Source of the DNA: Candidatus Hydrothermus pacificus
GTDB taxonomy: Bacteria > Hydrothermota > Hydrothermia > Hydrothermales > Hydrothermaceae
DNA length: 64,000 nucleotides
Direction of reading: 5' to 3'
Assembly: GCA_002011615.1 (NCBI GenBank)
Contig: MTOH01000016.1
Coordinates: 1,267 to 65,266, forward strand
In this document: one piece after another, positions 1 through 64,000 of the stretch
Layout: every line of letters starts with the position of its first letter
Numbering within the stretch: position 1 is the stretch's first letter
Program-made: the position numbers and the translations under genes
Notes under the pieces: generated by a model
The model's input: only the letters and a program-made list of their open reading frames with translations
What the model was told of the DNA's origin: nothing
Databases searched by the model: none

Positions 1-600
1 GGTGCATTTCTGCATCTTTTGCCCCATTCCCTTGAACATCTTTCTCCGATGACCGCATCATGGATTTTTATATCAGGATTTATTTTCTTTTTTTTACTTG
101 AAAGAATTTTAAGGTGGAGACACTGTCACGAACGGGGATGTGAAATTCACCCTGTTACCTACTTAAATTTACTTGGAGATGGACTTCATAATTTCATAGA
201 TGGCGTTGTGATTGCTGCGAGTTTTTTAGTAAGTTTTCATTTCGGAGTTGTAACAACTCTCGTTGTTATGGCACACGAGGTTCCTCAGGAAATAGGTGAT
301 TATGCAATACTGGTTTATGGAGGGATGGAAAGGTTAAAGGCACTATTTTTTAATTTTGCCTCTGCAATCACCGCCATCATAGGTGGTATTATGGGATACT
401 ATCTCCTTCATGGAACCCGGTATGTTCATTACATAATGCCCTTTGCAGCAGGAAACTTCTTTTATATTTCTGCTTCTGACCTTGTTCCGGAACTTCATAA
501 GGAGGTGAATTTTAAAAAATCATTAAATTCTTTTATTTTCTTTTTAGCAGGGATTTTTATCATGTATTTTATAAAAATAATTTTTAAAGGAGGTAATTAG
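1..600 (+). CDS. ZIP family metal transporter (5' truncated by window edge)
   Basis: Frame is open to base 1; TM-rich, motifs LGDGLHNFIDGVVIAASF and HEVPQEIGDYAIL typical of ZIP TM4/TM5. Confidence 0.9.
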   Translation, partial: GAFLHLLPHSLEHLSPMTASWIFISGFIFFFLLERILRWRHCHERGCEIHPVTYLNLLGDGLHNFIDGVVIAASFLVSFHFGVVTTLVVMAHEVPQEIGDYAILVYGGMERLKALFFNFASAITAIIGGIMGYYLLHGTRYVHYIMPFAAGNFFYISASDLVPELHKEVNFKKSLNSFIFFLAGIFIMYFIKIIFKGGN

Positions 601-601
601 A

Positions 602-961
602 ATGATAATCGCAATACCATCAAGGGGACCAAGAGGTCTTGAGGATGATATAAACGAGCATTTTGGAAGGTCCTATTATTATACATTTGTGAGTCTGGAG
701 GAAAATCAGATAAAAGGGGTTGAGGTTAAAGAAGTTCCTTTTTCAGAACACAGACCCGGTCAAATTCCTGAATGGATAAAACAGAATGGTGCTGAGTGTG
801 TGATATGCTGGGGTATGGGAAGGAGAGCTCAGGAATGGTTTGAAAAACTGGGAATACATGTAATAATGGGGTGCTCCGGAAAGATAAAGGATATTGTGGA
901 GGATTATATAAAGGGGAGTTTAGAAAAAGGTGAATGGGAATGTGGAAAGTGCGAGGAGTAA
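602..961 (+). CDS. NifX/NifB-type dinitrogenase iron-molybdenum cofactor biosynthesis family protein
   Basis: MIIAIPSRGPRGLEDDINEHFGRSYYYTFV; small single-domain protein. Confidence 0.75.
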   Translation: MIIAIPSRGPRGLEDDINEHFGRSYYYTFVSLEENQIKGVEVKEVPFSEHRPGQIPEWIKQNGAECVICWGMGRRAQEWFEKLGIHVIMGCSGKIKDIVEDYIKGSLEKGEWECGKCEE

Positions 962-1595
962 TAATTTCAGAATAAGATTATCAGAAGGTATTTTCTACTC
1001 AAACTTTTACAATATAAAAATATCCATCACAACAAAACTCTGGGATGGGATTTATCCATTTAATTCAAGGATACATTCTTTAAAACAGGTCCATGGAGAG
1101 AGGATAATAGAGGTTAAAAAGGGAAGTCTTTTTAAAAAAGAAGGAGACGGATTTTTCACCTCTGACAAAGGTGTTGTTCTTGAAGTCAAAACAGCGGATT
1201 GTTTTCCAGTTTTTATATCTGATAAAAATTTAATTATGCTTTTGCATGTTGGCTGGAGAGGTGCAAAAAAAGGCATAGTTGAGAAAGGAATTAAAATTTT
1301 TCAAGAAAGAGGGAATATAAAAGATGCAAGGGTATTTTTAGGACCCGGAATTAAAAAATGCTGTTATGAAATAAAAGAGGATGTTGCAAAATTCTTTGAA
1401 GAATTTATAGAAAAAAGGGATAAAAAAATATATCTTGACCTTGAAAAATTTATAATAGATAAATTCTTAAATGCGGGATTAAAAAAAGAAAATATATTTT
1501 CATTTCCCCATTGCACATCCTGTAGAAACGATTTATTTTACTCCCACAGAAAAGGTGATAGAGGAAGGATAAGGGCATGGATATTGAAAGAGTGA
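930..1595 (+). CDS. YfiH/LACC1 family multicopper polyphenol oxidase / purine nucleoside phosphorylase
   Basis: LKQVHG, KTADCFPVFISD, LHVGWRGAKKGIV, GPGIKKCCYEI, SCRNDLFYSHR motifs. Confidence 0.88.
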   Translation: MNGNVESARSNNFRIRLSEGIFYSNFYNIKISITTKLWDGIYPFNSRIHSLKQVHGERIIEVKKGSLFKKEGDGFFTSDKGVVLEVKTADCFPVFISDKNLIMLLHVGWRGAKKGIVEKGIKIFQERGNIKDARVFLGPGIKKCCYEIKEDVAKFFEEFIEKRDKKIYLDLEKFIIDKFLNAGLKKENIFSFPHCTSCRNDLFYSHRKGDRGRIRAWILKE

Positions 1596-1849
1596 AGCAC
1601 GATGCCTTAAAATTTTTAACTTCTGCAATGAATTCAAAGCACTTAAAGAAAAATATGGTTCATATATCTGAAGAAGAAAAAAGAGAAATGATAGAGGATG
1701 CAAAGTCTTTAAAAAGAAGAGAGGATTTTGAAAAATTAAGGAGAAAAAAGCAAAGCACCTTTACTTTTAAATGGCTTGAAGAGATTGTTAAATTTGTTGA
1801 TGTTAAATATCCCGGGTATTTTATAAAGGCTGATAAAAATGTTCTTTAG
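1577..1849 (+). CDS. hypothetical protein (90 aa)
   Basis: Overlapping ORF in operon; charged, no recognised domain. Confidence 0.6.
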   Translation: MDIERVKHDALKFLTSAMNSKHLKKNMVHISEEEKREMIEDAKSLKRREDFEKLRRKKQSTFTFKWLEEIVKFVDVKYPGYFIKADKNVL

Positions 1850-2225
1850 AAAGGGAAAAATTTTATTTTTGCTTTTTCTTTGTTTTTCTTTCTGTGCAAA
1901 AAAGGCACCACCACCTGGAAAGCCCGATATAGACCCTCCTGATGTTGAAATAGTTTCTCCTGAAAACGGTGCCTTTGTTTCAGGAACAACACTTGTGAAG
2001 GTTAATGCAAAAGACAGATCAAAAGTGATATATGTGGAAGCATTTGCCGATAAAAATTCCCTGGGACAGGATTCCTCAGAACCCTATATCTTTAAATTTC
2101 TGCCCTTTGACTCTATCCACTTTCTAAGTGCGGTTGCAATTGACGAATGGGATAATAGAGGAAAATCAGGCAGAATTAAGGTGATAAATAAAGATTTTAA
2201 GAGGGATACAACAAATAAAGAATAG
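1839..2225 (+). CDS. putative lipoprotein with Ig-like domain
   Basis: N-terminal hydrophobic stretch ending LCFSFCAKK (lipobox-like); DPPDVEIVSPENGAFVSGTTLVKVNAKD Ig-like pattern. Confidence 0.65.
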   Translation: MFFRKGKILFLLFLCFSFCAKKAPPPGKPDIDPPDVEIVSPENGAFVSGTTLVKVNAKDRSKVIYVEAFADKNSLGQDSSEPYIFKFLPFDSIHFLSAVAIDEWDNRGKSGRIKVINKDFKRDTTNKE

Positions 2226-2228
2226 GAG

Positions 2229-2807
2229 GTGTTTATGAAATATATATTTATATTTATGCTCTTAAACCAGACAGAGGGAGTTAAAATAGAAAGAATTTTA
2301 AACAAAGACTCAAAGCCTGAAAAAAGGATAGAGGTTGCAAAAAACTATAAGGATGTCAAAATAGAAGTTAAAGAAGGAACAAAGGCTCTGATAAAGACAG
2401 ATAAGGGTGAAATTCTGTGTGAACTCTATCCCCAGTATGCTCCAAAAACAGTTGAGAATTTTGTTAAACTTTCAAAACTTGGATTCTATGATGGTCTTAT
2501 ATTTCACAGGTATGTTTCGAACTTTGTGATTCAGGGTGGAGACCCTTATGGAACAGGATACGGAGATGCAGGTTACACAATTCCCTTAGAAGTTCATAAA
2601 GATGCAAAACATGTTGAGGGCGCACTGGGAATGGCAAGGTCACAGGACCCGAATTCAGGTTCCTGCCAGTTCTACATAACTCTTGCACCAACACCCCATC
2701 TTAATGGAAACTACACAGTATTTGGAAAAGTTATCAAAGGTATGGATATTGTTAAAAAATTGAGAAAAAAAGATGCCATTGAGAAAATTGAGATAATAGA
2801 AGAGTAA
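2229..2807 (+). CDS. cyclophilin-type peptidylprolyl isomerase
   Basis: FHRYVSNFVIQGGDPYGTGYG, LGMARSQDPNSGSCQFYITLAPTPHLNGNYTVFGKV. Confidence 0.95.
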   Translation: MFMKYIFIFMLLNQTEGVKIERILNKDSKPEKRIEVAKNYKDVKIEVKEGTKALIKTDKGEILCELYPQYAPKTVENFVKLSKLGFYDGLIFHRYVSNFVIQGGDPYGTGYGDAGYTIPLEVHKDAKHVEGALGMARSQDPNSGSCQFYITLAPTPHLNGNYTVFGKVIKGMDIVKKLRKKDAIEKIEIIEE

Positions 2808-2880
2808 AACTTCTAAAACATTTTAAATCATAGCTTAAATTTCCTTATAATTTAATCCAATTTTTAAAAAGGAGCTTTAA

Positions 2881-3804
2881 ATGGCAGATTTCGGGATAAT
2901 TGTTCATGGAGGTGCTGGAACACACAGAGATAAAAACAAAGCAAAAGAAGGTGTTATAAAAGCCACTGAAGAGGGATACAAGATTCTTGAAAAAGGAGGC
3001 GCTGCAATAGATGCTGTATGTGCTGCTGTTTGTGAGATGGAGAACAATCCCTATTTTAATGCAGGTTACGGTTCTGCACTCACTGCCACAGGAGAAGTTG
3101 AACTTGATGCTGCAATAATGATAGGTAATGAATTAAAATTTGGAGGAGTTGCAGGTATAAGAGGTTTCAAAAACCCGATTCTGATTGCAAGAAAGGTCAT
3201 GGAAAAAACAGATCATATATTACTCGCCGGCAAAGGAGCCGAGGAATTTGCTTTAATAGAAGGCTTCAGACGAGAAAACCTTTTAAGCGAGGAACGTTTT
3301 GCTCTTTATAGAAAAATTCTTTCCGGGGAGGACACTCATTTAAAGGATAGAATGAAGGAAACATGGAAATGGATAAGACAAAAATACGGGATTTTTGCAG
3401 GTGACACTGTTGGAGCCTGCGCTGTTGATAAAGATGGATTTACAGTAGCAGGAACATCCACAGGGGGTATATTTTTCAAAATGGAAGGAAGGATAGGAGA
3501 CACACCCTGCCCGGGATGCGGAACATACGCGACTCCTTATTGTGCTTCCTCTGCAACAGGACTTGGTGAATCAATCATGAAAATTGTTCTCACAAAGTAT
3601 GTGTGCGACAGAGTTGAAGAAGGTAAAAGTGTATCAGAGGCCTGTAAAATGGGTATAGATTACCTTGAAGAAAAAACAAAAGGCAGGGCAGGTGTTATTG
3701 CCATAAGTGCAGATTGCGAGTTCGGATACTATATGAATACCCCGATGATGCCCACTGCTTTTATAAAAAAAGGCGATAAAGAAATTAAACTGAGGGGGAT
3801 ATAA
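2881..3804 (+). CDS. isoaspartyl peptidase / L-asparaginase (Ntn hydrolase, type 2)
   Basis: IIVHGGAGTHRDK, NAGYGSALTATGEVELDAAIM, GDTVGACAVDKDGFTVAGTSTGG catalytic Thr region. Confidence 0.93.
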   Translation: MADFGIIVHGGAGTHRDKNKAKEGVIKATEEGYKILEKGGAAIDAVCAAVCEMENNPYFNAGYGSALTATGEVELDAAIMIGNELKFGGVAGIRGFKNPILIARKVMEKTDHILLAGKGAEEFALIEGFRRENLLSEERFALYRKILSGEDTHLKDRMKETWKWIRQKYGIFAGDTVGACAVDKDGFTVAGTSTGGIFFKMEGRIGDTPCPGCGTYATPYCASSATGLGESIMKIVLTKYVCDRVEEGKSVSEACKMGIDYLEEKTKGRAGVIAISADCEFGYYMNTPMMPTAFIKKGDKEIKLRGI

Positions 3805-5148
3805 ATGGAATTAATAAACACGATTTCCAACTGGGTCTGGGGACCGGTTACCATAATACTGCTTGTGGGAACAGGAATTTACCTTACATTTCGATTAAAA
3901 TTAATCCAGTTTCGTGGGCTTAAACACGCAATAGCCTTAATAACGGGCAAATATGATAAACCTGAGGATACGGGTGAGATAACCCATTTTCAGGCTTTAT
4001 CAACCGCACTTTCAGCAACAATAGGAGTCGGTAACATAGCAGGAGTTGCAACCGCAATAGCAGCAGGAGGTCCTGGTGCTGTTTTCTGGATGTGGGTTAC
4101 TGCAATTTTTGGTTCTGCTCTTAAATATACTTCATGCACTCTTTCCCTTAGATTTAGAGAAATAAGGAAAGATGGAGTCGTTTCAGGTGGTCCTATGTAT
4201 TATATTGAAAAGGGACTGGGATTTAAACCTCTTGCAATTTTATTTGCCGTATGTGGAGCAATTGCTGCATTCGGCATAGGGAATATGGTTCAATCAAATA
4301 CAGTTGCTGATGCATTAAAGAGTTCTTTTTATATCCCTGTATGGATTTCAGGATTTATCATAGCGATTCTCGTTGCCCTTGTCATAATAGGTGGTATAAA
4401 AAGAATTGCACAGGTTGCTCAGAGATTAACCCCGGGAATGACTGTCTTTTACGTTGTTACCGCGATAATTATCCTGTTAATAAATCTTCCTAAAATTCCC
4501 CATGCACTTTATTTAATATTTAAATATGCCTTTAATCCTGTTGCTGCAACAGGTGGATTTTTAGGTTCAACGGTTTTGTATACGATAAGGATGGGAGTTG
4601 CAAGAGGAATATTTTCAAATGAATCGGGTCTGGGTTCTGCTCCAATAGCCCATGCAGCAGCAAAAACAGAAGAACCGGTCAGAGAAGGTCTTGTTGCAAT
4701 GATAGGTCCTTTTGTGGATACGCTCCTTATATGCTCAATGACAGCCCTCGTTATAATCACAACAGGAGTATGGAGTTCAGGTGAAACAGGAGCACCTTTA
4801 ACAGCAATGGGCTTTGGAAAAGGTTTTTTTATCCCTAAGATAGGTGAATATGTGGTATCCGTGGGAGTTGCCCTTTTTGCCTTCTCAACAATGCTCGGAT
4901 GGAGCTATTATGGTGAGAAGTGTGCCGAGTATCTGTTCGGTGAAAAAATAATTTATCCTTACAGATGGCTTTTTGTGCTTTTCATATTCATGGGCGCGGT
5001 ATTCAGACTGCCCCTTGTATGGACTCTATCAGATATAGCAAACGGATTGATGGCATTTCCAAATCTAATAGGTTTGATATTTCTATCGCCACTTGTAGCA
5101 AAACTCACACATGATTACTTTAAAAGACAATTCAAAAAATCTATTTGA
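3805..5148 (+). CDS. alanine/glycine:cation symporter (AGCS family)
   Basis: TALSATIGVGNIAGVATAIAAGGPGAVFWMW, GVARGIFSNESGLGSAPIAHAAA. Confidence 0.95.
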   Translation: MELINTISNWVWGPVTIILLVGTGIYLTFRLKLIQFRGLKHAIALITGKYDKPEDTGEITHFQALSTALSATIGVGNIAGVATAIAAGGPGAVFWMWVTAIFGSALKYTSCTLSLRFREIRKDGVVSGGPMYYIEKGLGFKPLAILFAVCGAIAAFGIGNMVQSNTVADALKSSFYIPVWISGFIIAILVALVIIGGIKRIAQVAQRLTPGMTVFYVVTAIIILLINLPKIPHALYLIFKYAFNPVAATGGFLGSTVLYTIRMGVARGIFSNESGLGSAPIAHAAAKTEEPVREGLVAMIGPFVDTLLICSMTALVIITTGVWSSGETGAPLTAMGFGKGFFIPKIGEYVVSVGVALFAFSTMLGWSYYGEKCAEYLFGEKIIYPYRWLFVLFIFMGAVFRLPLVWTLSDIANGLMAFPNLIGLIFLSPLVAKLTHDYFKRQFKKSI

Positions 5149-5200
5149 AATAAAAGATTATTTTTCTTTAAACTTAATTTAATTAACCCGGGAGGAAGTT

Positions 5201-5599
5201 ATGCAGGAAAAGATATATGAGGAAATGTCAAAATCTGCGGGATGGATGAAATTTATAGGTATACTTTCAATAATAGGTGGTGCTCTGGGATGGATGAAAT
5301 TTATAGGTATACTTTCAATAATAGGTGGTGCTCTTTCTGCTCTCAGTATTGTTGGTATCATAATAGCCTGGCTACCTATCTGGATGGGTATTGTTCTTTT
5401 TCAGGCAGGAAGTGCAGCATCTGCCGCGGGGCTTGCAAAAGATGAAATAAAACTTGTAGAAGCCATATCCAAGCTAAGGTTATATTTTGTAATTATGGGA
5501 ATAACAGTGATAGTGGGAATAGCCTTTTCAATACTGGCAACCCTTATAGCTATGATGACAGGCTTCTGGGCACTTGGTGGCGGTTACGGAGGTTATTAA
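5201..5599 (+). CDS. DUF5362-like small membrane protein containing a 16-aa tandem duplication
   Basis: TM segments, LVEAISKLRLYFVIMGI; internal perfect repeat GWMKFIGILSIIGGAL x2. Confidence 0.7.
   Translation: MQEKIYEEMSKSAGWMKFIGILSIIGGALGWMKFIGILSIIGGALSALSIVGIIIAWLPIWMGIVLFQAGSAASAAGLAKDEIKLVEAISKLRLYFVIMGITVIVGIAFSILATLIAMMTGFWALGGGYGGY
5239..5334 (+). repeat. perfect tandem duplication, 2 x 48 bp, in frame
   Basis: gggatggatgaaatttataggtatactttcaataataggtggtgctct at 5239-5286 and again at 5287-5334 with no mismatch. Confidence 0.98.
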
Positions 5600-6201
5600 A
5601 AAAGCTCGATATCCAGAAGTTTAAATTTTTCTTCTGTTAAAGGATTCAGGATTTCTATAAAAGGTTCTTTTATATCTTTCTTAAAAGGCACAACCGCGTA
5701 AAATTTCCTGTTTTTCAAATTCTTTTCTTTTAAGATTTTCAGAATCTTTTCATAGTCTGCTGCTCTTGATACGAATGCTTCTCCTGGAATTTCATCCATC
5801 CGGGAAAGGTCTTCCCTTATAACACGGACATTTTTCAAACCCAAGGCAAGTTTCACTTCTTTTAAAAACACTGTTTTTTTTACATTTCTTTCAATTAAAA
5901 AAATGCTCTTTTCAGGATTCAGGATTGCGAGTGGAACGCCTGGAAAACCCGCTCCTGAACCTATATCGGTTATGCTCGGTTTATCTATATTCCTGGATAT
6001 TAAAACAGAGTCTGTAAAATGCTTTCTGGCAATAAAATATAAATCCCTTTCTGAAACAAGAGCGATTTTACTGCTCTCCTTTATTATGCTCATATGGTAT
6101 TTTTTCCACTTCTCCTCGTACTGAAGTGCTTCTGGAAACTTCTTTAATAGAAAATTAAAAAAGGAATCGATATCTTTTAGAACTTCCTGGTAATCAATCA
6201 T
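5596..6201 (-). CDS. rsmG: 16S rRNA (guanine527-N7)-methyltransferase RsmG
   Basis: ITDIGSGAGFPGVPLAILNP SAM-binding motif. Confidence 0.92.
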   Translation of the reverse strand: MIDYQEVLKDIDSFFNFLLKKFPEALQYEEKWKKYHMSIIKESSKIALVSERDLYFIARKHFTDSVLISRNIDKPSITDIGSGAGFPGVPLAILNPEKSIFLIERNVKKTVFLKEVKLALGLKNVRVIREDLSRMDEIPGEAFVSRAADYEKILKILKEKNLKNRKFYAVVPFKKDIKEPFIEILNPLTEEKFKLLDIELF

Positions 6202-7735
6202 TCCTTATTTTTTTCTTCACAAGAGGATTCACGTTAATATCTTTAAGTATTATATCATAGGTTGTAATTGAGAAAGGAATATAGGGATTCCCTTCAAAAA
6301 AATTAAAGGAACTCATGTTTCCCAGAACACCTTTTATTTTACCCCACATATCTTCAAAAGATGAAAAATTAATTTCAAGATTTTTAATCTCTCTCTTATT
6401 TCCATTTTTATAGAGTATAAACCCTTTTGTTATTTCAAAAGAAAGAGGAGACCTTATTTGAATATCTTCAATAATCAATATACTGTCTCTTAAAAGATTC
6501 TTTTCAGGCAAATCCTTTACAAAAACATTTGTCATAAACGGAAAGGGTTTTGAATAAAGAGCTGACCTTGCATGTCCATTTGAATTAGAAAATTCGCTCA
6601 CCGGTTCTCTCTTTAAAAGAAAATTTTTTAAAATACCCCTTTCAATCAGATTGACATGCTCTGACCTGACACCTTCATCATCATATAACAAAAATCCTGC
6701 AAGAGGTTTTTTATTAAAATAATCAATATCAGGTTTATCATAAACATCTATGTCAGCCGTGATTTTTCTACCTATTTTCTGAATAAAACTCTTTAAGTTA
6801 TCATAATTATCCTTACTTAAAAAAAATGTATTTTTTACAAGGTTTGAAATAAATTTTGCAGAGGATATACCACCCAGAACAACATCACCGTTGTATCCCT
6901 TTATCTCATTCCCATTCACATGCTTTTTAAAATCTTCAATAAAACTAATTGCCTCCTGCAAACATCTTTTACCAAGAATTTCATCAATCTCATATCCAAA
7001 AAATTCCCTTGAGCTACTGTAACGTTTACCTTCCTTATCAAAAGCGGACACAGATACTCTCATGAGAAAATAACTACCTGTATCTTCAATTTCAGTACCT
7101 TCGGTATTAACAATAATTCGTTTTTTTCTTATAAAATAAAAGGATAGTTTACCCGAATAAAGGAATTCAACCTTTAAGACTCTGGAATAAAATTTATCCA
7201 TAATCTCTTTTATTCTCTTATAATTAACCTTTTTCATCTCTCTTTTCTTGTAGTTCACAGGTTTTTCTTTTGAGAATGATGCGGATGTATCTTCGGGTAA
7301 AAAAGCGGTTTTACTCTTTTCTCTTTTATAATAATCACTAACTGCATTTTTATAGCCAAAATCAGTCATTTTCCATAAGGTATGCCTTATTGCATACTCT
7401 TCATCTTCAAGGGGAAACTTTGGATATGCAAGATTTTTAAAATCATAACGAGTTGAAAATCCGGAGCCAAAGAAATTAGAACTCACCCCGTCTTCCCTGT
7501 AATCACCAACCCTAACTTCAACATAGGGTGCCCTTGAAACGGTTTTTCTCTCCTCACAGAGCCCTGCTTTTCCATATTCTAAATAATAAAGCTCTATTTC
7601 AGTAATCCTGTAAAGAATAAAATAGGGTTTTACTTCTGAATTTCTTTTTAGATACTCAAAATTTCTGTGCAGTTCCTTTTTTAGAAAGTCTTTTGTTCCT
7701 GAGAAAATTAAAATAGAGATTAATAATGTGTTCAT
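6194..7735 (-). CDS. TldD/PmbA (TldE-like) family protein lacking the HExxxH motif, predicted exported
   Basis: Same layout as the neighbouring TldD homologue (SNGHARSA, KPLAGFLLYDDEGVRSEHVNLIERGILKNFLL) but no HExxxH; N-terminal hydrophobic segment. Confidence 0.75.
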   Translation of the reverse strand: MNTLLISILIFSGTKDFLKKELHRNFEYLKRNSEVKPYFILYRITEIELYYLEYGKAGLCEERKTVSRAPYVEVRVGDYREDGVSSNFFGSGFSTRYDFKNLAYPKFPLEDEEYAIRHTLWKMTDFGYKNAVSDYYKREKSKTAFLPEDTSASFSKEKPVNYKKREMKKVNYKRIKEIMDKFYSRVLKVEFLYSGKLSFYFIRKKRIIVNTEGTEIEDTGSYFLMRVSVSAFDKEGKRYSSSREFFGYEIDEILGKRCLQEAISFIEDFKKHVNGNEIKGYNGDVVLGGISSAKFISNLVKNTFFLSKDNYDNLKSFIQKIGRKITADIDVYDKPDIDYFNKKPLAGFLLYDDEGVRSEHVNLIERGILKNFLLKREPVSEFSNSNGHARSALYSKPFPFMTNVFVKDLPEKNLLRDSILIIEDIQIRSPLSFEITKGFILYKNGNKREIKNLEINFSSFEDMWGKIKGVLGNMSSFNFFEGNPYIPFSITTYDIILKDINVNPLVKKKIRND

Positions 7736-9393
7736 GGCGGTGGTATAATCGGGGGTTTTAAATAACTCTTTTCCCTTTTTGCAAGTTCCATCTCTCTTAT
7801 AAGCACTGATGGAGAAACTATACCAACGGGTATGCTTCCAGACTCTGCACCACAGAATCCATTATAACATCCAGGGTCATCACCAAGTGCAACTATATTT
7901 TTAAGAGAAATAAGCGGGGTTCCTCCAAATCTTATGCCTCTTATATACTCCTCTTTCCCGTTCACCCATAACCTCTTGGCAACTATTGGTTCTGATTCAA
8001 AAGTTTCAAGTGTAAACTTTGTTGTCTGGGTTCTACCCTCTGTAATCTTTTCAATAATTATACCGTATTCTTTACCCTGTTTTTTACACTCCTGTATTAA
8101 AAGTTTTTTAAGAGAGTCCACCGGTAGAGGATTGAGATTTTCAATTATCAAATTCCCCTGCCTCGGCACAGGTGGATTAAAGGAGTTTAAAAGGTAAAAA
8201 GGAGATGCTCTACCATGACCATTAGAATTTTTAAACTGAAGCAGAGGTCTTCTTGAAAGCAAAAACCTTTTTAAGACACCCCTTTCAATTAAATTAACCT
8301 TTTTTGCCTTTATACCTTCTTCATCAAACCTGTAGAACCCACTTAAAGGAAATTTTTTAAAATATTTTAAATCAGGAGCATCATAGACATTTAGAAAAGC
8401 AGGTAAAATTCTTTCACCTAATTTTTCTTTAAAAATTTCTCCTTCAATTCTTGAACGCTGTCTGTGCCCTTCAAGCCTGTGCCCTAAAATTTCATGAAAG
8501 AAAACACCTGCTCCCGGGGAAACTATTAAAACAGGTCCTTTATAGGACTCCTGAATTTCACAACTCTTCATTTTTCTCACATTCTTGATTATATTTAAGG
8601 CACATCTTATAATAGAGTCAGAAGAGGGCATATCTTTTTCTTCAAAGAAGAAAAAACTTTCAAAATCAGATACCCACATCCCGTCAATTGCCTTTGTTTC
8701 TGCATAAACATATATATAATTGTAGTTCCGATTCTCAAATATCTTTCTGCCCTCTGTATCAACAAAATATTTCCTCTGTTCTATTGTGTAGAAAGCCACA
8801 CCCGATGAAAGTATATCAGGTTCTTTTTTAAAAATCTTTGATACATCCTTTAAAATTTCTCTAACTTTTTTCAGGTCCACAGGTTTATACTTTCCTGTGT
8901 CAATAAAAGTTTCAGCCTTTTCACGGGTAAAAGAAGGCAGCGTGTCTTCTGAAAACTCCTGAATTTTTTTAGCCTTTTTATCAAAATACCTTATCCTTGC
9001 AATCTGATAACTCCTTAAAGAAAATTTTGAAAGCAGTTTTTTCCATAACTTATTTTCCTCACAGGGTATGTTCATGTGAATTAAAATTTGCCTTATCTCG
9101 CTTTCTTCTTCACCCGGAAAATAAAGCTCATCAGGATAGATTGAGCTGTCAAAACTATAATCCCCCACCCTTATCCTTGAACTAAAATAGCCTTTTTTAT
9201 TCTCAAAATCCTTTGTAATAGAACCAAGGGATGCCTCAAGTTCTTTTCTCTGTTCAAACACAACCTGATACTCCATATAATAGGGATTAACATCTTTTTT
9301 TCTTAAAATTTCAAAATTGGATTCCAACTCCATTTCAAGAAGGTTCAAAAACTTTGCAGGAGACAGACATAAAATTACAAAAATCAGTTTCAT
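7732..9393 (-). CDS. TldD-like metallopeptidase, predicted exported
   Basis: FFHEILGHRLEGHRQRSRIEGEIF (HExxxH), GFYRFDEEGIKAKKVNLIERGVLKRFLL; N-terminal hydrophobic segment. Confidence 0.85.
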   Translation of the reverse strand: MKLIFVILCLSPAKFLNLLEMELESNFEILRKKDVNPYYMEYQVVFEQRKELEASLGSITKDFENKKGYFSSRIRVGDYSFDSSIYPDELYFPGEEESEIRQILIHMNIPCEENKLWKKLLSKFSLRSYQIARIRYFDKKAKKIQEFSEDTLPSFTREKAETFIDTGKYKPVDLKKVREILKDVSKIFKKEPDILSSGVAFYTIEQRKYFVDTEGRKIFENRNYNYIYVYAETKAIDGMWVSDFESFFFFEEKDMPSSDSIIRCALNIIKNVRKMKSCEIQESYKGPVLIVSPGAGVFFHEILGHRLEGHRQRSRIEGEIFKEKLGERILPAFLNVYDAPDLKYFKKFPLSGFYRFDEEGIKAKKVNLIERGVLKRFLLSRRPLLQFKNSNGHGRASPFYLLNSFNPPVPRQGNLIIENLNPLPVDSLKKLLIQECKKQGKEYGIIIEKITEGRTQTTKFTLETFESEPIVAKRLWVNGKEEYIRGIRFGGTPLISLKNIVALGDDPGCYNGFCGAESGSIPVGIVSPSVLIREMELAKREKSYLKPPIIPPP

Positions 9394-9635
9394 AATAAGT
9401 AAATAAAGATATGGGTTTTAATAAAAAATTTGCAATATTACAAGTTATCTCATCAAAAATCTGATTGAAATGAATTCGTTAAATATAATGAAGGAATTTA
9501 AATAAAAAATTTGCTCAAACCCGAACAATTTATACTTCTTATTCTTTCTCTTTATATTCTGCTTTGAGTTGATGAGATTTTCTGGATATTTCAGCAAGTC
9601 TTTTGTTAAGCGGATTTGATTATACCATAATATAT

Positions 9636-9768
9636 TAACACCCCCTCCTTTATCCGGGGGAATTAAAACTCCCATCAAGGGGGAGGAGATTATCTGTTAA
9701 TTTCTCTACTAAAAAATGAGGCTGTTTTCCCTCTCCCTTGATGGGAGGGGTAAGGGGAGGGTGATAAA
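9636..9768. repeat. inverted pair of a GC-rich repeat unit
   Basis: Left ttaacaccccctccttta...actcccatcaagggggaggag; right ctctcccttgatgggaggggtaaggggagggtgataa is its imperfect reverse complement. Confidence 0.75.
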
Positions 9769-9936
9769 ACTATAGGAGTGAGAGGTTCATTAAAGGGTTT
9801 TTAGATGTTACAATAAAAAACAAAGATAAACAAAAGTCTGGAAATGTGTATAGATAAACAAGGAAGTTATTTTGTTTCCTTTTTGACTTAAAGCCATCTA
9901 TTGAATTAAAATTAATTTTTAAAAAGGAAAATTATT

Positions 9937-11469
9937 ATGACACAAAGACAAAGATGGGGAACAAGGATAGGTCTAATACTTGCAATGGCAGGTAATGCTG
10001 TGGGATTGGGTAATTTTTTAAGGTTTCCTGTTCAGGCTGCAAAACACGGTGGTGGTGCCTTTATGATTCCCTACTTTATATCCTTTTTACTCCTTGGTAT
10101 ACCGCTTATGTGGGTTGAATGGTCAATAGGAAGATACGGAGGAGTTAGAGGTCACGGAACATCACCTGGAATCTTCTCCCTGCTCTGGAAGAATAAATTT
10201 GCAAAGTATCTCGGTATAATAGGAGTTGCAGGTCCTCTTGCAATTGTTATCTATTATGCTTATATTGAATCATGGACACTTGCTTATGCCATATTCTCTC
10301 TTTTTGGTAAGATTCCAAAAGTTACAAACTTTCAGGGAGTTGGCTTTGAGGAAATCTTAAAACCTTTTGAAGGATTCCTCACAGGGTTCACAGGAACCGG
10401 TAAATTCTTTATCAAACCCAGTCTTTTTGCCTATCTCTTTTTTGTCATAACAATACTTATAAATATATGGGTGATAGCAAGAGGTGTTGCAAAGGGAATT
10501 GAAGCAATTGCAAAGGTCGCAATGCCCATGCTCTTTATATTTGCTGTTATACTCGTTGTAAGAATTTTTACTCTTGGCTCACCTGTTCATCCTGATTCAA
10601 ACGCCTTAAAGGGACTTTCATTTTTATGGGAACCGGACTTTTCAAAGCTTCTTGATTTAAATGTCTGGCTTTCAGCAGCAGGACAGATATTCTTTACCCT
10701 GAGCATAGGGATGGGAGCAATAATGGTTTATGCAAGTTATCTGAGAGAAGAAGATGATATAGCCCTTTCAGGGCTTGCAACCGCATCAACAAACGAATTT
10801 GCAGAGGTTGTTCTGGGTGCATCAATAGCCATACCTGCTGCTGTAATATTTTTTGGTTATCAGAACGCAGAAAAGATTGCCCAGGCAGGTGCTTTTAATC
10901 TTGCGTTTGTATCAATGCCCGCTGTCCTCTCATACATCCCTCTTGGTAACATATTCGGATTTTTATGGTTTGGGCTCCTCTTTTTTGCAGGAATAACATC
11001 ATCCCTTGCTTTAACCCAGCCAGCAATGGCTTTTTTAGAAGACGAGTTTAAAATTCCCAGAAAAAAAGCCGCAATACTTATAGGAATATTTATATTTCTT
11101 TCAGCCCATATACCCATATTCATATCAGGAGCTCTTGATGAATTGGACTTCTGGATGGGAACATTCTTTATAACCCTTTTTGCAGGAACAGAACTTATAA
11201 TATTCTTCTGGGTCTTTAATCCCAAGAAGGCATGGAAAGAGATAAACAAAGGTGCTGATATAAAGGTTCCGAAATTCTTTTATTATGTGATAAGATATGT
11301 AACCCCTCTTATAATTCTGGCAATATTTTTAGGCTGGTTTATCCAGAGCGGATGGAAAAATATTATTTCAGGTTCACCCGGTAAATGGATTGCAAGAGCT
11401 TATATAATAATGCTTCTCAGCCTGCTCGCAGGCCTTGTTTATATTGCTTTCAGGAGGAAAAAAGAATGA
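9937..11469 (+). CDS. sodium-dependent transporter, NSS/SNF family
   Basis: WGTRIGLILAMAGNAVGLGNFLRFPVQAAKHGGGAFMIPYF. Confidence 0.96.
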   Translation: MTQRQRWGTRIGLILAMAGNAVGLGNFLRFPVQAAKHGGGAFMIPYFISFLLLGIPLMWVEWSIGRYGGVRGHGTSPGIFSLLWKNKFAKYLGIIGVAGPLAIVIYYAYIESWTLAYAIFSLFGKIPKVTNFQGVGFEEILKPFEGFLTGFTGTGKFFIKPSLFAYLFFVITILINIWVIARGVAKGIEAIAKVAMPMLFIFAVILVVRIFTLGSPVHPDSNALKGLSFLWEPDFSKLLDLNVWLSAAGQIFFTLSIGMGAIMVYASYLREEDDIALSGLATASTNEFAEVVLGASIAIPAAVIFFGYQNAEKIAQAGAFNLAFVSMPAVLSYIPLGNIFGFLWFGLLFFAGITSSLALTQPAMAFLEDEFKIPRKKAAILIGIFIFLSAHIPIFISGALDELDFWMGTFFITLFAGTELIIFFWVFNPKKAWKEINKGADIKVPKFFYYVIRYVTPLIILAIFLGWFIQSGWKNIISGSPGKWIARAYIIMLLSLLAGLVYIAFRRKKE

Positions 11470-11561
11470 AAACAGGAGGATGGATTTTTATTATTTTTTC
11501 CTGGGGAATAGTTTTCGGACTTGTTATCTTCTGTTACTTAAAAATCCTGAAAAAGAAATAA
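11466..11561 (+). CDS. MetS-like NSS transporter small subunit (31 aa, single TM)
   Basis: Not in the ORF track; MKTGGWIFIIFSWGIVFGLVIFCYLKILKKK, overlaps the NSS stop codon by 4 nt. Confidence 0.75.
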   Translation: MKTGGWIFIIFSWGIVFGLVIFCYLKILKKK

Positions 11562-11564
11562 AAG

Positions 11565-12923
11565 TTGAAATGGATTAAAAGACTAAAAGAAGAGTTCGGT
11601 AAAGACAGGGTCATAGATGAGATAGAAACAAGACGAATTTATTCAAAGGATGAATCCGGAATAGAAGATTCTTTATGTGACTGCGTTGTTTTTCCTGAGA
11701 GTGAAAAAGAAGTCTCCAGAATTTTAAAATTTGCGAGCAGATTTAAAATCCCGATAACACCGAGAGGTGGTGGAACAGGAGTCTCAGGAGGTGCAATTCC
11801 TTTAAAAGGTGGAATAGTTATCTCATTTTCAAAGATGAATAAGATTATTGATATTGACGAAAAAAATATGACTCTTGAAGTTGAACCGGGCGTTATCCTG
11901 GAAAACATTTTCAAAGAGGTTGAAAAATCAGGTTTTTTCTATCCACCTGACCCTGCATCCTACGAAAATTGCACCATAGGAGGTAATATCGCAACCAATG
12001 CAGGTGGTCCAAGATGTATAAAACACGGTGTAACCTCAAACTATGTTCTGGCACTTGATGTTGTGCTTTCTGAAGGAGAAAGAATATTTACAGGAAGGAA
12101 AACAAGGAAATGGAAAGCGGGTTATAACCTACCTGGAATTTTTCTGGGCTCTGAAGGAACTCTCGGAGTCTTCACAAAAATCTATCTCAGGCTCATTCCT
12201 CTTCCAGAATGTATTCAAACCCTTCTTGTTCCTTTTGATGAAAAAGCTTATGCGGGTATATGTTCTTCAGAGATAATAAGGAATAAAATTATACCAAGAT
12301 GTATTGAATATGTTGATGAAAGTGTTTTTGAAATCATAGGTGATGATATAAAAAGGTTTTTTCCTGATAAAACCCGTGCCTTTTTATTAATTGAATTTGA
12401 CGGGAAGGAAGAAGAGGTAAAAAAGGACATAGAAAAAATTTTGCCTGTTCTTGATAAAAATCATGCAATTGAGATATATACCGGCATAAAAGAATATGAA
12501 AGACAAAAATTATGGAAAATAAGAAGAGATATTCTGCCTTTTCTTGAAAAAACAGGCTACAAAGTGAGGTCCGAAGATGTATGTGTTCCTTTTGCCCATA
12601 CATCAAACCTGATTAAAATTGCCGATGAAATAAGAAAGACCTTTGATTTAAAAGTATGTGTTTTTGGACACATTGGAGACGGAAACCTGCATATCAATCT
12701 TTTATGGGAAAAACAGGAGAAGGAAACCCTGAACAGAGCTGTAGAATTTCTCTACAGAAAGGTTGTTGAACTGAATGGAACAATAACGGGTGAACATGGA
12801 ATAGGAATATTAAAAAAAGACTTTTTAGGAATTGAGCAGGATAATACAGTAATCTCTATTCAGAGAAAAATTAAGAAAATCCTGGACCCGAAAAATATTT
12901 TAAATCCCGGAAAGATTATTTAA
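11565..12923 (+). CDS. FAD-linked oxidase, GlcD / D-lactate dehydrogenase type
   Basis: ITPRGGGTGVSGGAIP, PPDPASYENCTIGGNIATNAGGPRCIKHGVT, GHIGDGNLHIN, GTITGEHGIG. Confidence 0.93.
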   Translation: MKWIKRLKEEFGKDRVIDEIETRRIYSKDESGIEDSLCDCVVFPESEKEVSRILKFASRFKIPITPRGGGTGVSGGAIPLKGGIVISFSKMNKIIDIDEKNMTLEVEPGVILENIFKEVEKSGFFYPPDPASYENCTIGGNIATNAGGPRCIKHGVTSNYVLALDVVLSEGERIFTGRKTRKWKAGYNLPGIFLGSEGTLGVFTKIYLRLIPLPECIQTLLVPFDEKAYAGICSSEIIRNKIIPRCIEYVDESVFEIIGDDIKRFFPDKTRAFLLIEFDGKEEEVKKDIEKILPVLDKNHAIEIYTGIKEYERQKLWKIRRDILPFLEKTGYKVRSEDVCVPFAHTSNLIKIADEIRKTFDLKVCVFGHIGDGNLHINLLWEKQEKETLNRAVEFLYRKVVELNGTITGEHGIGILKKDFLGIEQDNTVISIQRKIKKILDPKNILNPGKII

Positions 12924-13839
12924 CCTCTTTTTCAAGTTTGACCCTGATAAAGGATGGTTCTACCTCCTCCACCTCAACCGAGTCAGGAGTAAACACTTTT
13001 GGAGGCAAATAATATTCTCCATGACCAAAACCTATCAGATTGAGCATAACCGTAACATCATCCGATTTAACCTCTTCCACCTTGTCTATTGTGCCTTTAA
13101 TCTTTATCTTCACTCTATCAGGCTTCACATCAACCTTATATCCTTCAGGTGATATTATGGTGGGTTCCTTTTCTATTTCTTTTATGAGTTCCCTTTCTAT
13201 CTGAACATATACTCTTAAAGAGCCCGGTTTTACATTTATAAGTTTAGACGGGGAAAGGATTTTTATATATTCGTAAAAGGAATTTTTTTTTCCTGACACT
13301 TCTATTTCATTTCCTTTAACCTCATTTATTTTTTCAATAAGACTTTTTGGGCCTGTTATGGTTATTTTTTCACGAGCAGGATTAAGAGATGCAACGCTGT
13401 ATCCTTGTTTTGGTTCACCCACAAATCCCAGTTTAACAGGCACTTCTTTACTTTCTTTTTCCTCAAGAGATAACTCAAGAAAATTCTCGGGCAGGACTAT
13501 CCGATAAACTTCTATCCCTTCTGGAATTTTTATCTCTTTTTCATCAAGTGCATAACTGATTTTCCCCGGTTTTATCTCTTTTAAATTTAATACAATTTTA
13601 GGTTTAAAAAAATATAGTCTTAAAAGGTCCTTGCCACTGGCCTCATACATGGCTTTGATTTTACCAGGTGGTAATTCTCTGAAGGTTATATCAGTAGAAA
13701 TATTCTGGTATTCTATAATTGTATCTCTTTCAGCTATATAAATTTTCTCAGTGGCAGAATGAAACCAGAGAATCATTGCAATTATAAGAGAAATCAATTT
13801 TAAAGGCCAGTCTTTAAAAAGATATTTTAACAGATTCAT
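12916..13839 (-). CDS. YbbR-like domain protein (CdaR-type)
   Basis: Opening KDWPLKLISLIIAMILWFHSATEK and repeated YbbR-type beta units. Confidence 0.85.
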   Translation of the reverse strand: MNLLKYLFKDWPLKLISLIIAMILWFHSATEKIYIAERDTIIEYQNISTDITFRELPPGKIKAMYEASGKDLLRLYFFKPKIVLNLKEIKPGKISYALDEKEIKIPEGIEVYRIVLPENFLELSLEEKESKEVPVKLGFVGEPKQGYSVASLNPAREKITITGPKSLIEKINEVKGNEIEVSGKKNSFYEYIKILSPSKLINVKPGSLRVYVQIERELIKEIEKEPTIISPEGYKVDVKPDRVKIKIKGTIDKVEEVKSDDVTVMLNLIGFGHGEYYLPPKVFTPDSVEVEEVEPSFIRVKLEKEVK

Positions 13840-14462
13840 TTCTTTCTTCTAAAAAACCCCCTGAATCCTCTATCTTTTCTGTCCTCTTTTTTCTCCTTTT
13901 TCTCCTGTTTTACAGGGGACTCTTTTTGCTTTATCCTGATAAGTCCAGAAGTTGCGAGACCATAGAAAATTTTAGCGGTTTCAAACTGATCCATACTTAA
14001 AGACATTGCTATTTCCTTGATACTTTTATTTCCATCAACCCTTGATAAAATCTTCCATTCATTCGGGGTAAGCTCTATCTCATCCACATCAGTATCAGGA
14101 TTGGGTTCTATCTCAAATATTGATTCAAAGGATGGTATCACTTTTTCTACAACCTTCCACTCATCTATTTTTCTCGCTATATCAAGCAAAAGATTTGGTA
14201 TGGGCAGGTTTATGGTGCTTTTACTGGAAGAGTTACCAGGTAAAAACTCAAAAAGACCTTCTTTCCACTGCATTATCTTTGCCATGGCTACCTCACCCTC
14301 TGTCTCACTGCATTCAACATGTTTTATTATACCATTTTCAACATATATTGTTGCAGAACCCGACGAAGAATTAATTTTTAAAGCACCATTCTTATTACTC
14401 ATGTGAAGCAGTTGAAGTAAATCACCCAGATCAAAATCCTTAAGATTACCTTTTAGTGTCAT
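13836..14462 (-). CDS. DUF4388 (PATAN) domain-containing protein
   Basis: MTLKGNLKDFDLGDLLQLLHMSNKNGALKI...ATIYVENGIIKHVE. Confidence 0.85.
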   Translation of the reverse strand: MTLKGNLKDFDLGDLLQLLHMSNKNGALKINSSSGSATIYVENGIIKHVECSETEGEVAMAKIMQWKEGLFEFLPGNSSSKSTINLPIPNLLLDIARKIDEWKVVEKVIPSFESIFEIEPNPDTDVDEIELTPNEWKILSRVDGNKSIKEIAMSLSMDQFETAKIFYGLATSGLIRIKQKESPVKQEKKEKKEDRKDRGFRGFFRRKK

Positions 14463-14464
14463 TT

Positions 14465-15409
14465 TTAACCTCTTTCAAAAAAACCTATTTCTCTGAATCT
14501 TTTTCTTCTTTCTTTTATTAAATCGTCAATATTTTTACTCTTTAATTCAAAAAGGTCTTTTAATAGAACTTTTTTTATCTCCATGGCAGTTGCATCCCAA
14601 TCCCTGTGAGCTCCACCTTCTGGCTCCTTTATTACATCGTCTATTATCTTAAAGTTTTTTAAAAAGTTACTTGTTAATTTTAATGCTTCAGCTGCTTTAT
14701 CTGCCTTTTTACTATCTCTCCAGAGTATTGAAGCACAGCCTTCTGGTGATATAACCGAATAGATAGAATACTCAAGGGCGTAAATTTTATCTCCCACTGC
14801 AATTGCCAGTGCACCTCCTGAACCACCTTCTCCTATTATAACAACTATAATTGGAACCTTTAATTTTAACATCTCAAATATGTTAAAAGCAATCGCCCAT
14901 GCCTGTCCTCTCTCCTCTGCCCCGACACCCGGATAGGCCCCGGGTGTATCAACAAGGCATACAACAGGAAAATTAAACTTTTCTGCAAGTTTGAAAATTC
15001 TTAAAGCCTTTCTGTAACCTTCAGGGTGAGGCATGCCAAAGTTCCTGAAAGTCCTTTCCTTGGTATCTCTTCCTTTTTCCTGGCCAATATAGCAAACCTG
15101 AATATTGCCAAGCCTGGCAATTCCTGAAATTATGGCAGGGTCATCAGCAAAAAGCCTGTCTCCATGAAGTTCAAAATATTCATCAAATATTTTTTCAACG
15201 AGGTCCTTTGCATGGGGCCTTTTTGGATGTCTTGCAACCTGAACAATCTGCCATGCACTTAAATTTGAAAATGTCCTCTGTATTAAAACTCTTTTCCTCT
15301 CCTCCAGTGCATCAAGTTCTTTTTTAAATTCAGGATGTTCTGAAAGTAAACTTTTTAACTCCTCTATTTTCCTTTCAACTTCTCCGATTTTCTTCTCAAA
15401 TTCCAGCAT
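14465..15409 (-). CDS. accA: acetyl-CoA carboxylase carboxyltransferase subunit alpha
   Basis: RHPKRPHAKDLVEKIFDEYFELHGDRLFADDPAI, VDTPGAYPGVGAEERGQ, GEGGSGGALAIAVGD, ISPEGCASILWRD. Confidence 0.97.
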   Translation of the reverse strand: MLEFEKKIGEVERKIEELKSLLSEHPEFKKELDALEERKRVLIQRTFSNLSAWQIVQVARHPKRPHAKDLVEKIFDEYFELHGDRLFADDPAIISGIARLGNIQVCYIGQEKGRDTKERTFRNFGMPHPEGYRKALRIFKLAEKFNFPVVCLVDTPGAYPGVGAEERGQAWAIAFNIFEMLKLKVPIIVVIIGEGGSGGALAIAVGDKIYALEYSIYSVISPEGCASILWRDSKKADKAAEALKLTSNFLKNFKIIDDVIKEPEGGAHRDWDATAMEIKKVLLKDLFELKSKNIDDLIKERRKRFREIGFFERG

Positions 15410-16229
15410 TTGTGATTCCTATAAAATGGATATCATCAAAATAACCAGATGGCTTATAGGAATATCTCAGGTTTATAAAGGGTAATTTAATTTCTATCCC
15501 TATTGAAAACACCCCAAGGTCATCAGGATAGGAAATTCCAGCAAGCAGAGATATATACTTTATCCCGCTGTAAGACACAGCAAATTTAAAATTCTGTTCA
15601 AAATCCTCCTTATCCCACAGTCCTCTTGTATATCTGAATTTAAAATGAAACTTTTTTAAATCCGCTTCTGCTGTTAAAAAAGCTAAAAAGGGTTCTGAAT
15701 AATATCTCTTATTAAATCTGGATGCGGTTCCAAAGTTTCTAACACCACCTTCCATTACTATGAAAGGTATTTTTCTGGGCCTAAAGAACAGAAAGGCATC
15801 AAGCATGAAATTGTTTGATGTATATTCCCAGATGGTTGAATTGATAAACTTTACTCCTGCATTAAAATACAGTTCCGGGTCTATTTTAAAAGAGTGGTAT
15901 ACTCCTGTAAGCAATGAATATGGCCTGTATGAATAAACAGGTTCAGAAGATGCATTTTCATAATAATCAAATTTTCCAAAATCAAAGTATGAAATGCTCA
16001 AACCTGTTCTGAATTTGTTGTTGTAATAGGTTGCATGATAGTTTTTTGAATCAAGAAACCAGTCAGATATGGAGAAAAGAAAAATATCTTTTTCAAAATT
16101 ATGAAATTTTTGAACAGAGGTCTCAAAAAGAGAAATCTCGTGGATTCCTATCAGGTCAAAACCATCAGAAGGTGCAAGTATTTCGTTATGAATAAAGGAT
16201 GAAAAAATTACAAATAGAATTACATTCAT
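15396..16229 (-). CDS. outer-membrane beta-barrel-like hypothetical protein
   Basis: Signal peptide MNVILFVIFSSFIHNEILA, alternating aromatic beta strands; start moved to the Met before the signal peptide. Confidence 0.55.
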   Translation of the reverse strand: MNVILFVIFSSFIHNEILAPSDGFDLIGIHEISLFETSVQKFHNFEKDIFLFSISDWFLDSKNYHATYYNNKFRTGLSISYFDFGKFDYYENASSEPVYSYRPYSLLTGVYHSFKIDPELYFNAGVKFINSTIWEYTSNNFMLDAFLFFRPRKIPFIVMEGGVRNFGTASRFNKRYYSEPFLAFLTAEADLKKFHFKFRYTRGLWDKEDFEQNFKFAVSYSGIKYISLLAGISYPDDLGVFSIGIEIKLPFINLRYSYKPSGYFDDIHFIGITNAGI

Positions 16230-17224
16230 TTTGCCTCCTCTATATATTTTTTTAAAATCTGCACACTCCATTCAATATCTCTTATATCAACAACCTCACA
16301 AGGGGTATGCATATATCTTAAAGGAATGGATATGAGTCCACAGGGTATACCTTCTCTTAATAGAGTAATTTTATCAAGGTCTGTTCCTGTTCCTGAAGAA
16401 AGAACTTCTATCTGATAGGGAATTTTATGCTTTTTACAGACCCTGAGTAACCTATCTTTAATTTTCCTGTCTATAAAAGGACCCACCCCTATTGCGGGTC
16501 CTTTTCCCAGCTCAATATCAGAAATTTCCTCTTTTGTATAAAAAGACTTCGCGAATGTTGCATCCACTATTATACTCTCATCGGGATAAATCTCAAAAGC
16601 CTTTCCAACCACGCCTGTGCCTCCTGTTTCTTCCTGTGCATTAAAGAAGAAAATAAGGTCTTTATAATAGGGGGTTTTACTTAATTTTTCAATCAGAAGC
16701 AATAAAACAGATGCACCTGCTCTGTTGTCTAAGGATTTAGAACTGCATCTTGTTTCATTTAAAATGCTGAACTTTCCTTTAAATGTGATTATGTTTCCCT
16801 TTTCAACATTTAGTTTTTCTGCATCTTCACCCAGATCAACATAAATATCAGATTCCTTTGCTTCACCTTTAAGATGGGGCGGAATCATTCCGATAATACC
16901 CTCTATTTTCTCACCATTTTCCCTTACAACATAAACTTCCTGTCCCTGAAGAAGTTTTTTATCAATCCCGTGAGTCTCAATAATGGCAAAACCACTGGAT
17001 ATCTTTTTTACATACATATATATTTCATCAATATGGGCTGTTAGTAAAAGTTTTTTTCTGCCTTTACCTTTCTTCACGGCTATAAGACCGCCTGCCTCGT
17101 CAATTTTCACCCTGTCAACATATTTGCTTATCCTTGTCTTTATTTTTTCTGATAGAAATCTCTCATAGCCTGATGGTGCAGGAAACTCGGAAAGCTCCTT
17201 AACAACACTAAACACTTTTTTCAT
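16226..17224 (-). CDS. M42 family metallopeptidase (endoglucanase M-like)
   Basis: LLTAHIDEI, KSLDNRAGASVLLLL, AQEETGGTGVVGKAFEIYPD. Confidence 0.9.
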   Translation of the reverse strand: MKKVFSVVKELSEFPAPSGYERFLSEKIKTRISKYVDRVKIDEAGGLIAVKKGKGRKKLLLTAHIDEIYMYVKKISSGFAIIETHGIDKKLLQGQEVYVVRENGEKIEGIIGMIPPHLKGEAKESDIYVDLGEDAEKLNVEKGNIITFKGKFSILNETRCSSKSLDNRAGASVLLLLIEKLSKTPYYKDLIFFFNAQEETGGTGVVGKAFEIYPDESIIVDATFAKSFYTKEEISDIELGKGPAIGVGPFIDRKIKDRLLRVCKKHKIPYQIEVLSSGTGTDLDKITLLREGIPCGLISIPLRYMHTPCEVVDIRDIEWSVQILKKYIEEAK

Positions 17225-18015
17225 TTTAAAAACCTTTTTAAAATAAACTCAAAATCTTGTTCATCTTCAAAAAATATCTTCACATACCCGCTTTTCTTAC
17301 CCTTTTTAATCTCAAATTTTAAACCTGTGTCTTCTTTTAATTTTTCTTCCAGATATATAATCTCTTTACTCTTATCTTTTTTAACAATCCTTTCTGCTTT
17401 TCTAACGCTTATTTTCTGCCTGAGCATACCCTTAAAAACCCTTCGCCTTTCATTTTCATCCTTTAAAGAAAGCAGTGCTCTGGCATGACCCTCTGTTATT
17501 TTACCGTTTTCAATCGCAGAAATAATTTCAGGGGAAAGGGTCAGAATCCTGATAGTATTTGTAACCGCACTTCTGGTTTTACCCACTCTTCTGGCTATCT
17601 GTTCATGGGTCAGCCCAAACTTTTCATTTAAAACTCTATAAGCTCTTGCCTGCTCAACAGGGTTTAAATCCTCTCTCTGAATGTTTTCAATAAGTGCAAT
17701 CTCCAGAGCCTCTTCATCTGAAATTTCTTTTACTATACAGGGTATTTCTTCCATTGAAAGCTCTTTTGCTGCATAAAACCTTCTGTGTCCGGACACAATC
17801 TCAAAGTTTTCTCCTGATGGTCTTACAATTATTGGCTCAAGTATACCCTTTTCTCTTATTGAGTCTATTAATTCACGCAGGTTTTCCTTTGTGATTTTCA
17901 CTCTCGGCTGATATTTTCCCGGCATTATTTTAGCTACGGGTATCCTATTGATACTTTCCTCTTTAACACCTTTTATAAGAGCATCAAGCCCCTTACCAAG
18001 AACTCTTTTTTTCAT
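17221..18015 (-). CDS. parB: ParB/Spo0J chromosome partitioning protein
   Basis: IMPGKYQPRVKI, EIVSGHRRFYAAKEL, ALIENIQREDLNPVEQARAY, HTH region. Confidence 0.95.
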   Translation of the reverse strand: MKKRVLGKGLDALIKGVKEESINRIPVAKIMPGKYQPRVKITKENLRELIDSIREKGILEPIIVRPSGENFEIVSGHRRFYAAKELSMEEIPCIVKEISDEEALEIALIENIQREDLNPVEQARAYRVLNEKFGLTHEQIARRVGKTRSAVTNTIRILTLSPEIISAIENGKITEGHARALLSLKDENERRRVFKGMLRQKISVRKAERIVKKDKSKEIIYLEEKLKEDTGLKFEIKKGKKSGYVKIFFEDEQDFEFILKRFLK

Positions 18016-18760
18016 CTCCTTTCAAAATCTCCTTTGCCAGTTCCATATAAGCCAGTGCCCCTTTTGAATTTGGAGCATAATCAAATACACTTTTGCCAAA
18101 ACTCGGTGCCTCTGCAAGTCTGACACTTCTTGGAACAACTGTCTTAAAAACTTTATCTTTAAAAACCCTCCTCAACTCAGCCTCAACAGCATGGGCAAGC
18201 CTTAACCTCCTGTCAAAAAGCGTAAGAAGAAAACCTCTTATTCTAAGAGAAGGATTTAAAAGTTCTTTAACCTTTTTTATTGTCTTCAAAAGCTGAGTCA
18301 AACCTTCAAGAGAATAATATTCTCCCTGCACGGGTATTATGACCGAATTCGAAGCAACCAGCGCATTTAAAGTAAGCAATCCTAAGGAAGGAGGTGTATC
18401 TATAAGCACATAATCAAAATTCTTTATAGTTTTGATTATCTTTTCCTTTAAAATCTTTTCTTTTTTCTCTTCTTCTTTAACTTCTGTTTCAAAACCGACC
18501 AGGTCAAAGGTTGAGGGTACTATGAACAGATTATGATTGACCTCTCTTATAATCTCATCAAGCTCTTTTCTCTGTGAGAAAACATCATATATATTTCCCG
18601 ATGAACCATTAACACCCAGTCCTGAAGACAAATTTGATTGGGGGTCACAATCAACCACACAAACCCTCTTACCAATCTTGCTCAATGCCATCGCAAGATT
18701 GAGACAGGTTGTTGTCTTTCCAACTCCTCCTTTCTGGTTTGCAAGGGAATATATTTTCAT
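17993..18760 (-). CDS. parA: ParA/Soj ATPase
   Basis: [20 protein letters not shown] deviant Walker [13 protein letters not shown]. Confidence 0.97.
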
Positions 18761-20448
18761 TCTTCTTTTAACATGGGTATTTTTATACCGAACTTTTTGG
18801 CAGTCTCTATTGCCTTTTCATATCCTGCATCTGCATGTCTTGCCATACCTATACCGGGGTCATTTGTCAGAACTCTTTCAAGTTTTTTATCTGAAAGTTC
18901 TGAACCATCAGCAACTATAACCTGACCTGCATGTATACTGTATCCTATACCAACACCTCCACCATGATGCACAGAAACCCATGAGGCTCCTGATGAAGTG
19001 TTTAAAAGGACATTCAGTATAGGCCAGTCAGCAATTGCATCAGAACCATCCTTCATACCCTCTGTTTCTCTGTTAGGAGATGCAACAGAACCGGTATCAA
19101 GATGGTCCCTACCTATAACAATGGGCGCCTTTAATTTCCCTTCTTTAACAAGTTTGTTAAATGCGAGTCCTGCCTTATCCCTTTCTCCATAACCGAGCCA
19201 GCATATTCTTGCAGGAAGTCCCTGGAAAGGAACCTTTTCCCGGGCAAGTTCTATCCATCTTCTCAGAGGTTCATCTTCAGGGAACAAATCAAGGATAACC
19301 CTGTCAGTAAGGAAAATATCTTCAGGGTCTCCTGAAAGAGCAGCCCATCTAAAAGGACCTTTGCCCTCACAGAAAAGGGGTCTTATATATTCAAGAACAA
19401 ATCCGGGCACATTAAAAGCATCTTTAACCCCTGCTTTCTGAGCCTGTCCCCTTATATTATTACCATAATCAAAGGCAATTGCTCCTGCCTTTTGCATTTC
19501 AAGAATTGCAGACATGTGTCTTGCTATTGATTCGTATGACCTTTTAAGGTATTCTTCAGGATTTTTCTTTCTCAGTTCAATTGCCTGCTCAAAGGTCATT
19601 TTCCCGGGCACATATCCATTCAGGGGGTCATGAGCTGATGTCTGGTCAGTAACCACATCAGGAATTATACCTCTTTTAACAAGCTCGGGATGTATATCAG
19701 AAGCATTCCCAACAAGCCCTATTGACCTGGGTATCTTATTCTTCACCGCTTCATCAACGAGCTTTAACGCCTCTTCAAGATTATCCACCATGACATCACA
19801 GAAGCCCTGTTTTAATCTTCTTTCAATTCTTTTTGGGTCAACCTCAACATCCAGTATAACACCCTCATTCATGGTAACAGCAAGGGGCTGGGCTCCTGAC
19901 ATACCTCCCATACCTGCTGTCAGAACAAATTTTCCTTTAAGGGAACCACCAAAATGTTTTTTAGCACAGGATGAAAAAGTTTCGTATGTCCCCTGTATTA
20001 TGCCCTGTGTCCCTATGTATATCCACGAACCTGCTGTCATCTGCCCATACATTATAAGTCCCATTGCTTCAAGTTTCCTGAAATAATCAAGAGTTGCCCA
20101 TGCTGGCACAAGAAGTGAATTAGCTATCAAAACTCTCGGTGCCCATTCATTTGTTTTAAAAATACCCACAGGCTTTCCTGATTGAACAAGCAGAGTTTCA
20201 TCGTTCTTAAGGGTTTTTAATGCATCCACTATTGCATGGAAACATTCCCAGTTTCTTGCAGCTTTTCCTGTTCCCCCGTAAACTATAAGCTCTTCAGGCT
20301 TTTCAGCAACTTCAGGGTCAACATTATTCATAAGCATTCTAATTGCAGCTTCCTGTATCCAGCCCTTACAGGAAATCTCTTTGCCTCTCGGTGCCTTAAC
20401 AGGTTTATATTCCATTTTACTCATTTCAAAAACTTTTTTCTTTTCCAT
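18757..20448 (-). CDS. hutU: urocanate hydratase
   Basis: [64 protein letters not shown]; start reassigned to internal Met after an SD. Confidence 0.95.
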
Positions 20449-20458
20449 TTCATACCTC

Positions 20459-21919
20459 CTAAATTGTCCCTTCAGGGTAAGCAGTTTTACCAGGGACAAA
20501 TCCCCTTAATTCTTTTAAAGCCCTTTTAATTCTGAATATTACCTCATCCTTTCCAAGTACATCCATAATATCAAAAAGTCCGGGACCAACTGTTTTACCC
20601 GTAAGAACCAGTCTCAAAGGATGAATAATAAATGCCGCCTTAACATTATTCTGTTTCGCCTTCTCTCTTACCACACGTTCTGCACTCTCTTTATCAAAAT
20701 CCTTCAAGGATATTATCTCACTTAAAATCTCTTCAAGTATCTCAAACACTCTCGGGTCAACAAAATGCTTATCAAGCCCTTTTCTCTCATACCTGTAATT
20801 CCTTGTAAAAAAGTAATTTGAGAATTCGGGAAGCTCTCTTAAGGTTTTAACCCTTGTTTTAAAAAGAGGGACTATTTTCCTTAAAACATCAATGTGTTCT
20901 TCAACCTTAAACCAGTCTGTCTTTTCATAAAAAGGAAGTATTTTTTCTAAAAGTTCTTCATCATTTAACTTTTTTATATATTCTGAATTCATCCATAAAA
21001 GTTTATTTATATCAAAAACGCAAGCCCTCTTATTCACATTCTTAATATCAAATACTTTTATCATTTCCTCTTTTGATATAATTTCCCTGTTATCACCTGG
21101 TGACCATCCAAGGAGAGCAAGAAAGTTGAAAATAGCTTCCGGTAAAAAGCCTTCTTCTCTGAACTGTGTCACAGAAGTTGCACCATGCCTTTTTGAAAGT
21201 CTTTTTTTATCAGGGCCAAGAATCATGGGAAGGTGTGCAAATTCTGGAGGTTCCCACCCAAAAGCTCTGTAAAGCAATATCTGTTTTGGAGTATTTGCAA
21301 TATGGTCGTCACCTCTTATCACATGGGTTATCTCCATAAAATGGTCGTCTATCACAACAGCCGTCTGGTATGTTGGGAACCCATTCTGTTTTAAAAGGAC
21401 AAAATCCTCTACTTCAGAGTTGTCAAATTCTATTTCTCCGTGTATTAAATCATTAAATACTGTTTTTCCTTCAGGAACTTTAAACCTTATAGCCTTTGGT
21501 CTTTTCTCTCTCTCAAAAGCTTCAATCTCCTCTTTACTCCTCTTAAGACAGGTTCGGGGATATTTAAAGGGTTTTTTAAGTGTTCTGGCTATCTCTTTAT
21601 GCTCCTGAATTTCTTCTTCTGTGCAGTAGCAGTAATATGCTTTTCCCTCTTCAAGAAGTTTCATGGCATGTTCCTGATATACCCCAAGCCTTTTTGACTG
21701 AAAAACAATATCTTCATCCCACTCAAGCCCGAGCCATCTCAAACCTTCGGTAATGACATCTATCCATTCCTTTTTAGACCTCTCAACATCAGTATCTTCT
21801 ATCCTTAAAAGAAACCTGCCTCCTTTGTTTCTTGCAAATAAATAGTTATAAAGGGCAGTTCTTATACCCCCAACATGTAAGGCACCTGTAGGAGAAGGGG
21901 CAAACCTAACTCTTACCAT
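20459..21919 (-). CDS. gltX: glutamyl-tRNA synthetase
   Basis: [29 protein letters not shown] region; [18 protein letters not shown]-type. Confidence 0.97.
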
Positions 21920-22452
21920 TTCACATTTATCTCAAGAAAAGGGCTTCCTTTAAGAGGAGAAGAAACTATTGAAACTTCTGTTTTTAACCCTGCTGTATTA
22001 AAAATCTCTTCTAAGAAACCTCTTATCTTTTCTTCCACAAATTCGTTGGTTTTATCCATATTCTCAAATTTCACATTAATCTCATTTTCAGAAAGCCTTT
22101 TAGTCAAATATCTGCAACCTCCGTAAAAACTATCGCCTATAAGAAAATCCTTTGAAATAATCCATTGAACATCCTTTATTCTTTTTGCAACCCTCAATTC
22201 TCCTGAGATAAAGAGTTCAGCAGACTTCTTACCAATAAACCTTGCAAATTCCCTGCCTTTTTCAAAACAAACCAGTTTCATAATTTCCATATACATTTCA
22301 AAGGGAAAAAGTTCCTCATCCTTTAAAGCATTGATATCTGTAATCAGGTTTTTATATTCTTCTGGAAGCCTTTCTCTTATATCGGAAAAATCCACCCCTT
22401 CATCTTTTAACACCCTGAATATATACTTAATAGTTCTTCCTTTTGCTTTCAT
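21913..22452 (-). CDS. hypothetical protein (179 aa, possibly DUF2378-like)
   Basis: Intact ORF overlapping gltX start; domain guess is weak. Confidence 0.5.
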   Translation of the reverse strand: MKAKGRTIKYIFRVLKDEGVDFSDIRERLPEEYKNLITDINALKDEELFPFEMYMEIMKLVCFEKGREFARFIGKKSAELFISGELRVAKRIKDVQWIISKDFLIGDSFYGGCRYLTKRLSENEINVKFENMDKTNEFVEEKIRGFLEEIFNTAGLKTEVSIVSSPLKGSPFLEINVKW

Positions 22453-22478
22453 TTTTAAACTTTAATTATAATGTAAAA

Positions 22479-22508
22479 TTGACAGTATTTCAATCAAGGG
22501 CTTATAAT
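22479..22508 (+). promoter_or_regulatory. sigma70-type promoter for the gcvH operon
   Basis: TTGACA (22479-22484), 18-bp spacer, TATAAT (22503-22508). Confidence 0.75.
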
Positions 22509-22563
22509 TTATTTCTTTTAAAACCAGATAAAAGCAAAAAAAACCAAAAAGGAGGTTTTAATA

Positions 22564-22947
22564 ATGCTTGTGCCTGAAGATTTAAAATACACAAAAGAAC
22601 ATGAATGGGCAAAAATAGAGGGTGATATAGCAACCATAGGTATAACTGACTTTGCCCAGAGTGAGCTATCAGACATTGTATATGTTGAACTGCCAGCTGT
22701 AGGTTCTGCTGTAGAATATATGGAACCATTCGGAAGTATTGAAGCAGTAAAAACAGTCGCTGACCTGTATTCCCCCCTATCAGGAGAAATCATGGAAGTT
22801 AACGAAGAGCTGGAAAACAATCCAAGTGCGATTAACGAAGACCCTTATGGACAGGGATGGATTGTTAAAATAAGAATAACCAATCCTGAAGAAATTGGAA
22901 AACTCCTATCACCAGAAGATTATAGAAAACTTATAGGGGCTGAGTAA
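22564..22947 (+). CDS. gcvH: glycine cleavage system H protein
   Basis: YTKEHEWAKIEGDIATIGITDFAQSELSDIVYVELP; GSIEAVKTVADLYSPLSG lipoyl site. Confidence 0.97.
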   Translation: MLVPEDLKYTKEHEWAKIEGDIATIGITDFAQSELSDIVYVELPAVGSAVEYMEPFGSIEAVKTVADLYSPLSGEIMEVNEELENNPSAINEDPYGQGWIVKIRITNPEEIGKLLSPEDYRKLIGAE

Positions 22948-22948
22948 A

Positions 22949-24280
22949 ATGGAGTATTTGCCCAAGAACGAAGAGGAAAGGGAAGAAATATACAAATTTC
23001 TCGGGATCAAGAAATTTGAAGACCTTTTGACTTCTCTTCCTCAGGAAAAAATTCTCAAAGAACCTCTTAAAATCCCTGAAGGGAAGAGTGAAATAGAAGT
23101 AAGAGAAATCGTAGAGGGGCTTGCTCGTTCAAACAAATGGGACCTTATAAACTTTGCGGGTGGTGGCGCCTATGACCATTTTATCCCCTCAATAGTAAAC
23201 TATGTAATCTCAAGACCTGAATTCTACACTGCTTACACTCCCTATCAGGCAGAAGTTTCTCGGGGCACACTTCAGGCAATGTTTGAATACCAGACCCTTA
23301 TATGTGAATTAACAGGAATGGAAGTTGCGAACAGCTCTATGTACGAAGGTGGTAGTGCACTTGCAGAAGCCATCCTGATGGCCTGCAGAATAAAGAAAAA
23401 ATACAAAATACTAATCCCTGCAAATCTAAATCCTCTTTACAAAAGAGTGGTGCAAACCTATATCTCCCATGTGGTGGAGCTCAAGGAAATCCCCTATGAC
23501 AAAGCAGGCAAGATAAGATACGAAGAATTGGAGAAGGAGATAGACGAAAAAACAGCAGGAGTAGTATTACAGCACCCCAACTTCTTTGGTATTCTTGAAG
23601 AGCCGGAAAAACTTCAGAAAATTAAGGAGAAAACAGATATAATTTCTATAATGGTTTTTGACCCTACATCTCTTGGAATTTTAAAACCTCCTGGTGAATA
23701 CAATGCGGACATTGCAGTTGCAGAGGGCCAGAGTCTGGGTTTACCCATGGGTTTTGGAGGTCCCTACCTGGGAATATTCACATGCAGAGAAAAATTTGTC
23801 AGAATGATGCCAGGAAGAATTTCCGGTGAAACCGTTGATGTAGAAGGTAAAAGAGCCTTTGCAATGATTCTTCAAACAAGAGAACAGCATATAAGAAGAG
23901 AAAAAGCAACCAGCAATATTTGCACAAACCAGATGCTATGTGCTCTTGCAGCACTTGTTTATCTTGCCACGCTTGGTAAAAAAGGCATAAAAGAACTCGG
24001 GGAACATATACTCTACAAATCGCACCTTTTTTATGAAATGCTCCTAAAAGAAGGAATTAAATCTCCTTTTAACTCTCCCTTTTTCAAAGAATTCATAGTT
24101 GAACTACCCGTGGATTCAGAAAACTTTGTGGCAAAAATGGTGGACAAGGGCATCCTTGCAGGAGTTCCTCTCAAAAAATTCGGTTTTAACAAAAACTGGC
24201 TTCTAATAGCGGTTACAGAAAAGAGAAAAAAAGAGGAGATGACAGAATATATAAAATCAATGAAGGAGGTGTTGAAGTAA
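22949..24280 (+). CDS. gcvPA: glycine dehydrogenase (decarboxylating) subunit 1
   Basis: FAGGGAYDHFIPSIVNYVISRPEFYTAYTPYQAEVSRGTLQAMFEYQT. Confidence 0.96.
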   Translation: MEYLPKNEEEREEIYKFLGIKKFEDLLTSLPQEKILKEPLKIPEGKSEIEVREIVEGLARSNKWDLINFAGGGAYDHFIPSIVNYVISRPEFYTAYTPYQAEVSRGTLQAMFEYQTLICELTGMEVANSSMYEGGSALAEAILMACRIKKKYKILIPANLNPLYKRVVQTYISHVVELKEIPYDKAGKIRYEELEKEIDEKTAGVVLQHPNFFGILEEPEKLQKIKEKTDIISIMVFDPTSLGILKPPGEYNADIAVAEGQSLGLPMGFGGPYLGIFTCREKFVRMMPGRISGETVDVEGKRAFAMILQTREQHIRREKATSNICTNQMLCALAALVYLATLGKKGIKELGEHILYKSHLFYEMLLKEGIKSPFNSPFFKEFIVELPVDSENFVAKMVDKGILAGVPLKKFGFNKNWLLIAVTEKRKKEEMTEYIKSMKEVLK

Positions 24281-24286
24281 AATAAA

Positions 24287-24775
24287 ATGCTTATTGACAT
24301 TGACATAAAACTTTTTAAGAATGAGAGAGTGGTGCTTTTCACCCTTCAGGAAGTAAGTGACAAAATAGGAATAATTTCGGATATCTTTGACCTTATAAAA
24401 GAAAGGGGGATAAACCTTCTTCTTGTGGACACAATGCCTCTACCCGGCGGCAAAATAGGTTTTAACTTCCTTGTTCAGGATAGTGAAAAACAGGAGATGC
24501 AACAGCTGCTTGAAGAGATAGCGGAAATTCACGAAACCAGATATCTCAAAGAATTCGGGAATGTTGCACTTATCACCTTTCTTGCAGAAAAACTGGCAAG
24601 AAAAAAGGGTATAATGGCCGAAATATTCAACCTGCTTGCTTTTTATGGCATAAAAATTTTTCTCCTGTCAACCTCTCTCCACTCTTTTTCAATAATAATA
24701 TCAAGGGAAAAAACAGACCTTGCACTTAACATTTTAAGAGAGAACCTTAACATATCAAAGGAGGACATGATTTGA
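24287..24775 (+). CDS. tandem ACT-domain-like regulatory protein
   Basis: Two repeats with ACT-type pattern (VSDKIGIISDIFDLIKERGINLLLVDT; LARKKGIMAEIFNLLAFYGIKIFLLSTS). Confidence 0.6.
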   Translation: MLIDIDIKLFKNERVVLFTLQEVSDKIGIISDIFDLIKERGINLLLVDTMPLPGGKIGFNFLVQDSEKQEMQQLLEEIAEIHETRYLKEFGNVALITFLAEKLARKKGIMAEIFNLLAFYGIKIFLLSTSLHSFSIIISREKTDLALNILRENLNISKEDMI

Positions 24776-25113
24776 CTCTTAAAAAATTTTTAAAGAGTAA
24801 AATTCATGGAGCAAGAGTTACAGGAACAAATCTCAACTATGAAGGCAGTATAAGTCTGCCCCCTTCTCTTTTAAAAGAAGCGGATATAAAACCTTATGAA
24901 TTTGTTATGGTCGTGAATAAAAATAACGGCATCAGGTTTGAAACTTACGCAATTAAAGGAAAAGAGGGTAAGGTGGAACTGAATGGTGGTACAGCAAGAC
25001 TCGGGCATCCTGGAGACGAACTGCTAATCTTTTCTTTTGTTCTCTCTGATAAAGAGGTAAAACCTGATATAATTGTTGTTGATGAAAACAACAGAATAAA
25101 ACAGAAAAAATGA
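24772..25113 (+). CDS. panD: aspartate 1-decarboxylase
   Basis: LKSKIHGARVTGTNLNYEGSISLPPSLLKEADI (G-S self-cleavage site), LNGGTARLGHPGDELLIFSF. Confidence 0.88.
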   Translation: MTLKKFLKSKIHGARVTGTNLNYEGSISLPPSLLKEADIKPYEFVMVVNKNNGIRFETYAIKGKEGKVELNGGTARLGHPGDELLIFSFVLSDKEVKPDIIVVDENNRIKQKK

Positions 25114-26051
25114 TCGGGATAATTCTGGCGGGTGGCAAAAGTAAAAGATTCAATTCAGAAAAGAGTAAGGTTTTACACGAGCTTCTTGGTAAACCTGTTC
25201 TATCCTACAGTATAGACACCTTAAAAAGTCTCGGAATAGAAGATGTATACATAGTGGTAGGAGGAAAATCCAAAGATGAGATTATGAGCAGATTTCAAAA
25301 AGAGGTAAAGGTGGTTGACCAGAAAATTCCTCTGGGTACAGGAGATGCTGTAAAAAAAGTTCTTGAAAAAATAAAAGATATAAAAGGCGAAGATGTGCTT
25401 ATCCTCCCGGGCGATGCTCCTCTTTTAAAGGCTGAGACTCTAAAAAAATTTATTGAATTCCATCTGCAGGAAAAACCCGATTGCTCAATTATGACAACGG
25501 TGTTCCAGAATTCAAAAGGCTATGGCAGAATAATAAAAGAAAATTCAAGGGTAATAAAAATTGTGGAGGAGCTGGATGCCAGTGAAGAAGAAAAGAAGAT
25601 AAAAGAAGTCAATGCAGGGGTATACATATTCAAGAGAGAAATCCTTGAAAAAGTAATAAACAGGATAGAGCCAAACAACAAAAAAGGAGAATACTACCTT
25701 ACCGATTGTATCCATATAATAAATTCTCTTAAAGGTAAAATTCTTGCCTTTAAAACCGATGATCACGAAGAGTGCATGGGTATAAATAAAAGAGACGATT
25801 TTGTAAAGGCTTTTAAAGTAATGAAAAAAAGAATAATTGATGAATTCATTGAAAAAGGGGTTACAATCCTGGACCCGGATAACACTTACATAGAATCTGA
25901 AGTTGAAATAGGCAGGGATAGCGTTATATACCCCTTTGTATTTTTAAAGGGTAAGACAAGAATAGGCAAGAATTGTGAGATAGGACCTTTTGTTTATTTA
26001 GAAAATAAAGTTGTTAAAGACGGCGAAAAAATAAGGGGAGGTGAACAATGA
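25110..26051 (+). CDS. GlmU-like nucleotidyltransferase with short left-handed beta-helix tail
   Basis: IILAGGKSKRFNSEKSKVLHELLGKPVL, LPGDAPLLKAET; only a few hexapeptide repeats, 313 aa. Confidence 0.82.
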   Translation: MIGIILAGGKSKRFNSEKSKVLHELLGKPVLSYSIDTLKSLGIEDVYIVVGGKSKDEIMSRFQKEVKVVDQKIPLGTGDAVKKVLEKIKDIKGEDVLILPGDAPLLKAETLKKFIEFHLQEKPDCSIMTTVFQNSKGYGRIIKENSRVIKIVEELDASEEEKKIKEVNAGVYIFKREILEKVINRIEPNNKKGEYYLTDCIHIINSLKGKILAFKTDDHEECMGINKRDDFVKAFKVMKKRIIDEFIEKGVTILDPDNTYIESEVEIGRDSVIYPFVFLKGKTRIGKNCEIGPFVYLENKVVKDGEKIRGGEQ

Positions 26052-26296
26052 TTGTATGGATCATAATAATACTTATAGCAATAGCATTGCAGATTATAAT
26101 GGATTTAATTATGTGGTTTAACCCTTCTTCTTTTATCAATATACAGATAAGAACATATTTTGACCTTGCATTTCTGTTCATAGTTCTTGGCATGCTTTAC
26201 AGAATATTTACTATGCAGAAAAAAGGTGAAAAAGAAAAGCTAAAAACGAGGATTAAGGAACTGGAAGAAAAAATAAAAGAACTTGAGGCTAAATGA
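26048..26296 (+). CDS. small membrane protein with coiled-coil tail
   Basis: Two TM segments then EKEKLKTRIKELEEKIKELEAK; overlaps both neighbours. Confidence 0.65.
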   Translation: MIVWIIIILIAIALQIIMDLIMWFNPSSFINIQIRTYFDLAFLFIVLGMLYRIFTMQKKGEKEKLKTRIKELEEKIKELEAK

Positions 26297-27000
26297 TAAG
26301 AGAGAACAGAGGCAAAGAAGAGCCAAGAAAATTTAAATTTTATCCTGATTATCTTGACCTTCCTGAAGGAAGCTGTCTTTTTGAAATAGGCAATACAAAA
26401 GTCCTTGCAACAGCAACCATTGAACCAAGAGTCCCTGGTTTTTTAAAAGGTCTTGATGAAGGCTGGGTAACTGCTGAATACTTTATGCATCCAAGAGCAA
26501 CCCCTGAAAGAAACATCAAAGATTTAAGAGGTAAAGACGGAAGGTCAATTGAGATAAGCAGGTTAATTTCGAGAAGTTTAAGAGGGGCCTGTAACAGAAA
26601 AAAACTCAAGGAACACACCATTATAATAGACTGTGAAGTTCTGCAGGCTGACGGCGGAACAAGGACTGCATGTATAAATGCGGGTTTTGTTACTCTCTAT
26701 CTTGCAACCAGATATATGATTGAAAACAAACTCATAGACGACGACCCCATAGATAAATTTCTCGGTTCAATAAGTGTGGGAAGAGTGGGAGGAGAAATAT
26801 ACCTTGATTTAAACTATCAGGAAGACTTAAACGCAGAGGTCGATTTAAACATATCCATGCTTGAAGACGGTTCAATAGTGGATATCCAGGGAACAGGAGA
26901 GGGAAGTAACTTCAATATTCAGGAACTCATAAAACTCATAGAAGTTGCAAGAAAAGGAATAAACCTGATAATAGAAGAAGAAAAAAAACTCTTCTTTTAA
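26293..27000 (+). CDS. rph: ribonuclease PH
   Basis: VLATATIEPRVPGFLKG, GWVTAEYFMHPRATPERN, EISRLISRSLRG, DCEVLQADGGTRTACINAGF. Confidence 0.96.
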   Translation: MIRENRGKEEPRKFKFYPDYLDLPEGSCLFEIGNTKVLATATIEPRVPGFLKGLDEGWVTAEYFMHPRATPERNIKDLRGKDGRSIEISRLISRSLRGACNRKKLKEHTIIIDCEVLQADGGTRTACINAGFVTLYLATRYMIENKLIDDDPIDKFLGSISVGRVGGEIYLDLNYQEDLNAEVDLNISMLEDGSIVDIQGTGEGSNFNIQELIKLIEVARKGINLIIEEEKKLFF

Positions 27001-28001
27001 TGCTTAAAACATTTGAAAGAGTCGTCCAGAAAAAATCTGCAGGTGAAAGAATTGATGTCTATCTTGTAAAAAGTGGTATAGGTCTATCAAGGTCACAGGT
27101 TCAACATCTGATTGAAAATCGCAAAGTTAAAGTAAACGGGAAACCTGTTGAAAAAACAGGTTACAGGATAAAAGATGGTGATAAAATTGTTGCAGAATTT
27201 GAACTTGAGGAAAAAAAAGACATATTACCGGAAGACATACCCGTTGACATAATATATGAAGACGAGCACCTTGCGGTTATATATAAACCACCGGGTCTTG
27301 TTGTTCATCCTGCAAGAGGACATTTTACAGGAACTCTTGTAAACGCCCTTGTTTTCAAATATCAGGAACTACCTACAACCTCTGACAGAACAAGACCAGG
27401 AATAATCCACAGATTAGACAAAGACACATCCGGACTACTGCTCATTGCAAAAACAGACAGGTCAATATCAAAACTCGGTGAAATGATGGAAAGAAGAGAA
27501 ATAAAGAGAAAATACAAAGTGTTTGTATGGGGACTTTTACCTTTAAAAAAAGGTGTTATAGAAGCGCCCATAGGTAGAGATATGGTTGACAGGAAAAAAA
27601 GAGCGGTTACCCCTTTTGATTCAAAACCCGCCATCACAGAATACACTGCAATAAAGACCTTTGACACCTTTATTACCTTTTCAGAAGTAAAACTTTTAAC
27701 AGGCAGAACTCACCAGATAAGGGTTCATTTTGAACACATAGGTCATCCCGTAGTCGGTGACCCTGCTTATTCTGGTAGAGAACCCAGAAAAATACTCTCA
27801 ATAATACCCAGTAATTTAAGAAGCACTGCTCAGGAAATTCTTAACATAATTGACAGACAGGCTCTTCATGCATACCACATTTCCTTTAAGCACCCTTTTA
27901 AAAAAGAAAACATGGAATTTGAAATAGAACTTCCAGAGGATATGAAAAATCTTTATGAGTTCTTAGGAAAAAAGTTCAGTAAAAGCACAAAAAAATCTTA
28001 A
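27000..28001 (+). CDS. rluD: 23S rRNA pseudouridine synthase, RluD type
   Basis: S4 domain then PPGLVVHPARGHFTGTLVNAL, GIIHRLDKDTSGLLLIAKT, LTGRTHQIRVHFEHIGHPVVGDP. Confidence 0.94.
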   Translation: MLKTFERVVQKKSAGERIDVYLVKSGIGLSRSQVQHLIENRKVKVNGKPVEKTGYRIKDGDKIVAEFELEEKKDILPEDIPVDIIYEDEHLAVIYKPPGLVVHPARGHFTGTLVNALVFKYQELPTTSDRTRPGIIHRLDKDTSGLLLIAKTDRSISKLGEMMERREIKRKYKVFVWGLLPLKKGVIEAPIGRDMVDRKKRAVTPFDSKPAITEYTAIKTFDTFITFSEVKLLTGRTHQIRVHFEHIGHPVVGDPAYSGREPRKILSIIPSNLRSTAQEILNIIDRQALHAYHISFKHPFKKENMEFEIELPEDMKNLYEFLGKKFSKSTKKS

Positions 28002-28038
28002 AATACAACCCCTTTCTTATTATTCACAATAAAAATTC

Positions 28039-28122
28039 TGCCGGGGGAGGGACTCGAACCCTCACGGGATTTCTCCCAGCGGATTTTAAGTCCGCAGCGT
28101 CTACCGCTTCCGCCACCCCGGC
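28039..28122 (-). tRNA. tRNA-Leu (TAA anticodon), no encoded CCA
   Basis: Reverse complement GCCGGGG...GCGGACTTAAAATCCGC...GGTTCGAGTCC...CCCCGGC; 7-bp acceptor stem, 7-nt loop CTTAAAA, class II length, discriminator A. Confidence 0.95.
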
Positions 28123-28280
28123 AATTTATTAAGTTATAAAATATTAAAGGTAATTAAAAAACTTTTTCAAACCAATATTATTCAGTCCCTGTTACACTCT
28201 GGAAGAGTAGAATAGAGCCAGGAAGCAGAAGCCAGCTACTAACCTGGAATTCAGGGATTCATTTTTCATAAACACAAAAA

Positions 28281-28841
28281 CTACTTCTTTTTTTCTTTCT
28301 TCCTTGTCAGTTCGGTATGGATGTTCCAGATTTCTATATCCTTTGTATATTTTCCCAAAATTTGCTCTCCACTCTCGGTCTGTTCAAAATCCACTTTTTC
28401 ACTTTCAAGCAAAACTTTTCCTATTTGCTTCTCTTCATCCGCAAAGTTTATCACCAGTGCACCTTTTATTTTTTCTCTTATAAATCCGGGGAATGTGCTT
28501 TCATCATCTTTAAGAGATTTAAAATAAATCCATGCCTGAGAAACGCCTTTGCCAAATATTTCATCCTTAGCTCCTTCATGTTTTATCTCCAGAATAATTC
28601 CGTTTTCTTCCTTTTCATCAAATACAATAAAATCTATTTCTCCTCCTTGAGGTCGTATGCTTTCCCCCTTGTATATAATCTCAACATTCGGTTCCCTTAA
28701 ATACTTAAGACCATTTTTCTTAAACCCGATGGCAAGAGCTCTCTGAAATTCCCCCTCTCCCAAGAATTTTCCACCACCCAGTTCTGTAAAAACATCCTTT
28801 ACAATTTCCTTTATTTTGTCCTTCAGTTCTTCAATTCCCAT
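28281..28841 (-). CDS. GxxExxY-like / PD-(D/E)XK nuclease-fold protein
   Basis: GEGEFQRALAIGFKKNGLKYLREPNVEIIYKGE...GGEIDFIVFDEKEENGIILEIKHEG...GALVINFAD. Confidence 0.65.
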   Translation of the reverse strand: MGIEELKDKIKEIVKDVFTELGGGKFLGEGEFQRALAIGFKKNGLKYLREPNVEIIYKGESIRPQGGEIDFIVFDEKEENGIILEIKHEGAKDEIFGKGVSQAWIYFKSLKDDESTFPGFIREKIKGALVINFADEEKQIGKVLLESEKVDFEQTESGEQILGKYTKDIEIWNIHTELTRKKEKKK

Positions 28842-29001
28842 TTTAATCCTCCTTTTGTATCCTCAAATTATAATCATTCTCTAATTATCGCTTCAATTAA
28901 TTTTCTCCTATCTGGATTCGTATAAAAGGTGGCATCGGGATTATCCCATCTCACTTTATCCCTTGAATCCTGTTTGGGTATAAAAATTATAAATTACACC
29001 A

Positions 29002-29124
29002 ATGACAATTTCGGAGATAACGGGGGCATTAAGAAAGTGTCTGGGAGTTTATTGTGTTTATAAATGGGCAAAATGCGCGAGAAATGAAGAAATGAAAAGA
29101 GTTTACGGCGAAAAAGAGAGGTAG
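29002..29124 (+). CDS. short ORF (40 aa), possible remnant
   Basis: MTISEITGALRKCLGVYCVYKWAKCARNEEMKRVYGEKER; below the supplied ORF cutoff. Confidence 0.25.
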   Translation: MTISEITGALRKCLGVYCVYKWAKCARNEEMKRVYGEKER

Positions 29125-29203
29125 GGATTATGGGTTGGAGACAGGGTAAAAAAAAGTCAAAAGTTAAAATTTAAAACTACAATAAAAAATTCTTGCTTTC
29201 TAC

Positions 29204-29368
29204 ATGCATTTATTTCTGGGAATAGTGCTGAAAATAAAAGGGAACTGGGTTCTTGTAGGAAGGCTGAAAGATTACGAGTATATGAATGTGGAAGAAATAG
29301 GCTGGATTCATCTAAAAAACAAAAACCAAAAATCACTTCTCTGGTTTATATGGGTAGATAGATGTTGA
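29204..29368 (+). CDS. short ORF (54 aa), possible remnant
   Basis: MHLFLGIVLKIKGNWVLVGRLKDYEYMNVEEIGWIHLKNKNQKSLLWFIWVDRC; no clear SD. Confidence 0.25.
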   Translation: MHLFLGIVLKIKGNWVLVGRLKDYEYMNVEEIGWIHLKNKNQKSLLWFIWVDRC

Positions 29369-29475
29369 TTGCTTTCTTTCTATGAAAACAAGAATATTGG
29401 AAATTACTCCCTTCAATCTCCACAGAAAATTTCTTTGGTATTTTATTATTATTATTTACGTTTTTAAAAATTAAT

Positions 29476-31344
29476 TTATGCAATGATCCTTTTAGGGGAG
29501 GAATCTTCATACTCTATCTCGAAGCCTATAAGTGCAGGTAAGATGAAGGGGTTGTGAGCAACAGGATTTGTACGAGACACCATATAGTAAATATATGTCG
29601 GGTCTATTAATTCATAAATTTCATCTGTAGAAAAAGTTATATACCAGTCTTTTTGCTCTTCTTCATTGTATTCTCTTGCCTTTATATATTTCCTTGCGTG
29701 GCAATCTTCGATAACTTTCTCAATTTTTAACAGGTGAAATTTTGAAAAGTCTTTATTTAAATCATCATAAATTTCTGATAAATTTTTGCATATTTCTTCG
29801 AATTCTTTTTCACTTATTTCATAGTCTTCAGGAGATTTAACATGCAAAAGTAGGTTTCTTAAATTATTTATTGATTCCAACTTTTCTTGAACTGCTTTCT
29901 TTTTTTTCGCTGTTTTTTCAAGAAATTGAAAATAAATTTTTTGAAATTCCTCGATAAATTTCCCCGGTGTTTTCTTGCCTTCTTTATTTGACTTTGTTTT
30001 AATTTCTATTTGCTTTCTTCCTTCTTTAACAAATTTTAAAAGGTCTCCATTATAATCAACATACAATTTAAGAAAAGGATTAATACATCTCAAAAAATAC
30101 TCTAAATCTCTTATAATGTTTAGAAAACACTGTTTTATTTTTAATTTTCTATCCTTTATACTAATAGCTCCTTCTGTATCTTTTAAATACTTCTCCAGTT
30201 TATTTCTTAAGTTTTTAGGAAGAAGTCTTTTGATATCTATTCTGATTGAAGGCATTTCAAACCCGTATATTAACATTAAGATTATATAAATTTCTTTATT
30301 TAAGTCATCGGTGTGTAATTTTTTAAGCAGTCTAAAAAAGTTTTCAAAATCACCTAAACCGTAAAGGATATTTTTATTTATTGCATTTTGTAAAAGAATT
30401 TCACAAATTCGAGACGAAGAGAAATTTCTAACAAATTCTCCATTTTCAAGATTATCAGTTTCAATAAGATACTCATATATCTTATCTTCTGTTTTTTGGG
30501 CATATTTATATCTCTCTATTTCTTCCTCAAGCCAGATTTTAAATTTTATATCCTCATCTATATTTTTATATATACTTTCTGAAAGTAATTTCACCGGATC
30601 TTTTACTTCTTTCCCAGCATAACTCATGTCTTGAAAAACCCCATACTTTGTAACTATAAAGCACTTGGTGTAAACATTTTGTTTTTTGTCGTCCAATTTA
30701 TAGGAAAAATAGAAAGCATCGTAATATTCATTAAATCTATAATACCAATTTTTTAATCGGTCTGTATTTTTAAGTAAAGTCTTGTTAAAGTTTTCAGCTA
30801 AAAATATATGTAATTCTTCTATTTCTTCGACACTCAAAGAGACATATAAGAATTGAAGCGCTAAAAATAATCTTTCCTTCTCATTTATTGAGTCTTTCTC
30901 AGAAATTTTTGTATAATGTTCTATAAACTGAGAATAAACATCTTTCAGTTCTTTATTCGAGAAAACAAATTTATTTTTTATCTCCTCGTAAATACTCTTA
31001 TAAGAATTTCCATTGATACTGATATAAAATCTGTTAATAAAATAAAAAAGGTCTCTAACTAAAAAATAATACAATAAAGATTTATACACATAAGGAAATG
31101 TAAGAATATCATTATCAATATATTTAGGATGTCTTGCTTTATAAATACCTGCTAAGCCGTATACATACTCTCCAATTGAAATCACAAGAGGGACTCTATA
31201 ATTCTCTAAATTCTCATCCCATACATTCATAATTGTTTTTTCTGATAGTTTTCTATCTTCAAAAAGACAACCAATCTCCGGAACTTGGTCAATAATTTTT
31301 ATTTTAAATAAATTTAAAGCATCTTCTTTTTCCTTCTCATCCAA
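29476..31344 (-). CDS. uncharacterised 622-aa protein with C-terminal HEPN-like RNxxxH motif
   Basis: Long intact ORF; ESINNLRNLLLHVKSPEDYEISEKEFEEICKNLSEIYDDL near C-terminus; rest not recognised. Confidence 0.7.
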   Translation of the reverse strand: MDEKEKEDALNLFKIKIIDQVPEIGCLFEDRKLSEKTIMNVWDENLENYRVPLVISIGEYVYGLAGIYKARHPKYIDNDILTFPYVYKSLLYYFLVRDLFYFINRFYISINGNSYKSIYEEIKNKFVFSNKELKDVYSQFIEHYTKISEKDSINEKERLFLALQFLYVSLSVEEIEELHIFLAENFNKTLLKNTDRLKNWYYRFNEYYDAFYFSYKLDDKKQNVYTKCFIVTKYGVFQDMSYAGKEVKDPVKLLSESIYKNIDEDIKFKIWLEEEIERYKYAQKTEDKIYEYLIETDNLENGEFVRNFSSSRICEILLQNAINKNILYGLGDFENFFRLLKKLHTDDLNKEIYIILMLIYGFEMPSIRIDIKRLLPKNLRNKLEKYLKDTEGAISIKDRKLKIKQCFLNIIRDLEYFLRCINPFLKLYVDYNGDLLKFVKEGRKQIEIKTKSNKEGKKTPGKFIEEFQKIYFQFLEKTAKKKKAVQEKLESINNLRNLLLHVKSPEDYEISEKEFEEICKNLSEIYDDLNKDFSKFHLLKIEKVIEDCHARKYIKAREYNEEEQKDWYITFSTDEIYELIDPTYIYYMVSRTNPVAHNPFILPALIGFEIEYEDSSPKRIIA

Positions 31345-32142
31345 TTTCCACTATTCTCCCATCTCGCTCTCTTTTTTTATACTAATGATTATAAGTAAAT
31401 TTGATAAATTAAACAAATATATCATCTTGACCATGAGAAGTTTATTTATGAAATTAAAGAATTTCTGTTCAACACATGCAAATCCGCCTTTATCTTCCCC
31501 GATTTACAAAATTCAATTTCTCTGCCTTTTAAGAAAGTGAAAAATGTATTTGAAATTTGAATATATAATTTTGAGATTTTAAATTTATGTATTCTTCCTA
31601 AAGTATGATACCCCAAGTCCCCATATACCCTTATGTCAGGCTCTACTCCTTGAAAATGAAACTTATTCAATTCAAAAATTTTTTCTTGACTATCTATTTC
31701 AATACTCTTTTCTTTTTATTTCCGTTGAAACAGAACCTTCATAAAAAAAGGATTGCATACGCCCTTAGGGGCGTGGCTTATAGTTTATGGTTGATGGGTT
31801 TATAGAAATATTTTTTGATAATAAAAACAAAATTCTCTGATTTTATTTTCCTGTGCTCCTGTTCTCAATAATTCATCAACAGATAAAAGAAATTTTTGAA
31901 AACAGGATTTATAAACTTGTTTTTTAAATTCTTTAAAAGTCCATTACCAAAAATTGTGTAAATTAAAAGAAAGTCGCACCTGTTTTGAATTAATTATATA
32001 AATGCTTTAAAATTTTATTGTGAGGTAAAAGGATGTGAAACACGAGAGTAAAAAGAGCAATAAATGGTTGTTCAGATTCGGGAGCACATCCAGAAAATAT
32101 GGAGAAGTTGTCTGCCAGTGTAATTCAGGGGAGGTGTGAAAG

Positions 32143-32772
32143 TTGAGAGAAGGAAACCCCTATGACCAGAGATATGCAAATCAGGAATACTACTGGGGAA
32201 AGAAACCCTCTGCCATATGTGACAGAATTATAGAGATTATTAGACCCGGTCCAGACTTTCGCCCCAAACTGCTGGACCTGGGTTGTGGTGAGGGAAGAAA
32301 TGCTGTTTATTTTGCCAAACACGGTTTTGAAGTTACCGGTCTTGATTTGTCTTTGCCCGGCCTAGAGAAAACCAGAAGATACGCCGAGGAAATTGGAGTT
32401 CATGTCAGAACGATCCACGCCGATATTATAACCTACGAACTCGAAGATACCTATGATGTCATCTTTTCAACAGGAACTTTGCATTATCTACCGCCTGAAG
32501 TAAGAAGCCAGCGTTTTCAGAACTACAAGGAGCACACTTCACCTGACGGCATCATTGCATTCTCTGTGTTTGTAAAGAAACCCTTTATTAAGAGAGCACC
32601 AGACGCCGAAGAGTCAGCTTTTCTTTACAAATCTGGTGAGTTGATGGGTTATTTCTGGGACTGGGAAATCATATACTGCACAGAGGAGATCTTTGACTGT
32701 ATGTCCAGTGGTATTCCTCACAAGCATGCGGTTAACAGGATAATAGCCAGAATGTATCGCAATGGCAGATAA
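32143..32772 (+). CDS. class I SAM-dependent methyltransferase, TehB-like
   Basis: LLDLGCGEGRNAVYFAKHGFEVTGLDLS; YDVIFSTGTLHYLPPEV; TTG start after GGGGAGGTG. Confidence 0.85.
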   Translation: MREGNPYDQRYANQEYYWGKKPSAICDRIIEIIRPGPDFRPKLLDLGCGEGRNAVYFAKHGFEVTGLDLSLPGLEKTRRYAEEIGVHVRTIHADIITYELEDTYDVIFSTGTLHYLPPEVRSQRFQNYKEHTSPDGIIAFSVFVKKPFIKRAPDAEESAFLYKSGELMGYFWDWEIIYCTEEIFDCMSSGIPHKHAVNRIIARMYRNGR

Positions 32773-32866
32773 CAGTGGTTATGCAGTTCGCCTACACCCA
32801 CCTGAATCTCGACTGCTGTCAGGACTTCCCATTCAGGAGATTCTGGATGTACTGGCAAGGATTTAA
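32762..32866 (+). CDS. short ORF (34 aa), possible C-terminal gene fragment
   Basis: MADNSGYAVRLHPPESRLLSGLPIQEILDVLARI. Confidence 0.25.
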   Translation: MADNSGYAVRLHPPESRLLSGLPIQEILDVLARI

Positions 32867-32888
32867 AAATTTATAAGGATGTGGTGAT

Positions 32889-34082
32889 ATGAAATTAAAA
32901 CAGAAGAAAAACCATTCAAAGTTGTTCGGGCTGGCGGTCTTCATTGGTGTGATGCTGGGCACAGTTTTTATTTTGCAAATGTCAGCAGGACTGGAAAGAA
33001 AAGAAAATGTGGCAGGGAAAATTTTTCCTGAAGGAGGCAATAATATGTCAATACATTCTGGAAACATTAAAAAAGCAATATTTGCGGGTGGTTGTTTCTG
33101 GTGTATGGAATATGTGTTTGAGGAACTTCCAGGAGTTATAGAGGTTGTATCCGGTTATACAGGTGGCAAGGTAAAAAATCCAACCTATGAACAGGTTTCT
33201 ACAGGTAAAACAGGACACTATGAATCTGTTCTTGTTAGATACGACCCTACAAAAATTTCTTATGAAAGATTACTTGAGGTTTTCTGGAAAAGTGTGGACC
33301 CGACCGATGCCGGAGGACAGTTTTATGATAGAGGGAGTCAGTACAAAACAGCGATATTTTATATTGACGATGAACAGCGTCAACTTGCAGAGGAATCAAA
33401 GAGAAGGATAGAGATGGCTAACATATTTGGCTCTAAAATTGTAACCGATATTCTTCCTGCTAAGGAGTTTTATTCTGCTGAAGAGTACCATCAGGATTAT
33501 TATAAGAAATGTCCTTTAAGGTTTGAAAGTTATCATAAAGCTTCTGGAAGAGAAAGTTTCACATCAAGGTTCTGGAAAAATTATGAGCGTTTCAGACTTT
33601 TCCCTGAGAGGCAGGAATACTGGCTTGGTTACAAAAAGCCTTCCAGAGAGGAATTGAAAAAAATTCTGTCTCCTTTACAATACAGAGTAACCTAGGGAAA
33701 TGGAACTGAACCTTCATGCAATAATGAATACTGGGATCATCACGGAGAAGGCATATATGTGGACATAGTGTCAGGAGAACCATTGTTCAGTTCCCTGGAT
33801 AAATTTGATTCTGGAACAGGATGGCCAAGTTTTAAAAAACCTCTTGAACCCGAAAATATAGTTGAAAGAATTGACAGTTCCCATGGAATGGTCAGGACCG
33901 AAGTAAGAAGCAGGTATGCGGATTCACATCTGGGGCATCTTTTTCACGATGGTCCTCCACCCACTGGCTTGCGTTACTGCATAAACTCAGCGGCTTTGTA
34001 TTTTATACCAAAGGATGAACTTGTAAAATATGGATATGTCGCTTACACGGGTTTATTTGAAAAAGACAAAAAAGATAGATAA
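32889..34082 (+). pseudogene. msrAB: membrane-anchored/exported MsrA-MsrB fusion interrupted by one in-frame TAG (33693-33695)
   Basis: MsrA half [19 protein letters not shown]...[12 protein letters not shown], then same frame [46 protein letters not shown]. MsrA domain itself is complete. Confidence 0.85.
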
Positions 34083-34221
34083 AAAATAAATGTTATCCCG
34101 CCCTACCTTATTGATACCCCCGGGGTGTTAGTAAGTAACTTATTTTACCCGCAAACCGTTATATTAAATGTAAATGAATAAACAACCAGGTTAAAATAAT
34201 AACACCTTAAATACAGAATTC

Positions 34222-34515
34222 ATGAGAAAATTGAAGAATAAAAGACTTATGATTATTCTATCAACAGCAGCACTTATATTGCTAATACCATTAATAGCTA
34301 TGAGGTTCACAGATGAAGTGAACTGGACTCTGTTTGATTTTGCTGTTGCCGGGTTTTTACTGCTTGGCACAGGTCTTATGTGGGAGTTTGTAATAAGGAA
34401 AGTAAACAAAAAGGGAATAAAAATTGCAATCTGTATAGTTCTTCTGGTAATCCTCCTGCTAATCTGGGCAGAATTAGCAGTCGGTATCTTTGGAACACCA
34501 CTTGGCGGACAATAG
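34222..34515 (+). CDS. small conserved-type integral membrane protein (3 TM)
   Basis: LFDFAVAGFLLLGTGLMWEFVIRKV...IAICIVLLVILLLIWAELAVGIFG. Confidence 0.7.
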   Translation: MRKLKNKRLMIILSTAALILLIPLIAMRFTDEVNWTLFDFAVAGFLLLGTGLMWEFVIRKVNKKGIKIAICIVLLVILLLIWAELAVGIFGTPLGGQ

Positions 34516-34834
34516 GCAATAAATTGAAAAAACACTCCCCACAACAATGTATGTAATGCATCGGGTTGCAAGTGGTTGAATTGAAGTTTATGAACATACA
34601 TAAGTAAAATACTAAAATAAAAATAAACCGAATTTTCGTAAACACCTAAAAGTTCTTAAAGCCAAACTTTCACTCCCCTTCAAACTCACATAAAAATCTA
34701 ACTTTGTTATTCCGGTTAAATTTCTGATGAGACAGCTCAATGTCTTGATTTTATTCAGTACACCATAAATTCTGCATCATGGATTGTGTAAGGAGAGAGA
34801 AAGTCAAAACCCTTGATGGTCTGAGAGTATGTGT

Positions 34835-35407
34835 TTATTGTTTTCTAAAAACTTCTTTTAAGAGTTCTTCAAGATTTTCAAATTTTTTTTCTTTCGTGGC
34901 TTTTGAAACTGCTTCCTCTGCCTCTTTTCTCCTGAGACCGAGATTTAAAAGAACTCTAACTGCTTCTTTTTCAATACTTGTTAATAAAGGACTTACAGAA
35001 GGTATTTTTTCTTTTAATTCAAGGATTATTCTGCTTGCCCTTTTCTTTCCCACACCTTTTATTCTGGAAAGGCTTTTAATATCATCTTTTTCTATTATAT
35101 TAAAAAACTCCTCTACATTGTAATCGGAAAGTATCTGAAGAGCAACTCTGGGTCCTATTCCGGGAACAGAAATTATCTTCTCAAACAGGTCTCTCTCCTC
35201 TTTTTTTTCAAATCCATAAAGGGAAAACTCATCTTCTTTTAAGTGAGGATAGATAAAAAGCTCTATAACCTGATTTTCCTGATAGTTTTCATAGATTTTT
35301 AAGGGAGTAAAAATCTCATAGGTTATAGAACTCTCACTAAAATTCACATCTAATCCTGTTCTAAAAGGTTCTTTCAGTGATATTTTTCCTCTAATCTTTA
35401 AAAACAT
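34835..35407 (-). CDS. ruvA: Holliday junction branch migration protein RuvA
   Basis: FEKIISVPGIGPRVALQILS, LSRIKGVGKKRASRIILELKEKI; start moved to MFLKIRGKI. Confidence 0.9.
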   Translation of the reverse strand: MFLKIRGKISLKEPFRTGLDVNFSESSITYEIFTPLKIYENYQENQVIELFIYPHLKEDEFSLYGFEKKEERDLFEKIISVPGIGPRVALQILSDYNVEEFFNIIEKDDIKSLSRIKGVGKKRASRIILELKEKIPSVSPLLTSIEKEAVRVLLNLGLRRKEAEEAVSKATKEKKFENLEELLKEVFRKQ

Positions 35408-35837
35408 TTGAAAAAAGTCCTGCAAGGGCACAGGCAAAGGCATCTGCTATGTGGGATGAATCAGGCAGATTAAGGGAGAGAAAATTTGAGACCATGAAAT
35501 GAACCTGTTTTTTGCTGGCCCTTCCATTGCCGGTTAATGCTTTTTTAACTTTTGAGGTGGGTATGCTAATAACTTTTATTCCTCTGGATTCAAGTAAATA
35601 TATAAATGCGCCTCTAACCTCTCCAAGTTTTAAAGACATCCTGGGATTTTTATAGAAAAAAGCATCTTCAACAAAGGCAAAATCAAGACTGTGTTTTGAT
35701 ATTACACTCTGAAATTTTTTTGTCTGGGAAAAGGGATTTCCACCCTTTATTACACCAAAATCCAGCACCTTTTTATTTTCGTCTATTATTCCATATCCTG
35801 TTTCTTTTAAACCGGGGTCAAGCCCGAGAATGTTCAT
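35391..35837 (-). CDS. ruvC: crossover junction endodeoxyribonuclease RuvC
   Basis: NILGLDPGLKETGYGII, FVEDAFFYKNPRMSLKLGEVRGAF, HIADAFACAL. Confidence 0.92.
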   Translation of the reverse strand: MNILGLDPGLKETGYGIIDENKKVLDFGVIKGGNPFSQTKKFQSVISKHSLDFAFVEDAFFYKNPRMSLKLGEVRGAFIYLLESRGIKVISIPTSKVKKALTGNGRASKKQVHFMVSNFLSLNLPDSSHIADAFACALAGLFSNVFKD

Positions 35838-36586
35838 ATTTTTTTTGCTATCAGTTCAAACTCTTTTTCGTCTATCTCAAAGTTGGAAAAAGTTCTCTGA
35901 ACATCATCGTGTTCCTCAAGTGCATGGAGAAGTTTAAAAAGCTGTTCTGCCTTTTTACCCTCAACCTTTGTTGTGGTAGAAGGGATTTTCATCACATCAC
36001 CTTCTACGCTTAATTTTCTTTCAGATAAAATCTTTTTTAAATTGTAAAGGTCTTCAGTTTTGCATATTATTTCATAGGTGTCTCCCTCTGTTTTTATATC
36101 ATCTGCGTCTGCATCAACAGCCATCTCAAACAGCTCTTCCTCACTGATTTCATTCACAGGAACATGTATCACTCCCTGTTCTTTAAACTGCCATGCAACA
36201 CATCCTGTGGTCCCGAGATTTCCTCCATATTTTGAAAATATATGCCTTATTTCATTCGTGGTTCTGTTCCTGTTATCAGTTGTCGTCTCAACCATTATTG
36301 CAACCCCACCAGGACCATATCCCTCATATATCACCTCCTCGTATTTTACACCTTCAAGTTCACCTGTTCCTTTTTTTATGGCTTTTTCAATGTTGTCCCA
36401 GGGCATGTTGTTCTCTTTTGCCTTTTCAATCGCAAGTCTTAATCTGGGATTGAATTCAGGATTTCCACCGCCAAGCCTTGCAGCAATTGTGATTTCTCTT
36501 ATTAATTTATTAAAAACTTTACCTCTTTCTTTATCAACCTTTGCTTTTTTATGTTTGATCTGTGCCCATTTTGAATGTCCAGCCAT
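35834..36586 (-). CDS. YebC/PmpR family transcriptional/translational regulator
   Basis: MAGHSKWAQIKHKKAKVDKERGKVFNKLIREI, YEGYGPGGVAIMVE. Confidence 0.97.
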   Translation of the reverse strand: MAGHSKWAQIKHKKAKVDKERGKVFNKLIREITIAARLGGGNPEFNPRLRLAIEKAKENNMPWDNIEKAIKKGTGELEGVKYEEVIYEGYGPGGVAIMVETTTDNRNRTTNEIRHIFSKYGGNLGTTGCVAWQFKEQGVIHVPVNEISEEELFEMAVDADADDIKTEGDTYEIICKTEDLYNLKKILSERKLSVEGDVMKIPSTTTKVEGKKAEQLFKLLHALEEHDDVQRTFSNFEIDEKEFELIAKKI

Positions 36587-36674
36587 ATTTTCACCTCTTT
36601 ATTTTTCTATATTATATCAAACAGGACTTCCTTTTTTCAATTATGCCTTACAATGCATTATAATTTTATTCAAT

Positions 36675-37262
36675 ATGAGTGATATAAAAGAGGAAATAAA
36701 GGAAATAAAAAAAAGGAAAATTATTGAAAGTGCAATAAAGGTCTTTCTGAAAAAGGGTGTTAATGAAGCAAGGATGGAGGATATTGCAAAGGAAATAGGA
36801 TATGGAAAGGCAAGTCTTTATTACCACTTTGGGTCAAAAAATGAACTGGTTTCTCATATACTGCTTCAGGGCTGGGAAAAACTTAAAAAGGCAATGGAAG
36901 AGGAAATGGATAAGAAGAAAAGTCCAAAGGAGTTATTCTTCAATGTGCTTGACAGTTTGTTTAAAGTTGTGTTTGAAAATCCTGATTTAATAAAGTTTCT
37001 TTATACGGCTTCAATTCCTGATTTTCTTGAGGAAAAAGATAAAGAAAGGATAAGGGAATACAGAGATTATATGGTAAAAAACTTTGGAAGAATTTTAAAG
37101 GAGGGAAAAAATAAAGGCGAGTTCAAGGATGTTGATATAAAGGTAACCCTTGAGGCGATATTCGGCATGATAAAGTCCTTTGTTCTCGCAGAGGGAATAA
37201 AGGCAAAGGAAAAAAAGAAAAAGGAAATAGAAAGGTTTATTTCAGATATTTTGATAGGATAG
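36675..37262 (+). CDS. TetR/AcrR family regulator
   Basis: KKRKIIESAIKVFLKKGVNEARMEDIAKEIGYGKASLYYHFGSKNELV; true start is ATG 36675, not the antisense-extended ORF start. Confidence 0.92.
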   Translation: MSDIKEEIKEIKKRKIIESAIKVFLKKGVNEARMEDIAKEIGYGKASLYYHFGSKNELVSHILLQGWEKLKKAMEEEMDKKKSPKELFFNVLDSLFKVVFENPDLIKFLYTASIPDFLEEKDKERIREYRDYMVKNFGRILKEGKNKGEFKDVDIKVTLEAIFGMIKSFVLAEGIKAKEKKKKEIERFISDILIG

Positions 37263-37320
37263 TCAACTCTGAAACCATTTCAACATCTCTTTCGTCATAA
37301 ATACAAAAGGAGGTTTTAAT

Positions 37321-37875
37321 ATGAAAAAAGTTTTGACAGTGCTTGTAGGAGGAGCCTTTTTAACAGGGGCTCTTTATGCAAAGGAAAAAAGGGGATATCT
37401 CGGTGTGTGGGCCCATGAACCATCCGAAGCGGTAAAGATTGCCCTCGGGATAGAGTATGGAGTTATAGTTGAAAAGGTGATTGAAGATTCTCCTGCAGAA
37501 AAGACGGGTATCCAGAAAGGCGATGTTATCCTGAAAATTGAGGGCGAGAAAATAACCGATATGGAGGATTTGACCTATCTGGTAAAGAAAAATCCAAATA
37601 AGGAAGTTAAAATAGAAATTCTAAGAAAGGGCAAGAAAAAGAGTATAAAGGTTAAACTGGGTGAGAAAGAAGGAAAAGAGTTCATCAAGAAGATAATGAA
37701 GTTTAAAATGCCCGGTTGTGGAGAAGAGTTTGAAATGCCTGAGTTTCATAAATTACCCGGTGAGATTGAAAAGGAAGTAAAGATGATTGTTCCTTCATAT
37801 AAAGAGGAAATTGAAAAACTTAAAAAAGAGAGTGAGGAACTTAGGAAAAAGGTTGAGGAACTGGAGAAAAAGTAG
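37321..37875 (+). CDS. exported PDZ-domain protein with C-terminal coiled coil
   Basis: Signal peptide; GVIVEKVIEDSPAEKTGIQKGDVILKIEGEKITDMEDL. Confidence 0.85.
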   Translation: MKKVLTVLVGGAFLTGALYAKEKRGYLGVWAHEPSEAVKIALGIEYGVIVEKVIEDSPAEKTGIQKGDVILKIEGEKITDMEDLTYLVKKNPNKEVKIEILRKGKKKSIKVKLGEKEGKEFIKKIMKFKMPGCGEEFEMPEFHKLPGEIEKEVKMIVPSYKEEIEKLKKESEELRKKVEELEKK

Positions 37876-37890
37876 AGCATAGAAGAGCCT

Positions 37891-39399
37891 TTAAAGGAGG
37901 GGGAAGTTTTTTAAGTCAATTTTCTTAAATTCAAATTCACCGGGTCTTTTTATTAAAAATATCTTTATTAAATTTTCCTTTTTCTTTTTGTCCATGAAAA
38001 TAAATTTTTTTAAATTATTTTTTTCATGGTCAGGAATAAATTTTTCTATTCTTTTAAAAATTTTTTTAAACTCTTTATAAAATTCTTTATCAATTATTCC
38101 CATATTTTTTGAAATTTCAATTTCTTTTTTAAGTCCAAGAAGAACAGATTTACCATGGGAAATTTTATAACCAGAACCTGCCTCAATTGCATGCCCTACT
38201 GTATGACCGAGGTTCAAAAGCATTCGCTCACCCTTAATTTCAAAGGGGTCTTTTTCTACAATTTTTAACTTCATTCTTCCTGTAATTGGGACCCATTTAA
38301 GATAGGTTTTTAAATCAGGATTTGTGAGTTTATCAAAGTCTTTTTTAAATTTTTTATAAATTTTTTCATCAAAAAGGGCTGTTTTAAAAATTTCTGCAAA
38401 TCCATCAATTATATGTTCTTTTTTTAAAGTGACAAAAATTCTCGGGTCACAGAACACAATTTCAGGAAATTTGAAGGTCCCTATTATGTTTTTTGCAATA
38501 AAATTAACTGCGTTTTTTCCTCCAAGATGCGCATCAACTGCGGATAAAATCGTTGTTGGAACTAAAAATAATCTCATTCCCCTCATATAAACAGAACTTA
38601 TAAAACCTGACAGGTCACCTATCACACCCCCTCCGATTCCAAGAATCACCGAATTTCTATCTGCTTTTTTATCAAGCAGAATTTTAAATATCTTCTGTGC
38701 ATATTTAAAGGATTTTGCCCTTTCACCTTCAGGAACAATAATGGTTTCAAATCTGGATAAATCATAAAAATGTGATATTAAATTTTTTATTTTTTCATGG
38801 GTTATGATAAAAATTCTTGAATCTTCTTTTTTGATTTCTTCAAAAAATTCTTTTATATTACCTATATAAAATTTATGGGGTTTTTCACATATTCTTTTGT
38901 AATATTTAAAATCAATCTTTGATAAAATCTGCAGGATAATTTCTTCAGGGGATTTGTTTCCGTCAATTTTAAACTTTATCCTCTCATAGATTTTTTTCCT
39001 CTTATTATAGAGAATTTCAACATCATCCAGTTTTTTCAAAACAGGTCTTAAAAAACTCCTTTTTATTCTCTTTTTGAGCTCTTCAAGAGTAACATCAAGG
39101 TAAAAGGCATAATTTTCATTTTTATTTATAAAATCAAGAATGTTTTTATTTAAAACCGCACCTCCTCCCAGGGAAATAACACAATTTTTTCTCTCCTTAA
39201 TTTCATTAAAAATTTCATATTCAATTTCTCTGAATTTCCTTTCTCCGTATTTTTTAAATATTTCTTCAATTTTCATCTTTTTTCTCCTCTCAATAATTTC
39301 ATCAAGGTCATAAAATTTTAAACTTAAGAATTTTGCAAGTTTTTTGCCAACTGTTGTTTTTCCACAACCTGTCATACCGCAGAGAAAAATTCTTTTCAT
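37891..39399 (-). CDS. bifunctional shikimate kinase / 3-dehydroquinate synthase (AroK-AroB fusion)
   Basis: N-term FLCGMTGCGKTTVGKKLA...DLDEIIE; C-term GGGVIGDLSGFISSVYMRGMRLFLVPTTILSAVDAHLGGKNAVN. Confidence 0.95.
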   Translation of the reverse strand: MKRIFLCGMTGCGKTTVGKKLAKFLSLKFYDLDEIIERRKKMKIEEIFKKYGERKFREIEYEIFNEIKERKNCVISLGGGAVLNKNILDFINKNENYAFYLDVTLEELKKRIKRSFLRPVLKKLDDVEILYNKRKKIYERIKFKIDGNKSPEEIILQILSKIDFKYYKRICEKPHKFYIGNIKEFFEEIKKEDSRIFIITHEKIKNLISHFYDLSRFETIIVPEGERAKSFKYAQKIFKILLDKKADRNSVILGIGGGVIGDLSGFISSVYMRGMRLFLVPTTILSAVDAHLGGKNAVNFIAKNIIGTFKFPEIVFCDPRIFVTLKKEHIIDGFAEIFKTALFDEKIYKKFKKDFDKLTNPDLKTYLKWVPITGRMKLKIVEKDPFEIKGERMLLNLGHTVGHAIEAGSGYKISHGKSVLLGLKKEIEISKNMGIIDKEFYKEFKKIFKRIEKFIPDHEKNNLKKFIFMDKKKKENLIKIFLIKRPGEFEFKKIDLKNFPLL

Positions 39400-39453
39400 C
39401 TCAATTTTATCCTTAGGTATATCTTTCTTCCTTGTTTTTATTCTATTTTAACT

Positions 39454-39993
39454 CTATTTTGCTTTTTCATCCTCCTTTAAACTCGTATAAACTACGATTT
39501 TTGCTTTTTTCAATGCATTGAAGATTTTAACTATTCTTTCAACAGGGAATACTCCGTTTTCAAAATCGGGGGCTTTTATCAGTATTCCGTAATTTTCTAT
39601 TTCTCCTTCTCTCCATTTTCTTAAAATGGGTGAAATATCTATTTTTATATTCTTGTTTTCACCTGCAAGAAAGGTGAAAAATTCTCCCATATTTTCATAA
39701 TAATCGCCACCGGGTGTATCCCATGGAAAATCCCATTTTACACTCTGTTTCTCCCATCTTTTACTTATCGGAAAAATTTCTATATGAAATTCCCTTTCCA
39801 GTGTATCCACAGGGAAATTTTCCATAACTATATAACCCGCATCTATTGTTACTTTTTTCGGAAAATTGAGATTAACTTTGAAAATTATTCTTCCCTCTGA
39901 TTGATTTTTATAAATCACGGTCAAATGCTTTATATTGAATACATTCTTGCCTGCGTAGAGTAAAAAAGGGAAAAGCAGTATAATTTTTCTCAT
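39454..39993 (-). CDS. secreted DNRLRE-like domain protein
   Basis: Signal peptide; SVKWDFPWDTPGGDY...DISPILRKWREGEIENYGILIKA. Confidence 0.5.
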   Translation of the reverse strand: MRKIILLFPFLLYAGKNVFNIKHLTVIYKNQSEGRIIFKVNLNFPKKVTIDAGYIVMENFPVDTLEREFHIEIFPISKRWEKQSVKWDFPWDTPGGDYYENMGEFFTFLAGENKNIKIDISPILRKWREGEIENYGILIKAPDFENGVFPVERIVKIFNALKKAKIVVYTSLKEDEKAK

Positions 39994-40002
39994 GTTTCCC
40001 TC

Positions 40003-43000
40003 CTATTTTAGGATTATCATTTTCTGGAACGACTTATATTTTTTTGTGTAAAACCTGAGGAAATAAACTCCCTGTGCCACCCTTTTATTTTTGTCATCTC
40101 TCCCATCCCATGAAAGTTTATAAAATCCGGGTTTTATTTTCCCTTTATAAATCTGTTTTATCTTTCTTCCCATAACATCGTATATCTCCATCTCAAGATG
40201 GCATTCTTCAGGGATCTGAAACCTGATAATTGCTTTTTCCCTAAAAGGATTGGGATATATCTTGTTCAATTTGAAAATTTTTGGAATATAAAGCGAGAAA
40301 CCCTGAATACCACCCGGAGGATTTCTCAGATAAGGAATATAATCCACGGGTCCTTCTATCTTGCTGGTATCAGGCGGTCCTCCCCACCAGTTATTTTCCG
40401 CATAGAGGGTATCAGGACATCTGTTCCACACATCGTAATACCTATGACCGTATATTGAATTGTATCCAGAACCCGAAACTTCATCTTTACCGAGCAAAGG
40501 ATAGGAATCAAGATATGTGTATACACCGTAAGGAGAATTCGTTATTTCATTTCTTGCAACAAAAGGAGAAGAGTAAGAATAGCAGATTATGTCGTAATAA
40601 TTTGAGGTGATGGTATTGTATTTTATATAAGGAGATGAACCGTTCAGAAAAATACCCCATGTCCAGTCATTTATTTCATTATCCCTTATAACAACCAGCG
40701 TATCAATGTTTTTACAGTAAATTCCGTAGGTTGAATTTTTTCCTGATGAAATCCTGTTGGAATCAACAACAATTTCTCCGTAATTTGTCTCAAGGTATAT
40801 ACCTTTACTCCCTATAACACTAAAAATGTTATTCCTTATTATTCCCTTGGATGTCTGGACATATATTCCATAAGGGATATAGTAAAACTCACAGTTCCTT
40901 ATGTCAAAATCCGAGAAGAGCCCCTGCACTCCGTATAGATAAATATCTTTAAAGGAAATGTTATCGGCAACAAGTTTTGAACTTGTTTGAAATTTGTTTC
41001 CCACAAGGTAAATCCCCTTATAGGCGTTTTTAATTTCCGCATTCTTAAGGTTCATATAAGAATTTCCCTTCCCTATTATACCGTACCAGTCAGAAGTTCC
41101 CGGAGCGTCGGAAAAAGATTCAAAAAATATTTTTTTATTTCCGTATGTAAGAAGATTACCCTCTATCTTAAGTTCGCTTCTCAAGGTATCGTATCCTGAG
41201 TTTGAAAGGTCAAAGGGAGGGAAATATATAAGGGAAGGTGAGATTATCCTTAAGGTCTCAGGTGATGAAACCGTTAAATCTCCGGGAATTATAACCTTTC
41301 CCGATAAACTAAAAGAGGTTGTTTTTGTTCCCATAAAACTCTGCATATAGTTCAGATTGTTATAAAGGTTGCAAAATCTGGTTTGCCACTCTGGAATAAA
41401 TTTTACATCCGCATCGGTCTTTCTTACCTCAAGCAAACCGCCTCCATCCTGAAAAACTATTTCATAAAAATAATCACCGTTTATATCAGCAATGAATACA
41501 TTTTCTGAATTTCCGTTCCATGAACTTGCAACCTTTACAAAAATATTATAAGCCGGAGAATATCCGAATATATGCCTTGCATCCGCATATATCACCTTAT
41601 CCTTTTCACTTGCCCTTATCTGCGCAAAAGGGGTAAATTCTTGCTCCCTTATAGGATAACTTCTTAGTACATTCCCTTCGGATGAAATATAAAATATCGT
41701 ATCATTCACCTGAAAAATTATTGCAATCTTTTCCTGTGTTTCCTTAATACAAGCAGGAGGAGTTATTTCACCCTGTCTTTCAAACAGAACCGTTGATGTC
41801 CAGAAAGGCGGTATCGTCCCTGAATACTCGTATTTCAGGATTTTATTCACGGTATCAATCTCTCCTGCAACGATTATCTCCATATCACCGTCTATATCCA
41901 TATCACCAGTTATAATCTGATTTACTTCATTCCATTCAATATCATCCTGCCATATAAGATTTCCTTGATTGTCCCGTATTGAGAGTTTTGAATCCGTGCT
42001 TATTGCAGCAATCTCAGGCTTTGCATCACGGTTTAAATCAGCAACTGAGAAAGGAATATTTGCATCTATAGAAAACAGAAAAGAATAAGGATATCTATAA
42101 ACCCTTATTTTCTTTATTTGTTCAATGCCCCATAAAATTTCAAAATCTGTGTCAAAATCCAGATCATTTGTGGAAAGTTGAACTTTTAAGTGAACTTCTG
42201 GAGTATTAACAGAATCCATAAACAATATATTTCCTTGATTGTTGAGTACATATAAGTATTCTGTAATCGTTATCATTGAACCTCTATGTCCTGCGACTAT
42301 TATTTCGAATATTCCATCCAGATTTATATCCTGAACCATTACAGAAGATATTCTCTCAATGGGATCCAAAACTTTTTCCATATACAGATTCCCATTTTCA
42401 CCTTTATAGATCCTCAATGTATCCTGTGAATAAGTGAGAATTTCATCCTTTCCATCATTATCAATATCATAACAGAAAACCTCTGCATACCCTGTTCCTG
42501 CTTTTAAAGGATAGCCCGCAAGGGATGAAAGTTCAACAAGAAATTTCAGATTAAAAGAATCCATGTATTCATTGGAAAGAACAAGAACCTTTATTTCAAA
42601 ACTATCTCCGATTTCACATGTAGGAACAAGAATTAAACTATCAGGAATTTCAAGGTTTGACTTTATCTCATTTGCAGACATATCACCGTAATTTGCAATA
42701 GAATCAATAACATTTACACCGTATAACCCTTTTACCTTAACCCTTACATTGGTCATCCCAGCCCAGTAGTTCCATAAAACAATTTCAAGATATCCCCTTT
42801 CATTTTTACTCACCTTTTGCCTTTCACCGTTCAAACTAATTCTGAAAAAGGAATAGTCCCTTAACTTAACCTTAAACTTTGTTGTATCAATATACTGCCT
42901 CCATAATGTTGCCTTTGTAAATCCCAAGGAATCCTGAATAAGTGTTTCAACAGGTGTTATATCCAGAACCGCAACAAATGAAGGATACCATTCACCCTGA

Positions 43001-44508
43001 TAATAAAAATCCGTATTATAAACTTGGGTATATGCTGAAATCTCATCCCTTGATGTATCACCATCAAATATATCCCATCTCTCACCCTCATTTTTCTGGT
43101 CTCTTATATCATCCGATGAATCAGCCTCAACAACATCACAATAGCCGTACCCAGAAGTGGGTGGATAATAGGATTTAGAATACCATATCATTATTCCACC
43201 TTGAAAATCAGGTTGTTGCCATCCTGGAATATATGCGTTGTAACCGGTTGTATATTTGTTTTCTATATACAAAAAACAATTAGAAAGGGAATCCGTAATC
43301 TTTATCTTCCAGTATTCATTGAACTGAGCAGAGGGCTTCAAAACAACCCTTATACCGTCTGTATCAGGAGGGATTTCATGAAAAATCCCCCATCCCAGAG
43401 ACTCTTTACATCTCGGATTCGGCGGTGTAGGACACGACGCATCAACATTTGTGGGACCGTTATATACCCCCGTTCCCATAATCCCCCATTTACCTATATC
43501 ATTTGAAGTCTTTCCTACTCCTTCCACATAATAAAGGTCGGGGAGGCCTAATAGATGTCCGAACTCGTGACAATGAACTCCTATGTGGGAAAAATATAAT
43601 CTAAAATCCTTTTCAGATGTAAAATACTTGTTTCCCAAAGCTTGAGGATGTAAGCGAGAATCATATACTACATTCCCCGCATAAACCATTGCAAGATAAT
43701 CAAAGGTATCAGGATTAAAACCGTTTTCAATTGCAAGACTCTCTGCTTCTTCAAATAATCCCCATCCGGTTCCCGGACCGAATGCATAATAATCCTTTGT
43801 ATTCTGCGCTGTATACCATATATATCTCCTTTCACCGTTTATTATAGTATCAGGATTAAGAATCGCACCTTTTATCCTCACAAGATTTGATGAATTTATC
43901 CTGTAAAAATCATTGAGCGAACCGTAAACTTTTTCTGAGTCAGGAGAAAAGATCGAGTCAGGATGCGTAAAATACCAGCCGGTTGAGAAGAAAAGGGAAT
44001 CATATTGATCGGCGGTGAAAGGCATTCCATACCATTGAGGAACCAAACTGTATCCTCCCCTTGCATAGGGATTTGTTTGCCAGTCAGAAAACTGGATAAG
44101 GATAACACCGAGATGTAAATCTCCTGTAATGGTATCAGGCTTTAACGAACTGTTGAAATTCTCCCATTCCTGAATCATGCTATCCTTTACATGGGGTGCA
44201 TAGTCAAGGTGTTTTTCAACACCCAGTGTGCTCGGGTCTCCTTCACCCACCCTTATATCCGATGGAACAAGATAACCGTTTTCATCCCTTATTGCCTAAT
44301 ACCAGTAAAAATCCCTTCCCTGGACAATCGTCCATCCGTCTTCTGTCTCTATTCTTCCGTAAAATTCATCTCCGTATCCCACAGCCATAAATGTGTACCC
44401 GTTCGGCTGTTTCAATTCAAAAGGACCGGGCGGAAGGGGCACACCTTTGAGGAGCATAAATACTCCTCCCATCATTACCATTGCCACTACTTTTACACCC
44501 TTTTTCAT
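40003..44508 (-). pseudogene. secreted M6-like metalloprotease with FG-GAP-like, beta-helix and T9SS-like C-terminal domains, interrupted by one in-frame TAG (44296-44298)
   Basis: HCHEFGHLLGLPDLYY (HExxH); NNxI/GIY beta-helix repeats; C-term IYPNPFREKAIIRFQIPEE...YDVMGRKIKQIYKG...GVYFLRFYTKKYKSFQKMIILK; signal-peptide ORF 44296-44508 is in the same frame as ORF 40003-44250. Confidence 0.8.
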
Positions 44509-46013
44509 CTTTTCCCTCCCCTTAAAAATATAAACTTAATTCTTTTATTCTTTTTCTTTAAAAAATATATCCTCATATCTTTTAATTTTTTAACTCTTCT
44601 ACCTGTTATATCAAAAATTTTATAATTTTTTAAATCCCAATTCCGAATTCCGAAATCCGAAATTTTTATCTTTTCTTTAATACCGATATAAGGTCCTCCA
44701 AGTTCACCATCAGAATTTATATACATACCTTTTAAACTCAAATTTAAATCATAAGGGAAAAATAAAGCAAGTCCTCCCCTGTCATCGGCACACGCAGATA
44801 CCTCATAAGTAATATTGTTGACTCCTCTTGCCACAAATACACCCCCTGAATCCCACATCCTCTGCCAGTCCCTTGAAATCCTCTGAGCATATAGAAAGAG
44901 TCGGTTTGTATTGGTGTCTCTTTTTATTTTTGAAAAATGCCATCCATAATTATTGTCATAAATAAAATTTGACGCTCCATCCGGCCAGTCAGGAAGCGGA
45001 ACCCCACTCGTATCATACACAAGATTGCCCAAAGAATCAACTAATTGGAATAATATACGCTGTACACCTCCGGTTGTATCCATCCATGCTAAAAGCCCTC
45101 CTCCGAGCCCATCCTCCCTCATCCAGGGACCACCGTCTATCCTCCTGCAAACCAGAATACCAGTATCAGGAAACAAAGGATTTGCAAGGGAATCAAGACG
45201 ATAGGCATAGAGCCTGTCATAGTCATCAATTGTATTAATAAAAACACCTCCCCTGAAATCTTTAACCGCATATGCAGTATATTTATTTGTATAAAATCTA
45301 CCCGAATCACCCAGAAGCCTGTTACCCGCATTGTCCAAAATCTGAACATAATGATTCATATAAAAAATAAAAGTTTTTCCATTTCTTCCCTGTACAACAA
45401 CTTCAGGTCCTGCGGATATATCCAGTGCAGGCGCTACATCAATACCCCACTCACCCCATAATTTATTTCCCATCGAATCTATCCTTTGAGCAAATGTCTT
45501 TGAATATCCTGTTCTGTAGTCTGTCCAGCAGATGATTGCACCTCCTTTCCCATCAGGCACTATCTTTGACCTAGAAAAACTTCCCCAACCATACTCAGTT
45601 AACCTTATACCATTTATTCCCCATCTTTTTTGACCATATCTATCTATCCTTTGAGCAAATACACAGGTTGACTCAACAGAAGGAGGCTTGTCAGAAGCAT
45701 TCCACACAACTATCACTCCACCCTTACCATCACCGCAAACCATCGGGTCAAACTCATTAAGATAATTATCACTCACAACAACTCCACCTGAATCCCATAA
45801 AATATAACCATCAAGCGAGACCTTCTGGGCGTGTATGTCACCCTCATCATAAATTGTATTTGAATAAACAACAATCCAGCCATCACCCGTAAATAAAGGA
45901 TAAATACTCTGTTTTAAACCAGCACTTCTTACAATAGTTGTGGGGGTGTAAGGGTCCTGCGACCATTGAGAATATAAGACACCCGTCAAAAGGAACGCGA
46001 GTAACCTCTTCAT
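44505..46013 (-). CDS. secreted beta-propeller-like protein with degenerate T9SS-like C-terminal end
   Basis: Signal peptide MKRLLAFLLTGVLYSQ; repeated GDGKGGVIVVW / AQRID blocks; end FDITGRRVKKLKDMRIYFLKK. Confidence 0.65.
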   Translation of the reverse strand: MKRLLAFLLTGVLYSQWSQDPYTPTTIVRSAGLKQSIYPLFTGDGWIVVYSNTIYDEGDIHAQKVSLDGYILWDSGGVVVSDNYLNEFDPMVCGDGKGGVIVVWNASDKPPSVESTCVFAQRIDRYGQKRWGINGIRLTEYGWGSFSRSKIVPDGKGGAIICWTDYRTGYSKTFAQRIDSMGNKLWGEWGIDVAPALDISAGPEVVVQGRNGKTFIFYMNHYVQILDNAGNRLLGDSGRFYTNKYTAYAVKDFRGGVFINTIDDYDRLYAYRLDSLANPLFPDTGILVCRRIDGGPWMREDGLGGGLLAWMDTTGGVQRILFQLVDSLGNLVYDTSGVPLPDWPDGASNFIYDNNYGWHFSKIKRDTNTNRLFLYAQRISRDWQRMWDSGGVFVARGVNNITYEVSACADDRGGLALFFPYDLNLSLKGMYINSDGELGGPYIGIKEKIKISDFGIRNWDLKNYKIFDITGRRVKKLKDMRIYFLKKKNKRIKFIFLRGGKR

Positions 46014-46063
46014 GTTTTTATTATACATATCGCAAAATAAAATTTCAAATATTTTTAAAAATT

Positions 46064-47197
46064 TCATACCCATCTTATTTTTTGAAGATAATTTTTATAA
46101 CCTTCTCTTATTTCATAAAAATTATCGCTTCCGAATTTCTGTAAAATTGCATCACACAGAATAAGCCCTAAAAACACTTCTGCAATTACAGATACTGCAG
46201 GAACCACACATACATCGCTCCTTAAATACTTTGTTTTTTCCTCTTTTTTTTCTTTTAGATTAACCGAATTAACAGGTTTTAACTGTGTTGGAATCGGTTT
46301 TATATAAAGTTTTACCTTTATCGGGTTTCCATCTGTCATTCCTCCTTCAATCCCTCCCTGATAATTTGTTTTTCTTTTTATCTTATTACCTTCAATAAAA
46401 ATTTCATCAACCGTTTCTTTACCGTATTTTTTTGAGATCTCAATTGCCGAACCTATTTCAATTCCTTTAACCGATGGTATTGAAAGCATAACTCCTGCAA
46501 TTTTTAAATCAATCCTTTTTTCAAAATGAACATAGGAGCCGAGTCCGGGAGGAACATTAAAGGCATAAACACATACAGCACCACCCAGGGTTTCTTTTTT
46601 TTCATAAGCCCTTTTTAAAATTTCTTGTGCCTCTTTATCTTTTTCTTTATCTATAAAGTAAAAATCAGAACTGTTTCTTATTTTTTCAAACTCCTCATCG
46701 TATTCCAGAATTTCTTTTTCCTCATCCTCCATATCTCCTATTCTTTGAGTGAATCCAAAAAGTTTTACTCCCAATGAAATTGGCAATTCGGAGGCAATTC
46801 CACCGAGTAAGGTTCTCATGGCTGTTTCCCTTGCCGAAGCCCTTTCCATAACAGGTCTTATATCGTTGAAACCATATTTTAAAAATCCTGAAAAATCTGC
46901 ATGTCCTGGTCTTGGAACATAAACGGGTTTAATGGGTTTTGTTTTTGATTTATTTTCAATTTCGCATGCTATCGGAGCACCTGTTGTTATTCCATTTTCA
47001 ACGCCTGATGTTATTTTAAATTCATCTTCTTCAAGTTTTTGCCTTTTACTTCTTCCTTTAAATTTACTCCTTCTTTTAAGGTAATCTTTTAACCTTTCAT
47101 AACTTATTTTTAAATTTGCAGGCATTCCTTCCAGAATTCCTGTTAATTTCTCTCCGTGCGATTCACCTGCGGTTATAAGTTTTAAAACTTCAAGCAT
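46064..47197 (-). CDS. aroC: chorismate synthase
   Basis: LITAGESHGEKLTGILEGMPANL, SGVENGITTGAPIA, RPGHADFSGFLKYGFNDIRPVMERASARETA; start moved to MLEVLKL. Confidence 0.97.
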   Translation of the reverse strand: MLEVLKLITAGESHGEKLTGILEGMPANLKISYERLKDYLKRRSKFKGRSKRQKLEEDEFKITSGVENGITTGAPIACEIENKSKTKPIKPVYVPRPGHADFSGFLKYGFNDIRPVMERASARETAMRTLLGGIASELPISLGVKLFGFTQRIGDMEDEEKEILEYDEEFEKIRNSSDFYFIDKEKDKEAQEILKRAYEKKETLGGAVCVYAFNVPPGLGSYVHFEKRIDLKIAGVMLSIPSVKGIEIGSAIEISKKYGKETVDEIFIEGNKIKRKTNYQGGIEGGMTDGNPIKVKLYIKPIPTQLKPVNSVNLKEKKEEKTKYLRSDVCVVPAVSVIAEVFLGLILCDAILQKFGSDNFYEIREGYKNYLQKIRWV

Positions 47198-47963
47198 TTT
47201 CACCTTCCATTGTTTTATTAAAGCAATTTTTAAAGGTATTTTCATCAAAATCAGAGAACCAGATTTTTCCTGCATAAATTGCCTGATACAAAAGCATCTC
47301 TTTTCCATCAACACCTTCAAGCCCTCTTTTTTTTCCTTCTTTTAAAAACGGCGTTTCCTTTCCGTATTGAAGGTCAACCAGAAAAGATTTTTTAATGTAA
47401 TCCATATTTAAAGGAGGTAAATTTCCCTTCCATCCGCAGGGAGTTGCATTTATTATTAAATCGGCATTTTCAAGTATTTCTTCTATTTCATAACATTTAT
47501 AACTTTTTACCTCACATCCCATTATTTTATCTTTCTTATTTCTGCTTAAAAAAAGAATGTTTTTTACTCCCTTATTTTTAAAATAAAAGGCACAGGTTTT
47601 TGCGGCTCCACCCGTTCCAAGAATTATAATATTTTTAAAATTTGCCTTAATTTCATCCATCAACTTTGCAAATCCGTAAAAATCAGTGTTATAGGCTTTT
47701 ACTTTTTCCTCAATTAAAAGAGTATTTGCATTTTTTGTATTCATAACAACCTCATCAAAAATTTCTGCGTATTTAAGAATTTTCTCTTTCCATGGAGTGG
47801 TAATGTTCAATCCCCTGTAATTTTTTAAATCAACATTCTTTTCAGGTGATAATTCAATTTTTTCATAAAAGGCATTTATATTTTTCCTTTTAAAATAAAG
47901 ATTCCAGAAAACAGGTGAAAGAGAGTGTCTCAGAGGAAAGCCTATTATTCCTAACTTAATCAT
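47190..47963 (-). CDS. aroE: shikimate dehydrogenase
   Basis: GIIGFPLRHSLSPVFWNLYF, GLNITTPWKEKIL, NTDFYGFAKLM, LGTGGAAKTCAF. Confidence 0.96.
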   Translation of the reverse strand: MIKLGIIGFPLRHSLSPVFWNLYFKRKNINAFYEKIELSPEKNVDLKNYRGLNITTPWKEKILKYAEIFDEVVMNTKNANTLLIEEKVKAYNTDFYGFAKLMDEIKANFKNIIILGTGGAAKTCAFYFKNKGVKNILFLSRNKKDKIMGCEVKSYKCYEIEEILENADLIINATPCGWKGNLPPLNMDYIKKSFLVDLQYGKETPFLKEGKKRGLEGVDGKEMLLYQAIYAGKIWFSDFDENTFKNCFNKTMEGENA

Positions 47964-49218
47964 AAATCTTTTTTACCTCCTCAAAAAAACACGGGTATGA
48001 AATTTCTACCCATTTTTCTCCTTCAACTTCGGTTTCTCCTTCTGCAAGAAGCCCTGCACATACAGAAAGCATAACCATTCTATGGTCCTTATAGGTAAAA
48101 ACCCTTGTTCCCTTTAATTTACTTTTTCCCTTTATAACCCATCCATCTTCTATTTCCTCAATTTCTGCACCCATTTTTTTTAAAATCCTTGTGGTATTTC
48201 TTAACCTGTCGCTTTCTTTAACCCTTAATTCCTTTGCCCCTTTTATAATGCTTTCACCTTCTGCAAAACAGCATACAAGTGCGAGTAAAGGGAGTTCATC
48301 AATCATTTTTGAGCATTCTTTAAATCCTATCTTTACTGGTTTTAATTCAGAAGTTCTAACATAAATATCACCCTCGGGCTCAGGCTCTTTTATCTTTAAA
48401 TCAATTTCAATCCTTGCCCCCATTTCTTTTAAAATCTTCATATAAAAGGTTCTTGTTTTGTTTAAATTAACATCTTTAATAAGGATTTCTGACTCAGGAT
48501 GTAAAATTCCCAGGGTAATCCAGAAACTGGCAGATGAAAAATCTCCTGGAACCTTTAATGAAAAGTTATTTATTCTTGATGGGAAAACCCTTATCCTGTC
48601 TTCTTCACATTCTATTTTTGCTCCAAGATATTTTAAAATCCTTTCAGTATGGTCCCTTGTTTTCAGAATTTCCTCAAATTCACTTTCAACCTTGGATAAA
48701 AAGGAAGCAAGTATCAATGAAGATTTTACCTGTGCGGATGCAACAGGAATTTTATATTTTATACCCTTTAATTTTTTACCCTTTATAAAAACAGGGAGTT
48801 TTGTATCGTTTTCTCTTCCGTATACAAGAGCACCCATTTTCCTCAAAGGCTCTATAACCCTTTTCATCGGTCTTTTCCTCAGGGAAAAATCGCCGTCAAG
48901 GAAAAAATTAAAGGAAAGAGCAGAACATATCCCGGTTCCCAGTCTCGCGGTTGTTCCTGAGTTTCCGCAGTATAAAATCTTTTCAGGTTCTTTTAAACCT
49001 CTGTTTTCAATTACAATACTTTCTTTATCTTTTTTTGATTCTATACCCAGATTCCTGACAAAATAAAGCGTTCTTTTAACATCTTTTGAATTAAGAAGAT
49101 TTTTTATTTTATATTTTCCTTGCTCAAGCAGGGTGAAAAACAAAAGCCTGTGGGATATTGATTTATCAGGGGGCAGAGCTATTTTAATTCTTATTTTTTC
49201 AGGTTTTTTTATTTTCAT
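47956..49218 (-). CDS. aroA: 3-phosphoshikimate 1-carboxyvinyltransferase (EPSP synthase)
   Basis: LPPDKSISHRLLFFTLL, YCGNSGTTARLGTGI, RVKESDRLRNT, YKDHRMVMLSVCAGL. Confidence 0.97.
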   Translation of the reverse strand: MKIKKPEKIRIKIALPPDKSISHRLLFFTLLEQGKYKIKNLLNSKDVKRTLYFVRNLGIESKKDKESIVIENRGLKEPEKILYCGNSGTTARLGTGICSALSFNFFLDGDFSLRKRPMKRVIEPLRKMGALVYGRENDTKLPVFIKGKKLKGIKYKIPVASAQVKSSLILASFLSKVESEFEEILKTRDHTERILKYLGAKIECEEDRIRVFPSRINNFSLKVPGDFSSASFWITLGILHPESEILIKDVNLNKTRTFYMKILKEMGARIEIDLKIKEPEPEGDIYVRTSELKPVKIGFKECSKMIDELPLLALVCCFAEGESIIKGAKELRVKESDRLRNTTRILKKMGAEIEEIEDGWVIKGKSKLKGTRVFTYKDHRMVMLSVCAGLLAEGETEVEGEKWVEISYPCFFEEVKKIYD

Positions 49219-49996
49219 TCAGAACCTCCAGAAGTTTTTCTCTTTTATCTATTTTCAGGATTTCCACGATTTTATTTTTTATATTTTCAAAATTTTTTAT
49301 AATGTTATACCTGTTTGTGAGGATTACATCTGCAAACATTTCAGGATTTTGATTTGCTATTCTTGTAAAGGATTTAAAACCAGGACCTTCAAAATTTTTG
49401 TTTCTGGAATTTTTGAGAAACAAAAAGGATATGAGATAGGGCAGGTGTGAGGTCAGGGCAAGCATTCTGTCATGATATTCAGGTTCTATTAATAACGGTA
49501 TTGCTCCGATTTTCCTTACAAAATTTTCAGAAAACTCAATGAGTTTTTTATCTCCTCTGACATCACAGAGGAAAAACATTTTATTTTCAAAAAGATTTTC
49601 ATCCCAGGCATAAGGGGCAGTTTTTTCATTCCCTGCAAGAGGATGACCGCCTGTGAATTTCAGATTCAAATTTTTTGCTCTTTCGCATATAATTTTTTTT
49701 GTGCTACCCGTATCAATCACAATTCCCTTATATTTCATTCTCTCAAGCTCTTCAAGAGTTTTTATTATTTCAAGAACAGGGGTTGCAATTATTAAGATTT
49801 TGCATTTTAGAATTTCCTGAAACCTGGTGGTTTTAAAGTCCAGAAAGCGGGCTTTCTCAAGAATCCTGCTATCCGTATCGCAGCCGTAAATTTTTATTCC
49901 CTTCATCCTTTTTCTAAGGGCAAGTGCAATTGAACCTCCTATCTGTCCCACACCTATTATTCCTATCTTTTTAAAGTCTGCAAAGTCTGATTCCAT
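49199..49996 (-). CDS. tyrA: prephenate dehydrogenase
   Basis: IGIIGVGQIGGSIALALRKRM, VIDTGSTKKIICERA, GGHPLAGNEKTAPYAWDENLF. Confidence 0.93.
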   Translation of the reverse strand: MESDFADFKKIGIIGVGQIGGSIALALRKRMKGIKIYGCDTDSRILEKARFLDFKTTRFQEILKCKILIIATPVLEIIKTLEELERMKYKGIVIDTGSTKKIICERAKNLNLKFTGGHPLAGNEKTAPYAWDENLFENKMFFLCDVRGDKKLIEFSENFVRKIGAIPLLIEPEYHDRMLALTSHLPYLISFLFLKNSRNKNFEGPGFKSFTRIANQNPEMFADVILTNRYNIIKNFENIKNKIVEILKIDKREKLLEVLNENKKT

Positions 49997-51000
49997 TTTA
50001 TTTTAAGGGCTTCTGCCAGTTCTTTTAATTCTCTTACAAGTATTTCAAATTCCTTGAAATTAAGGGATTGGGGACCATCTGAAAGGGCTTTTTTGGGCTC
50101 TGGATGAACCTCAACAATTATTCCATCTGTTCCTGTAACAAGGGCGGATTTTGCAAGAGGAATTATCAAATCCCTTCTACCTGAAGCATGGGAAGGGTCT
50201 GCAATTATGGGAAGATGAGAAATTTCTTTAACGAGGGGAATACATGAAATATCAAAGGTATTCCTTGTATATTTTTCAAATGTCCTTATTCCCCTTTCAC
50301 AGAGAACAACATCCTGATTTCCCTCATTCAATATGTATTCTGCGGATAAAAGAAATTCTTCAATTGTTGAGTTCATTCCTCTTTTCAAAAGCACGGGTCT
50401 GGATGACCTTCCTGCTATTTTCAGCAGTTCAAAGTTCTGCATATTCCTTGCACCTATTTGCAAGACATCCACATATTTTTCAAATAAATCAATGTATTCA
50501 GGTGAAATTATTTCTGTGACAACAGGTAAACCGGTTTTTTTCTTCGCTTCAAAGAGATATTCAAGACCTTTAACTCCAAGTCCCTGGAATGAGTAGGGAG
50601 AAGTTCTTGGTTTAAAGGCTCCTCCTCTGAGCATATGTGCTCCTTTTTCTCTTAAAAATTCTGCAATTTCAACAATCATCTCCCTTGATTCAACAGAGCA
50701 GGGACCGGCAATCAGGGTAAATCCTTTGCCAATCTGAACACCATTAACCCTTACAACTGTATTTTTCTCTTTAAAATCTCTTGAAACAAGTTTAAAAGGG
50801 TGGGGTTCTTTAACAACTGTTTCAATTTCTTTAAATCTTTTCAGTTTCTGAACAGGGAATTTTTTTGTATCACCAAGAACACAGGCAGTAAATTTTCCGT
50901 TCTTTTTGGAAATTCTTATTCTGTAACCCAGTGTCTCCATTTTCTGAATTATTTTTGCAACATTCTTTATATTGACCTCTTCTTTAAAAATTATGAGCAT
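49963..51000 (-). CDS. aroF: 3-deoxy-7-phosphoheptulonate synthase (type I-beta with N-terminal ferredoxin-like domain)
   Basis: FTLIAGPCSVESREM, LRGGAFKPRTSPYSFQGLGVKGLEYL, ADPSHASGRRDLI, VEVHPEPKKALSDGPQSL. Confidence 0.96.
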   Translation of the reverse strand: MLIIFKEEVNIKNVAKIIQKMETLGYRIRISKKNGKFTACVLGDTKKFPVQKLKRFKEIETVVKEPHPFKLVSRDFKEKNTVVRVNGVQIGKGFTLIAGPCSVESREMIVEIAEFLREKGAHMLRGGAFKPRTSPYSFQGLGVKGLEYLFEAKKKTGLPVVTEIISPEYIDLFEKYVDVLQIGARNMQNFELLKIAGRSSRPVLLKRGMNSTIEEFLLSAEYILNEGNQDVVLCERGIRTFEKYTRNTFDISCIPLVKEISHLPIIADPSHASGRRDLIIPLAKSALVTGTDGIIVEVHPEPKKALSDGPQSLNFKEFEILVRELKELAEALKIKWNQTLQTLKR

Positions 51001-51003
51001 CTT

Positions 51004-51375
51004 TCACCTCCTTTGAAGGTCAGGTCTTAATTTTTTTGCCTCACCTATATATATGTGGTTAACGCTTTTGTTTTTTGAATAGTAAAGAATAAGCGCTCTT
51101 ATTGTTCCTGGAAGTGAATCCTTATACACAGGTTCCTGAGAACACAGAACAGGCACATCCTTAAAACCCATCTCTCTCATTATTCTACCGGGAGAAACTG
51201 ATTTTAAATCATCGGTTATTGTAAAAAAGGCACAAACAACATCTTCGGGATTTATACCATTTTTAGCCATCATCTCATTCACCATACTTTTACCCTTTTC
51301 AATGATTTCATTCCTATCATCCTTCTGAACTTTTATCGCACCTCTTACACCCTTTATCCACCATCCGTCTTCCAT
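51004..51375 (-). CDS. aroH: chorismate mutase, AroH class
   Basis: KGVRGAIKV, CAFFTITDDLKSVSPGRIMREMG, VPVLCSQEP, HIYIGEAKKLRPDL. Confidence 0.93.
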   Translation of the reverse strand: MEDGWWIKGVRGAIKVQKDDRNEIIEKGKSMVNEMMAKNGINPEDVVCAFFTITDDLKSVSPGRIMREMGFKDVPVLCSQEPVYKDSLPGTIRALILYYSKNKSVNHIYIGEAKKLRPDLQRR

Positions 51376-52114
51376 TTTTTAATCCTCCTTTTAAAACATT
51401 TAAATGCTTTTTTATGAATTTATTTAAATCTCTTCCTTTTAAAATCCTTCTTGCTATTTCAGAACCAATTATAACTCCATCAATTAAATTTAAAATTTTT
51501 TTAACACTTTGAGGATTTTTAACCCCAAAACCGAGAAAAATTTTCCTGTCAGTTAAGTTTCTGAATTCTTTTAATTTCCTGCGGGTATATTCCGGGAAAT
51601 CCTCTCTTGCACCTGTTGTCCCCTTAACAGAGACAAAATAGATAAATAAGTTTGCAATCTCAGCTATTTTTAAAAATCTTTCAACAGAGGTTGAAGGGCT
51701 TGCAAGGGGCACAAAATCCAAATTGCATTTTTTAAACAGGGGCAGGTAATATCCTGCCTCTTCAAGGGGCAGGTCGGGTATAACAACTCCTGCCACTCCT
51801 TTATTCCCGGCCTTTTTAAGAAATTTCTCAAACCCGTAATTTAAAATGGGGTTTAAATAACTCATTATAATAAAAGGTTTTTTATTCCTTATTCTTTCAA
51901 TGGAGGAAAAAATAAAGTCAATGTCAACTTTTTCTTTTAAAGCAGTTTCATGAGCAATTTGCAGGTCAGAGCCATCAGCAAGTGGGTCTGAAAAGGGTAT
52001 TCCTATCTCAACATAATCGCCGTATTCAGAAAGTAATTTCAGATATTTTAAAAACCTTTTTCTGTCAGGAAAACCTGCTGTTATATAGGGAACAAAATAT
52101 TTTTTATTTTCCAT
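51317..52114 (-). CDS. trpA: tryptophan synthase alpha chain
   Basis: PYITAGFPDRKRFLKYL, VEIGIPFSDPLADGSDLQIAHETAL, VVIPDLPLEEA. Confidence 0.95.
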   Translation of the reverse strand: MENKKYFVPYITAGFPDRKRFLKYLKLLSEYGDYVEIGIPFSDPLADGSDLQIAHETALKEKVDIDFIFSSIERIRNKKPFIIMSYLNPILNYGFEKFLKKAGNKGVAGVVIPDLPLEEAGYYLPLFKKCNLDFVPLASPSTSVERFLKIAEIANLFIYFVSVKGTTGAREDFPEYTRRKLKEFRNLTDRKIFLGFGVKNPQSVKKILNLIDGVIIGSEIARRILKGRDLNKFIKKHLNVLKGGLKNGRRMVDKGCKRCDKSSEG

Positions 52115-53264
52115 TTTTATACCTCCAGTAAATATTTAAATCCTTTTCTCCTCTTCCTGAAAGACATACGAGAATTCTTTTGCCATTCATATTTTTTGAA
52201 ATTTTCCTTGCAAGGGCAAGGGCATGAGATGGTTCAAGAGCTGGAATAATACCCTCTTCCTCTGCACATTCTTCAAATGCAGAAATTGCTTCATCGTCAA
52301 AAACAGGAAAGTATTTTACCCTTTTTACTTGCTTTAAAAAACTGTGTTCAGGACCCACACCCGGGTAATCAAGCCCGGGCGCGATTGAATGGGTTTCTCT
52401 GACCTGACCCTTTTCATCCTGCAAGATATACGTTAAGGCACCGTGAAGAACTCCTTTTTTACCAAAGGAAAGGGTTGCTGATGTTTTGTCCCTGTCTGTG
52501 CCACCACCCTCTGCCCCCAGAATTTTAACCTCTTTATCTTTTACAAAGGCTGAAAAGATTCCTATGGAATTTGAGCCTCCTCCAACACAGGCAATAACAT
52601 AATCCGGAAGAGAACCACATCTTTTAATAAATTGTGTTCTTGCTTCTTTTCCTATTATGGATTGAAAATATTTTACAATTTCCGGGTAGGGTTTTGGACC
52701 AACGCAGGAGCCCAGAAGATAATGGGAGTTTTCAAAGTTTGTAATCCAGTCCCTTATTGCTTCATTTATTGCATCCTTTAAGGTTTTTGAACCTTTATCA
52801 ACTTCCACAACATCTGCACCGAGAAGTTTCATCTTTAAAACATTTTCCCTTTGCCTCTCAGCATCAATTTTACCCATATATATTGTGCATCCAATTCCTT
52901 CCTTTGCACATACTGCTGATGTTGCAAAACCGTGCTGACCAGCTCCTGTTTCGGCAATTATTCTTTTTTTATGCATAAATCTTGCAAGCAGAATTTGACC
53001 AATCGCATTGTTTATCTTATGAGCTCCTGTATGACACAAATCCTCCCTTTTAAAGTAAATTTCATTACCCCATTTTTTTGAAAGATTTTTTGCATGATAA
53101 AGGGGAGTTGGTCTTCCTGCATATTCTTTCAGGTAAATTTTGAATTTCTCTTTATATCTTTTGCTTTTTTTGAATTCTTTAAATGCCCTTTCAAGTTCAA
53201 AAAGTGAAGGCACAAGTGTCTCAGGCACATATATGCCTCCAAAGATTCCATATTCATGTCTCAT
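52104..53264 (-). CDS. trpB: tryptophan synthase beta chain
   Basis: GRPTPLYHAKNLSKKWGNEIYFKREDLCHTGAHKINNAIGQILLA, ETGAGQHGFATSA, GGGSNSIGIF. Confidence 0.98.
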   Translation of the reverse strand: MRHEYGIFGGIYVPETLVPSLFELERAFKEFKKSKRYKEKFKIYLKEYAGRPTPLYHAKNLSKKWGNEIYFKREDLCHTGAHKINNAIGQILLARFMHKKRIIAETGAGQHGFATSAVCAKEGIGCTIYMGKIDAERQRENVLKMKLLGADVVEVDKGSKTLKDAINEAIRDWITNFENSHYLLGSCVGPKPYPEIVKYFQSIIGKEARTQFIKRCGSLPDYVIACVGGGSNSIGIFSAFVKDKEVKILGAEGGGTDRDKTSATLSFGKKGVLHGALTYILQDEKGQVRETHSIAPGLDYPGVGPEHSFLKQVKRVKYFPVFDDEAISAFEECAEEEGIIPALEPSHALALARKISKNMNGKRILVCLSGRGEKDLNIYWRYKNGK

Positions 53265-53859
53265 TTTCAGCCTCCTTGATTTTTTCAACAATTTCAAAAA
53301 TCAAATTTTTATCTTTTATCCCGGGTTCTATCTCAACACCTCTTGAGATGTCAACTCCAAAGGGTCTTATTTTTTTGACAAAACCCTTTATGTTCTTTCT
53401 GTTCAGGTTTCCTGCGAATATCAGCGGGATTGAAGAAAACTCTTTTTTTATATCCAGTGCCAGTTCTTCAGGAGCATGGTCAAACCCTGATTTTTTGAAA
53501 TCAAAGAGAAGAAAATCAAAACCTATCATTTCAAACTGTTTCTCAGGATAGAAAATTCCTCTTATTTTCAAAAAATCCGAAAGGTTCTGATTTAAATCGT
53601 GATAGACCTGAATACCACTCAAACAAAGCTCCATGCACTTATCCTTTATGATGCTTTCATCCATTTCAGGGAAAATTCCTATTTTTGTAATAGGTGGCAT
53701 ATCTTTTATCATGCTTTTTAAATCGTCAAAGGAGATAAATCTCGGAGAGTTCCTGAAGAAAACAAATCCGACTGCATTTATACCCGCATTATAACAGGTA
53801 ATTGCATCCTGAATCCTTTTTATTCCGCATATTTTTATAAAGGTCTTTATTTTTTCCAT
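53254..53859 (-). CDS. trpF: phosphoribosylanthranilate isomerase
   Basis: IKICGIKRIQDAITCYNAGINAVGFVFFRNSPRFIS; FAGNLNRKNI; FGVDISRGVE. Confidence 0.93.
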   Translation of the reverse strand: MEKIKTFIKICGIKRIQDAITCYNAGINAVGFVFFRNSPRFISFDDLKSMIKDMPPITKIGIFPEMDESIIKDKCMELCLSGIQVYHDLNQNLSDFLKIRGIFYPEKQFEMIGFDFLLFDFKKSGFDHAPEELALDIKKEFSSIPLIFAGNLNRKNIKGFVKKIRPFGVDISRGVEIEPGIKDKNLIFEIVEKIKEAENET

Positions 53860-54584
53860 TCTCTAATCCATTCTTTTATAATTTTTTCAGGATTTTTCTC
53901 GAGCATAAGCCTTGTTCCGACCAGAAAACCATCGTATCCAAGAGATTTTATCTCTTTTATGGTTCCCAGGTTCTGTATACCACTTTCTGCTATTTTTATC
54001 ACCCTATCAGGAATATACATTCTCAGTTTTTTAAAAAGGGTTAAGTCTATCTCAAGGGTGGCAAGGTTTCTGGAATTTATTCCTATAATTTCTGCTCCTG
54101 CTCTCAATGATTTTTCAATTTCATAAGCAGAATGGCATTCAACCAGAGCAAAAAGCCCGAGTGTCCTGGATAGCTTTATAAGTTCTTTTAACCTTTCATA
54201 TTCAAGGATTTTTGCAATCAATAGGATACCATCAGCTCCCGCATTCTGGCTTTCAATCACCTGTTTTTTTGAAATTATAAAATCCTTTCTCAAAACTCCT
54301 ATTTTAAATTCTTTTTTAATTGTCTCTATATCCTTTATATTCCCACCAAAAAAGAAAGGTTCTGTTACCACAGAAATGAGATTCGCTCCCCCTTCTATGT
54401 ATTTTTGAACTTTTTCAAGAATGTTGAGCTCTTCTGAAATCACTCCTCTTGAAGGGGATTTTCTTTTTATCTCGGTTATAAAAAGGGGAGGTGAAGTTAA
54501 AAATTGAGGGAATTCTGGAGAGGGTTCTAAATCTTTTATACCTTTAACCCTTTCAACGGTTTTTTTAATTATCTTTGTTAACAT
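53847..54584 (-). CDS. trpC: indole-3-glycerol-phosphate synthase
   Basis: FITEIKRKSPSRGVIS, VVTEPFFFGG, VLRKDFIISKKQVIESQNAGADGILLIA, GINSRNLATLEID. Confidence 0.95.
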   Translation of the reverse strand: MLTKIIKKTVERVKGIKDLEPSPEFPQFLTSPPLFITEIKRKSPSRGVISEELNILEKVQKYIEGGANLISVVTEPFFFGGNIKDIETIKKEFKIGVLRKDFIISKKQVIESQNAGADGILLIAKILEYERLKELIKLSRTLGLFALVECHSAYEIEKSLRAGAEIIGINSRNLATLEIDLTLFKKLRMYIPDRVIKIAESGIQNLGTIKEIKSLGYDGFLVGTRLMLEKNPEKIIKEWIREWKK

Positions 54585-55578
54585 TTTCCCTCCTTAACCT
54601 CTGAATTAACTCCCGAGGTTTACCTGATTTTAAAACTTCAAGGGCTCTCTCAATCCCCTGTTTTAAATCTTTAACTTTCTGAAGAGCGAGGTATGCAATT
54701 GCAGAGTTAAGGGCAATAACACTTCTATCAGGCTCTCTGTGGCTGGAAAATAGCTCAAAAATCCTCTGCGCACTCTCCTGAGAAGATGAAACTTTAAGTT
54801 CATCCTCACCGGGAATAGAAAGTTTAAACTGAGATGTATCAATCTGAATTGTTTTATCAGGGTCTTCAGAACTATTTATATAAACCGTATCACCGGGAAT
54901 AGCCTCATCAAATCCAGCTTTTGATGTGTAAAAAAGAATTTTCCTGTTTAAAATATTAGCAGCTTTTGATAGTTTTAAGAGTATATCAGCATCAGGAACT
55001 CCTATTATCTGTGTCTCTGGAAAACAGGGATTTGTTAAAGGACCTAAAAGATTAAATATTGTTCTTATTCCAAGATTTTTTCTTATCTCAGCAACCCTCT
55101 TCATTGAAGGATGATAAAGAGGAGCAAATATAAAGGCAAAGTTGAATTTTTTTAAGTAGAGAAAAATCTCTTCAGGGTTTAATTTTGTTTTTATTCCAAG
55201 AGCCTCAAGAACATCTGCACTCCCGCTTTTACTCGAAATTCCCTTATTTCCGTGTTTTGCCACTTTAACTCCATCTGATGCAAGTAAAAGAGAAACAGCG
55301 GTTGATATGTTCCATGTATTTTTGCCATCCCCACCTGTTCCACAGGTATCAATATCAGGTCTTAAATCACCCAGTTCAGGCTTTACAGCTTTTTCAAGTA
55401 TTCCTTCCACAAAACCCGCAATTTCCTCTGGTGATTCTCCTTTTACCCTTAAAGCAACAAGAAGACCTGCTATCTGTTCGCCGGGCACTTCTCTGTCAAC
55501 AATGTTGAGCATCAGAGTTTTTGAAAGCCTCTCATCAATTTTTTCCTTTCTTGCTATCTTTTCAATCAACTCTTTCAT
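54565..55578 (-). CDS. trpD: anthranilate phosphoribosyltransferase
   Basis: DTCGTGGDGKNTWNISTAVSLLLASDGVKVAKHGNKGISSKSGSADVLEALG. Confidence 0.97.
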   Translation of the reverse strand: MKELIEKIARKEKIDERLSKTLMLNIVDREVPGEQIAGLLVALRVKGESPEEIAGFVEGILEKAVKPELGDLRPDIDTCGTGGDGKNTWNISTAVSLLLASDGVKVAKHGNKGISSKSGSADVLEALGIKTKLNPEEIFLYLKKFNFAFIFAPLYHPSMKRVAEIRKNLGIRTIFNLLGPLTNPCFPETQIIGVPDADILLKLSKAANILNRKILFYTSKAGFDEAIPGDTVYINSSEDPDKTIQIDTSQFKLSIPGEDELKVSSSQESAQRIFELFSSHREPDRSVIALNSAIAYLALQKVKDLKQGIERALEVLKSGKPRELIQRLRRENVNKDN

Positions 55579-55580
55579 TT

Positions 55581-56147
55581 TTATACCTCCAGAAAATTCT
55601 CAATTAATTTTTTTCCAGATTTTGTCCCGAAGGACTCGGGATGGAATTGAACTCCTTCGACCTTAAAATTTCTCATTCTTATACCCATTATTTCTCCATC
55701 CTTTGTAAACGCTGAAATTTCAAAAATCTCTGGCAGATTTGCCTCATCAATGATAAGGGAATGATATCTTGTTGCATAGAAAGGTGAATCAATGTTTGTA
55801 TAAATACCTTTTCCATCATGATATATTTCACATATCTTGCCGTGAACAACATTTTTTGCTTTTTTTATTTCAACACCGAATGCATATGCAATTGCCTGAT
55901 GTCCCAAACATATACCAAAAATGGGTATGCTCTTATAAAATTCTTTGATAAGGTTTATACATATCCCTGCATTTTTGGGATGCCCCGGTCCGGGTGATAG
56001 AAATATAAAATCAGGGGAAAGTTTTTTAACATCTTCAATACCAATTTCATCGTTCCTTTTTACAACTGTCCTGCAACCTGTCTCAAGAAGGTACTGGTAT
56101 ATGTTGTAAACAAAAGAATCGTAGTTGTCTATGAGAAGAACCTTCAT
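55581..56147 (-). CDS. trpG: anthranilate synthase glutamine amidotransferase component
   Basis: LLIDNYDSFVYNIYQYL, SPGPGHPKNAGI, GICLGHQAIAYAFG, GVQFHPES; start moved to MKVLLIDNYDSF. Confidence 0.95.
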   Translation of the reverse strand: MKVLLIDNYDSFVYNIYQYLLETGCRTVVKRNDEIGIEDVKKLSPDFIFLSPGPGHPKNAGICINLIKEFYKSIPIFGICLGHQAIAYAFGVEIKKAKNVVHGKICEIYHDGKGIYTNIDSPFYATRYHSLIIDEANLPEIFEISAFTKDGEIMGIRMRNFKVEGVQFHPESFGTKSGKKLIENFLEV

Positions 56148-56148
56148 T

Positions 56149-57480
56149 TCACACCTCCTCTGATAATAAAATCGCCCTTTTAAGGGCTTCACCTTTATTA
56201 TGACATTCTTCCCATTCTTTCTCGGGCAATGAGTCATGAACAATTCCTGCTCCTGCCTGATAGAAAAACTCTTTATCTCTCATAAAGATTGTTCTTATGA
56301 GTATTGCCTGATCCATATTGCCCTTTTCATCAAAATATCCGACAGCACCTGCATAGGGACCTCTTCTTGCGTCCTCAACCTCTTCTATTAACTCCATTGC
56401 TCTCACCTTTGGTGCTCCTGTCACGGTTCCTGCCGGGAAACAGGATTTTAAAAGTTCAAAAATGGATATTTTTTTATCTATCTTTGCTCTAACATAGGTG
56501 ACAAGATGCATCACATGAGAAAACCTTTCAACAACTCTGAATTTATCCACCTCAACGGTTCCGGGAATCGCAACTTTTCCGATATCGTTTCTTGCAAGGT
56601 CAACAAGCATAAGATGCTCGGCATTTTCTTTCTCATCATTTAAAAGTTCCTCTTCCATTTTCCTGTTTTTCCTTTCGTCTTCAAAAACAGGTCTTGTTCC
56701 TGCTATTGGACATGTAAGTATATTATTCCCCTCTTTTCTCACCAGCACTTCAGGTGAAGAACCTATTATCTTATATTCATCAAAATCAAGGTAAAAGAGA
56801 TAGGGCGAGGGGTTTAAAAATCGCAGTGCCCTGTAGATTTTAAAAGGTTCAACATCAACCCTGCCCTTAAATCTCATTGACATAACACATTGGAATATCT
56901 CTCCATTTCTAATCATGGTTTTTAAGTATCTGACTTTTTTTAAGAAATCTTCCTTTTTCTCAAGACAAAAAGGTCCTTCAACTCTAAACCTTCTAATATC
57001 CTCTTTAATTCTCTCTCTTTCAAGACATTCTTTTATCTGTTTCAAAAGATATTTGCTTTCTTCTTCATCCCTGTGAACCACCTGAACAGAGTGTTTCAAA
57101 TGGTCAAAAACAAGTAAGAATTCCGGAACCACATAAAGGGCATCGGGTATTTCAAAGGTCTTTTCATTTTTATCAGGTATATTCTCTATTGTTCTCACAG
57201 CATCATAACCCGTATATCCGACTATACCACCTGTAAATCTTAAATCCAGGTCTCTATCTTTCTTTGTTATTGAATATTCTTTTTCAAGTTCATGCCAGAG
57301 CCCTGTCTTTGAATCCAGCTTTTCAAACACTATCTTTTTACCCGATGAAAATCCTATGAAGCTGTATCTTCCAAGAGTTTTACCACCCAGAACACTTTCC
57401 AGCAGGAAAACAGGCTTAAAGTTTTTCAGCTTTAGAAAGGCTGAAACCGGAGTCTCCACATCTGCAATTATTCTTTTCAT
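56149..57480 (-). CDS. trpE: anthranilate synthase component I
   Basis: LFYLDFDEYKIIGSSPEVLVR, CPIAGTRP, LVDLARNDIGKVA, PAGTVTGAPKVRAMELIEE. Confidence 0.96.
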   Translation of the reverse strand: MKRIIADVETPVSAFLKLKNFKPVFLLESVLGGKTLGRYSFIGFSSGKKIVFEKLDSKTGLWHELEKEYSITKKDRDLDLRFTGGIVGYTGYDAVRTIENIPDKNEKTFEIPDALYVVPEFLLVFDHLKHSVQVVHRDEEESKYLLKQIKECLERERIKEDIRRFRVEGPFCLEKKEDFLKKVRYLKTMIRNGEIFQCVMSMRFKGRVDVEPFKIYRALRFLNPSPYLFYLDFDEYKIIGSSPEVLVRKEGNNILTCPIAGTRPVFEDERKNRKMEEELLNDEKENAEHLMLVDLARNDIGKVAIPGTVEVDKFRVVERFSHVMHLVTYVRAKIDKKISIFELLKSCFPAGTVTGAPKVRAMELIEEVEDARRGPYAGAVGYFDEKGNMDQAILIRTIFMRDKEFFYQAGAGIVHDSLPEKEWEECHNKGEALKRAILLSEEV

Positions 57481-57490
57481 AATTACCTCC

Positions 57491-57523
57491 AAAATAAAAA
57501 GCCCCCACCTTGAAGGTGGGGGC
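57491..57523 (-). terminator. proximal attenuator terminator upstream of trpE
   Basis: Minus strand GCCCCCACCT-TCA-AGGTGGGGGC followed by TTTTTATTTT. Confidence 0.93.
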
Positions 57524-57547
57524 TTCGGGTTCGGGCTTAATCAGGGG

Positions 57548-57625
57548 TTAACCCATAATGCCCGGGCCCCCACCTCTTCTGATAAACCAGTAATAATAAA
57601 GAGGTAAGGACCCGGGCATCATCAT
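57548..57625 (-). CDS. proximal leader peptide MMMPGSLPLYYYWFIRRGGGPGIMG
   Basis: SD AAGGAGAG upstream, ATG-ATG-ATG start, YYYWF codon run, stop before the terminator. Confidence 0.88.
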   Translation of the reverse strand: MMMPGSLPLYYYWFIRRGGGPGIMG

Positions 57626-57660
57626 TTCACTCTCTCCTTAAATTTTTCATTTTTTTATAA

Positions 57661-57690
57661 AATTAAAAACCCCCACTTTAAAGTGGGGGT
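57661..57690 (-). terminator. distal attenuator terminator
   Basis: ACCCCCACTTTAAAGTGGGGGT palindrome (57669-57690) followed on minus strand by TTTTAATT. Confidence 0.92.
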
Positions 57691-57715
57691 CTGGGTTTTC
57701 GGGTTTCGGGCGGGG

Positions 57716-57790
57716 TTAAATTTCTACACCCAGACCCCCGCTCTTTCTAAAATACCAGTAATATATTTTCAGGAGTCTGAGTGTTTTCAT
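57716..57790 (-). CDS. distal leader peptide MKTLRLLKIYYWYFRKSGGLGVEI
   Basis: ATG 57790, run of Ile-Tyr-Tyr-Trp-Tyr-Phe codons, TAA at 57716-57718; SD weak. Confidence 0.85.
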   Translation of the reverse strand: MKTLRLLKIYYWYFRKSGGLGVEI

Positions 57791-57819
57791 ATTTTTAACC
57801 CCAAAAATTTAAAAAGATA

Positions 57820-57849
57820 ATTTTAAAGCAAAAATGTTTTTTTTGTCAA
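57820..57849 (-). promoter_or_regulatory. sigma70-type promoter for the trp/aro operon
   Basis: Minus strand TTGACA (57844-57849), 18-bp spacer, TAAAAT (57820-57825), about 30 nt before distal leader ATG. Confidence 0.72.
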
Positions 57850-57893
57850 GTCAAACAAAACTTCACTGCATTAACCCAAAATTCCTCGCACAG

Positions 57894-57922
57894 TTGACAA
57901 AATAGATATGATACCTTATTAT
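57894..57922 (+). promoter_or_regulatory. divergent sigma70-type promoter for the OB/HD protein-secA operon
   Basis: TTGACA (57894-57899), 17-bp spacer, TATTAT (57917-57922). Confidence 0.72.
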
Positions 57923-57941
57923 TTATATACTTGATTATTAG

Positions 57942-58895
57942 ATGAAAAAGATTTTTGTCAAAGAGCTGGAGAAAGGAGAATTTGAAGATATATTCATAGT
58001 AAACAGGATAAAGAAAAAGGAAAGAAAAGATGGGGGATTTTTCTACGAACTCTATATCTCAGATAAAACGGGTGAAATGAAGGGTTATGTTTTTGATAAT
58101 ATAGCGGAGTTTGAGAAAAAACTGAAGGAAGGAGTTTATCAGGTAAAGGGAGAGGCTCGAGAGTTGTATGGAGAAATTGTATTTACACTAAAGGAGCTAA
58201 AAAAGGCAAGGGATGTGGAGATTAAGGACCTATTCCCATCCTCTCCAAGAGAAATAGACAGGATGGTAAATAACCTTGAAAACATTATCACAGACATTCA
58301 AAACCCTCATCTTAAAAAATTACTGGATTACTTTTTCAATGATCCGGAGATAAGAGAAAATTTTATAAATGCACCTGCTGCAAAAAAAATGCATCATGCT
58401 TATATAGGTGGTCTTCTTGAACACACTTTGAACGTAGTCGAAATTGCAGAATCTCTTGCAGAATCTTTGAGCAGAATGTACTCGGGTTTATCAAAGGATA
58501 TTCTAATAACAGGAGCCCTTTTACACGACATAGGGAAAATTAAAACTTATGAATACAGAGCAGGTATTGACATATCTGACAAAGGTAGACTGTTAGACCA
58601 TGTTTATTTCAGTCTTATAATGGTTCAGGAAAAAATTGACAAAATATCGGATTTTCCTGAGAATCTAAAATTAAGAATTCTTCATATGATTGCATCCCAT
58701 CACGGCGAAAAAAGTATGGGTGCACTGACAGAACCTATGACAGAAGAGGCTCTTCTCCTGCATTTTGCTGATTACATTGACACATTGATGTTTAAATTTA
58801 AAAGAGCAAGAGAAAACAGTAAAGAGGGGGCAAGATGGTCCGAATATCAAAGGGATTTACAGAGATTTATCTTTCTGGGAGGTGAAGAAGAATGA
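57942..58895 (+). CDS. OB-fold + HD domain 3'-5' exoribonuclease, YhaM/CBF1-like
   Basis: N-terminal OB-like region; [41 protein letters not shown]. Confidence 0.88.
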
Positions 58896-61837
58896 ATGTA
58901 TTTACAAAAATTTTCAGAAAAGTATTTGTTCCGAGAAATGAGAGAGTTTTAAAAAAACTGTGGCCAACAGTTTACAAAATAAATGATATATATGAAAAAA
59001 TACATAACATTAAAGATGAGGATTTAATAAAGAAAACAGAAGAATGGAGAAAAGCTGTTCAAAAAGGTGAGGTAGCTCTTGATGAAATTCTACCCGAAGC
59101 GTATGCTTATGTAAAGGAGGCATGCAGAAGGCTTGTGGGAAAATCCTGGGATGTGGTTGGAATAAAAACCGAGTGGAATATGATTCCTTTTGATGTCCAG
59201 CTTATAGGTGCAATTGTGCTTCATCAGGGTAAAATTGCTGAAATGGCAACAGGTGAAGGAAAAACCCTTGTCGCAACAATGCCCCTTTATTTGAATGCAC
59301 TCACAGGAAAAAACTGTAATCTCGTCACAGTTAATGATTATCTTGCAAGAAGAGACAGAGAATGGATGGGACCTGTTTATGAATCTCTGGGTGTCAGTGT
59401 GGGAGTCATACAGGCTGGAATGGACCCTCAGGAAAGGAAACCCCATTATGAGAAGGATATAACTTATGGAACAAACAATGAGTTTGGATTTGATTATTTG
59501 AGAGACAACATGGTCTTCAGAGCAGAAGACAGGGTCCAGAGAGACCATTACTATGCAATAATTGATGAAGTGGACTCAATTCTCGTAGACGAAGCAAGAA
59601 CTCCTCTTATAATATCGGGTCCTGTTGAGAGGTCCAGCAATTATCTTTACAGAAAAGCAAAACCTGTTGTTGAAGAAATTGTTCGCAAGCAGAATTTACT
59701 TGTAAATAAATTTCTTCAGGAATCTGAGAAACTTCTCAGAAATGGCGACAGGGAAAAGGCAGCGGAAAAACTGCTTCTTGCAAAAAGGGGAGCACCAAGG
59801 TCAAAAAGACTTTTTAAACTCTTACAGGAACCTGACATGATGAGGCTTGTTGAAAGCTTTGAACTCAGATTGATGAAGGAAAAGAAGATGCACGAATTTG
59901 ACCAGAACCTCTATTATGTGATAGATGAAAAAGCTCATTCTGCAGACATTACAGAAAAAGGAAGAGAGGAAATCCATAAAAAGGAAAAAGATTTATTCGT
60001 GCTTCCTGACCTGTCAACAGAGTTGCATGCGGTTGACCAGAAAGAAAATTTAACTCCCAGAGAAAAATTCTTTGAAAAAGAAAGAATACTCAGAGAGTAT
60101 TCTGAAAAATCAGAAAAAGTTCACGCCATCAAACAGCTTTTAAAAGCGTATTCACTTTTTGAAAAGGATGTTGACTATGTTGTAATGGATGGAAAAGTTA
60201 TCATAGTTGATGAGTTTACAGGAAGACTGATGCATGGAAGAAGATGGTCTGACGGTCTTCATGAAGCTGTTGAAGCAAAAGAAAATGTCACCATCCAGAG
60301 GGAAACTCAAACCCTTGCAACAATAACAATTCAGAACTATTTCAGGATGTATGAGAAACTTGCAGGAATGACAGGAACAGCAATAACAGAGGCAGCAGAG
60401 TTCTGGGAAATATATAAACTTGATGTTGTCGTAATACCCACAAATAAACCCTGTATAAGAGAGGACCTGCCTGATATAATTTTTAAGACAAAGAAACAAA
60501 AATACAGGGCAGTTGTTGATGAAGTTAAGAAGTGGCACAAAGCAGGAAGACCTGTTCTTGTAGGAACAGCATCGGTTGATACTTCTGAACTTCTATCAAG
60601 ACTTCTGAAAAGGGAAGGTGTCCCCCATCATGTTTTAAATGCAAAGCATCATCAAAAAGAGGCAGAAATAGTATCAAGAGCGGGTGAGAAGTATGCTGTT
60701 ACAATAGCCACAAATATGGCAGGTAGAGGAACCGATATAAAGCTCGGAGAAGGGGTTAAAGAGCTCGGAGGTCTTTTAATTGTGGGAACTGAAAAACATG
60801 AAGCAAGAAGAATAGACAGACAGTTAAGAGGAAGGTCAGGAAGACAGGGAGACCCCGGAACAACAAGGTTTTTCCTGTCCCTTGAAGACGACCTTTTAAG
60901 ACTTTTTGGTTCGGACAAAGTTATGTCCTTAATGGAAAGATTTGGTTCAAAGGATGAAGGACCAATTGAGAGCAAAATGGTTACAAAAGCTCTTGAAACC
61001 GCTCAGAAGAGAGTAGAAATGCAGAACTTTGAGATAAGAAAGAGACTTTTAGAGTTTGATGATGTTATGAACAAGCAGAGAGAGGTTATATATGGACTGA
61101 GAAACGAAATACTTGATGGTGGAAATGTCAAAGAATACATAAAAGAATATATAGAAGAGATAGTGGACGAAATCACAGATAAATACTGCCCCAGCGATTA
61201 CAAAGAGGATTGGGATATAGAGAACCTCAGAACCGAACTCAGTTTTCATTTTCTTTCAGACTTCAGTAGAATAGATGTAGTAAAAAATAAATCAGAGTTG
61301 AAGGATTATGTAATGAAGGAAGTAGAGGCACTTTATAATGAAAGAGAGGAAATTCTTGGCGAGGAAAAGATGAGAGAACTGGAAGGAATGGCACTTCTGT
61401 ATACCCTTGATGAGGCATGGAGAGACCATCTTTATTCTCTTGACCATTTAAGAGAGGGCATATATTTGAGAGCTTACGGACAGAAAGACCCTCTTGTTGA
61501 GTACAAACAGGAAAGCTATAGAATGTTTGAAGAGCTTATGAGAAGAATAAGAAATGAAACCGTGCATAGAGTTTTAAGGGTTCAGGTTGCACAGATGCCT
61601 CAAAGAGTTACGGGCAGGATAAAGGCAGAACATCCTGAACTCGCAAAGGTTCAGGCTCAACAAGCAGAGCCAAGAAAAGAAGAGGGACCTCCAGGAATAG
61701 CCAGGGAACAGGCTCCGATGCAACCAGAAATGGTGAAAAAGCCTTTTGTAAGGAAAACCCCAAAGGTTGGAAGAAATGACCCCTGCCCCTGTGGCAGCGG
61801 GAAAAAATATAAACACTGTTGTGGAAGGGGGTTATAA
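58892..61837 (+). CDS. secA: preprotein translocase subunit SecA
   Basis: [55 protein letters not shown]-terminal [14 protein letters not shown]. Confidence 0.98.
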
Positions 61838-62334
61838 TGGGTAAAGGAAAAGACACAAGAAAATACAGGGAAAAATTAAAGGACCCCTATATGGATAAAA
61901 ATTCGTACAGGGACCCAACAATCTGTCCGGGTTGCGGTCTTATATTTCATCAAAAGAGATGGCTAAAGGATGAAAAGATTGCCCATAGACTAAAAGACCA
62001 GGGAGTGGAGTTTAATAGAAAAGATTGTCCTGCCTGCAGAAAAATAAAGGACAACTACCCTCTTGGAATTCTTGAAATTGAGGCAGAATATGTAAAAACT
62101 AAAAGAGAAGAACTGAAAAATCTGATAACCAATGTTACTGAGAGAGAAGAATGGAGAAATCCTCTTGAGAGAATAATGAAATTAAACTTTGATGAAAAAA
62201 GGCTTTATATAGAAACCACAACCGAACATCTTGCAAAAAAAATAGGCAACAGTGTCAGAAAAGCTTTTGGTGGAGAATTAAAAATCACCTTTTCTGACAA
62301 ACAAAAACTTATAAGGGTTTATTTAAAAGAATAA
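61837..62334 (+). CDS. BCAM0308-like zinc-ribbon protein
   Basis: CPGCG...CPACRKIKDNYPLGILEIE; NMD3-like CxxC pairs; start moved to [10 protein letters not shown]. Confidence 0.7.
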   Translation: MGKGKDTRKYREKLKDPYMDKNSYRDPTICPGCGLIFHQKRWLKDEKIAHRLKDQGVEFNRKDCPACRKIKDNYPLGILEIEAEYVKTKREELKNLITNVTEREEWRNPLERIMKLNFDEKRLYIETTTEHLAKKIGNSVRKAFGGELKITFSDKQKLIRVYLKE

Positions 62335-62988
62335 TTGAGTAACGCAAGAAGAAATTTCGTTGCAGGAATAGTTACACTTCTTCCAGTTGTAGTTACAATA
62401 TACATAACTTATATAATGGTTAATTTTATAGGAGGGGGTGTTGGCAAATTTTTCAAAAAATTCCCTTATTTTGATAAACTCCCGTCTTTTGTATTTCCGG
62501 TTATAGGTTTGATAGTTGTGCTCATTGCCTTTTATATCACAGGGATATTTGCCACAACTTACCTCGGAAAGAGAATTATTAATATGGGGGAAAAGATAAT
62601 AATAAATCTCCCTGTTGTAAGAGGTCTTTACAAGGCTGCAAGAGAATTTTCAAAAGCACTATTTGAAAGCAAAACCGCACTTAGAAAGGTTGTTCTCCTT
62701 GAATTTCCAAAAGAAGAAAGTTATGCAATTGGATTCCTGACCACAGACAAGGTCTGGGAAATAGATGGTGAAAAACATTACAATATATTTGTCCCCACAA
62801 CACCAAATCCCACTTCGGGATGGTACTTAATTGTGCCTGAATCAAGGCTAAAATTCCTGCCATTCTCTGTAGAGGATGGAATGCAAATGGTAATTTCAGG
62901 AGGAATTGTAATATCTCCTGAAAAGGAGAATATCTTTCACCATGAACTTTTTGAGGAAATTTCTAAGACAAAAAAGAAAAAAGAATAA
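62335..62988 (+). CDS. DUF502 family membrane protein
   Basis: FVAGIVTLLPVVVTIYITYIMV, PVVRGLYKAAREFSKALF, FVPTTPNPTSGWYLIVPE; TTG start. Confidence 0.9.
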   Translation: MSNARRNFVAGIVTLLPVVVTIYITYIMVNFIGGGVGKFFKKFPYFDKLPSFVFPVIGLIVVLIAFYITGIFATTYLGKRIINMGEKIIINLPVVRGLYKAAREFSKALFESKTALRKVVLLEFPKEESYAIGFLTTDKVWEIDGEKHYNIFVPTTPNPTSGWYLIVPESRLKFLPFSVEDGMQMVISGGIVISPEKENIFHHELFEEISKTKKKKE

Positions 62989-63739
62989 GGTCTTAGAGGA
63001 TTTCCTCACAAAGCTGTATAAAAGGGGGGAGATCGAAGATATAGAATATGACCTTATCCTGAAAATTCTAAAAGCAGGGAGAAAACCCATAGGAGATATA
63101 ATGATTCCCCGCGTGGATATGGTTTATGTTAAAGAAAATATGATACTGAAAGAGGCAATTGAAATATTTAAAAAAGAAGGGTTTTCCAAAATGCCTGTAA
63201 TAGGTGAAAGAAAAGACGAAATAATCGGTATTTTACATGTTAAAGAAATCTTAAAGAACATAGATAATTTAAATTTAAAGGTTAAAGAAATAGTTCAGGA
63301 TGCTTTTTATATCCCTGAATACAAAAAAGTTCTCGATACTCTCTCCTTTATGCAAAAAAATAGAATATCAATAGCAATTGTAGTGGATGAATTCGGTAGT
63401 GTAATAGGTCTTGTTACAATGGAAGACATACTTGAAGAAATAGTTGGTGAAATTCTTGACGAGCTTGATAGACCGGAAACTCTTTACAGAAGATATCTTG
63501 ATGGAAGTTATGTATTTCATTCAAAAATAGAACTGGAAGATGTTGAAAATCTTTTAAAAACCGAACTTGAATCAGAAGAGGTGGTATCCCTGGGTGGCTT
63601 TATAGTATCCTTTTTACAGAGGGTTCCCAAGAGAGGAGAAAAACTTCGGTTCAAAGACTTAGAGTTCGAAATAGTTGATAGCACTCCTCAGAGAATAAAA
63701 TTTGTAAGGGTAAAAAAGGTAAAACAGAGTGAAAAGTAG
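62942..63739 (+). CDS. CBS-pair / CorC_HlyC domain protein (hemolysin C/CorC-like)
   Basis: GDIMIPRVDMVYVKENM; ISIAIVVDEFGSVIGLVTMEDILEEIVGEI. Confidence 0.92.
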   Translation: MNFLRKFLRQKRKKNKVLEDFLTKLYKRGEIEDIEYDLILKILKAGRKPIGDIMIPRVDMVYVKENMILKEAIEIFKKEGFSKMPVIGERKDEIIGILHVKEILKNIDNLNLKVKEIVQDAFYIPEYKKVLDTLSFMQKNRISIAIVVDEFGSVIGLVTMEDILEEIVGEILDELDRPETLYRRYLDGSYVFHSKIELEDVENLLKTELESEEVVSLGGFIVSFLQRVPKRGEKLRFKDLEFEIVDSTPQRIKFVRVKKVKQSEK

Positions 63740-63864
63740 AAGGTTATAAGTTGAAGATGGAAATTAAAAAGATAAATATCAGATACAAAACATAAATCAA
63801 CTTAGCACTTGAAATTTTTATAAAATACCCTTATTATTAGGTTTTTACATGGGAGGTAAAAATT

Positions 63865-64000
63865 ATGGCACTTTTGAACGAAGAGCAGAGAAATATGCTG
63901 ATTGAATATTTCAGCAAAGAAATGAAAGACAAGGTAAAAATCCTTTTCTTCACCCAGAACATAAACTGCGATTATTGCCCTGATACAGAGGCAATATTAA
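63865..64000 (+). CDS. glutaredoxin-like protein disulfide oxidoreductase (3' truncated)
   Basis: Unlisted partial ORF MALLNEEQRNMLIEYFSKEMKDKVKILFFTQNINCDYCPDTEAIL; CxxC. Confidence 0.72.
   Translation, partial: MALLNEEQRNMLIEYFSKEMKDKVKILFFTQNINCDYCPDTEAIL

Follow-up and report, generated by a model that had tools for sequence, protein, structure and literature searches.

Within the 64,000-nucleotide stretch from Candidatus Hydrothermus pacificus that we analysed (hereafter the window), 13 genes of aromatic amino acid biosynthesis lie on the minus strand, overlapping or abutting, in the order trpEGDCFBA-aroH-DAHP synthase-tyrA-aroA-aroE-aroC. This unit gathers the Trp branch, the Tyr branch and much of the common pathway, and from its gene content its products would be chorismate, Trp and Tyr. 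A shikimate kinase/3-dehydroquinate synthase fusion is encoded apart from the aromatic operon, at 37891-39399 on the minus strand. The genome, whose completeness is rated at 95%, gave no hit for prephenate dehydratase (PF00800), and the same search was positive in 14 of 14 controls. Possibly the organism lacks the Phe branch and is a Phe auxotroph, or this branch uses another, unrecognised enzyme.

Ahead of the operon, in the gap between divergent genes, two paralogous attenuators occupy the interval from a promoter-like site to trpE. This position means that neither terminator can mark the end of a gene lying upstream. Attenuator 1 (57790-57667, minus strand) is the promoter-proximal member of the pair and consists of a 24-codon leader, MKTLRLLKIYYWYFRKSGGLGVEI, followed by a complete set of 1:2, 2:3 and 3:4 pairings. 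Its paralogue, attenuator 2 (57625-57498, minus strand), with the leader MMMPGSLPLYYYWFIRRGGGPGIMG, is placed between attenuator 1 and the trpE start codon (ATG at 57480), and its leader starts about 40 nt past terminator 1. Both intrinsic terminators precede the first structural gene, and the Shine-Dalgarno (SD) sequence of trpE, GGAGGT (57490-57485), follows immediately 3' of terminator 2. The promoter-like site, TTGACA-18-TAAAAT, lies upstream of both leaders, is the sole minus-strand promoter candidate shortly upstream of leader 1, and would start the transcript near 57812. Both leader ORFs have a start codon, a stop codon and an SD-like site, and both are predicted to be translated.

Table 1 Coordinates of the aromatic operon and of the regulatory features ahead of it, with the basis of each assignment
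Feature	Position	Strand	Basis or remark
Sigma70-like promoter candidate TTGACA-18-TAAAAT	57820..57849	-	Consensus match alone, 11/12
Leader ORF 1, MKTLRLLKIYYWYFRKSGGLGVEI	57716..57790	-	Weak SD-like GGGG 8 nt 5' of ATG
Attenuator 1 segment 1, ACACTCAGACTCC	57772..57784	-	Folding, shuffles, covariation
Control codons 1, Tyr10 Tyr11 Trp12 Tyr13 Phe14	57749..57763	-	Sequence and masked folding
Attenuator 1 segment 2, GGGGGTCTGGGTGT	57726..57739	-	Within leader ORF 1; partner is segment 1 or 3
Attenuator 1 segment 3, ACCCAGACCCCC	57685..57696	-	Perfectly complementary to segment 2 over 12 nt; shares bases with terminator 5' arm
Terminator 1 (3:4)	57667..57692	-	11 bp and U-tract
Leader ORF 2, MMMPGSLPLYYYWFIRRGGGPGIMG	57548..57625	-	25 codons; SD AGGAG upstream
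Attenuator 2 segment 1	57599..57622	-	24 bp with 57578-57555
Control codons 2, Tyr10 Tyr11 Tyr12 Trp13 Phe14	57584..57598	-	Sequence and masked folding
Attenuator 2 segment 2	57555..57578	-	Part complementary to segment 3 is GAGGTGGGGGC (57576-57566)
Attenuator 2 segment 3 and terminator 2	57498..57526	-	13-pair stem and U-tract
trpE	56149..57480	-	Top NCBIfam match TIGR00564, slightly below cut-off; context trpEGDCFBA; first operon gene
trpG, trpD, trpC, trpF, trpB, trpA	51317..56147	-	Overlapping or abutting
aroH (chorismate mutase), DAHP synthase, tyrA, aroA (EPSP synthase), aroE, aroC	46064..51375	-	

Alternative pairings and their conservation between the copies

The preliminary description of this DNA had proposed a leader-peptide attenuator with four segments at 57661-57790 and had given no strand. 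The attenuator is present, every element described lies on the minus strand, and the ORF at 57790-57716 translates exactly as reported there. Segment 1 pairs with 57738-57726 (GGGGTCTGGGTGT) over 13 bp, two of them G-U, and GGGGGTCTGGGT (57739-57728) is the exact reverse complement of segment 3, with the Tyr-Tyr-Trp-Tyr-Phe codons between segments 1 and 2, all as claimed. The 3:4 terminator and its U-tract are also present, but the stem had been written as ACCCCCACTTT and AAAGTGGGGGT, which abut and leave no loop; in our folding, the actual stem is AGACCCCCACT/AGUGGGGGUUU, 11 bp closed by a UUAA loop. In both copies the antiterminator 2:3 is mutually exclusive with 1:2 and with 3:4, as seen from complementarity beyond that of shuffled sequences, from covariation and from the folding of partial transcripts.

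We scanned the 64 kb for mini-ORFs that have an intrinsic terminator and a block in which at least four of five residues are aromatic, and recovered only leader 1 and leader 2. This loose criterion gave 7 hits in total over 40 dinucleotide shuffles of the window, and five aromatic residues in five, Trp included, gave no hit in the same 40 shuffled windows. The pairings were assessed by holding each terminator fixed and shuffling the leader sequence 5000 times. For leader 1, 0 of 5000 shuffles matched the observed 1:2 (15 bp with G-U allowed) or 2:3 (12 bp) pairing; for leader 2, no shuffle matched the 24-bp 1:2 helix and 0.04% of the 5000 matched 2:3.

Comparison of the two copies shows that all 13 pairs of the 1:2 helix are kept, with compensatory changes on both sides in four pairs and a change on one side in four others, and that sliding the partner by 1-3 columns lowers whole-structure pairing from 93% to 34-66%. 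Comparison by hand also reveals two double changes in the terminator stem (A:U to G:C and U:A to C:G); MAFFT had aligned the terminator arms with an indel shift, and automatic pairing of the terminator helix is therefore understated. The peptides have diverged outside the aromatic block (TLRLL versus MPGSLP), and the block itself is kept. In this comparison of two sequences only, the pattern points to RNA pairing and aromatic codons, not the peptide, as the objects of selection. An assembly artefact was considered as the source of the second copy and rejected because the copies have diverged.

Ribosome position and the choice of structure

The preliminary description had named RNA folding as a check on the switch and had held that a stalled ribosome would free segment 2. 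In full-length equilibrium folding the 3:4 structure wins in every state, and the states are not told apart; a partial-transcript model was used in its place, with the transcript cut off at segment 3, the ribosome footprint masked codon by codon and E. coli trpL as the control. The final balance favours the 3:4 structure by about 5 kcal/mol in leader 1 at Tyr10-11 and by 7-8 kcal/mol in trpL. Since the terminator always wins at equilibrium, the switch would have to work through the kinetics of folding during transcription, like that of E. coli trp. Under masking, leader 1 behaves like the control, which is a 100% match to annotated trpL and has its 2:3 peak around the Trp codons when pairs spanning the ribosome are allowed.

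When the ribosome stalls in leader 1 at Tyr10, Tyr11 or Trp12, the probability of 2:3 is 0.93-1.00, in agreement with the earlier claim. For Tyr13 and Phe14 the outcome is model-dependent (0-0.33 with ribosome-spanning pairs allowed, 0.75-1.00 with them forbidden), because segment 1 has by then left the ribosome and can re-form 1:2. With the ribosome at the stop codon of this leader, segment 2 is blocked in the model. Leader 2 forms 2:3 with a probability of 0.97-0.98 at Tyr10-12 and partially, 0.43-0.97, at Trp13. A ribosome at its stop codon leaves segment 2 uncovered, with 2:3 at 0.78-0.98 with spanning pairs and 0 without them; thus, the second gate would need prompt ribosome release.

Both leaders lose 2:3 from codon 16 onward in masked folding, and in both, stalls upstream of the aromatic block would likewise permit it. 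The block therefore marks the downstream edge of a 2:3-permissive zone, with the Phe codons at that edge. From these models, Tyr is predicted to be the strongest signal and Trp the next, with Phe the least certain; the folding lends weak support to a sensitivity to Phe. The control codons YYWYF and YYYWF match the end products of the operon, Trp and Tyr, and the Phe branch is incomplete.

Taken with the aromatic operon directly downstream and the compensatory changes in 1:2, the trpL-like behaviour under masking supports a leader-peptide attenuator as the best reading of 57790-57667. As one of two paralogues in series, this attenuator is to be understood together with 57625-57498.

Leaders in other genomes and known attenuation systems

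We looked for comparable leaders in relatives and in other bacteria. trpE or trpB occurs in only a handful of the 147 genomes of the phylum, and trpE had no match in the closest relatives compared, the four genomes of the same order. Where trpE is present in the phylum, it mostly lies directly behind aroA, without a leader, and a comparable leader was not found in the stretches that we read from genomes with this arrangement. A distant genome of the phylum (G135, locus L071, 4459-4380, minus strand) carries the leader MSREKSYWWVFNKW, with the block SYWWVF, a 2:3 pairing and a terminator, ahead of trpB-trpA-DAHP synthase-trpE, so that the mixed-codon idea appears there in another gene order. 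Within the H. pacificus genome, no second such attenuator was found in the 30 of 86 TWYTWYTGGTWY-matching places that were read or in further scanned stretches, all seven places with four His codons were read and gave no attenuator of this kind, and the DNA of the region has only short matches elsewhere.

Outside the phylum, the nearest TrpE sequences that we found come from Halodesulfovibrio and a Desulfobacterales MAG. We surveyed 101 genomes of the order that holds the Halodesulfovibrio locus L009 and read 30 loci before an aroA'-type gene. Aromatic-rich leaders with terminators precede this gene in 25 of the 30 loci, and 22 of the 30 mix Phe, Tyr and Trp. Example leaders from this position include FYFWYWFS and NFYFWFFFSY (L007-L010, L085-L114).

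At the tyrA/trpE junction of the same order (L007-L010, L084, L115-L143), the long upstream ORF carries three or four consecutive Trp codons (WWW or WWWW) among its final 20 or so, and this tail is followed by a strong terminator before trpE in 20 of 30 loci; in L009 the ORF is TyrA (7018-7863). The end of the enzyme apparently also serves as leader peptide for a Trp-only attenuator within the supraoperon, which, together with the leader before the aroA'-type gene, suggests two-stage supraoperon control in the L009 order. Among the loci compared, a tandem of the same specificity was seen in the window only.

In anatomy and in modelled behaviour, the attenuators described here would belong to the E. 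coli trp type. They share with E. coli trpL (the Trp_leader type, Yanofsky) the 1:2/2:3/3:4 logic, control codons between segments 1 and 2, trpE downstream, and the same response to the same folding procedure. E. coli trpL differs in being a single attenuator with two Trp codons only and trp genes only, whereas two in series, with Tyr, Trp and Phe codons, stand here before a 13-gene chorismate, Trp and Tyr operon. A predicted attenuator also heads the Desulfovibrio vulgaris aroA'-aroB'-pheA-aroF-tyrA-[trp] supraoperon (PMC1173090 Table 7, Merino's predictions), and is alike in its place ahead of an aromatic supraoperon. That type of system differs in its single attenuator at the head, in its unrelated sequence and gene order, and in the apparent second, Trp-only attenuator inside the operon at tyrA/trpE.

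Serial sensing has been described in other forms. Some Firmicutes trp operons carry two or three serial T-box sensors of the same amino acid (PMC12452182), but these bind tRNA directly, without leader peptide or ribosome. Salmonella mgtCBR has tandem attenuators with two leader ORFs that act on one downstream operon, and there the signals, ATP and proline, are different (PMC3641672), whereas here two copies have the same specificity and each has its own terminator. Among the open-access papers searched, we found no description of mixed Tyr/Trp/Phe leaders or of same-specificity tandem leader-peptide attenuators. What is probably new here is that a leader-peptide attenuator is duplicated and both copies share one mixed aromatic specificity; mixed leaders themselves recur elsewhere.

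Proposed operation of the tandem leaders

We consider it highly probable that two tandem, paralogous leader-peptide transcription attenuators of the trp/his type control one aromatic supraoperon as gates in series. Most likely, both leaders lie on a single transcript and act one after the other, since no promoter-like site was found between leader 1 and leader 2 when the minus strand was searched for one. RNA polymerase would transcribe leader 1 from a single promoter. When charged Tyr-tRNA or Trp-tRNA is short, the ribosome would stall in YYWYF and hold segment 1, segment 2 would then pair with segment 3, and terminator 1 would be pre-empted. With ample charged tRNA, the ribosome would enter segment 2, allowing 3:4 to fold and transcription to stop; if leader 1 is left untranslated, 1:2 would form, with the same outcome through 3:4. 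Polymerase past terminator 1 would meet a second switch of like build with YYYWF, and only transcripts that clear both gates would reach trpEGDCFBA-aroH-DAHPS-tyrA-aroA-aroE-aroC. The operon would thus be transcribed only when aromatic amino acids run short, and the two serial gates would be expected to multiply attenuation, giving less leak and a steeper and wider response than one gate.

The paralogy of the copies also fits an arrangement in which one attenuator alone senses and the other, a superfluous or degenerating copy, serves as a partial terminator that is always on, and both the weak SD-like element of leader 1 and the unmasking of segment 2 by a stop-codon ribosome in leader 2 would agree with it. 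We regard this as unlikely, because both copies keep all four segments, a start codon, a Trp-containing aromatic block and a strong terminator, and the 1:2 pairing has survived changes in 8 of its 13 pairs, as it would not under decay. Somewhat less likely again is that the leaders sense a general slowdown of translation or one amino acid, such as Tyr, with the mixed composition incidental. Tyr codons do come first and dominate (YY.Y and YYY), the predicted effect drops for Phe, and the genome is possibly unable to make Phe; against this, both copies retain Trp, a rare residue, at the edge of the permissive zone, and blocks that mix F, Y and W are found again ahead of aromatic operons in the distant genome of the phylum and in the order containing Halodesulfovibrio.

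Control by a T-box, a TRAP-type system or a riboswitch, with the mini-ORFs there by chance, appears very improbable. Tandem T-boxes do occur in trp operons of Firmicutes (PMC12452182), but one tRNA was the sole Rfam match above the gathering cut-off in the whole window, in a search that included the Trp leader and T-box families, and the ORF geometry of both copies fits ribosome-mediated control. We give still less credence to ordinary terminators or inverted repeats without a regulatory role: the stems are GC-rich in an AT-rich genome, and short repeats resembling parts of the region are found elsewhere in it, but no upstream gene ends on the minus strand, and both the shuffle tests and the covariation argue against it.

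Beyond the serial attenuators themselves, we lean slightly towards a broader reading, in which the duplicated pan-aromatic attenuators form a multiplicative gate on the supraoperon, the codon order in the leader ranks Tyr > Trp > Phe, and, together with the leaders of the Halodesulfovibrio order, they represent a recurrent unnamed class. The system would offer a direct test of whether codon order ranks competing starvation signals in a leader peptide, and of whether two leader-peptide terminators multiply. If our reading is true, leader-peptide attenuation can read several amino acids and be doubled for sharper control, a sharpening by duplication that would parallel tandem T-boxes through a different chemistry. 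It would also extend ribosome-mediated attenuation to a sparsely studied phylum, and the wider survey suggests that mixed aromatic leaders are a common answer where one operon has several aromatic products.
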